Assembly (NCBI GenBank): GCA_003212375.1
Contig: QCPY01000012.1
Coordinates: 1 to 34,764 of the forward strand
Reading direction: 5' to 3'
Origin: Prochlorococcus sp. AG-442-N17
GTDB taxonomy: Bacteria > Cyanobacteriota > Cyanobacteriia > PCC-6307 > Cyanobiaceae
Length of the DNA: 34,764 nucleotides
Part shown: piece by piece, positions 1 to 34,764 of the stretch
Numbering within the stretch: position 1 is the first letter of the stretch
How the letters are laid out: every line of letters begins with the position of its first letter
Position numbers and translations under genes: made by a program
The notes under the pieces: model-generated
Seen by the model: only the letters and a program-made list of their open reading frames with translations
Database searches by the model: none
What the model was told of the DNA's origin: nothing

Positions 1-1
1 A

Positions 2-376
2 GGACTTAACTCTGCATATTGCAAAAAAGATAATATAGATCAAGAATTAATTTATATGATAAGAAAACCAGTTTTAAGAAAGTCTGCGGCAAGATCATTA
101 AGAGCTATGTGCATAGGCATGTCTACGAGAGTGGAGGAGTTAAAAGCCTCTTATCTTTTGGAGCAGCTCAGGCATTCAAAAAAAGTCCCTTTGTTGTTGT
201 TATGGGGTGAAAAAGATAATTTCATACCTTTATTTCTTGGTAAAAAGATTGCAAATCTCCATAGATGGGTAGAATTAAAAATAATACCCAATTCAGGCCA
301 TTGTGTGCATGATGAAGATCCCTCATTGTTTAATGAAATTTCCCATGAATGGATTAGGAATTTAAAAACCATTTGA
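2..376 (+). CDS. Alpha/beta hydrolase, C-terminal part (5' end outside window)
   Basis: The frame is open from the window's left edge, so only about the last 124 residues are present; the first ATG (56) is internal. The C-terminal half of an alpha/beta hydrolase fold is visible: a run of hydrophobic residues ending LLLLWGEKDNFIP, where the Asp after the strand fits the acid of the catalytic triad, and NSGHCVHDE, where the His fits the triad base. The nucleophile elbow lies upstream and cannot be seen, so substrate and even catalytic competence are unknown. The stop is 3 nt before ilvH, suggesting co-transcription. The family assignment is fairly secure; the specific function is not. Confidence 0.8.
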   Translation, partial: GLNSAYCKKDNIDQELIYMIRKPVLRKSAARSLRAMCIGMSTRVEELKASYLLEQLRHSKKVPLLLLWGEKDNFIPLFLGKKIANLHRWVELKIIPNSGHCVHDEDPSLFNEISHEWIRNLKTI

Positions 377-379
377 AAT

Positions 380-904
380 ATGAAACATACATTATCAGTA
401 CTCGTGGAAGATGAATCAGGCGCATTAAGTAGAATCTCAGGTCTTTTTGCCAGAAGAGGTTTTAATATAGATAGTCTTGCTGTTGGCCCTGCCGAATCTA
501 AAGGAATTTCTAGATTAACAATGGTGGTGGAAGGAGATAATGAAACCCTTCAACAAATGACAAAACAACTTAATAAATTATTTAATGTTCTTGGAGTCGT
601 GGACTTTACTAATCTTGCTGCTGTTGAGAGGGAATTAATGCTTCTTAAAGTCTCGTCTAAAGAAGATACTAGAAGTAATATTTTGGATATCGTTCAGATT
701 TTCAGAGCCAAAGTAGTAGATGTGTCTGATATTGCTTTAACTCTTGAGGTAGTAGGAGATCCGGGGAAATTAGTTGCTTTAGAAAAGCTTCTCGAACCTT
801 ATGGAATACTTGAGATTGCCAGAACAGGAAAAGTTGCCCTTAAGCGATCTTCGGGAGTAAACACTGAAATGTTAAAAATAAATAAATACTCTTTAGAAAT
901 TTAA
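380..904 (+). CDS. ilvH: Acetolactate synthase small (regulatory) subunit IlvH
   Basis: This is the regulatory subunit of acetohydroxyacid synthase, which makes acetolactate or acetohydroxybutyrate at the first shared step of branched-chain amino acid synthesis; the subunit stimulates the catalytic IlvB and confers valine feedback. The 174-residue length is usual. An N-terminal ACT domain (about residues 4-75) starts with [20 protein letters not shown] and contains the typical [12 protein letters not shown]; the C-terminal domain follows (about 80-155). The catalytic subunit is not in the window. The gene follows the hydrolase closely and ends tail-to-tail with the convergent cyclophilin gene, the two stop codons sharing one TTAA. 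Confidence 0.97.
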
Positions 905-1560
905 TTAGAAATCATTATTTCATAAATCAAATCTTCAGTGTCTAATTTATCTAGAATTTCAATCCCTTTAACAATTTTTCCAAAGACTGAATACCTTCCA
1001 TCTAATTCTGGAAAATTATTAGTTACGAAGAAAAATTCTGTAGAAGATGAATTTCCTTTCCCACTTTTTACCATTGCTATTGAGCCCTTTTCAAAAACGT
1101 TTGTAAGCTTGACAATTTTTGAGGGATCTACGATTTCATATCTATATTTTGGATGGATTTCTTTTTTTAATTTTATTTCCAAGGGGATATTTCGTTTAAT
1201 TTTAATTAAATTTTGATTTTTACCTCTATAAGAATTGATTTCTGAGTAAACACCTGAATGAATTAATTGAACTTGCTGAAAATTAATTATCTTATAAAAC
1301 CTTTTATTTTTATAAATATTATCTTTAATATTTTTAATAAAATTACTTACCGTTACTGGATTGTTTTCCCCATAAAGTATTACATCAAAATCCCCTTCAG
1401 AAGTCTTGAAAGACACAAAACTATTTCTTTTTATACAATTTAATTCAAGTCTTTTACAGTAATAATTAGTGTCTATAGAACTATTGTAACTGCAACCTGT
1501 TATTAATAATAAAAATAACTTAATTAGTAAAAGTGGTTTTAATAAATAAAAATTTATTAT
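901..1560 (-). CDS. Cyclophilin-like peptidyl-prolyl isomerase, predicted lipoprotein with ATA start
   Basis: The C-terminal 170 residues are a cyclophilin-type domain ([35 protein letters not shown]). The first ordinary start is GTG at 1416, but the frame continues upstream with no stop to 1560 and encodes a hydrophobic segment ending in a lipobox ([14 protein letters not shown]), so I extend the gene. No ATG, GTG or TTG exists there; ATA at 1560 (or 1557) is the likely start, 6 nt after GGAGGG (1572-1567) and overlapping the ycf4 stop as ATAA. Expected location is the outer face of a membrane, anchored through Cys. Several cyclophilin catalytic positions look changed (Glu for the usual Gln before FF, Tyr for the usual His before VFGK), so isomerase activity is doubtful. 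Domain confident; start inferred. Confidence 0.8.
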
Positions 1561-2114
1561 TTTAAACCCTCCAAATTCACATTAAGAAATCTAGCTAGTT
1601 TTGCTCCTTCTTCTTCAACTTGAAGTAATGGTTTTAGCTCACCGGCTCCACTAAGAGGAAGTGTCTTTTTTCTTCCTTTCAAAACTAATGCAATCCTTCT
1701 TCTTGGATTAAATCCCTCACTTATATCCAACTTCACAGATTTTATTTCATCGAAATTTAATTTAACTTCAATATCTTTAAAAAGTCCTTTTCTTTTAATT
1801 TCTATAGATTTTGAAGTTTTATCAAAAGAATTGTAACCTGAGCCAAAATTTATAAAAACTAAATACCATAAACAAATGTTTAATAAATTCGCTACTACTC
1901 CATAAGCTCCCATTATTATTCCTTGGGGTATAAAAAGTAAGGATGAAGGATTACCTAAAGGTAGTAGATCTCTTCCTGTATAGCTCGATATGGCAGCCAA
2001 AATAAAGCCTAACCCTCCGATCGTAAGCATTCCGCCTATTAAATAATTTGATATTTTTCTTGACCCATTTATTTTTTGTTCAATTTTATTAAATGAAGAA
2101 AGATTTGATTCCAT
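1557..2114 (-). CDS. ycf4: Photosystem I assembly protein Ycf4
   Basis: Ycf4 is a thylakoid protein that helps assemble photosystem I. The 185-residue length is normal for the family. Two membrane segments are evident (about residues 24-44, LIGGMLTIGGLGFILAA, and 62-90, with GIIMGAYGVVANLLNICLWY), followed by a soluble domain with the family-like GYNSFDK, RKGLFKDIEVKL and ISEGFNPRRRIALVLKG. It is divergent from psbD. Its last codons contain GGAGGG, which seems to serve as the ribosome-binding site of the downstream cyclophilin gene, so the two are probably translationally coupled. Confidence 0.95.
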   Translation of the reverse strand: MESNLSSFNKIEQKINGSRKISNYLIGGMLTIGGLGFILAAISSYTGRDLLPLGNPSSLLFIPQGIIMGAYGVVANLLNICLWYLVFINFGSGYNSFDKTSKSIEIKRKGLFKDIEVKLNFDEIKSVKLDISEGFNPRRRIALVLKGRKKTLPLSGAGELKPLLQVEEEGAKLARFLNVNLEGLK

Positions 2115-2298
2115 AATTTATTTATTTTAAGAGCTCACTCCAATTAATTAATTAATAATTATAAGGTAATCTTAACTATTTTTTAATAAATAAGTCAGGA
2201 AAGCTTTACAACCCATTTCATATATACAAATATTTCCCCACTTTACTCTCAATCTTTGTTAAAGTCACTGCGTATCCCGATGCTAAAAACGATTTCTC
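2115..2298. promoter_or_regulatory. Divergent ycf4 / psbD intergenic region
   Basis: The 184 nt between the divergent ycf4 and psbD starts must hold promoters for both. On the psbD side TTTACA (2205-2210) and the AT-rich stretch TATATACAAATATT (2221-2234) are the best promoter-like elements. I see no good Shine-Dalgarno before the psbD ATG (2299). The -35/-10 assignment is a guess; only the role as a shared upstream region is secure. Confidence 0.35.
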
Positions 2299-3375
2299 AT
2301 GACGATCGCAGTTGGAAGCGCACCACAAAGAGGATGGTTTGACGTCCTTGATGATTGGTTGAAGCGCGACCGGTTTGTATTTATTGGTTGGTCCGGACTA
2401 CTCCTTTTACCTTGCGCATATCTTGCGATAGGTGGATGGTTTGTAGGAACAACTTTTGTTACCTCTTGGTACACACATGGAGTTGCAAGCTCCTACCTAG
2501 AAGGTTGTAATTTTTTAACAGCAGCTGTAAGTACCCCTGGAGATGCCATGGGACACAGTCTTCTATTTTTATGGGGCCCTGAAGCCCAAGGTAGTTTCGT
2601 AAGATGGTTACAACTTGGTGGCCTCTGGAATTTCATTGCATTACATGGAGTATTTGGCCTTATTGGTTTTATGCTTCGTCAGTTTGAAATTGCTGGTCTT
2701 GTTGGTATTAGACCTTACAACGCTTTAGCTTTTTCAGCAGTAATAGCAGTATTTACAAGTATCTTCCTTATTTACCCATTAGGACAACATAGTTGGTTCT
2801 TCGCACCCTCTTTTGGAGTTGCAGCAATTTTCCGCTATATCTTGTTCATTCAAGGTTTTCACAACATTACTCTTAATCCATTTCACATGATGGGTGTTGC
2901 TGGAATTCTTGGAGGTGCTCTTCTTTGTGCAATACACGGAGCCACTGTACAAAACACCCTGTATGAAGATACAAGTATCTATACAGATGGTAAAGTTCAA
3001 AGTTCAACTTTTAGAGCTTTTGATCCAACACAAGAAGAAGAAACTTATTCAATGATTACTGCGAATAGATTTTGGAGCCAAATTTTTGGTATTGCTTTCT
3101 CTAATAAGCGTTTCCTTCACTTCTTGATGTTATTTGTACCTGTTATGGGTATGTGGACATCTTCAATTGGTATTGTTGGCCTAGCACTAAATCTAAGAGC
3201 TTATGACTTCGTAAGCCAAGAAATCCGTGCAGCAGAAGATCCAGAATTTGAAACTTTCTATACAAAAAATATACTTTTGAACGAAGGTATGCGAGCATGG
3301 ATGTCTTCTGTGGATCAACCACACGAAAACTTTGTATTCCCTGAGGAGGTTCTTCCACGTGGAAACGCCCTTTAA
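2299..3375 (+). CDS. psbD: Photosystem II D2 protein
   Basis: D2 is a reaction-centre subunit of photosystem II, a five-helix thylakoid protein that carries QA and redox-active tyrosine D. Hallmarks seen: the start [16 protein letters not shown], tyrosine D in [12 protein letters not shown], the His ligand region [14 protein letters not shown], the second iron-ligand region NKRFLHF, and the conserved C-terminus [11 protein letters not shown]. It has 358 residues versus about 352 in most cyanobacteria; by comparison from memory there is one residue less near the N-terminus and about seven more in the loop between the fourth and fifth helices ([13 protein letters not shown]). Its 3' end contains the psbC ribosome-binding site and overlaps the psbC start. 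Confidence 0.99.
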
Positions 3376-4741
3376 TAATTTATTAAGAGCTCCAAACCAA
3401 AGTATTGAGGAAACTGGTTATGCCTGGTATGTAGGCAACGCTAGACTAATCAATTTATCTGGACGTTTATTAGGAGCTCACATTGCTCACTCTGGACTAA
3501 TAGTTTTTTGGGCTGGAGCAATGATGCTCTTTGAGGTTAATCATTTCACTTTTGATAAACCAATGTGGGAGCAAGGACTAATTTGTATGCCACACGTTGC
3601 AATGTTTGGTTATGGAATTGGTCCAGGTGGTGAAGTTACTGATATCATGCCCTTCTTCCAAGCGGGTGTGGTTCATTTGATAGCTTCTGCAGTTCTTGGT
3701 TTTGGTGGTATTTATCACTCATTAGCAGGACCAGAAAAACTTGAAGAAGATTTTCCATTTTTCTCTACCGACTGGAGAGACAAAAACCAAATGACTAATA
3801 TCCTTGGATATCATTTGATTGTCTTAGGTGTGGGTGCTTTAGCTTGGTCAGTGAACTGGTGTTTCATTGGCGGAGCCTATGATACGTGGGCGCCTGGTGG
3901 TGGAGAAGTCAGACTCGTGAATCCAACTTTAGATCCAAGAGTTATTCTTGGTTATCTATTTAGATCTCCATGGGGAGGTGCTGGTTCAATAATCGGTGTT
4001 AACTCAATCGAAGATATAGTTGGAGGCCACGTCTATGTGGGTATAACTGCAATCATTGGAGGTATATTCCATATCTTTACCAAACCTTTTGGATGGGCTA
4101 GAAGAGCATTCATTTGGAATGGTGAGGGACTACTTAGTTATGCACTTGGTGGAATTTGTGTTGCAAGTTTTATTGCATCAACTTTCATCTGGTTTAACAA
4201 TACTGCTTATCCTTCAGAATTTTATGGCCCAACAAATGCTGAAGCTTCACAGGCCCAAAGCTTTACTTTCCTTGTGAGAGACCAAAGAATTGGAGCAAAT
4301 GTAGGTTCAACAATGGGACCAACTGGTCTTGGTAAGTATCTCATGAGATCTCCTACAGGTGAAATTATATTTGGTGGTGAAACAATGAGATTTTGGGATT
4401 TCAGAGGACCATGGTTAGAACCTCTTAGAGGACCTAACGGATTGAGCCTTGAGAAAATTCAAAATGATATTCAGCCTTGGCAAGTAAGGAGAGCTGCTGA
4501 ATATATGACCCATGCTCCTAATGCCTCTATTAACTCTGTTGGAGGTATTATTACTGAGCCTAATGCTGTTAACTTTGTAAACTTAAGACAATGGTTAGCT
4601 GCAGCACAATTTTTCTTAGGATGGTTTACATTTATAGGTCATCTCTGGCATGCAGGTCGTGCTAGAGCAGCCGCTGCTGGTTTCGAAAAAGGAATCGACA
4701 GAAAGAGTGAGCCAGCTTTAGAAATGTCAGATTTAGATTAA
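3359..4741 (+). CDS. psbC: Photosystem II CP43 antenna protein
   Basis: CP43 is the inner light-harvesting protein of photosystem II, with six membrane helices binding chlorophyll and a large lumenal loop that contributes to the Mn cluster through the [14 protein letters not shown] region (present). I start at GTG 3359, giving 460 residues beginning [12 protein letters not shown] as in other CP43 proteins; GAGGAGG (3343-3349) lies 9 nt upstream. The frame is open back to a TTG at 3332, but those codons would only add a psbD-overlapping leader. The 17-nt overlap with psbD implies one transcript and coupled translation. A strong terminator follows. Confidence 0.99.
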
Positions 4742-4760
4742 TTTTAAATCATACTCTTGA

Positions 4761-4788
4761 AGCCCTACAAAAAGTAGGGCTTTTTTTT
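4761..4788 (+). terminator. Rho-independent terminator of psbDC
   Basis: AGCCCTAC (4761-4768), loop of five A, and GTAGGGCT (4774-4781) form a perfect 8-bp stem followed by a run of eight T. It sits 20 nt after the psbC stop. The last T residues overlap the stop of the convergent maf gene. The reverse strand has no T tract after the stem, so it acts mainly on psbDC. Confidence 0.93.
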
Positions 4789-5413
4789 ATGTAAAAAATC
4801 CTTCATTAATTAAACTTTTTCTAAGCCATGGCAAACTTAAACCCATCACATTACTGAAACAACCTTCTATCTTTTCGATATATTTCCCTCCTCTTCCCTC
4901 TAAAGCAAAACCCCCAGCGCAATTTAGTGGCTCAAGGGAATCTACATAACTTTTTATTTCTTCATCTTGTAATTTGGAAAAATATACTTTAGAACTTATT
5001 GTCTCACTTATTTTTTTAGAAACTCTAATGACTTTCTCAGAAAAATCTAAATTTCCTAAAAGGAGAGTATGTCCCGTATGTAAAAAACCAAATTCCCCAG
5101 ACATCCTTTTCCATCTCTTGAAAGCCTCTTCTTTATCTGATGGTTTTCCAAAAGCAATGCCATTAAATTCAAATATTGAATCACATCCAAGGATTGCCAA
5201 AAAACTATAATTAAATTCTTTTGGTAGATTTATTTCTTTAATATTAAGCGATATACTATTAGCTTTTTGGAATGACAATTTGAGGGCCATATTAGATATA
5301 TCTTTCTCGTTTATAGAGGCTTCATCAAAATTACTTGGTATTTGAATAAATTTGATTTGCGAGTTTTCTAGTAATTTCTTTCTAGATAGTGAGGCAGAGG
5401 CTAGAATTAACAC
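4787..5413 (-). CDS. maf: Maf-family nucleoside triphosphate pyrophosphatase
   Basis: Maf proteins hydrolyse non-canonical or ordinary nucleoside triphosphates to monophosphate and pyrophosphate, a house-cleaning role. The family start motif [14 protein letters not shown] is at residues 2-15; other family features are [11 protein letters not shown] (the acidic strand-loop), [18 protein letters not shown] and the C-terminal [11 protein letters not shown]. The 208-residue length fits. The start is GTG at 5413. It is convergent with psbC, ending in the psbC terminator T tract, and divergent from cobQ 67 nt away. Confidence 0.93.
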
Positions 5414-5480
5414 TAAATTTTTAAATAAATTATAGTTTATTTTGCAGTTTATTAAATTAAAAATTTAATATCAATAACGA

Positions 5481-7010
5481 ATGGAATTTACAAAAAACTT
5501 TAATCCTAAAAACAAGCCAATTATGGTTTTGGGTACGTCAAGTGGAGCAGGCAAATCTTTAACAGTTACAGCAATTTGCAGATTACTTAAAAATCTTGGC
5601 GAAGAACCAATACCTTTTAAGGGACAAAATATGAGTAATAATGCATGGGTTGATTGGAATGGCGGAGAGATGGCATATTCACAAGCCTTACAAGCATTTG
5701 CTTGCGGAATTATTCCTTCTTCAGAGATGAATCCAATTCTATTAAAGCCACAAGGTAATTCAACGAGTGAAGTTATCCATTTAGGTAAGAGTATAGGTAT
5801 TACAACAGCCAAAGACTACTACAAAGATTGGGTTATTCCAGGATGGGAAGTTATTAAAAAAAGTTTAAATTTTATTTATTCAAAAAACCCAAATTGTCGT
5901 TTAATAATCGAAGGAGCAGGAAGTCCAGTAGAGATGAACTTAATTCATAGGGACCTTACTAATTTAAGAGTAGCAAAGTATTTAGAGGCAAATTGTATAT
6001 TGGTTACTGATATTGAAAGGGGAGGTGTATTTGCTCAAATCATAGGTACTCTTGAATTACTAGAACCAGAAGATAAAAAACTTATTAAAGGCATATTAAT
6101 AAATAGATTTAGAGGGGATCTGACATTATTTGAAGAAGGGAAAAAATGGATAGAAAATAAAACTAAAATTCCTGTTTTAGGAATAATTCCTTGGTTAGAT
6201 GATAAATTCCCCCCAGAAGATTCTTTAGATTTATTAGAAAGAAAATCGTATATTTCCAAACCAGAAATAAAAGTTGGAATTATAAAATTACCATCTATTA
6301 GTAACTTTTCAGATTTTGACCCTTTAGAGAATGAAGAATCTATATTAATTGAGTGGGTAATGAAATCCCAAAAATTGAATAAATTTGATTTTCTTATTCT
6401 CCCTGGAAGCAAACAGACTATTAAAGATCAACTCTTTCTTCAGGAGTCTGGGTTATCAAAAGATATAAAAGATTATTCTGATAATCATGGTAATATTTTT
6501 GGGATTTGTGGAGGTCTACAAATGTTGGGGACAATTCTTGAAGACCCATTTTTAAAAGAAGGGTCAAAAGATAATTTAAATCAATCAATTGAAGGAATTG
6601 GATTACTTCCTTTAAAAACAATTTTTCTTGAAAATAAGACAACAAGACAAATTAACTGTGAATCAGTGTGGCCGAATTTAACAGAGATCAATGGGTTTGA
6701 AATACATAATGGAGTAACTGAATTAGATATTAAGCAAGACACCTTTAATGTAAAGCCTATTTTTAAAGATTTAGATCTTGGCTGGGTTAAAGAGAATGGT
6801 GAAGGAGGTACTATTGCAGGAACTTATATTCATGGAATCTTTGAAAATGATGAATGGAGAGATCACTATATTAATTTAATTAGAAAAAGTAAAAATTTAC
6901 CATTCTCAAAGAAAAAAACCAGATCTTATAAAATGAAAAGAGAATCTATTATTGATAATCTTTCAAATGAATTTAATAAACACTTTAATATTTCATCACT
7001 TTTAAATTGA
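5481..7010 (+). CDS. cobQ: Cobyric acid synthase CobQ
   Basis: CobQ amidates four carboxylates of adenosylcobyrinic a,c-diamide with glutamine and ATP, in (pseudo)cobalamin synthesis. The 509 residues show an N-terminal synthetase domain with P-loop GTSSGAGKS (18-26) and IEGAGSPVEMNL, then a class I glutamine amidotransferase domain: FLILPGSKQTIKD, the nucleophile Cys343 in FGICGGLQMLG, and His451 in TYIHGIFEND. The triad is complete, so it should be functional. The stop overlaps the TTG start of the ferredoxin gene as TTGA, pointing to one operon. Confidence 0.97.
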   Translation: MEFTKNFNPKNKPIMVLGTSSGAGKSLTVTAICRLLKNLGEEPIPFKGQNMSNNAWVDWNGGEMAYSQALQAFACGIIPSSEMNPILLKPQGNSTSEVIHLGKSIGITTAKDYYKDWVIPGWEVIKKSLNFIYSKNPNCRLIIEGAGSPVEMNLIHRDLTNLRVAKYLEANCILVTDIERGGVFAQIIGTLELLEPEDKKLIKGILINRFRGDLTLFEEGKKWIENKTKIPVLGIIPWLDDKFPPEDSLDLLERKSYISKPEIKVGIIKLPSISNFSDFDPLENEESILIEWVMKSQKLNKFDFLILPGSKQTIKDQLFLQESGLSKDIKDYSDNHGNIFGICGGLQMLGTILEDPFLKEGSKDNLNQSIEGIGLLPLKTIFLENKTTRQINCESVWPNLTEINGFEIHNGVTELDIKQDTFNVKPIFKDLDLGWVKENGEGGTIAGTYIHGIFENDEWRDHYINLIRKSKNLPFSKKKTRSYKMKRESIIDNLSNEFNKHFNISSLLN

Positions 7011-7258
7011 AACAATCAAAAATTAAAATCACCTGGCAAAACAACATTGAGATGTATGCTTACGAAGGAGATGATTGGTTTTCAACTGCTAAAAAGGTTG
7101 GGATAGAAATTCCGACTGGGTGTTTAACAGGAAGTTGTGGAGCATGTGAAATAGATGTCAATGGACAAACTGTAAGAGCTTGTATTAATAATATTAAAAA
7201 GGGGAAAGAATGCTCATTAAAAGTTTCTTTAACTACAGACCCTTTTTGGGAAAACTAG
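7007..7258 (+). CDS. Short [2Fe-2S] ferredoxin
   Basis: An 83-residue protein with four cysteines at 39, 44, 47 and 59 (GCLTGSCGACEIDV...RACI). The spacing C-x4-C-x2-C-x11-C matches the [2Fe-2S] domains of succinate dehydrogenase iron-sulfur subunits and molybdenum hydroxylases rather than plant-type PetF, whose fourth Cys lies about 29 residues further on. It is therefore an electron carrier with a beta-grasp fold, not the main photosynthetic ferredoxin. TTG 7007 is chosen because it overlaps the cobQ stop (TTGA) and no other start leaves the full domain. A redox role linked to corrin synthesis is only suggested by position. Confidence 0.88.
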   Translation: MKQSKIKITWQNNIEMYAYEGDDWFSTAKKVGIEIPTGCLTGSCGACEIDVNGQTVRACINNIKKGKECSLKVSLTTDPFWEN

Positions 7259-7271
7259 ATTATTTTATTAT

Positions 7272-8237
7272 TTAATATAAAAAATTTAACCTAATACCAA
7301 ATCGATATTTTTTATCTTCAAGAAGTTGTCCGATATCCTGAACGCCTGCTGAATTGGAATAATATAAATCAATTGCTTGACCTGATTTAAAAGAATATCT
7401 TAATCCTAAAGAAGAGGCGAAATCAGAATCACTGTTGAGTGAAATATTCATTTCAGGGATAAGCTGCAGATTATCTAATAAATTTATATAACTTGAAACT
7501 CCAACCCCACCAAAACTTTTTACATCACTATGAAAGTATTTTGGACTAAAATTAAAAGCAACTTTATTATTTAATCTAAAAGTATTTATCAATTCGGTGA
7601 TTAGGTAACTTTGATTAAATTGATCATTACTTCCTAAGGATGTCCTCAATGTTATCCAAAAAAACTCATTATTTTGTGGATGAGTGAGTGACAACTTACC
7701 TCCTACTTTATAGTTAAAATTATTCTTACTCAAATAGGTACTTTGAAAACTAGAAAATTTATTATCGACTAAATTTACATCATTAAAAGATCCAGTACTA
7801 AGTTCTAATTGAAAAAAATCTGAGAAAGAATAACCATAAAATCCAAACAAATTGCCTTCAGAATCATAATCTAAATTTATTTGTGAAGTCCCAGCCTTCG
7901 GAATTAAAGCATTGCTTACAGTGATCCCACCATAATCAAGCAATCTATTTCTTTTATTTAGAGTTAATTGAAATATATCAATCTCCTTATCTTTATTTGC
8001 ATTTCTGTAATCATTAAGTTTTTTTATCTCAGGTCTTACGTCAAATTCATTTTGAAAATAACTTTCATCATCTTTATAAGATTTCCAGATAATCTTTTTT
8101 AGATTTTTTGATTTTTTATTTTGAACTTTTTCCCATCTAATTGAATTTAATTCGCTTGAGTCTTTTTTTTTCTCTGCAATAACAACCAGAGAATTTATTA
8201 ATTGACTAAATATTAATATAAAAAAAAATAACCTCAT
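7272..8237 (-). CDS. Secreted or outer-membrane protein, probable beta-barrel, function unknown
   Basis: I do not recognise a named family. The 321 residues begin with a signal peptide (RLFFFILIFSQLINSLVVIAE) followed by a charged stretch of about 70 residues. From about residue 100 there are many short alternating strands rich in aromatic residues, Asn, Ser and Gly (YDSEGNLFGFYGYSFSDFF, GGVGVSSYINLLDNL, SLGLRYSFKSGQ), and the protein ends YRFGIRLNFLY, a terminal aromatic typical of outer-membrane barrels. A barrel in the outer membrane is thus inferred. It is convergent with the ferredoxin gene and lies downstream of the large membrane protein, at the edge of the accessory segment. Confidence 0.75.
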   Translation of the reverse strand: MRLFFFILIFSQLINSLVVIAEKKKDSSELNSIRWEKVQNKKSKNLKKIIWKSYKDDESYFQNEFDVRPEIKKLNDYRNANKDKEIDIFQLTLNKRNRLLDYGGITVSNALIPKAGTSQINLDYDSEGNLFGFYGYSFSDFFQLELSTGSFNDVNLVDNKFSSFQSTYLSKNNFNYKVGGKLSLTHPQNNEFFWITLRTSLGSNDQFNQSYLITELINTFRLNNKVAFNFSPKYFHSDVKSFGGVGVSSYINLLDNLQLIPEMNISLNSDSDFASSLGLRYSFKSGQAIDLYYSNSAGVQDIGQLLEDKKYRFGIRLNFLY

Positions 8238-8300
8238 TTAGAAAAATCTTCGATTCGCCAAATTAAACCTAATTATCATACTCCCCAAAAACTACATATA

Positions 8301-10184
8301 TCAATTTAACTTAGAAATCAAATAGCCATAAGCACTAGAGCCACTCCAACCAACAAATTCATCCATTTCAAGGTGAACATCCCTTTGAAATTCATAAGAA
8401 TCAACTATTTGCAAATTATCTGATGCTTTAATACAACCATCAGAAAATAGTTCTAATTCCTCTCGTTGGTTCTTATTATTTAGTTGTAGTGGTTTTATAT
8501 TTCCATAAATAAAAGCTAAATTTGTAGCCGAAAGCTGATTGTTTATACTACATTCTTTACCGACTACCGCATTCCATTCTTTATCTCCATGAGTCCAATA
8601 TAGAGACCACAAATCATGCTGTCCTATTGTAGCGGGAAAGATATTACTTTTATAAGCCATTTGATATAATTTTTCCTTCTGTTGTTTAGTATAATTTATT
8701 GCGTTTATAGAAACAAAAAGTCCAGATGTAAAAAAGAAAGATAAGGAAATAAGAAGCAAAAATTTAACATAAAAGCGATAATTACTTAAAACTTGATCTC
8801 CAAGGTACACAAAATAAGTAATTATGGGAATCCAAAAACATGGGAATAAGTAAATATTATGTCTAGATGGAGCGAAAGTATAGTTTCCTTTAAAGGCAAA
8901 AATTATCGTAATAAATAAAATACTTAAAATAATTAATAAAACTATTTTTGTGAGCTTAGTAGCTCTAAACAAAAAAACAAATGAAGGTATTAAAAAAAGA
9001 AATAAAACAAAAGAAGAAATGTCTTGACCATATCTGAAAGGATAAATTGATAAAGAAACTAATCTAGACATGGCATGAAATAAATTTATAAAATTTGTAC
9101 TTAATGAATAATTCAGTAAATCCAACTTATAAAATCCGTCATTATATACATAAGTCCCTGTACCAGAATTTGATTTGATTTGATATATTAATTTTAAAAA
9201 ATGATATCTAGAAAAACCTAATAAAAGGGTAATGGACAATGTCAGGCCTAAAAGTGAATAAAATTTTGACTTGGCATTCTTGAAAATTGTTGATATTTTT
9301 TGAGATATTTTTAGAGATATTTTTAGAGATATTTTTTGAACACTTTTCAATCCATATTTTTCAGTTATTGCAAAGAAAAAACTTGCTAGCAATAAACCAA
9401 GATATAAAAATATCGTTTGAAATCCCAACATCGAAGAAAGCCATGCAATTAAAAATGTATAAGTCAAAGAAATATCAAAGGTTTTATTCGTAATGGTTTC
9501 ATTATTGCCATCTATCTTAGTTTGATAAGTATAAAAAGATGTAAATAAAGCTATACAAATCAGAGTGCTTATAGCTGGAAGCTGATATGGCATATACGAG
9601 CTCGCATGTAACATTAATTCTGGATTAAAACAGACTATTGAAATTGCAAAAAAATCAATTAAATATCTTATTGATTTAAAATTTTTAGTTTTAAGTTTTT
9701 TTTTAAATGAATAAAAGATAGTTGTTATGATATTGCTTAAAAGATATGCTGTTAAAATTGCACTTATAAAACCAACAACTAAGGTTGCAAATCTTGTCCA
9801 ATCCAATCCAAACTTTAAGAATGGAATAGTAAGAGGAAGATATATGAAACCCCATAAATGTGGATAAGTATTCCAACCCTCTCTACATGTTTTTTGAATA
9901 GCTTGAAACAATTCTAGAGGCTTTATACTCTGAAAATCTATTGGATAGGCAATCTTGGAGTAAAGATGGAAATTATTACTAGATTCAAATGAATTTATTT
10001 TTTTAATCACATCAAAAAAAGTACCGTAATCATCTGCATTTCTCCAACTTAAAGGGCCAATTATTAGCCAAAACAAAAAAGAAATAATAGCTAGCCAGTA
10101 AAAGATTAAAGATGGTTTCCAAAAACTAAATTTCATCGAGTCTAAGAATTTCATTAAATTCACTTTTTTGTTTACTCCTAACAT
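8301..10184 (-). CDS. Multi-pass membrane protein, GT-C-like glycosyltransferase candidate
   Basis: A 627-residue protein with about ten membrane segments and a soluble C-terminal tail of about 130 residues. The first loop after membrane segment 1 contains WRNADDYGTFF; an acidic pair in this loop is the usual catalytic signature of GT-C glycosyltransferases, which use lipid-linked sugars and act on the outer side of the membrane. Other segments (GFISAILTAYLLSN, LYLGLLLASFFFAI, LFPCFWIPIITYFVYLG) fit that architecture. Start candidates are ATG 10184 and two in-frame ATGs within 17 codons. An in-frame 12-nt repeat encodes ISLKISLKISQKIS around 9290-9337. Best guess: cell-surface glycan assembly. 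A flippase or ligase is possible. Confidence 0.7.
   Translation of the reverse strand: MLGVNKKVNLMKFLDSMKFSFWKPSLIFYWLAIISFLFWLIIGPLSWRNADDYGTFFDVIKKINSFESSNNFHLYSKIAYPIDFQSIKPLELFQAIQKTCREGWNTYPHLWGFIYLPLTIPFLKFGLDWTRFATLVVGFISAILTAYLLSNIITTIFYSFKKKLKTKNFKSIRYLIDFFAISIVCFNPELMLHASSYMPYQLPAISTLICIALFTSFYTYQTKIDGNNETITNKTFDISLTYTFLIAWLSSMLGFQTIFLYLGLLLASFFFAITEKYGLKSVQKISLKISLKISQKISTIFKNAKSKFYSLLGLTLSITLLLGFSRYHFLKLIYQIKSNSGTGTYVYNDGFYKLDLLNYSLSTNFINLFHAMSRLVSLSIYPFRYGQDISSFVLFLFLIPSFVFLFRATKLTKIVLLIILSILFITIIFAFKGNYTFAPSRHNIYLFPCFWIPIITYFVYLGDQVLSNYRFYVKFLLLISLSFFFTSGLFVSINAINYTKQQKEKLYQMAYKSNIFPATIGQHDLWSLYWTHGDKEWNAVVGKECSINNQLSATNLAFIYGNIKPLQLNNKNQREELELFSDGCIKASDNLQIVDSYEFQRDVHLEMDEFVGWSGSSAYGYLISKLN
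9302..9337. repeat. Three tandem 12-bp units inside the GT-C-like gene
   Basis: GAGATATTTTTA occurs at 9302-9313 and 9314-9325, and GAGATATTTTTT at 9326-9337, preceded by a degenerate unit. Each unit is four codons on the minus strand and encodes a KISL repeat, so copy-number change would keep the frame. Confidence 0.85.
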
Positions 10185-10309
10185 CCTCTTATTACAAATA
10201 TTAATCTTATTTAAGTATGAACCTACTTAAAAATCAATTAGTTAAAGAACAAACAATATTTAATTTTCTTTTTACAAACCAAAGGCCGTCTATTTACTTT
10301 TTAAGAACA

Positions 10310-10708
10310 TTAATAATTTTTATAGGACTTTTCTTCGACTATTACAGAATTATATTTTAAATTAATTTCTCTTTTAATTAGTGATCTTTCATCATTTACT
10401 TTATAAACTGATCTAGCTAATTCGATAAAATCATCATCAAATTCTTTTAAAGATTCTTTAATTCTAATTTTATCTTCAATTTTCCAAAGACTTAGATTAA
10501 TTTTTTTAAGCTTCAAATATAAATTTTGATCAACATCTAATTTTTCATCATGAAGAATAACTTTTAATGATTTCAATTCATTATTGACATTCTTGATTTT
10601 TTCTCCACTCATATATTTTTTCTTGATTTCTAATATAGTTAATTTATCAATTAATTCTCCTACTGAAATAGGGGCAAAGACATTAAAAAAAGGTTTTTCA
10701 ATACTCAA
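10310..10708 (-). CDS. DUF6165 family protein
   Basis: A 132-residue, highly charged, mostly helical protein without signal peptide or membrane segment. The start MSIEKPFFNVFAPISVGELIDKLTI and the KKKYMSGEKIKNVNNELKSL helix resemble DUF6165, a small family of unknown function often found with glycosyltransferases; I recall this and could not search. The start TTG 10708 overlaps the stop of the upstream TPR-glycosyltransferase gene as TTGA, so the two are almost certainly co-translated, and a partner role in the same surface-glycan reaction is inferred. Confidence 0.78.
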   Translation of the reverse strand: MSIEKPFFNVFAPISVGELIDKLTILEIKKKYMSGEKIKNVNNELKSLKVILHDEKLDVDQNLYLKLKKINLSLWKIEDKIRIKESLKEFDDDFIELARSVYKVNDERSLIKREINLKYNSVIVEEKSYKNY

Positions 10709-12210
10709 GATTTTTTAGTAAATTTTTTATTTATCTCCAATGATAATCTTTCAATAACTTCTTTCCAACTTTTGTTCTCATTTTGACGAAATAATTTTAA
10801 AGAAGGGTACCAAAAAGTCTTTTCACTATCTAAACCCCATCTCCAATCTGGTATATATTTCAATAATAACCAAGTTTTTTTACCGGTAGCACCTGCTAAG
10901 TGAGCCAGTAAAGTATCTGTTGTGATAATGAGATCACAATTTTTTATTATAGCAATTGTCTCTTCTAAGTCCCAAATCTTGCTAACTTCATCTTGAAAAT
11001 TTACAAATTTTTCTATAAATGTACATTTTTCTAACTGCTCAGAACCAAAACCTTTTTGCAAAGAAAGTAATTTAATATTTTCATTATTATCAATAATCTT
11101 AGAAAACATTTGCAAGGGAATTGATCGACCTCTCAGCAATGATTTTTCAGCCAAAGGGTTGCCTTGCCAGTTAATACCAATTACTGGGTTTTTTTCTTTT
11201 GAAAAAATGGTCTTCCACTTTTGAAAATATTTATTATTTATTTTTAAATAGGGCGCATAACAAATTGGGTCTTTAGTATTAACTTTAAAATATTTAAGCA
11301 AAGATAGTAATGGTATCCATTTACCTTCAGAAATTTTATTTGCTTGTTCTGTATTAAGAGGATTTAAATCAATTCCAGAAGATTTAATAAGTTTATGTAA
11401 TTTTTCTTGAGCACAAAATCTAACATTGATTTTTTCTTGTTTTAATTTTGGAATGTATCGCATTAATTGAACAGTATCTCCTAAGCCCTGTTCAGATATA
11501 ACTAGTAATTTTTCTCCTATTTTTATCTCTTCACCATTCCACCTTTTGATTTTAGGTTTAGCGTGGAGGGAATTTCTTTTTAATTTATTATGTCTAAATT
11601 CAAAATTTAGAAGGCCCTCATCGTAATCCTCACATAATAATTGAATCATCCCAAGATTATGTCTTGCAGAATAATGCTTATTATTAATAATTAAAGTTCT
11701 TTTGAAATATTTAATTGACTTAATTAAATCCCCTTGATTTGCATATACATTTGCGAGATTGTTATATGCCAAATAAAAATTAGGGTTAATTTTTATAGCC
11801 TTCTCATAACATAAAATGGCCTTTTTAAAATCTTCAACTTCCATTAAAGCATTTCCATAATTATAAAATGGTTCTGCCTGATTAGGATTAAGTTTTACAG
11901 CTTGATCATAATAAGATATAGCTTTTTTAAATTCCTTTTTTTCAAAAAAAGTATTACCTATATTAGAGTAAGCTTCAGGAAAATTTTGATTTAATTTTAA
12001 AGCTTGTATATATGCGTCAATCATCTCTTTTTTTTTATTTTGTAATCCAAGTATTCGAGCAAAATTTGCATAAACATCGAAATTAGTTGTCTTTTTTTTA
12101 ATCAAGTCTTTAAATATATCTTCAGCTTTCTCAAATTCTTTTCTTTTTATGTATGAAAAAGCATTATTAATTCTATTAATCTCAAACGCTTTATTTTTAT
12201 TGTTATTCAT
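10705..12210 (-). CDS. TPR-repeat protein with GT9/GT41-like glycosyltransferase domain
   Basis: The 501 residues divide into an N-terminal array of tetratricopeptide repeats (about residues 8-210; for example AYSNIGNTFFEKKEFKKAI and PFYNYGNALMEVEDFKKAI) and a C-terminal glycosyltransferase-B-like domain (about 230-495) with GEKLLVISEQGLGDTVQLMRY, DLIITTDTLLAHLAGATGK and the typical tail DWRWG...WYPSLKLFRQ. The second part resembles the ADP-heptose/heptosyltransferase (GT9) and O-GlcNAc-transferase-like domains. Likely role: transfer of a sugar to protein or polysaccharide, with the TPRs binding acceptor or partner. Donor and acceptor are unknown. It heads the pair with the DUF6165 gene. Confidence 0.88.
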   Translation of the reverse strand: MNNNKNKAFEINRINNAFSYIKRKEFEKAEDIFKDLIKKKTTNFDVYANFARILGLQNKKKEMIDAYIQALKLNQNFPEAYSNIGNTFFEKKEFKKAISYYDQAVKLNPNQAEPFYNYGNALMEVEDFKKAILCYEKAIKINPNFYLAYNNLANVYANQGDLIKSIKYFKRTLIINNKHYSARHNLGMIQLLCEDYDEGLLNFEFRHNKLKRNSLHAKPKIKRWNGEEIKIGEKLLVISEQGLGDTVQLMRYIPKLKQEKINVRFCAQEKLHKLIKSSGIDLNPLNTEQANKISEGKWIPLLSLLKYFKVNTKDPICYAPYLKINNKYFQKWKTIFSKEKNPVIGINWQGNPLAEKSLLRGRSIPLQMFSKIIDNNENIKLLSLQKGFGSEQLEKCTFIEKFVNFQDEVSKIWDLEETIAIIKNCDLIITTDTLLAHLAGATGKKTWLLLKYIPDWRWGLDSEKTFWYPSLKLFRQNENKSWKEVIERLSLEINKKFTKKS

Positions 12211-12265
12211 AAATATTTCAAAGATTTATTAATACGAATATTACTTAATTAATATCAAATTTATC

Positions 12266-12280
12266 ATTGATTCAATCAAT
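12266..12280. repeat. Perfect inverted repeat, 7-bp arms
   Basis: ATTGATT, one C, AATCAAT in the 212-nt divergent gap between the TPR-glycosyltransferase and the oxygenase gene. It may be a regulator site or an accidental AT-rich palindrome. Nothing else stands out in the gap except an AGGG purine run 5-8 nt before the ATG at 12423. Confidence 0.4.
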
Positions 12281-12422
12281 ATTTAATAATCTATTTTCTT
12301 CTAAAATATTTATCGCAATAGCTAAATATCAACATTTAATTACACTTCCTAAATCTTTCTATCAATAAAATACGCCACAAAAGATCCATTAAACAGTAAT
12401 ATAGTGTTCCAGGGAAATAAAC

Positions 12423-13214
12423 ATGCTGAAACAAAGTGAGTTGAATGAAGTTTTCTATTCATCCTCTATTAGAGAAATAATTGATAATGAGAACACAATC
12501 CAAGAAACCATAAAAAGGATAAAACTTGGAGATGCCTTGATAATTAGATCCGTTTATTCTGAGAAACTTTTAAATCAAATTTGTAATTACCTAAGTAATA
12601 TATCAAGATGTTCATTGCCTTACTATCAGAAAATAGAAGAAGGGTGTGCAAATAACCATAGAGTTATTTCATGGGACCCCCGTTCATATACTCAATCATG
12701 CTTTCATCAGTTTTCATTTTTTCCTTGGAATCAGGATGTGTTTAACTTATTTGAGAAAGCAAAAGCAGTATTTCAACTTAGAAACTTGTTATCAGGTCAA
12801 CCAGCTAATAAGTTTTTAGGAACAAAATCAGAAGATGGATGTATTGGTAGATTGTCATTTCATTTTTATCCATGCGGGCTTGGAGCAATGAATAAGCATC
12901 GTGATCCTGTCGATAGTCATCAACTGACAGTTCCTCTTATGTTAATGAACAAGAAAGGGCGAGATTATTTTTCAGGTGGAGGTTTTGCAGAAAGATCTGA
13001 TGGGAGCAAAGTATACTTCGATAATTTAATGGAACCAGGTGATATTTTATTCTTAAATGCTAGGGTCCCACATGGAGTTGATTTGATTGATCCAGAAACA
13101 AAAAATCCTAATTTCATCAACAATAAGGGGAGATGGACTACTGTTTTTGCTGTTAACAAGCTCCATGGGAATAAAAATATAAGCAATGCTATTGATTTGG
13201 AAAGAAGTGATTAA
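12423..13214 (+). CDS. 2OG-Fe(II) oxygenase-like protein
   Basis: A 263-residue soluble protein with a complete 2-oxoglutarate/Fe(II) dioxygenase signature: His159 and Asp161 in NKHRDPVDSHQ, distal His217 in RVPHGVDL, and Arg237 in NKGRWTTVFAV as the likely 2-oxoglutarate anchor. Between them are strand/loop elements typical of a jelly-roll (LTVPLMLMNKKG, FSGGGF, EPGDILFLN). Such enzymes hydroxylate or otherwise oxidise small molecules, proteins or sugars using O2; the substrate here is unknown. Its place among surface-glycan genes suggests a modifying role. A ribosome-binding-like AGGG precedes ATG 12423. Confidence 0.85.
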   Translation: MLKQSELNEVFYSSSIREIIDNENTIQETIKRIKLGDALIIRSVYSEKLLNQICNYLSNISRCSLPYYQKIEEGCANNHRVISWDPRSYTQSCFHQFSFFPWNQDVFNLFEKAKAVFQLRNLLSGQPANKFLGTKSEDGCIGRLSFHFYPCGLGAMNKHRDPVDSHQLTVPLMLMNKKGRDYFSGGGFAERSDGSKVYFDNLMEPGDILFLNARVPHGVDLIDPETKNPNFINNKGRWTTVFAVNKLHGNKNISNAIDLERSD

Positions 13215-13243
13215 AAATGATTTTATCTTTGATTTTCTTGGTT

Positions 13244-13381
13244 CTAAACCTCCTTTAAATACCAATCATTAATTTCTAGCGATTGATTTAATTGTCTCTT
13301 GCCATAAACAGGAAAGATCTTATTATTTAATTGATTTTTATAATTTCTAATTGTGTTCTTAGAAATTTGGGATTGAAACTT
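13244..13381 (-). pseudogene. Orphan C-terminal coding remnant (45 codons, no start)
   Basis: On the minus strand between the oxygenase and SGNH genes, 45 codons are open with no ATG, GTG or TTG, ending with TAG at 13246-13244. The translation has protein-like composition, unlike random AT-rich frames: SKNTIRNYKNQLNNKIF, PVYGKRQLNQSLEI, NDWYLKEV. A stop lies directly upstream. I read it as the surviving 3' end of a decayed gene; the family is not recognised. It could also be chance. Confidence 0.4.
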
Positions 13382-13495
13382 TTAGTTTCATTTTAATAGA
13401 TTTTTAAAAAATATTTTTCAAAATAAAAACCTATATTTCTTAGGAATAAATAACGATGTTAATATTTAGTATAGAATCATTTTTGTCTTCTCAAA

Positions 13496-14503
13496 TTGAA
13501 AAGAAAATCTTTATATTTTAAGGAGCACCCCTATTGTCTTTATCAATCAGTTGAAAATTCTCCATTCCCATTGCCAACAAATTCACAAGGGTTGATTGGT
13601 AAGAAGGAATATACAAAGATTAAGAAAGAAAATACATTTAGAATATTAGTCCTTGGAGCTTCACCAATAGAAAGATTACCGCCTGAATTTGAAAATATCA
13701 AAAAAAATCCTAATTTTACTTTTACACATTTCTTAGAAAAATCTCTAAATAATCTTAAAAGAATCCAAGATGATAATCAAACATACGAAGTTTTAAATTT
13801 GTCTTCTTCAGGTTATACGTCCTATGAATGTCTATTTTCTTATATTTGTAAAGGCAAGAATTTTAATCCAGATTTAATTATCTCTTACCAAGGAGTAAAC
13901 GATGTATTGTGGGCAATAATGACTAATGAATTTAAATCAGATTACAGTCATGCCAGGAAAAATAATTTTAAACAAAACGAATGTTTAATAAATAACATCA
14001 TTTGTGCTTTGCCAGATAGCAAATATATAGATTTTATAGAACGATTACTTGTAAAATTTAAATTCAAAAAACCAAATGGATTAATTTACTCTATTACAAA
14101 AAAAAACTTAAAGATTGATCCTCACTATAATTCTAAAAAATTAGAACCTTTTGTAGAAAATATAAAGATTCTCAATAATCTAAGTAATTTATATTCTTCT
14201 AAGCTATTAAATTTGTCATTTATTTGGGATAAGAATAGTCCTCCAAATCCATCTCATATTTATAAACAATTAGAAAATATGAAGCATAAGAAAATTTTCA
14301 AAGACCATTATAATAATTACTTAATTGAAATTAATGAAAGATTGAAAAACTCTGAAGAATTAAATTTTCTAGATCTTAATCAATTTGAAATAAAGAAGAA
14401 TTTTTTTCATGATGGTGTTCATTTTAGTCTTCTTGGAATGAAAGAAATAGCAAAAATTGTTGCAGAATATATAATTCTGAATAAAACTAGATTGAACAAT
14501 TAG
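13496..14503 (+). CDS. SGNH/GDSL-type hydrolase
   Basis: A 335-residue protein with all blocks of the SGNH superfamily: block I LGAS with candidate nucleophile Ser56 (Ala replaces the Asp of GDS), block II SSSGYTS with Gly106, block III GVND (133-136), and block V HDGVHFS with Asp306 and His309. These enzymes remove or transfer acyl groups; those near glycan genes often act on acetylated sugars. The start is uncertain: the frame opens after a TAG at 13472 and TTG 13496 is the only ordinary start before block I. No signal peptide or membrane anchor is visible, so the N-terminus may have been lost. Confidence 0.85.
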   Translation: MKRKSLYFKEHPYCLYQSVENSPFPLPTNSQGLIGKKEYTKIKKENTFRILVLGASPIERLPPEFENIKKNPNFTFTHFLEKSLNNLKRIQDDNQTYEVLNLSSSGYTSYECLFSYICKGKNFNPDLIISYQGVNDVLWAIMTNEFKSDYSHARKNNFKQNECLINNIICALPDSKYIDFIERLLVKFKFKKPNGLIYSITKKNLKIDPHYNSKKLEPFVENIKILNNLSNLYSSKLLNLSFIWDKNSPPNPSHIYKQLENMKHKKIFKDHYNNYLIEINERLKNSEELNFLDLNQFEIKKNFFHDGVHFSLLGMKEIAKIVAEYIILNKTRLNN

Positions 14504-14580
14504 AAGTTATCAGAAATTCTCAATAAACTTGAAAATTCAGGATTATTATCTTCTCTTTTTTGAATACTTAATTAAATAAA

Positions 14581-14604
14581 ATCTTTATCTTTATCTTTAT
14601 CTTT
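14581..14604. repeat. Hexanucleotide tandem repeat (ATCTTT)x4
   Basis: Four exact ATCTTT copies followed by more T, in the 143-nt gap between the SGNH gene and the 3' end of tRNA-Ser. The rest of this gap shows no coding frame that I trust. Confidence 0.95.
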
Positions 14605-14646
14605 TTTTATTTAATAACTATGAGACCTATAGGGAATTTAATATTA

Positions 14647-14731
14647 CGGAGAGGGTGGGATTCGAACCCACGAACAGACATCTGTTAAACGATTTCGAAT
14701 CGTTCGCTTTCGACCTCTCAGCCACCTCTCC
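14647..14731 (-). tRNA. tRNA-Ser (anticodon CGA)
   Basis: Read on the minus strand, a 7-bp acceptor stem (GGAGAGG with CCTCTCC), a D arm, an anticodon stem AACGA/TCGTT with loop TTCGAAA (anticodon CGA, reading UCG), a variable arm longer than five bases as in serine tRNAs, and a TPsiC arm with GGTTCGAATCC. The discriminator base is G, as for tRNA-Ser. CCA is not encoded. Its 3' end faces the accessory segment at 7.3-14.5 kb. Confidence 0.97.
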
Positions 14732-14768
14732 CTTATTAAATACTATATAAATATAATGAATCTTACTT

Positions 14769-15791
14769 TTAATCCCAACCAGCATCCTTCATCATTCTTA
14801 TCGCCATTGAGTTATTATTCCCAAGGTCCTCTACAGTAACCTTATCTGGTTTGAATTCTCCAAAGTTTTTAACAATCTGATTTTGATTAACTTCTTTTAA
14901 TGGATGCTCAAAGGTAGGAGCTGCTAATCCTTTACTACCCTCAGGAGAGGCGAGGAACTCTAAAAGTTTTATAGCTTCAGCTTTATTTGTGGCATATTTA
15001 GCAACTCCTCCAGCACTTATATTCACATGAGCTGGGTTTGGAGTAATAACAGATGTTTTTCTGGAATATAAAGTATCTCTTCTACCATTTACACCTGCAA
15101 GCATTCTCGCAACATAATAATGATTAACTATACCAACACCACATTTTTTTTTCGAAACTGCTCTAACTATTGAAATATCTCCAGGGAAAAATGGTTGAGA
15201 AACATTAGAAATCATTCCATTTAACCATGTTTTTGTAGCCTCCTGACCCTTATTAACAATTTGATTTGCTACTAAAGATTGATTATATGGACTCTTTCTA
15301 TTCCTTAAACAAACTTTCCCCTTTAAAGATGGATCAGCTAGATCTGTATAGTCTTTAATTTTGCTTACATCTACAACTTTTGGATTAGCTACCATAACTC
15401 TGACTCTTCTTGTCAATGCATACCATTCTTTTCCAGGATCTTTCAATCCAACAGGAACATCATTTTCTAGACTAGAAGATTCAATTTTTTGAAGCAAACC
15501 TGCTTTAGCAGCATTAGTTATTCTTGCTGCATCAACAAGCAAAATTAAATCGGCTTGAGAATTTTTTCCTTCTCTTCTTAATCTCTCAATAAGAGATATT
15601 CCTGCAGCTTCAATAAGCCTTACTTTAATACCAGTTTCCTGAGCAAATTTTTTATAAACGGTCCTATCAGTATTGTAATGTCTACCAGAATAAACCTTAA
15701 CTTCTCTTCCTGTAGAATTAACAGGAGAAATAACATTAAAGAGAAATGTACATGTTAATGCTGAGTAGATAAATTTCTTAAATTTTTGCAC
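14769..15791 (-). CDS. futA: Fe(III) ABC transporter periplasmic-binding protein (FutA/IdiA type)
   Basis: The 340-residue protein starts with a signal peptide (about 1-26, hydrophobic core SALTCTFLFNVI) and continues as a class of substrate-binding protein that captures ferric iron for the FutABC importer. Family features: EVKVYSGRHYNTDRTVYKKF with the iron-site His/Tyr, KVRLIEAAGISLIERLRREG, SQADLILLVDAARI, and the paired tyrosines in GIVNHYYVARML. Cyanobacterial FutA/IdiA is an iron-starvation marker. It is divergent from a PiuC-type hydroxylase across 102 nt that hold a perfect inverted repeat. The permease and ATPase are not in the window. Confidence 0.95.
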   Translation of the reverse strand: MQKFKKFIYSALTCTFLFNVISPVNSTGREVKVYSGRHYNTDRTVYKKFAQETGIKVRLIEAAGISLIERLRREGKNSQADLILLVDAARITNAAKAGLLQKIESSSLENDVPVGLKDPGKEWYALTRRVRVMVANPKVVDVSKIKDYTDLADPSLKGKVCLRNRKSPYNQSLVANQIVNKGQEATKTWLNGMISNVSQPFFPGDISIVRAVSKKKCGVGIVNHYYVARMLAGVNGRRDTLYSRKTSVITPNPAHVNISAGGVAKYATNKAEAIKLLEFLASPEGSKGLAAPTFEHPLKEVNQNQIVKNFGEFKPDKVTVEDLGNNNSMAIRMMKDAGWD

Positions 15792-15825
15792 TTTTTCTAA
15801 ATAGTATCTATGGTTACTTTATATA

Positions 15826-15850
15826 TTTTAGAAGCACAAGAATTCTAAAA
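15826..15850. promoter_or_regulatory. Candidate operator between futA and the PiuC-like gene
   Basis: A perfect inverted repeat, TTTTAGAA (15826-15833), 9-nt spacer, TTCTAAAA (15843-15850), sits nearly at the centre of the divergent intergenic region. The symmetric position suggests a regulator acting on both genes; Fur or another iron regulator is the natural candidate, but the sequence does not closely match the classical Fur box. Confidence 0.5.
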
Positions 15851-15893
15851 GAAATTTTCTATACAGCGTCTTGTATCATTTTTTATAATCAAA

Positions 15894-16559
15894 ATGAATT
15901 TTTTAACTCATGATCTACTTATTGATAAAGAATTAGAGATATTAAAAAATGATATAAAAAACCAAAGTGAACTTTGGGAAAATGGCAAAAAGACAGCAGG
16001 CAGCCATGCTTCAACAGTTAAAGAAAATCTGCAATTAAATAGAAATTCTGAAGTATCAAAAAAATATTCTCTTTTTATAAAAAAAAAGATTCTTTCTAAC
16101 CCGTTAATTAAAAGCTTTGCATTGCCAAAAATAATCCATGGAATAATGTTTACAAAATCATTAAAAAATATGCATTATGGTAGACATATTGACAACCCTT
16201 TTATGTCTTCAGGAAGGTCTGACTTATCCTTCACAATTTCGTTAACTAAAAAATCAGATTATGAGGGAGGTGAATTAGTAATTGAGACAATAAATTCAGA
16301 AAAAGAGTTTAAACTTGATGCTGGAGAGATAATAATCTATCCCAGCACATACTTGCATTCTGTAAAAGAAGTTAAAAATGGTGAGAGATTAGTATGCGTG
16401 GGTTGGATTGAAAGTTATGTAAAGTCTATTGAGGAAAGAGAATATTTATTTGATTTAGATGCTGGAGCGAAAGGTTTATTAGCTCAACATGGGAGATCTG
16501 ACCAACTTGATCTAATATTTAAATCTTACTCAAATTTACTTAGATTACTCGGGAACTAA
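15894..16559 (+). CDS. PiuC-type Fe(II)-dependent PKHD hydroxylase
   Basis: The 221 residues match the PKHD-type 2-oxoglutarate dioxygenases typified by PiuC/YbiX: metal ligands His98 and Asp100 (HYGRHIDNPFM), His155 (PSTYLHSVKEV) and the 2-oxoglutarate Arg165 (GERLVCVGWIES), with YEGGELVIE between. PiuC genes are often iron-regulated and lie beside iron-uptake genes; here the neighbour is futA, transcribed divergently. The reaction and substrate in cyanobacteria are not established. Length is about that of the family (about 225). Confidence 0.92.
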   Translation: MNFLTHDLLIDKELEILKNDIKNQSELWENGKKTAGSHASTVKENLQLNRNSEVSKKYSLFIKKKILSNPLIKSFALPKIIHGIMFTKSLKNMHYGRHIDNPFMSSGRSDLSFTISLTKKSDYEGGELVIETINSEKEFKLDAGEIIIYPSTYLHSVKEVKNGERLVCVGWIESYVKSIEEREYLFDLDAGAKGLLAQHGRSDQLDLIFKSYSNLLRLLGN

Positions 16560-16635
16560 AGAATCATTTTATACACACCATAGAAAATAGTTCTTTTAAT
16601 AATTAATATATGAATAAGATATTTCAATTTTTTAA

Positions 16636-16875
16636 ATGCCAAGCAAAAGTTCAATGGCAATTTTTATAGCCGCAACAAGTTTATTAGCAGTTAATACTAT
16701 AGATCCCAATTCAATAAAAGCGGGAGAAAATGATCTTGGAGGATTAAAAGAATGGAACACTGATATGAGTATTGAGGCTGATTTTATCCTAGATAAAGAA
16801 GCTCAAAAGTTAGCAGATGAAGCTGCAAAATCTAGCATGTGTATTCCTATTGGAGAAGGAGAAAATTGTTGGTAA
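16636..16875 (+). CDS. Small secreted protein, function unknown
   Basis: A 79-residue protein with an N-terminal signal-like segment (MAIFIAATSLLAVNTI, from an internal ATG at 16654 or from ATG 16636) and a short acidic mature part with two Cys near the C-terminus (SSMCIPIGEGENCW). The two cysteines could form a disulfide in the periplasm. I do not recognise a family. It lies 76 nt after the PiuC-type gene, with a strong terminator behind it, so it may share the iron-related transcript. Confidence 0.7.
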   Translation: MPSKSSMAIFIAATSLLAVNTIDPNSIKAGENDLGGLKEWNTDMSIEADFILDKEAQKLADEAAKSSMCIPIGEGENCW

Positions 16876-16900
16876 ATTTAAATTAATTAAAACAAAAAAA

Positions 16901-16923
16901 AACCGCTAATTTTAGCGGTTTTT
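16901..16923 (+). terminator. Rho-independent terminator
   Basis: AACCGCTA, loop ATTT, TAGCGGTT form an 8-bp stem (16901-16920) followed by T residues and preceded by a run of A. It ends the transcript of the small secreted protein and may work in both directions. Confidence 0.85.
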
Positions 16924-16931
16924 AAAAAGAT

Positions 16932-16959
16932 AAAAAAACACCAGTTATGGTGTTTTTTT
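16932..16959 (-). terminator. Rho-independent terminator of the porin gene
   Basis: A run of A then ACACC, loop AGTTAT, GGTGT and eight T. On the minus strand it lies just after the porin stop (16969) and gives a stem with a T tract; the same hairpin can serve the plus strand as a second stop after 16901-16923. Confidence 0.85.
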
Positions 16960-16968
16960 TATTTAAAT

Positions 16969-18255
16969 TTAGAACTTAAAGGTTGTTTCAACAACTGCAC
17001 CTAAGAGATCTTCACTTTTATCAGGATCATCGCCTCCACCATTTCTATCTGATGCTCCAAATATAGCAGGAGTAATTGTAACAGCATCGTTCATTTGGTA
17101 GGAGTAATAAATTTCCCAAGATAGTGGATCAACTGTTTCATCGTCCCTTGTTTGAGGCTGACCGAACGCAAATCCAATTCTATCGTCAGGTGTGAAGGCG
17201 TCCTGCCATGTTAATCCCACAAAATAAGCTGAGGTATCTTGATCTTGTCCTTCTACACTAGAAGTGTCATAACCTAGAGATATCGAGGGAACTGCAGTAC
17301 CAGAATCTTCAGGCCTCCACCAACCTCTTAAACCAATGTTTGTACTATCAGCATTGTTACTTCTTGCTTTTCCTAGTGGAGTCGTGTAATAAGAATCGGT
17401 CCAGCCGTTGTACTTCATGTTAACGATTACTGATGCCGAGTAAGTAGGTTTTGTAATACCGATTTGAGTGGCCCAACTAGTATCAGATTCTCTAGTACCC
17501 CAACCACCAGAAGCATCACCTTCTTTACTTACAGCGTTTGTACTAAATGCAAAACCATTGTCAGCCTTGTAAGCCCAACCGAATCCTGGATTAGTACTTG
17601 CACCATAGGCAGCTCCATTACCGCCTAATGTGAACTGTTTTGTAACTGGTTTGTATATGGATGGAGTAGTCGCATGCATATAGTAGTTTTCAATTCTCGG
17701 GCCAATCCAAAAGGTTTGTCTTTCACCAATAGGGAATGAGTACCAAATTTTATCAATTTCTAGCAAATCGGCATTTCCATTAGCTGAAGACAAATATGTT
17801 CCATATTTGTAACCATCGGATGTTTGCCAACCACCCGCATTACCAGATTTCAATCTAACGTAAAGATTGTCATCACCAGTAAAGCTTGTATTAAGGTTAT
17901 TTTGGATCATATAGGTAGATTTTATAGCCTCACTATGACGAGCAGCTCCGTTAGCATCAACTGGAGCAGCTACACCCCCAACAGTAAAAACTACTTTGCT
18001 ATCTAAAGTTGTAGTATCTGAAAAAGAACCAGCTTCAAAAGAATTGTTCTCTACTATTGAACTTTTAACCTTTTGTGTTGCTAATTCATTATTAAATGAG
18101 TTGCTATTAAATAGCTTTTGTTTTCTTGAAGTTGAATTCTTACGAACGTAAGAATTAATTCCTTCGAGATTAAAAACGTCAGATGCTTGAGCCGTTGTAG
18201 GTGCAATTAACCCTACAGAAGCGACAGCAACCAACATTTGTTGAAAAAGTTTCAT
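16969..18255 (-). CDS. Outer-membrane porin
   Basis: The 428 residues start with a clear signal peptide (LFQQMLVAVASVGLIAPTTAQA, cleavage near residue 24). A short N-terminal stretch (DVFNLEGINSYVRKNS) recalls the region before the SLH domain of cyanobacterial porins, but no full SLH domain is present. From about residue 80 the sequence shows many amphipathic strands and ends GAVVETTFKF, with the terminal Phe of outer-membrane barrels. It fits the cyanobacterial OprB-like porin group (about 430 residues in Prochlorococcus), a diffusion channel for solutes. Its upstream region carries a GTA-N8-TAC palindrome and a direct repeat. Confidence 0.9.
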   Translation of the reverse strand: MKLFQQMLVAVASVGLIAPTTAQASDVFNLEGINSYVRKNSTSRKQKLFNSNSFNNELATQKVKSSIVENNSFEAGSFSDTTTLDSKVVFTVGGVAAPVDANGAARHSEAIKSTYMIQNNLNTSFTGDDNLYVRLKSGNAGGWQTSDGYKYGTYLSSANGNADLLEIDKIWYSFPIGERQTFWIGPRIENYYMHATTPSIYKPVTKQFTLGGNGAAYGASTNPGFGWAYKADNGFAFSTNAVSKEGDASGGWGTRESDTSWATQIGITKPTYSASVIVNMKYNGWTDSYYTTPLGKARSNNADSTNIGLRGWWRPEDSGTAVPSISLGYDTSSVEGQDQDTSAYFVGLTWQDAFTPDDRIGFAFGQPQTRDDETVDPLSWEIYYSYQMNDAVTITPAIFGASDRNGGGDDPDKSEDLLGAVVETTFKF

Positions 18256-18285
18256 TTTACCTCACACGAAAAATGCCCAGTAAAT

Positions 18286-18312
18286 GGGTAACCATATTGT
18301 ATCGAGGGTAAC
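18286..18312 (-). promoter_or_regulatory. Direct repeat around the likely -10 box of the porin promoter
   Basis: On the minus strand GTTACCC occurs at 18312-18306 and 18292-18286, exactly 20 nt apart, with TACAAT (18301-18296), a good -10 box, between them. The porin ATG is about 40 nt further. Two helical turns between repeats suggest a dimeric or paired regulator; its identity is unknown. Confidence 0.45.
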
Positions 18313-18345
18313 TTTTCTGAGAAGGATTAATAGATTCACTCTTGC

Positions 18346-18359
18346 GTAACAATTGTTAC
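18346..18359. promoter_or_regulatory. NtcA-like palindrome upstream of the porin gene
   Basis: GTAACAATTGTTAC is a perfect 14-bp palindrome that fits the NtcA consensus GTA-N8-TAC. It is about 90 nt before the porin start. The gap of 44 nt to TACAAT is larger than the usual 22 of NtcA-activated class II promoters, so it would be an upstream site, a repressor site or a different regulator. Confidence 0.5.
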
Positions 18360-18377
18360 TTAACTGCAGTTTTTTTA

Positions 18378-19256
18378 TTAATTCAAGGATTTTTTTAATA
18401 AAGGGAAGTTCAAGGACTCTCTTTCCTGCATCCAAGAGGATGCTACTTCTCTAGCTAATTTTCGAATTTTATCTATATATTGCGCACGATCAGTAACTGA
18501 AATTACTCCTCTTGCATCAAGTAAATTAAAGCAATGACTACATTTCAAAACAAAATCTAGTGCAGGAAAAGTTAGTTTTTTATCAACAAGTGAATTAGCT
18601 TCTTCATGGTATAAAGAAAATAATTTTCGAATATTATCAGGATTTGATTCTCTAAAATTAAATTCACATTGATTTTTTTCAAATTGAAGCCAAATATCAC
18701 TGTAATTGAAATCTTTGTTCCAATCTAAATCCCAAATACTTTCTTTTTTTTGTAAAAACGTAGCAATTCTCTCTATTCCATAAGTTATCTCAATAGGAAT
18801 GGGGTTACAGTCAACTCCACCACATTGTTGAAAATAAGTAAATTGTGTTACTTCCATTCCATCCAACCAGACCTCCCAACCTACACCCCATGCTCCAAGG
18901 GTAGGAGACTCCCAATTATCTTCTACAAATCTTATATCGTGTTCTTTAGGATTAATTCCTAAAAACTCTAGTGAAGATAAATATTTCTCCTGAATTCCAT
19001 CAGGAGATGGTTTTATAATTACTTGATATTGAAAATAATGTTGAGCCCTATTTGGGTTATCTCCAAATCTTCCATCGGTAGGTCTTCTGCATGGCTCCGA
19101 ATAAGCGACACTCCAAGGTTCTGGCCCAATTGCTCTAAGAAAAGTGTGAGGATTCATTGTGCCTGCCCCCTTCTCAGTGTCATATGGCTGCATAATTAGA
19201 CAACCCTCTTCTGACCAGAATTTATTTAAGTTTTGAATGATATCCTGAAAAAACAT
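18378..19256 (-). CDS. glyQ: Glycyl-tRNA synthetase alpha subunit
   Basis: GlyQ is the catalytic subunit of the alpha2beta2 bacterial glycyl-tRNA synthetase that attaches glycine to tRNA-Gly. The 292-residue length is right. Family stretches: [76 protein letters not shown] and [18 protein letters not shown] (motif 3 region). The beta subunit GlyS is not in the window, as usual when the two are unlinked. The 164-nt gap upstream (19257-19420) shows no credible gene. Confidence 0.98.
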
Positions 19257-19420
19257 CTAATTATAAAGTTTTAAAATTTCGAGCAATGCCATAAATCATA
19301 ATAACAAAGCTTTTTTAAATGGATAACAAAAATAATTTTGGCAATATAATTGAAATAGCTTGAAAGATAACAAGTTCTTGAGATTAAAGATTTTTAATAA
19401 AAACATAAATTAGAGACTGA

Positions 19421-19807
19421 CTAGGAAAAAAATTCTAATGGCAATGGTCCAAAAGTATTAGTTTCATTAGAATTTTTCTCATACTGACATGTTAATAAAA
19501 TTCCTACCCCAAGACCTTTTTCAGATCTAATAAAAACATTTCCAGTTTTTTGATTACCTTTTAAAAAAACACTTCCATCAGCATGAAGGGAATCTAAATC
19601 CCTAAATTTAATTGCAGGATATTTTTGAGTAATTGATTTAATTGCCTTAATAGCTTGATTATCACTAGAAGCCATTATTCCTATGGTGATCCAATCGGCA
19701 GCAAATATTTTTGACTCTAGTTCTTTAAGTAGTTTTTTTATTTGGCTATTACTTAACTCAGGGGCTGTTCTAAGACTGTTTAATTCAACTAAATTATTTA
19801 TTTCCAT
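19421..19807 (-). CDS. DUF1824 family protein
   Basis: A 128-residue cyanobacterial protein of unknown function that I assign to DUF1824 from memory. Recognisable stretches are AADWITIGIMASSDNQAI, YPAIKFRDLDS, GSVFLKGNQKTGNVFIRSE and the C-terminus FGPLPLEFF. No signal peptide or membrane segment, so probably cytoplasmic. It is the last of three closely spaced minus-strand genes (22 nt from the MIF-like gene). Confidence 0.85.
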   Translation of the reverse strand: MEINNLVELNSLRTAPELSNSQIKKLLKELESKIFAADWITIGIMASSDNQAIKAIKSITQKYPAIKFRDLDSLHADGSVFLKGNQKTGNVFIRSEKGLGVGILLTCQYEKNSNETNTFGPLPLEFFS

Positions 19808-19829
19808 GTAATTTTAATCAATATCAATA

Positions 19830-20162
19830 TTAGCCAAATGTTCTGCCATTCCAAGCCCACATTGAAGGAGGAACATCCTCGAAAGAAATATAAACCTTAT
19901 CTAGTGGTATTTTCATCTTCTCATAGACAAAATCAGATAAAGGTTTTGCCATTTCTTTAGGATTGAGAGAACCTATTGACTTTATCTCCAAAAAGCAACA
20001 AGGACTTTCATCTTCAAAATACATTTTAGAATTATCATCTATTTTTGCCATTACAAATTTTTTTGATTTTTTTGTTAAAGATGAAATTAAATTTGTAATT
20101 TCCTTAAGAAGTTCCTGTTTATTATCTACTTTTTCTGAAGTTAAAATATTAATATAAGGCAT
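19830..20162 (-). CDS. MIF / phenylpyruvate tautomerase family protein
   Basis: The 110 residues match the macrophage migration inhibitory factor family: the mature N-terminal Pro after Met (MPYINILTS), which is the catalytic base in tautomerases; a central SPCCFLEIKSIGSLNP strand region; and the C-terminal VYISFEDVPPSMWAWNGRTFG with the conserved Trp-Asn-Gly. The fold is a trimer. Cyanobacterial homologues can tautomerise phenylpyruvate; the in vivo role is unknown. The start is 2 nt after the stop of the 56-aa gene, indicating co-transcription. Confidence 0.92.
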   Translation of the reverse strand: MPYINILTSEKVDNKQELLKEITNLISSLTKKSKKFVMAKIDDNSKMYFEDESPCCFLEIKSIGSLNPKEMAKPLSDFVYEKMKIPLDKVYISFEDVPPSMWAWNGRTFG

Positions 20163-20164
20163 AT

Positions 20165-20335
20165 TTATGCGGCCAGATAATCTTTTTTGGAATCAATTTT
20201 AAGATTAACATTTTTATTTTTTAATACTCTTTTTGAGGATAAATATGCTAAATCGTATGAACTTATTCCATTTTGATAAGGATTAAAAAGATAATTTTTT
20301 GATCTGTTTTTTTTACTTCTTCTTGAATCAGTCAT
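20165..20335 (-). CDS. Small basic protein (56 aa), function unknown
   Basis: An ATG at 20335 opens a 56-residue frame ending at 20165, 2 nt before the MIF-like gene. The N-terminal 14 residues are strongly basic (SRRSKKNRSKN), followed by YLFNPYQNGISSYDLAYLS and a Lys/Asn-rich end. The tight spacing to a real gene and the regular composition support it as coding. The basic tail could bind nucleic acid or a membrane surface. I do not recognise the family. Confidence 0.65.
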   Translation of the reverse strand: MTDSRRSKKNRSKNYLFNPYQNGISSYDLAYLSSKRVLKNKNVNLKIDSKKDYLAA

Positions 20336-20483
20336 TATTAATCAAATAATTAATAATTTAACTTTTTTTCTTTAAATGTCTAGCTTTTTTCAAAATTTTT
20401 AATTATTAATGAGAAATTAATTTTATTAAGCACGAAATAAATATACATTCATTAAATTATGTAAATAGGATCTATAAATTATT

Positions 20484-21122
20484 TTGGAAGTTTTAAATAA
20501 TTATCAAAGAAAAAAGCTTGATGAAAGCAATGATGAGGAATTTTATTCTGATCCAAAATTTGTTTATCATCTAGATTCAAATTTCAGAAAATATCTATCT
20601 TCTGTTTATAAAAATGAAATTAAAGAGAACTCTACTGTCCTTGATTTAATGTCAAGTTGGGATAGTTATCTTCCTTATGAAAAAAAATATAAAAAAGTAA
20701 TTGGACATGGACTAAACAAAGAGGAACTAGAGAGAAACAAATCTTTTAATTCTTTTTGGATTCAAAATTTTAATTTAAGCCAAGAAATTCCCTTAGATAG
20801 TAAAAGTGTCGATTATTGTTTAATAGTTGCAGCATGGCAATATTTACAATACCCAGAAAAACTGACAAAAGAGATTGTGAGAGTCCTAAGTGATGATGGC
20901 AAAATTTTAGTATCTTTTTCAAATAGAGCTTTTTGGCATAAAGCCCCAAATATATGGACATACTCAACAGAAGAAGAAAGAGTAAAATATGTTAGAAAAG
21001 TATTAATTGCAAACGGATTTAAAGAGCCAAGAATAATTAAAAAATTTAATAATAATAGTCTTAATTTCTTACCTTTTCTAAAAAACGATCCTTTTTATTG
21101 TTTGATTGCAAATAAATACTAA
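20484..21122 (+). CDS. Class I SAM-dependent methyltransferase-like protein
   Basis: A 212-residue protein with a Rossmann-type methyltransferase pattern: motif I STVLDLMSSWDSYLP (an altered version of the Gly-rich AdoMet loop, with Asp retained), a motif II-like acidic region, SVDYCLIVAAWQYLQYPEKL (motif IV) and VRVLSDDGKILVSFSNRAFW (motif V/VI). The glycine-poor motif I is unusual, but the overall layout with a tyrosine- and tryptophan-rich C-terminal part fits a small-molecule methyltransferase. Start TTG 20484; no ATG is available in that region. Substrate unknown. Confidence 0.8.
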   Translation: MEVLNNYQRKKLDESNDEEFYSDPKFVYHLDSNFRKYLSSVYKNEIKENSTVLDLMSSWDSYLPYEKKYKKVIGHGLNKEELERNKSFNSFWIQNFNLSQEIPLDSKSVDYCLIVAAWQYLQYPEKLTKEIVRVLSDDGKILVSFSNRAFWHKAPNIWTYSTEEERVKYVRKVLIANGFKEPRIIKKFNNNSLNFLPFLKNDPFYCLIANKY

Positions 21123-21216
21123 AAATAGTTTTATTCAAAGCATACTCTTTCATAAGAATTAATTTCATAGCCTAACTTTTAAATAATGCTTATTATTGGG
21201 TAGTTAAAAAAATTCA

Positions 21217-21462
21217 ATGGGATCCAAAAGAGAAAAATATCCTGAAAAATGTCCATGGGATCTTGGGCCTAACCAACATTTAGCCAAAGAAGAAAACTGG
21301 ACCTTAAGATTAGGAGAAGCCCATGTATCTTTTAGTAAAAATAAGCTTGATGCTAATTACTTTCATGTAATTAGTAATGAAAATGAAGAGCAAATTCTTG
21401 CCTTTAGAGCTCGACTCCTTTACCAGAAGTTACTTGATAAGGGATTTAGATTAGTAGAATAG
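21217..21462 (+). CDS. Conserved-looking small protein (81 aa), function unknown
   Basis: ATG 21217 starts an 81-residue soluble protein rich in charged residues. Notable are PEKCPWDLGPNQHLAKEENW at the N-terminus and a helical C-terminus EQILAFRARLLYQKLLDKG. No membrane segment or signal. I do not recognise the family. It is followed within 10 nt by the end of the convergent DUF3386-like gene. Confidence 0.7.
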   Translation: MGSKREKYPEKCPWDLGPNQHLAKEENWTLRLGEAHVSFSKNKLDANYFHVISNENEEQILAFRARLLYQKLLDKGFRLVE

Positions 21463-21471
21463 AAGATTTTT

Positions 21472-22122
21472 TTAGGATAGTAAGCTTAGGTCCTCGAAAA
21501 TAAACTTTTGTATTTCTTCTTCTTTATTTTTATTTAAGTATCTAATAAATCTTGAATTAAGTATCCAAATATCCTCAGAACCAATCTTTTTAAATTGATC
21601 TTCATATTCCAGCTTGAAAGTTTTGGCTTTAAGTGTAATAGGGTCAATTTGTTGGCTAGTATATTTTTTACTTAAAAATCCACTCCCAGTATCTAAGAAT
21701 TCTTGTACAAATATTTCTATAATTATGCCGTGAATTTTTCTATACACCATGTTTATACAATTATTTTTGACCCTATATTTATCTCCATCATTTTTACCGG
21801 AAACTTTCATTTCAGTTCCTTTATCTGAATCTTTAATTAAATTAAAATTATTTTTTAAGTGGATTTCATCAAATTCTCTTTTAACTCTGTGAATACAAAC
21901 TTCAAATAACTGCGAAGAAATATTTTTAACTATATTTTGATCATAAATATTAAAAATTTCAGGTTTAAAATTTTTTCCTATGACAAAATTACCTTCATAG
22001 TTATCATTATTTACTGCAAAAATACATTTACCTTTATAGCCAATAAAATCATTTGTCCACGTATATCTATTTTCATATGCTTTTTGAAAAAGTTCTTTGC
22101 AGTTTATTTCCGTTAAATTCAT
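21472..22122 (-). CDS. DUF3386-like protein
   Basis: A 216-residue soluble protein resembling the cyanobacterial DUF3386 family (recalled, not searched): NRYTWTNDFIGYKGKCIFAVNN near the N-terminus, YRKIHGIIIEIFVQEF in the middle and TGSGFLSKKYTSQQIDP towards the C-terminus. Function unknown; the regular beta-rich pattern suggests a lipocalin- or START-like pocket, which is a guess. A bidirectional hairpin separates it from the pcb gene upstream. Confidence 0.7.
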   Translation of the reverse strand: MNLTEINCKELFQKAYENRYTWTNDFIGYKGKCIFAVNNDNYEGNFVIGKNFKPEIFNIYDQNIVKNISSQLFEVCIHRVKREFDEIHLKNNFNLIKDSDKGTEMKVSGKNDGDKYRVKNNCINMVYRKIHGIIIEIFVQEFLDTGSGFLSKKYTSQQIDPITLKAKTFKLEYEDQFKKIGSEDIWILNSRFIRYLNKNKEEEIQKFIFEDLSLLS

Positions 22123-22154
22123 AAAATTAATATACTATATTGGTAAAATATTAC

Positions 22155-22193
22155 AAAAAAAGACCTCTCTACTGAAGTAAAGAGGTCTTTTTT
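22155..22193. terminator. Bidirectional rho-independent terminator after pcb
   Basis: Seven A, GACCTCT, a 12-nt loop containing an inner TACT/AGTA pair, AGAGGTC and six T. The stem has a run of A before and T after, so it can act on both strands. It lies just after the pcb stop and before the start of the DUF3386-like gene. Confidence 0.9.
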
Positions 22194-22205
22194 AAATTAA
22201 TTCAA

Positions 22206-23264
22206 CTAATTTTGTGTAATTTTTGTGTTTTCTATGTTGTCAAATGCTTGACCAATTTTCTTAAAATCAAATCCCATAGCTCTTAGCGCATGCCATAAAT
22301 GACCTTGTAAGAAAAAGAAACCCAAATAGAAGTGAGTATTAGCAAGCCATGCTCTAGAACTATATGTTCCAGAACCTAAATCAACAGTGTCAGTAAAATA
22401 AGGAGCAAATTCAAATTGAAGCTTCAAAGGTTCCCCATAAAGATCAACTGGATAAATAGTAGTGTTTGAGGCACACCAAAATGCTGCTACAAAGGCCATA
22501 TAAGAAACGCCCACTACTGAATAAGAAAGAATCGCCTCAGCACCAAGTAATCCTTTACCCTTGAATTCTGTGTATTCTCCAAATTGTTTTGTACAAATAT
22601 GAAAAACACCACCAATAATTTCTAGGAAGGCTAAGAACGCATGACCACCCATAATATCTTCCAAACTATCAATTTTTAGAAAATCAAATTGATGATTCCA
22701 AATAGCAGTAATGTCTAGATTGTAAATAACTTTTCTAGTTGAACCTATCACTGGATCATAAATTCCATGTATACGAGCCCATTCAACAAACATAATTGCC
22801 CCAAGACCTAAGAAGATTAGATGATGTCCTAGGATAAATGTCAATTTATCTGGATCGTCCCACTCAAAATCAAACTTTTGCGGCTTACTATTCTCGGGAT
22901 AATCTCCAAGATCACCTGCAAATTTGTTGGAATGCAATAATCCCCCAGCTCCTAATACCGCAGAGAAGATTAGATGTAATGTGCAAATTACAACAATTCC
23001 ATATGGTTCTGTAATGACACCATTTTCAATTCCACCAATCCCGATACCCGCTAGATGTGGTAAAACAATTGCTTTCTGAGCACCCATTGGAATACTGGCG
23101 TCATAACGCGCTAATTCAAATAATCCAAAAGCTCCTGCCCAGAACATCATTAATCCTGCATGAGCAGCATGAGCAGCTATGAATTTACCTGAACGGCCAA
23201 CAACGCCAGAATTTCCCGCATACCAGTCATAGGTAACATCAGATTTTCCGTAGTTTTGTAACAC
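22206..23264 (-). CDS. pcb: Prochlorophyte chlorophyll-binding antenna protein (Pcb/IsiA family)
   Basis: Pcb proteins bind divinyl chlorophyll a and b and form the main antenna of Prochlorococcus; they derive from the CP43-like IsiA family. The 352 residues contain six membrane helices with the family stretches DWYAGNSGVVGRSGKFIAAH, AHAGLMMFWAGAFGLFEL, HLIFSAVLGAGGLLH, FILGHHLIFLGLGAI and HFYLGFFFLQGHLWHALRA, the His residues serving as chlorophyll ligands. The large lumenal loop of CP43 is absent. Start is GTG 23264. It lies downstream of isiB, recalling the isiAB iron-stress operon; some authors would call this copy PcbD. The exact paralogue is not certain. Confidence 0.95.
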   Translation of the reverse strand: MLQNYGKSDVTYDWYAGNSGVVGRSGKFIAAHAAHAGLMMFWAGAFGLFELARYDASIPMGAQKAIVLPHLAGIGIGGIENGVITEPYGIVVICTLHLIFSAVLGAGGLLHSNKFAGDLGDYPENSKPQKFDFEWDDPDKLTFILGHHLIFLGLGAIMFVEWARIHGIYDPVIGSTRKVIYNLDITAIWNHQFDFLKIDSLEDIMGGHAFLAFLEIIGGVFHICTKQFGEYTEFKGKGLLGAEAILSYSVVGVSYMAFVAAFWCASNTTIYPVDLYGEPLKLQFEFAPYFTDTVDLGSGTYSSRAWLANTHFYLGFFFLQGHLWHALRAMGFDFKKIGQAFDNIENTKITQN

Positions 23265-23407
23265 TTGATTTAAATAAACAGCAAATTGAGCATATTGCTT
23301 ATTCGACTGATTTTTACAAGATCATTACGGGTTTTAAATACTTATGTAAAAAAAACATGCTTAAGGAGAACAAATGTTACAAGGGTAAAGCCAAATGTTT
23401 TTAAGCT

Positions 23408-23932
23408 TTACGCCAATGAAGGTATTTCACCTTTTAATTGAGAAGCCCATGTTTCTAGACGAGCATCAGTTAAATCAGATTCACTATCTTCATCAAGTGG
23501 CAAACCACAAAATCTTTCGCCAATAACACTCTTTGACTCATCAAATGTATAGGAAGATTTGTCAACATAGCCAACCATTTCGGCACCTGCTTTTGTGAAA
23601 TAACTATGCAATTCTTCCATTGCATCACAATAATTTTCTGTATAAGTAGATGAATCTCCTAACCCAAAAATAGCAACCTTTTTCCCTGACAAACTTAGCT
23701 CTCCAATATCCTCTAATATGGAGTCCCAAGCTGTACCAGATCTTTCCTCATCTGCTCCGGTATTCCATGTAGGGATGCCACAAATAATTCCTTCAAGACC
23801 TTCGAACTCAGATAGATCATCAACGTCGGATACATCTTTAGGTGATTCTGCTGAAGAAATAAAGTTGTGAAGACGATCTGCTACGTCTTCAGTTTTTCCA
23901 GTTGTAGTTGCGTAATAAATTCCTACGGTCAT
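23408..23932 (-). CDS. isiB: Flavodoxin (iron-stress type)
   Basis: Flavodoxin replaces ferredoxin as electron acceptor of photosystem I when iron is short. The 174-residue long-chain form shows the phosphate-binding loop ATTTGKTEDVAD (TTTGKT at 9-14), GIPTWNTGADEERSG with the FMN-stacking Trp, and VAIFGLGDSSTYTENYCDAMEEL around the second stacking Tyr. It precedes the pcb gene on the same strand with 143 nt between them. The upstream gap contains an inverted repeat (24003-24028), a candidate regulatory site. Confidence 0.98.
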   Translation of the reverse strand: MTVGIYYATTTGKTEDVADRLHNFISSAESPKDVSDVDDLSEFEGLEGIICGIPTWNTGADEERSGTAWDSILEDIGELSLSGKKVAIFGLGDSSTYTENYCDAMEELHSYFTKAGAEMVGYVDKSSYTFDESKSVIGERFCGLPLDEDSESDLTDARLETWASQLKGEIPSLA

Positions 23933-24002
23933 AACTTCAAATTGTTTACCTTAAAATAATAAAATTAAAATAAGATAAATAAATTTCTATAAAAACTTTT
24001 TC

Positions 24003-24028
24003 ACGTAAATTTTTATACAAGTTTACGT
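24003..24028. promoter_or_regulatory. Inverted repeat upstream of isiB
   Basis: ACGTAAA (24003-24009), 12-nt spacer, TTTACGT (24022-24028), perfect 7-bp arms, in the divergent gap between isiB and the peroxiredoxin-like gene. GTA-N8-TAC also occurs at 24005-24018, so NtcA is one candidate and an iron regulator another. Spacing to a -10 box does not fit a standard NtcA promoter. Confidence 0.45.
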
Positions 24029-24073
24029 AAGAAATAGCTTTCCTTAGCAATTTATTTTATTAAGAATCTAATC

Positions 24074-24808
24074 ATGATTACTAATAATCAAAAAAAAACC
24101 CTCAATAAATTAATTAAAGATTTTAATTTTTCAGGTTCAAAAAAATATAAATTAGTAATTTTATTGGGCCTTTTAGGTGATTTCGATAGTTTTGAATATA
24201 TACAAAATTTAAAAAAATTTATTAATAATAATCAAAAAAATAATATAGATATTTTTGCTGTAGCCATTGGCAATAAAGTCGGTAAAGAAAAATTTTGCAA
24301 GTTTACAGGATTTTCAAAAAAAAATTTAAAGGTTGTTCATGATAATAAAATTCACCAAGACCTTAAGATTTCAGAAGGGGTTGACATAGGTTTTGGAGGA
24401 TGGATAAATATGTTGATAATGTTATCAGGAATAAACTCATTAAATACTATAAAAGAGGTTATCAGAGGCTACACAGGGGATAAAAATGCAAAGCAAATTT
24501 TTAATGATGAAGATCATATAAACCTCTTTAATTTAATTAAATTTTCTGGTGTTTTTTTCAAATATACTTTTGGGGATGGTTATTTAAGACCTTTTGAATT
24601 AGCTACTTATAGATTAAATAATATGTTAGAAATTCTTCAAAACTGGAATGATTATATTCTTGATAATAAGTATCTACCTCAAAGAGGGGCTTCATTTCTT
24701 TTAAACGATAAAGAGCAAATAATTTACAAGTATTTTTCTAATGATGTCCTCGGGTATTCTTCTGAAATGTCTGATCCTCTAGCTTTTTTATCAGAGAAAT
24801 GTAGATAA
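24074..24808 (+). CDS. Peroxiredoxin-like (AhpC/TSA superfamily) protein, probably without peroxidatic Cys
   Basis: A 244-residue protein with a thioredoxin-like beginning (YKLVILLGLLGDFDSFEYIQNLKKF) followed by IFAVAIGNKVGKEKFCKFTGF and a helical C-terminus containing RGYTGDKNAKQIF, features I recall from cyanobacterial peroxiredoxin-like proteins. At the place where peroxiredoxins carry their catalytic Cys the sequence is GDFDSFEY, without Cys; the first Cys is residue 75. A peroxidase role is therefore unlikely without another site. The next gene starts in its stop codon. Confidence 0.65.
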   Translation: MITNNQKKTLNKLIKDFNFSGSKKYKLVILLGLLGDFDSFEYIQNLKKFINNNQKNNIDIFAVAIGNKVGKEKFCKFTGFSKKNLKVVHDNKIHQDLKISEGVDIGFGGWINMLIMLSGINSLNTIKEVIRGYTGDKNAKQIFNDEDHINLFNLIKFSGVFFKYTFGDGYLRPFELATYRLNNMLEILQNWNDYILDNKYLPQRGASFLLNDKEQIIYKYFSNDVLGYSSEMSDPLAFLSEKCR

Positions 24809-25074
24809 TGTATTCTCTGCATATTGAATTTTTTGGATATTTTGCTGCTATTTTAACTACAGTTGCATTTTTACCTCAACTAATTAAAACGTTAAAGACC
24901 AAAAAAGCTGATGATGTCTCTTTAGTAACTTTGATAATGTTTATATGCGGTGTGGTTTCTTGGATCATATACGGATATGCAATATCTTCACTACCTATAC
25001 TAATTGCAAATATAATTACTTTTATTCTAAATTTCTTTATTCTGATTTCAAAAATATACTATGAAAGAAAATAA
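24808..25074 (+). CDS. SemiSWEET / PQ-loop transporter
   Basis: An 88-residue protein of three membrane helices, the size of a SemiSWEET, which works as a dimer to carry sugars by facilitated diffusion. The first helix is followed by the PQ-loop signature FLPQLIKTLKTKKADDVSL (Pro23, Gln24); helices 2 and 3 are TLIMFICGVVSWIIYGYAI and ILIANIITFILNFFILI. The ATG overlaps the previous stop by one base (TAATG), so the two genes are co-translated. The substrate is inferred from the family only. Confidence 0.9.
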   Translation: MYSLHIEFFGYFAAILTTVAFLPQLIKTLKTKKADDVSLVTLIMFICGVVSWIIYGYAISSLPILIANIITFILNFFILISKIYYERK

Positions 25075-25164
25075 TAATTAGTGATAGTTAATAAATATAA
25101 AAGTATCAATTTTCTCAAAAAATGTTTCAATAAGTATTAACATAAATCAAATTATATATTAGTT

Positions 25165-25389
25165 TTGAAAACTACAAAATGCTGGGTTTGGTTTAAAGGA
25201 AGTCTGAATGAAGGTGGACATTGGAAAGAAGGCTTTAATTGCACTTTTGATGAAAAACCAGGAGTATTAATAGAAAGTCCCTCGTACGTCACTTGTAGAG
25301 TTCCAAACTGGCGGGTTGTCACAAAAAAACCAGAAGATCTTAAAAAAACTCCCTTGATTCCTGAAAATGCAGTGTGGAAAATTATTTAA
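25165..25389 (+). CDS. Small Trp-rich protein (74 aa), function unknown
   Basis: A TTG at 25165 opens a 74-residue frame with five Trp and a compact beta-like pattern (KCWVWFKGSLNEGGHWKEGF, SPSYVTCRVPNWRVV). No signal or membrane segment. The composition, unlike that of random frames here, supports coding. I do not recognise a named family. Confidence 0.65.
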   Translation: MKTTKCWVWFKGSLNEGGHWKEGFNCTFDEKPGVLIESPSYVTCRVPNWRVVTKKPEDLKKTPLIPENAVWKII

Positions 25390-25464
25390 ATTTAACTTGT
25401 ACTAAAAAAAATACATAACATTACACCAATAAAGTTAAAATTACATAACTAAAAGAAAAATACT

Positions 25465-26376
25465 ATTTACGCTCTTTTCATAAACATCATACCATTCTTA
25501 ACTTTTGGTTTTTTTATTGGAAAAATAAAACCAAAACTTTCAGAATCCATAGCTATTCCTCTTATTAAATATGGTATTCCTTTGAGTGTCATGAGCCTCT
25601 TATTAAAAGAAGGAATTGATACAGATTTAATTAAAACTGCTTTGATTGCTTTTTTTTTAATTGGATTTTTGATAATTCTAATTAATTATTTTTCAGTTTT
25701 AAAAACTAAACTACCTAATTATTCCATACAATTAGCTGGCTTAATAGGAAATACATCATTTCTTGGAATCCCAATTGCTATAGCTCTTCTTCCAATAAGC
25801 ACTATTAATTTTACAATAGGCTTTGATTTAGGAACAACTCTCTTTGCATGGATATTTGGACCTTTCTTTCTGCAAAAAAATGAGAACTCAAATAATAAAC
25901 TTAAATTTAAAGAACTTTTAAAAGCGATATTAAACAGTCCGGCCTCAAGAGGGATTATAGGTGTGATGATTGCATATCTTTTTGGGTTAGAACGCGTTTT
26001 GGGCGATTATCTGTGGATCCCAGCAAAAATTGTCATAGCTTTAGCAATAGTTATTGTCGGAACCAGACTTGGAATAATAACAAATCACAAAATTAAATTT
26101 TTTAATTTTGATAACGGGATTAAATATTCAATAATATTAAAGTTAATTATTATGCCTTTGATTATATATTTTGTAAGCAAAATCTTAAATTTTAATCTTA
26201 ACGAGACGTCTGCAGTTGTTCTTCAAGCTGGTACTCCATCTGCAGTCTCAACAATCTTGATGGCTGAAGCATTTAAAAAGAATGAACAGTTAGCGGCTAC
26301 AATTCTTTTTTCAACAACGTTAATTTCAATAATTACTATCCCTTTTTTAGCAATTTTACTAAAAATTACTAATTAA
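25465..26376 (+). CDS. AEC (auxin efflux carrier) family permease, non-standard start
   Basis: The family's two-bundle membrane architecture is visible: VMSLLLKEG, GLIGNTSFLGIPIAIALLP with the central Asn/Pro region, and VLQAGTPSAVSTILMAEAF, a typical AEC motif. The first ordinary start is TTG 25582 (264 aa), but it would cut off the conserved first helix: the frame is open from 25453 and encodes LFINIIPFLTFGFFIGKIKP and LSESIAIPLIKYGIP. Counting from an ATT at 25465 the protein has about 303 residues, the usual length. No ATG, GTG or TTG exists in that extension. Substrate unknown (AEC members move carboxylates or auxin-like acids). Confidence 0.8.
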   Translation: MYALFINIIPFLTFGFFIGKIKPKLSESIAIPLIKYGIPLSVMSLLLKEGIDTDLIKTALIAFFLIGFLIILINYFSVLKTKLPNYSIQLAGLIGNTSFLGIPIAIALLPISTINFTIGFDLGTTLFAWIFGPFFLQKNENSNNKLKFKELLKAILNSPASRGIIGVMIAYLFGLERVLGDYLWIPAKIVIALAIVIVGTRLGIITNHKIKFFNFDNGIKYSIILKLIIMPLIIYFVSKILNFNLNETSAVVLQAGTPSAVSTILMAEAFKKNEQLAATILFSTTLISIITIPFLAILLKITN

Positions 26377-26488
26377 AAGTATTCTATTAGATCAATGAAT
26401 AGGTATTTTTAATTTTTTTTGATACATGTTTAATGAATATTGTAAATATAATATCCGGATAATCACATAATGTCTTAAGATTTATGTT

Positions 26489-26740
26489 ATGAAGTCAATA
26501 AATCCTAAAAATGAATATATTCCTATAGATCTTCAAATTTCTGTGAGAAGAGATACTTTTAGGCTTATTTCAGAAATGGCTCAAGATATGGGTATTAGTA
26601 TTAATGAGGTTTTCAGTTTTCTCGCAGAGGACTCTGTTATTGATCTAGAATTGCTTGAAAGTTTAGATAATGTAGAAATTCCCTATAAATGTAGTTTAGA
26701 GGATCTTAAAAATGAAATGCTTAAAAAAAGGCTTTCTTAA
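26489..26740 (+). CDS. Small protein with possible ribbon-helix-helix fold
   Basis: An 83-residue soluble protein. The stretch IPIDLQISVRRDTFRLISEMAQDMGISINEVFSFL fits a short strand followed by two helices, as in CopG/Arc-type DNA-binding proteins; the C-terminal half is acidic. A transcription-regulator role is possible but not proven; no antitoxin partner gene is adjacent. ATG 26489. Confidence 0.65.
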   Translation: MKSINPKNEYIPIDLQISVRRDTFRLISEMAQDMGISINEVFSFLAEDSVIDLELLESLDNVEIPYKCSLEDLKNEMLKKRLS

Positions 26741-27047
26741 AATTTTTAGACTTGTTTACTTTTACAGCTAAATTTAAAGCTATAACCTAGTTAATTAGTT
26801 GATCGAGCATTTACTGCGCTTTTTTTTATAAGATTATAAATTCCGTACACTCCGAACTTTCTCCTTTCTTCATATAGGCCAACAATTAATTACGTCTCAA
26901 ATGAATATCATCAAAAATGATTAAGACAAAACTGAATTAAGTTTTGCCAAAATCGACCCAAAGCTATTCAATACCTCCTTATATAAAGTAAATAGATCAA
27001 AATTTCTTCTGAAGCAAGGTCCTATATTTATACTTAAAAAGTATTTT
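26741..27047. other. 307-nt gap without a recognisable gene
   Basis: No credible reading frame on either strand (longest possibilities are under 20 codons). A T-rich run at about 26820-26826, preceded by a weak AGC/GCT stem (about 26806-26819), may end the 83-aa gene's transcript. On the minus strand AAGGAGGT (about 26978-26971) is followed by a 16-codon TTG frame, most likely accidental. An AAAACT/AGTTTT hairpin lies at 26928-26945. A small RNA cannot be excluded. Confidence 0.5.
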
Positions 27048-28127
27048 TTAAGATTTGTTTTCTCTAATAATCATACTAAGCCATTTCACAACTTTACTAG
27101 CAAATATATTTGAAGAAGCGTTATTCTCTACCCATTCTCTACAAAGCTTCCGGTCAATTTTATTTATGCTCTTCAAGTACCTAAGAAGGCTTTCCTTATC
27201 ATCTGGTATGGCAAGATAACCCGTTCTGCCATGATCAATGATTTCACTCGGTCCTCCCCTTTTATAAGCTATTACAGGAACTCCACAAGCCAATGCTTCA
27301 ACTACAACATTCCCGTAGGCTTCGTTCCATTTAGGTGTATTAAGTAAAGCTCTACAAGTTCCGAGTTCTTTTTGTAACTCTTCCGTTTTTAAAAAACCTT
27401 TCCATTCTAATATCTCAGCAGAGCACGATTTTTCTATTTTTAGAGCATATGACTGATCTTGAATAATTCCCCAAACTTTAAGTTTTTCACCTAGTGCATT
27501 AGCTACATATGCTGCATCCTCTAATCCCTTTTCAGGTGCCACTCTGCCAACCCAACCCAGCGGACCATTCTTACAATCTTGAAAAACATAATTATCTAAT
27601 ATAAATCCATTTCCAATAACAATTGGATCATCAATGAAAGGATAATCTTCAGCTTGTATTTTTGAATGAAAAGCAAAGTTATTAGGATATTTAGAGTAAA
27701 CTTTTGAAATTAAATTACTTATCACAGAACTTTCAGAGCCCATGCTAATAATATGAGCAATTGGGATATTTATATTTAGTGTCATCCAAATCGGTAGCCA
27801 GTCATAAGAAAAATTTAATATTATATCTGCCTTTTTACTAATAGCTATTGCCTTTTCGATCATCCCAGATAAAAGCGAGTTGTCAGGGATTGTTACTAAA
27901 GAATAATAATCTTGATGTTGCCAACTTTTTTGTTCTGTCCCCTCTACATAATGTATTTTTGCTTTATTACTAGTTTGTATCAATTTAGAGTTTTTTGGAG
28001 CTACTACATCAACCGTATGACCTTTTTCTAGTAAACCAGTGACTAAAGAACCTAAAGTAAGCTCAACTCCGCCACCTTTACCGCTGCCCAGAAATCCAAT
28101 AGGTGTACTAATTAAAACTATATGCAT
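27048..28127 (-). CDS. Family 4 glycosyltransferase (GT-B)
   Basis: The 359 residues show the two Rossmann halves of a GT4 retaining glycosyltransferase: GSGKGGGVELTLGSLVTGL near the N-terminus, GWVGRVAPEKGLEDA (192-206), and the E-x7-E motif EAYGNVVVE (Glu269, Glu277) followed by ALACGVPVIAYKRGGPSEI. It moves a sugar from a nucleotide donor to an acceptor, probably for a surface polysaccharide, glycolipid or compatible solute; the substrates cannot be told. The EamA transporter gene is 28 nt upstream on the same strand. Confidence 0.93.
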   Translation of the reverse strand: MHIVLISTPIGFLGSGKGGGVELTLGSLVTGLLEKGHTVDVVAPKNSKLIQTSNKAKIHYVEGTEQKSWQHQDYYSLVTIPDNSLLSGMIEKAIAISKKADIILNFSYDWLPIWMTLNINIPIAHIISMGSESSVISNLISKVYSKYPNNFAFHSKIQAEDYPFIDDPIVIGNGFILDNYVFQDCKNGPLGWVGRVAPEKGLEDAAYVANALGEKLKVWGIIQDQSYALKIEKSCSAEILEWKGFLKTEELQKELGTCRALLNTPKWNEAYGNVVVEALACGVPVIAYKRGGPSEIIDHGRTGYLAIPDDKESLLRYLKSINKIDRKLCREWVENNASSNIFASKVVKWLSMIIRENKS

Positions 28128-28155
28128 TCTTAAAACTATTTTCCAATTCTATTTA

Positions 28156-29097
28156 CTAAATATTAGTATTATTACTTGAAATTTCCCATAAAGATTTTCT
28201 CTGGCTTACCAAGAAAACTGAAATCAGTACAAAAACTACTCCAATCCATTGGATGATTGTTAATCTTTCATTTAGATAAACACCACCTGTAAGGAGAGCA
28301 AATATTGGGGTTAAAAAGGCAAGCGTACTAAATCCTGTTATTTCTTTATTATTAGCAAAATAGAAAAACAATCCATATGCTAAAGCACCTCCAAAGATAC
28401 TTGCAAATGACATGAGCCCCCAATCATATATTGACCAATCTGGTATTAATTGGAAATTTGTTTGCAAGCAATGTTTGATAATGAGAGGGAAACTACCAAA
28501 AACCATATGCCATCCAGTAACTGCAACTGGATCACTTTTAGTGCATGTGAATCTTATCAAAATTGTACCTAATGCCATCGCTAAAGATGCTCCAAGCATC
28601 CATATTTCTCCAATATTTAGTGGAACATCAGTAATATTTTTATCAGACATTAACCACCAATTTTGTAAAAGTTCTTTTGGAACTCCTAAAAAAATTATTC
28701 CGCCTAAACCAAAAAGCAATCCTAGCCATCCTATTGGATTGATTAAATTACCGAAAATTAGTCGTGCCAATAATGCTACCAGTAAGGGTTGCGAATCAAT
28801 CAAAACAGAGCCCAGACCAGCCCCTGTTTTTGAAATTCCATATGTTAAAAATAATTGAAAAAAAGTTGCGTCTACAATAGTAAAAACTATGAACCATTTC
28901 AAATCGCATCTATAAATTTTTAGATCTCTTTTAAATAAATATGTTGTAATAAGAACAAGAATTCCTGCAGGAAGCAATCTTAATGAGGCAACTAATTCTC
29001 CTCCAGCAGTTGCTACCAATGGTGTCATTGCTGTCATCGAAGTACCCCAGAGTGCAAAAGGGAGTATCATTAAAAACCAATTTAGGATTGAATTCAT
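28156..29097 (-). CDS. EamA/DMT-family transporter
   Basis: A 313-residue inner-membrane protein with about ten helices, made of two EamA repeats of five helices each (ILNWFLMILPFALWGTSMTA at the start of the first; EIWMLGASLAMALGTILIRF at the start of the second). Family members export or import metabolites, often amino acids or nucleotide sugars. It lies just upstream of the GT4 gene and is divergent from sppA across about 50 nt. Confidence 0.92.
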   Translation of the reverse strand: MNSILNWFLMILPFALWGTSMTAMTPLVATAGGELVASLRLLPAGILVLITTYLFKRDLKIYRCDLKWFIVFTIVDATFFQLFLTYGISKTGAGLGSVLIDSQPLLVALLARLIFGNLINPIGWLGLLFGLGGIIFLGVPKELLQNWWLMSDKNITDVPLNIGEIWMLGASLAMALGTILIRFTCTKSDPVAVTGWHMVFGSFPLIIKHCLQTNFQLIPDWSIYDWGLMSFASIFGGALAYGLFFYFANNKEITGFSTLAFLTPIFALLTGGVYLNERLTIIQWIGVVFVLISVFLVSQRKSLWEISSNNTNI

Positions 29098-29150
29098 TTG
29101 GTCTGCTGATAGTCTTTTTAAAGTAGATTTATGATTTGTACCTTAAAAAA

Positions 29151-29948
29151 ATGATTTGGCCTTTTAGACGAAAGTCAAAAAAAAGAATGGCTCGGATAGT
29201 AATTGATGAGCCAATTACAAGTTCAACAAGAATTTCTGTCATCAAAGCTTTAAAACAAGTTGAAGATAGAGAGTTTCCAGCATTAATTTTGAGAATCGAC
29301 TCACCAGGTGGGACCGTTGGTGATAGCCAAGAAATATACTCTGCTATTAAACGACTAAAAGAGAAAGGATGTAAAGTAATTGCTAGTTTTGGAAACATAT
29401 CTGCTTCTGGTGGGGTTTACATCGGTGTAGCTTCCGACAAAATTGTAGCTAACCCAGGAACAATTACGGGCTCAATTGGTGTAATAATAAGAGGAAATAA
29501 TTTATCTGAGCTATTGAATAAAATCGGTATAAAGTTTGAGACTGTAAAAAGTGGTATTTATAAAGATATTCTTTCGCCTGATAAACCTTTAAGTGATGAA
29601 GGCAGAAAACTCTTACAAGGACTAATAGATGAAAGTTATAAACAATTTACTGAGGCGGTTGCAGAAGGTAGGAATTTGCCCATCGAAGATGTAAAGAAGT
29701 TTGCTGATGGAAGAATCTTTACTGGAACTCAAGCCAAAGAACTTGGTTTAGTCGACGAAATTGGTGATGAATTTGCAGCGAGAGATCTTGCAGCTGAAAT
29801 GGTTAAAATCGATCCAAAAATACAACCTGTAACTTTTGGTAAGAAAAAAAAGAAAATACTCGGGCTCATTCCTGGAAGTAAAATTGTTCAAAATATATTT
29901 TTTGAATTAAATTCATCTAATAAAATGCTTTGGTTATATAAACCTTGA
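29151..29948 (+). CDS. sppA: Signal peptide peptidase SppA (short form)
   Basis: A ClpP/crotonase-fold serine protease that degrades cleaved signal peptides; the short form of about 265 residues. Signatures: LILRIDSPGGTVGDSQEIY, the nucleophile Ser86 in FGNISASGGVYIGVASDKI, NPGTITGSIGVI, and the lysine motif VKSGIYKDILSP with the candidate general base around 133-138. I start at ATG 29151; a TTG at 29136 would add five residues. No N-terminal membrane anchor is visible. Its TGA overlaps a TTG of aroH. Confidence 0.93.
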   Translation: MIWPFRRKSKKRMARIVIDEPITSSTRISVIKALKQVEDREFPALILRIDSPGGTVGDSQEIYSAIKRLKEKGCKVIASFGNISASGGVYIGVASDKIVANPGTITGSIGVIIRGNNLSELLNKIGIKFETVKSGIYKDILSPDKPLSDEGRKLLQGLIDESYKQFTEAVAEGRNLPIEDVKKFADGRIFTGTQAKELGLVDEIGDEFAARDLAAEMVKIDPKIQPVTFGKKKKKILGLIPGSKIVQNIFFELNSSNKMLWLYKP

Positions 29949-30340
29949 ATTTAAATATGAAAAAGGATTATCTCGATGGTGAAAAAGTTACTGCTATAAG
30001 AGGAGCTACAACTTCAAGTGGAAATTCAACAAAAGAGATTGAGAATTCAGTAGTTGAGCTTATTGATGAATTAATTTCGCGAAATAATTTAGACCCAAAA
30101 AATATATTATCTATAATTTTTACTGTTACTAATGATCTGGATGCATGTTTCCCAGCTTCTATTGCAAGAAAAAGGTTTGGACTTGACTCGGTAGCATTTT
30201 TAGACTGTCAACAAATGTATCTTTCTGATGATGTTGATTTTTGTATTAGATTAATGGCACTGGTCATCTTACCTTCTAATTCCTCAATTAATCACCCTTA
30301 CTTACGTGGTGCCTCAAATTTAAGGACCGATAGATGTTAA
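29945..30340 (+). CDS. aroH: Chorismate mutase, AroH type
   Basis: The monofunctional AroH-type enzyme converts chorismate to prephenate for phenylalanine and tyrosine synthesis. Hallmarks in the 131 residues: the active-site region AIRGATTSSGNSTKEI, VTNDLDACFPASIARKRFG, and the C-terminal HPYLRGASNLRTD. The start may be TTG 29945, overlapping the sppA stop as TTGA, or ATG 29957, which removes four residues. Both keep the domain intact. Confidence 0.93.
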   Translation: MNLNMKKDYLDGEKVTAIRGATTSSGNSTKEIENSVVELIDELISRNNLDPKNILSIIFTVTNDLDACFPASIARKRFGLDSVAFLDCQQMYLSDDVDFCIRLMALVILPSNSSINHPYLRGASNLRTDRC

Positions 30341-30400
30341 TCTTTAAAAAGTTTTTTATGTAAAATAAAAGTTAATAAAACGATTATTTAATCCAAAACA

Positions 30401-30970
30401 ATGAATAAGAATCTCAAAAAATTTTTTAAAAAACACATACTTATTAAAGTACTATTAATTTCACCATTTTTACTGTCTATTCCATTACTAAATAATACTG
30501 AAGCTAAAGCAGCTTTAGAGTTCCAATGGGACGAAGACTCAGGTTATAGAAAGTTAAAATGGTTTCAAAAAAATAATTTGAGTAAAGCTAGGAATACAAT
30601 TTTTTTCTTTTTTAGACCCAATGACAGAAAAGAAAGTCTTTTAAAAATAACTTTGAAGATACCTAAAACTTTCAAATCAGAAATTAAAAAAGAAAAAATA
30701 AGTTTTTGCAAAGTAAGAATAGGTGGTTATGAAACTCGTACAAAGTGTATTGAGGATATACCTGCAGATATTGAACTTAACGAAGACAAAACTTCGCTAG
30801 ATATATTCCCTTACACTCCAATTCCTAGAAATAAGGATAGTTACGCAATAGTAATAAAAGTGTTTAATCCAAGAAGGACTGGTCTATATCAATTTCATTC
30901 TTTTGGGCAGTATTTTGGAAATGATTCCGTTTCAAGTTATTTAGGGAGCGCAACTATTTTGATCGATTAA
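30401..30970 (+). CDS. DUF2808 secreted protein
   Basis: A 189-residue protein with a signal peptide (LIKVLLISPFLLSIPLLNN, cleavage near AKA at 34-37), followed by a beta-rich domain with LEFQWDEDSGYRKLKW, FCKVRIGGYETRTKCIEDI and TGLYQFHSFGQYFGN. I assign it to DUF2808, a cyanobacterial family of unknown function, from memory. It is expected in the periplasm or thylakoid lumen; the two Cys could pair. Confidence 0.82.
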   Translation: MNKNLKKFFKKHILIKVLLISPFLLSIPLLNNTEAKAALEFQWDEDSGYRKLKWFQKNNLSKARNTIFFFFRPNDRKESLLKITLKIPKTFKSEIKKEKISFCKVRIGGYETRTKCIEDIPADIELNEDKTSLDIFPYTPIPRNKDSYAIVIKVFNPRRTGLYQFHSFGQYFGNDSVSSYLGSATILID

Positions 30971-31000
30971 ATGATAAATTGTTAACAAGTATAAAAAAAA

Positions 31001-31138
31001 ATGACTAAGAGAACATTAGGCGGAACATCAAGAAAAAGAAAACGCGTATCTGGTTTTAGGGTAAGAATGCGTTCACATACAGGAAGAAGAGTTATTAAAA
31101 GCAGAAGAAAAAGAGGCAGAAACAGAATAGCAGTTTAA
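31001..31138 (+). CDS. rpmH: Ribosomal protein bL34
   Basis: A 45-residue, strongly basic protein: [39 protein letters not shown]. These are the normal bL34 sequence features and length. It precedes rnpA by 15 nt, the arrangement conserved across bacteria, though here without dnaA next to it. Confidence 0.98.
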
Positions 31139-31153
31139 AAATACAAAATAACA

Positions 31154-31540
31154 ATGGCCTTGCCAAAAGCTATGCGTCTAAAAGGTCATAGGGCCTTCGA
31201 TCATATTCATAAAAATTCGGTTAAATATTACGGAAAATTAATGACTTTAAAAATAGCAAGATCAAACCCTAATATTCTTATCTCTCATAAAAACATCGAT
31301 AGTTTAGAAAATTTAAAGATTGCAATAGCTATTAGTAAAAAAGTTTCAAAAAAAGCTGTTTTAAGAAATAAAATAAGGAGACTATTGCAGGATTGGTTAT
31401 TTAAAAACTTTGGTGAAGAGAAGAACCACAAACCTTATTGGTTACTTGTTAACCTTAAAGCTGGTGTTTCCTTCAGCGATAGAATTAAACTTCTTGAAGA
31501 ATTTCAACATCTAATTTATAAGTCAGGTCTTTTTAAATGA
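31154..31540 (+). CDS. rnpA: Ribonuclease P protein component
   Basis: The protein cofactor of RNase P, which trims the 5' ends of tRNA precursors with the catalytic RNA. The 128 residues include the LRLKGHRAFDHI-like start (MRLKGHRAFDHI) and the RNR-type motif KKAVLRNKIRRLLQDW near residue 75-90, which binds the RNA. Its TGA overlaps the next ATG by four bases (ATGA). Confidence 0.97.
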   Translation: MALPKAMRLKGHRAFDHIHKNSVKYYGKLMTLKIARSNPNILISHKNIDSLENLKIAIAISKKVSKKAVLRNKIRRLLQDWLFKNFGEEKNHKPYWLLVNLKAGVSFSDRIKLLEEFQHLIYKSGLFK

Positions 31541-31950
31541 TTAACATGAATGAAGAAACCTTTTATGAAGGTGGCCCTGCCAAAAGTGATTTAATAATAA
31601 ATCTTTTTGCAGCCTTAACTATCTTAGGTCTTCCATTTACTTTCGCGGCAATAGTTAGAGCTTTATGGTTAAGATATAAAATTACAAATAAGAGAATAAC
31701 AATTGATGGTGGATGGTTTGGGAAAAATAAAACACAAGTATCTTTAAAGAATATAGAAGAAATAAGATCTATCCCAAGAGGCTTTGGATCATATGGAGAT
31801 ATGGTTCTAATACTTAATGATGGTTCTAAAGTTGAAATGAAATCATTACCCCTTTTTAGAGAAAAACAAAAGTTTATTGAGGAAAATATGGTTAAAAGAT
31901 CAGAGATATTAAATCTTAAAGCGGTTGAGGGTTTTGCAACCAAATCCTGA
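31537..31950 (+). CDS. PH-domain (bPH_2-like) membrane protein
   Basis: A 137-residue protein with one hydrophobic segment (about 15-37, LFAALTILGLPFTFAAIVRAL) and a following bacterial PH-like domain: RYKITNKRITIDGGWFGKNKT and SLKNIEEIRSIPRGFGSYGDMVLILNDGS. Such proteins are common between rnpA and yidC in cyanobacteria; function is unknown. The ATGA overlap with rnpA shows translational coupling. Confidence 0.88.
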   Translation: MINMNEETFYEGGPAKSDLIINLFAALTILGLPFTFAAIVRALWLRYKITNKRITIDGGWFGKNKTQVSLKNIEEIRSIPRGFGSYGDMVLILNDGSKVEMKSLPLFREKQKFIEENMVKRSEILNLKAVEGFATKS

Positions 31951-32022
31951 ATAAATTAATTACAAAAGCGTTTTTATCCTGTAAAATAAAGTGTCAAATA
32001 AAATAAAAATTACTTTAGTATT

Positions 32023-33162
32023 GTGATCGGGTTCATTTCAGAAAAATTACTAATCCCGATTCTAGATTTTTTCTACGGATTAGTCCCAAGCTATGGCTTA
32101 GCAATCGTTGCACTTACTGTCGTAATAAGAATAGCACTTTTTCCTCTTAGCGCAGGATCAATAAGAAGTGCCAGAAGAATGAAGATAGCACAACCTGTTA
32201 TGCAAAAAAGGCAAGCAGAGATAAAATCTAAATTTTCCGGTGATCCCAAAAAACAGCAAGAAGAACTTGGTAAATTAATGAACGAATTTGGTAGCCCCCT
32301 TGCAGGATGTTTACCTTTAATCGTTCAGATGCCTGTTTTATTTGCGTTATTTGCGACCCTAAGAGGTTCGCCCTTCGCTGATGTCCCTTACAATATAAAT
32401 TTAAAAGTTGTTCCTCAAGAACAAATAGCAGCTATTGATCCAAAGCCCTACAAGTCTCCAAGTCATTCAATATTCGTAACAGAAAAGTCTCATTTTCCAG
32501 TAGTTGCAACATTACCAAACGGTACAAAATTAGGTGCTGAAGATTCAGTAAAGATAAACTTGCAGACAACTAATGGCAATAGCTATTCAGAAATTCTCTC
32601 AAAATACGATAATGGTTCAAAATTTCTTCCTACCTGGACTGTTTCTAAAGGTTCAGAAAATATTAAGGTTAATCAAGATGGTTTAGTTACGGCTATCAAA
32701 CCAGGTGATGCAACAATAGAAGCTAAAATTCCTGGGCTAGCGGCAAAAAGTGGATTCTTGTTTATTAAAGCTCTTGGTCAGGTTGGTTTTTACGTGGATG
32801 GTTCAATAAACTGGGATATCGCTACATTAGTTGGAGCTTTTGGTTTAACCCTGCTTCTCTCCCAGGTTTTATCGAGTCAAGGGATGCCTTCAAATGCTCA
32901 ACAATCTACAGCAAATAAAATAACTCCAGTAATGATAACTGGAATGTTCTTATTTTTTCCTTTACCTGCGGGCGTATTGTTATATATGGTTGTTGCAAAC
33001 ATCTTCCAAGCATTACAGACTTTTCTCCTAAACAAAGAAGCTCTCCCAGCTAACTTACAAAAAATTCTGGATGAACAATTAATGAATCAAAATAAAGTAA
33101 CTCCCTCTACTGCTAATATTTCAGAAAAAAGATTACCATTTGAACCTAATAACAAAAAATAA
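32023..33162 (+). CDS. yidC: Membrane protein insertase YidC/Alb3
   Basis: YidC inserts proteins into the inner and thylakoid membranes. The 379 residues include [19 protein letters not shown] with the groove Arg36, [19 protein letters not shown] (cytoplasmic coiled region), [20 protein letters not shown], and the last helices [20 protein letters not shown] and [19 protein letters not shown]. Between helix 2 and helix 3 there is an insert of about 130 residues (about 120-260), in which [16 protein letters not shown] and [18 protein letters not shown] look like a bacterial Ig-like Big_2 domain. The start is GTG 32023. Confidence 0.96.
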
Positions 33163-33183
33163 TCTAATCTTCTGTTATACATA

Positions 33184-34650
33184 ATGGATTCTTGGAGTAA
33201 AAATTTAGAATTACTTATAAAATCGAGAACTCCTTTAATTTGGATAAGAACTAAAGAGGAAGAGAGATTATATAAAATTCTCAATCAAACATGTCAAAGA
33301 TTAAATATTAAGAGATTCGTATCTTGGGATTGTGTTAACGGAATTGTAGGATTACTCAATGAAAAAGGTAAGTTTTCTAATAACCCTTTAGGAGCTCTTA
33401 ATTGGCTAAAAGAACAAACATCAGAGTTACAAACAATATTATTGGTTAAAGATTTTGATAAATTTTATGATGATCCATCAATTAGCAGGACAATAAAAGA
33501 ATTATCTTTTTCACTAAGGGAAACAAGAAATAACCTCATTATTAGTTCTCATATATTGCCCTCATCTGAAGAGCTTGATGATTTAATTACAATAATAAAT
33601 TTACCCTTACCTGATATAAATGAGTTGACCACTCTTATAAAAAAAATTGCTTTCAATACTGACTCAGATTTAAGCGAACAAGACTTGAACCAACTTGCAA
33701 TAGCATCTAGTGGCTTAAGTGAGACAAAAATAAAGCAAGTAACAGCTAAAGCACTTACTCAAAGAGGAAAAATAAGCAAAGATGATATAAAGGATATTCT
33801 TGAAGAGAAAAAACAAGTTATTGCCAGAAGTGAAATATTAGAATTTTTTGAAAGCAATTCAACTCAAAATGAGATTGGAGGATTAAAAGTACTAAAGGTT
33901 TGGCTTAAACAAAGATACAGAGCTTTTTCAAAAGAAGCCAGAGAATACGGACTTCCTATCCCTAAAGGTGTATTACTAGTTGGGCCTCAAGGTACTGGGA
34001 AATCATTAACTGCCAAGTCTATTTCACAAAGTTGGTCAATGCCCCTTCTTAGACTTGATGTGGGAAGGTTATTTTCAAGTCTTGTGGGATCTAGCGAGGC
34101 AAGAACAAGAGAGACCATTTCAAGAGCAGAAGCTATGTCACCTTGCATTCTATGGATTGATGAAATAGACAAGGGATTTGGAGGAGATGCTAGAAGTGAT
34201 GGAGGAACTAGTCAAAGAGTTTTAGCAAGTTTGTTAACGTGGATGGCCGAGAAAGAATCGGCCGTATTTGTTATTGCCACTGCTAATTCAATTAATAAAC
34301 TCCCAGCAGAGTTATTAAGAAAAGGTAGATTTGATGAAATATTTTTCCTAGATTTACCAAATTCTGAAGAGAGAATGAGCATACTTGATTTACACTTAAA
34401 AAAAAGGAGGCCAAATTATAATTTTCCCCTATCAACAATAATTGATCGTACTGATGGATATTCTGGAGCAGAACTAGAACAAGCCGTTATCGAAGGAATG
34501 CACTTTTCATTCGATGAAAAAAGAGAACTAATGGAAAAAGATTTAATTAAAGCTGTTTCTGAATTGGTTCCGCTATCAAGGACAGCTAAAGAGCAAATTG
34601 ATTTTTTAAAAAAATGGTCTTCCACAGGCCGAGCACGCTCGGCCTCATAA
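33184..34650 (+). CDS. ycf46: AAA ATPase of the Ycf46 type
   Basis: A 488-residue AAA protein conserved in cyanobacteria and red-algal plastids. An N-terminal domain of about 220 residues precedes the AAA module: Walker A GPQGTGKS (267-274), Walker B ILWIDEID (322-329), sensor and arginine region SINKLPAELLRKGRFDEIFFL, then a helical lid (DGYSGAELEQAVIEGMHF). Reported roles of Ycf46 homologues concern carbon use and photosynthesis regulation; the exact activity is not settled. It follows yidC by 21 nt. The last codons form a GC-rich hairpin. Confidence 0.93.
   Translation: MDSWSKNLELLIKSRTPLIWIRTKEEERLYKILNQTCQRLNIKRFVSWDCVNGIVGLLNEKGKFSNNPLGALNWLKEQTSELQTILLVKDFDKFYDDPSISRTIKELSFSLRETRNNLIISSHILPSSEELDDLITIINLPLPDINELTTLIKKIAFNTDSDLSEQDLNQLAIASSGLSETKIKQVTAKALTQRGKISKDDIKDILEEKKQVIARSEILEFFESNSTQNEIGGLKVLKVWLKQRYRAFSKEAREYGLPIPKGVLLVGPQGTGKSLTAKSISQSWSMPLLRLDVGRLFSSLVGSSEARTRETISRAEAMSPCILWIDEIDKGFGGDARSDGGTSQRVLASLLTWMAEKESAVFVIATANSINKLPAELLRKGRFDEIFFLDLPNSEERMSILDLHLKKRRPNYNFPLSTIIDRTDGYSGAELEQAVIEGMHFSFDEKRELMEKDLIKAVSELVPLSRTAKEQIDFLKKWSSTGRARSAS
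34626..34645 (+). terminator. Hairpin at the 3' end of the ycf46-type gene
   Basis: AGGCCGAG (34626-34633), loop CACG, CTCGGCCT (34638-34645) is a perfect 8-bp, GC-rich stem that encodes the last residues (GRARSAS) and is followed by TCA TAA and a mixed AT tract, not a clean T run. It may act as a terminator or an mRNA-stabilising stem. Confidence 0.5.
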
Positions 34651-34744
34651 TTTATTTGGTATTTTGCAAATTATAAAAAAGTTAGTAATCCCTTATTTAA
34701 TTAATTTTTCAGCAAAAAGCTGGGATAATGATTTGAGATAAACT

Positions 34745-34764
34745 ATGTTATTAGGATATGAAAA
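34745..34764 (+). CDS. Possible start of the next gene (truncated by window end)
   Basis: ATG 34745 opens a frame that continues to the window edge (MLLGYE, six codons). A TATAAT-like GATAAT lies 20 nt upstream. Too little sequence to name it; whether it is real cannot be told. Confidence 0.3.

Follow-up and report, generated by a model that had tools for sequence, protein, structure and literature searches.

Bacteria very rarely use AUA as a start codon. Where, then, does translation begin in a gene whose signal peptide lies ahead of every ATG, GTG and TTG in its frame? The question is raised by a lipoprotein-cyclophilin gene of Prochlorococcus sp. AG-442-N17, found in a window of 34,764 nucleotides (the whole stretch of DNA that was analysed, from contig QCPY01000012.1). 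The frame of this gene, which is −1 relative to ycf4, opens on the minus strand at ATA 1560 and overlaps the ycf4 stop as ATAA. The 3′ end of ycf4 holds a Shine-Dalgarno (SD) motif, and its stop codon TAA (1559-1557) shares letters with the ATA. The features of the locus are as follows.

1557..2114, minus strand: ycf4, photosystem I assembly protein, the upstream gene (ORF list; Pfam PF02392 Ycf4, E 6.4e-55)
1582..1584, minus strand: in-frame stop TAA upstream of ATA (read from sequence)
1567..1572, minus strand: GGAGGG, SD motif within ycf4 codons GAG GGT, complementary to the 16S 3′ end (read from sequence)
1558..1560, minus strand: ATA, proposed start codon, with the overlap ATAA at 1560-1557 (sequence; kept in 76/77 distinct loci)
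1495..1560, minus strand: predicted lipoprotein signal peptide, 22 codons, last residues ITG ahead of Cys (translation, orthologue comparison)
1492..1494, minus strand: predicted lipobox Cys codon TGC, ITG/C (sequence and orthologue comparison)
1414..1416, minus strand: GTG, first ordinary start in frame, downstream of the lipobox (ORF list)
901..1560, minus strand: lipoprotein-cyclophilin frame, ATA to stop TAA 903-901, 219 codons plus stop (Pfam PF00160)

A preliminary description of this DNA had placed the ycf4 stop, ATA, GGAGGG and GTG 1416 at these positions, and all four hold on re-reading of the minus strand. Its statement that the signal peptide and lipobox lie upstream of every ordinary start is borne out as well: the Cys codon (1494-1492) precedes the first ATG, GTG or TTG of the frame, which is GTG 1416, 48 codons after ATA. 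Six nucleotides (TTTAAA) separate GGAGGG (1572-1567) from ATA 1560, as had been described, and the spacing is 7 when the motif is counted as GGAGG; the ATAA overlap with the ycf4 stop is likewise read in the sequence. The in-frame TAA at 1584-1582 limits how far upstream the frame can open, and a start further upstream is thus ruled out. Four-nucleotide overlaps like this one had also been noted elsewhere in the window, and four occur among pairs of candidate ORFs in the ORF list (7007-7010, 10705-10708, 29945-29948 and 31537-31540).

Alignment of orthologues at the ATA codon, the check proposed in the preliminary description, gave a nearly uniform answer. Fetched loci with ycf4 at least 75% identical formed a same-genus set of 103, reduced to 77 by removing sequence duplicates; the non-cyanobacterial loci L036-L043 were excluded, as were two paralogues (L002, L003) and L160, truncated by the end of its contig. 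The codon overlapping the ycf4 stop is ATA in 76 of the 77 distinct loci, GTA in one (L151, from genome G413) and ATG in none. The ycf4 stops are TAA in 70 loci, TAG in seven and TGA in none, and the start-stop overlap reads ATAA or ATAG in 76/77. An independent pattern search matched 186 of 266 same-genus genomes; among the matches listed, all of those at the lipoprotein locus carry ATA except that of G413, and three further hits lie at other places (G448, contig 19 of G002 and contig 11 of G367). When 40 genomes, mostly without a pattern match, were searched again, the gene was present in 14; it was not found (E 1e-20) in three of the nine genomes among these 40 that are at least 90% complete.

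A sequencing error and a strain-specific ATG-to-ATA mutation, both of which had been considered for this codon, are ruled out by the presence of ATA in nearly all loci and of ATG in none. Comparison of sequences thus confirms the original observation as neither an error nor a lone mutation. The wider proposal, that the locus reflects sequencing error or a decaying pseudogene, can draw on two loci, L069 and L159, in which frame-breaking 1-nt indels move ATA out of the main frame and which may represent either real loss or sequence error. However, the main frame is open from the ATA codon in the other 75 loci, 76/77 agree at the codon, and the window's ORF runs uninterrupted from ATA to its stop, with a cyclophilin-family match; decay or error is scarcely credible as a general explanation.

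Conservation of these three letters has a second possible source. They result from any final ycf4 sense codon with A in third position, once TAA or TAG comes next, and AAG is rare at most Lys positions of ycf4 in any case: it makes up 1 of 74 Lys codons at the last position, 1-17% at 15 of the 16 other Lys columns scored, and 71% at the remaining one. The ATA is in part a passive outcome of ycf4 Lys AAA plus TAA or TAG. Since the codon is partly imposed in this way, its conservation alone proves less than it seems, and the weight of the case rests on the missing alternative starts, the fixed SD and the coding character of the leader.

Usable ordinary starts are missing from most loci of the genus. 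In 74/77 same-genus loci, no ATG, GTG or TTG is far enough upstream to leave 13 or more codons ahead of the lipobox Cys, and in 11/77 there is none whatsoever before the Cys. Three loci depart from this pattern: L151 (TTG at −17), L154 (TTG at −15) and L069 (TTG at −16, in a broken frame). L151 is also the sole GTA locus, as if its start had moved to the TTG 17 codons before Cys.

The same gene pair looks different outside the genus. Forty-six loci were read from 238 other-genus genomes with a hit, and ycf4 lies just upstream in all 46. An automatic scan found ATG in 29 of them and only GTG or TTG in 14, and failed in three, comprising two falsely placed Cys residues and one locus without a lipobox match; by eye all three have ordinary starts, making one available in 46/46. 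The automatic Cys was also misplaced in L099 and L110, both of which have an ATG. In three loci of genus g83 (L071, L075 and L107), the only ordinary start before the lipobox is a TTG located 11 nt upstream of the ycf4 stop, which gives a longer n-region. In a protein tree, the 77 same-genus loci fall on one side of a branch with support of 100/100, a value obtained with long branches and a bootstrap that had not settled. This grouping fits a single switch to AUA at the root of the genus.

The SD motif is invariant in the genus. All 77 loci carry GGAGG at a spacing of precisely 7 nt upstream of the codon, and the ycf4 Glu codon within the motif is GAG in every one, while at eight of nine other scored ycf4 Glu columns GAG accounts for 1-18% (GAA being dominant) and at the ninth for 79%. 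For a genomic background, 281 genes of a relative (G015) were given an ordinary start by a heuristic, and 30 could not be. GGAGG is upstream of none of the 281, and 257 of them lack an SD match of at least 4 nt, which agrees with a remark in one paper, as excerpted, that Prochlorococcus is likely not reliant on SD (PMC5607370). The anti-SD GGATCACCTCCT is present at the 16S 3′ end in 6/6 genomes and was confirmed as SSU rRNA for the genome of the window. On these counts the SD is exceptional for the genus. The predicted fold of the window RNA shows nothing notable at the junction (MFE −13.8 kcal/mol, z −1.13), and the SD is partly paired in it.

These data also bear on whether the ATA is just the ycf4 Lys-stop junction and the true start another near-cognate codon in the leader. 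ATA can arise passively from A plus TA(A/G), and it occupies the ycf4-stop position in 2/46 other-genus loci (L073 and L093), apparently by accident, as each has an ATG nearby. However, the 7-nt SD spacing suits ATA, and the second codon varies among the 77 loci (AAA 58, AGA 7, GGA 4, ATA 2, AAG 2, GAT 2, ATT 1, GAA 1), so no other near-cognate codon directly after the SD is common to them. A start at such a codon is highly improbable.

The leader itself behaves as coding sequence. It was analysed in 75 loci, with L069 and L159 dropped, and is stop-free in frame in all 75, with stops in the other two frames in 69/75 and 23/75; only 14% of mononucleotide shuffles of the leader are stop-free. 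The commonest leader length is shared by 50 loci, and here pN/pS amounts to 0.65 for the reading frame versus 0.99 and 1.24 for the other two. The 16 loci of the next leader length give 0.68 in frame versus 0.70 (offset 1) and 1.24, values that make the comparison of frame 0 with offset 1 uninformative in this group. The net charge of codons 2-8 is +1 to +5 in 75/75 loci, and a loose regular expression finds a lipobox-like match within codons 13-40 in 77/77. With a positive n-region, a hydrophobic core and a lipobox Cys, the predicted product has the features of a lipoprotein.

Could an ordinary codon further down serve as the start, either a TTG within the stretch that encodes the hydrophobic core or the GTG at 1416, yielding a cytoplasmic or differently targeted cyclophilin? 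Many same-genus loci do have a TTG 4-6 codons before Cys, and the window offers the GTG. Such a TTG leaves no room for a signal peptide, however, and the window lipobox lies upstream of GTG 1416. The 11 loci without any ordinary codon before Cys and the stop-free leader upstream of the TTGs, with its coding-like substitutions in the 50-locus group, also speak against this reading, which is very unlikely.

A different route to the same protein would dispense with a separate start: a programmed −1 frameshift at the end of ycf4, with U UUA AAA as slippery sequence, the UAA stop and GGAGG as stimulator, would generate a Ycf4-cyclophilin fusion. The window sequence T TTA AAA TAA supplies a classic slippery heptamer in the required frame, preceded by an SD-like element, and the lipoprotein frame has the −1 offset that such an event demands. 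But a conserved slippery heptamer of the form X XXY YYZ, the mark of a −1 frameshift site, was not found. TTTAAAA occurs in 22/77 distinct loci, which disfavours the fusion, and the rest carry CCTAAAA (20), CTTAAAA (20), TCTAAAA (3), TTTGAAA (3), AATAAAA (3), TTTAAGA (2) and four singletons. The leader moreover keeps a positive n-region and a lipobox Cys that are not needed in a fusion, and in other genera the same gene is started independently. Frameshifting is accordingly judged improbable, and initiation at AUA is the reading preferred here.

The body of the protein matches Pro_isomerase (PF00160) over residues 48-208, with E 5.9e-26 and 92 bits against a curated cut-off of 21.7 (Pfam). The active-site segment was compared by a simple pattern, which left six loci unmatched. 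In cyclophilins, the Arg of the segment F-H-R-V-I is presumably catalytic. FHRV or FNRV is present in 42 of 43 pattern-matched other-genus proteins, whereas 72 of 74 pattern-matched same-genus proteins read FYK, and the catalytic Arg was not found in that segment. This replacement makes prolyl isomerase activity doubtful, and the domain is best described as having a predicted cyclophilin-like fold.

Codon, SD and open frame are conserved, and alternative starts are absent. Judged from these comparisons, the gene is very probably translated from the AUA that overlaps the ycf4 stop, by SD-directed initiation or re-initiation. The strong SD in the last ycf4 codons would set a 30S subunit with AUA in the P site; alternatively, a ribosome that has only just finished translating ycf4 may be placed on the AUA in lieu of a fresh 30S subunit. 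Initiator tRNA-fMet (anticodon CAU) would start on AUA despite the third-position mismatch, giving Met as the presumed first residue. The product would comprise a short lipoprotein signal peptide, with net positive n-region, hydrophobic core and lipobox, followed by the cyclophilin-like domain. Initiation at this AUA is probably weak, by analogy with the AUA starts mapped in Staphylococcus aureus, and the expected result is a low yield linked to ycf4.

Other genes lacking ordinary starts were sought by comparing G015 with G319 over two 200-kb blocks each. The scan flagged 11 of 118 pairs at a threshold of at least 8 aa and 29 of 201 pairs at one of at least 6 aa. Three genes were kept by eye: the lipoprotein gene, an AEC-type permease and an scpA-like gene. 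On visual inspection the other 37 flags were explained in one of three ways: similarity of the upstream DNA, a second gene overlapping the first, or an ordinary start where one would be expected. The permease lies in the window.

about 25453-26376, plus strand: AEC-type permease, possible AUU/AUC start, ATT at 25465 (PF03547, E 8e-12)

Its first ATG, GTG or TTG is TTG 25582, about 39 codons inside the conserved frame, and no ordinary start precedes alignment codon 14 in 30/32 same-genus loci. At codon index 3, 12 of these 32 loci have ATT and the other 20 have ATC, and no SD was noted. In other genera, a crude scan found an ordinary start near that point in 22/25 loci, the exceptions being L247, L248 and L256, and these three weaken the case. 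This permease, whose candidate start lies near 25465, could be another but weaker instance of a near-cognate start. In several relatives the conserved N-terminus of the scpA-like gene (L258-L287; G015:C1:148510-149395) lacks an ordinary start, and no near-cognate codon is common to the conserved part across the 30 loci of this gene. It is conceivable, as a tentative idea, that the genus has come to tolerate near-cognate codons as the starts of several conserved genes, with AUA at the lipoprotein gene, AUU or AUC at the AEC-type permease, and possibly further cases. A strong SD kept or created in an SD-shedding lineage would then support a codon that is otherwise rejected. One substitution in the ycf4 stop, giving TGA in place of TAA, would be enough to make the ATA an ATG. 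TGA ends 44 of 311 sampled genes, yet it ends none of the 77 ycf4 genes, and weak initiation may therefore itself be selected.

Near-cognate starts are familiar from infC and similar autoregulated genes, which begin with AUU, AUC or AUA, codons that IF3 discriminates against. The lipoprotein gene shares the near-cognate start with these genes. Unlike them, it shows no visible link to IF3: infC starts at ATG in 17/17 family loci read, and a search for infC gave no hit in the window's own genome.

Closer parallels come from S. aureus. According to the excerpted account of one study, mapped starts include AUA for infC, ccpN and citZ, and AUU for cvfC1, and an extended SD is described for infC, ccpN and cvfC1, three of the four near-cognate sites (PMC13009471). 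In reporters, that account gives initiation at about 10% of AUG, with ccpN rising to as much as 30% when the medium was rich (PMC13009471). So far as this account goes, the likeness lies in a natural AUA combined with a strong SD, and initiation in S. aureus is reduced; the AUA of S. aureus ccpN is also conserved across species. The Prochlorococcus case differs in phylum and genes, in the overlap of its AUA with an upstream stop (AUAA), in a host genus that is otherwise SD-poor, and in that its start is proposed from sequence comparison.

Stop-start overlaps of the ATGA type occur widely and have been connected with termination-reinitiation, as stated in an excerpt of another paper (PMC6728339). 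Like the ATGA and TGATG coupled pairs as outlined there, the present locus has a 4-nt stop/start overlap with an SD inside the upstream gene, and its coupling is putative. Unlike ATGA pairs, it starts with AUA, which gives an overlap of AUAA or AUAG in place of AUGA. An ATA start is also annotated for plastid dnaB of the red algae Pyropia haitanensis and P. yezoensis, in the excerpt consulted (PMC3667073). As given there, it is likewise an ATA start in the cyanobacterial-plastid lineage, but one in a plastid, in an unrelated gene and by annotation only. A literature search on Prochlorococcus with non-canonical, ATA or AUA start codons found no report of such an arrangement. An AUA start with a reinforced SD would thus be of a known kind, and its arrangement here appears to be new.

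For annotation, start callers restricted to ATG, GTG and TTG would place the start past the lipobox, and the gene would appear to encode a truncated cytoplasmic cyclophilin and not a lipoprotein. Should initiation at AUA prove genuine, this gene pair would be an example of stop and start codons overlapping as AUAA. The locus would also constitute a natural experiment on what makes a ribosome accept AUA, with its contrasts already in place: a fixed strong SD in an SD-poor genome, 46 other-genus loci with ordinary starts, and one same-genus locus that lacks the ATA and has a TTG.
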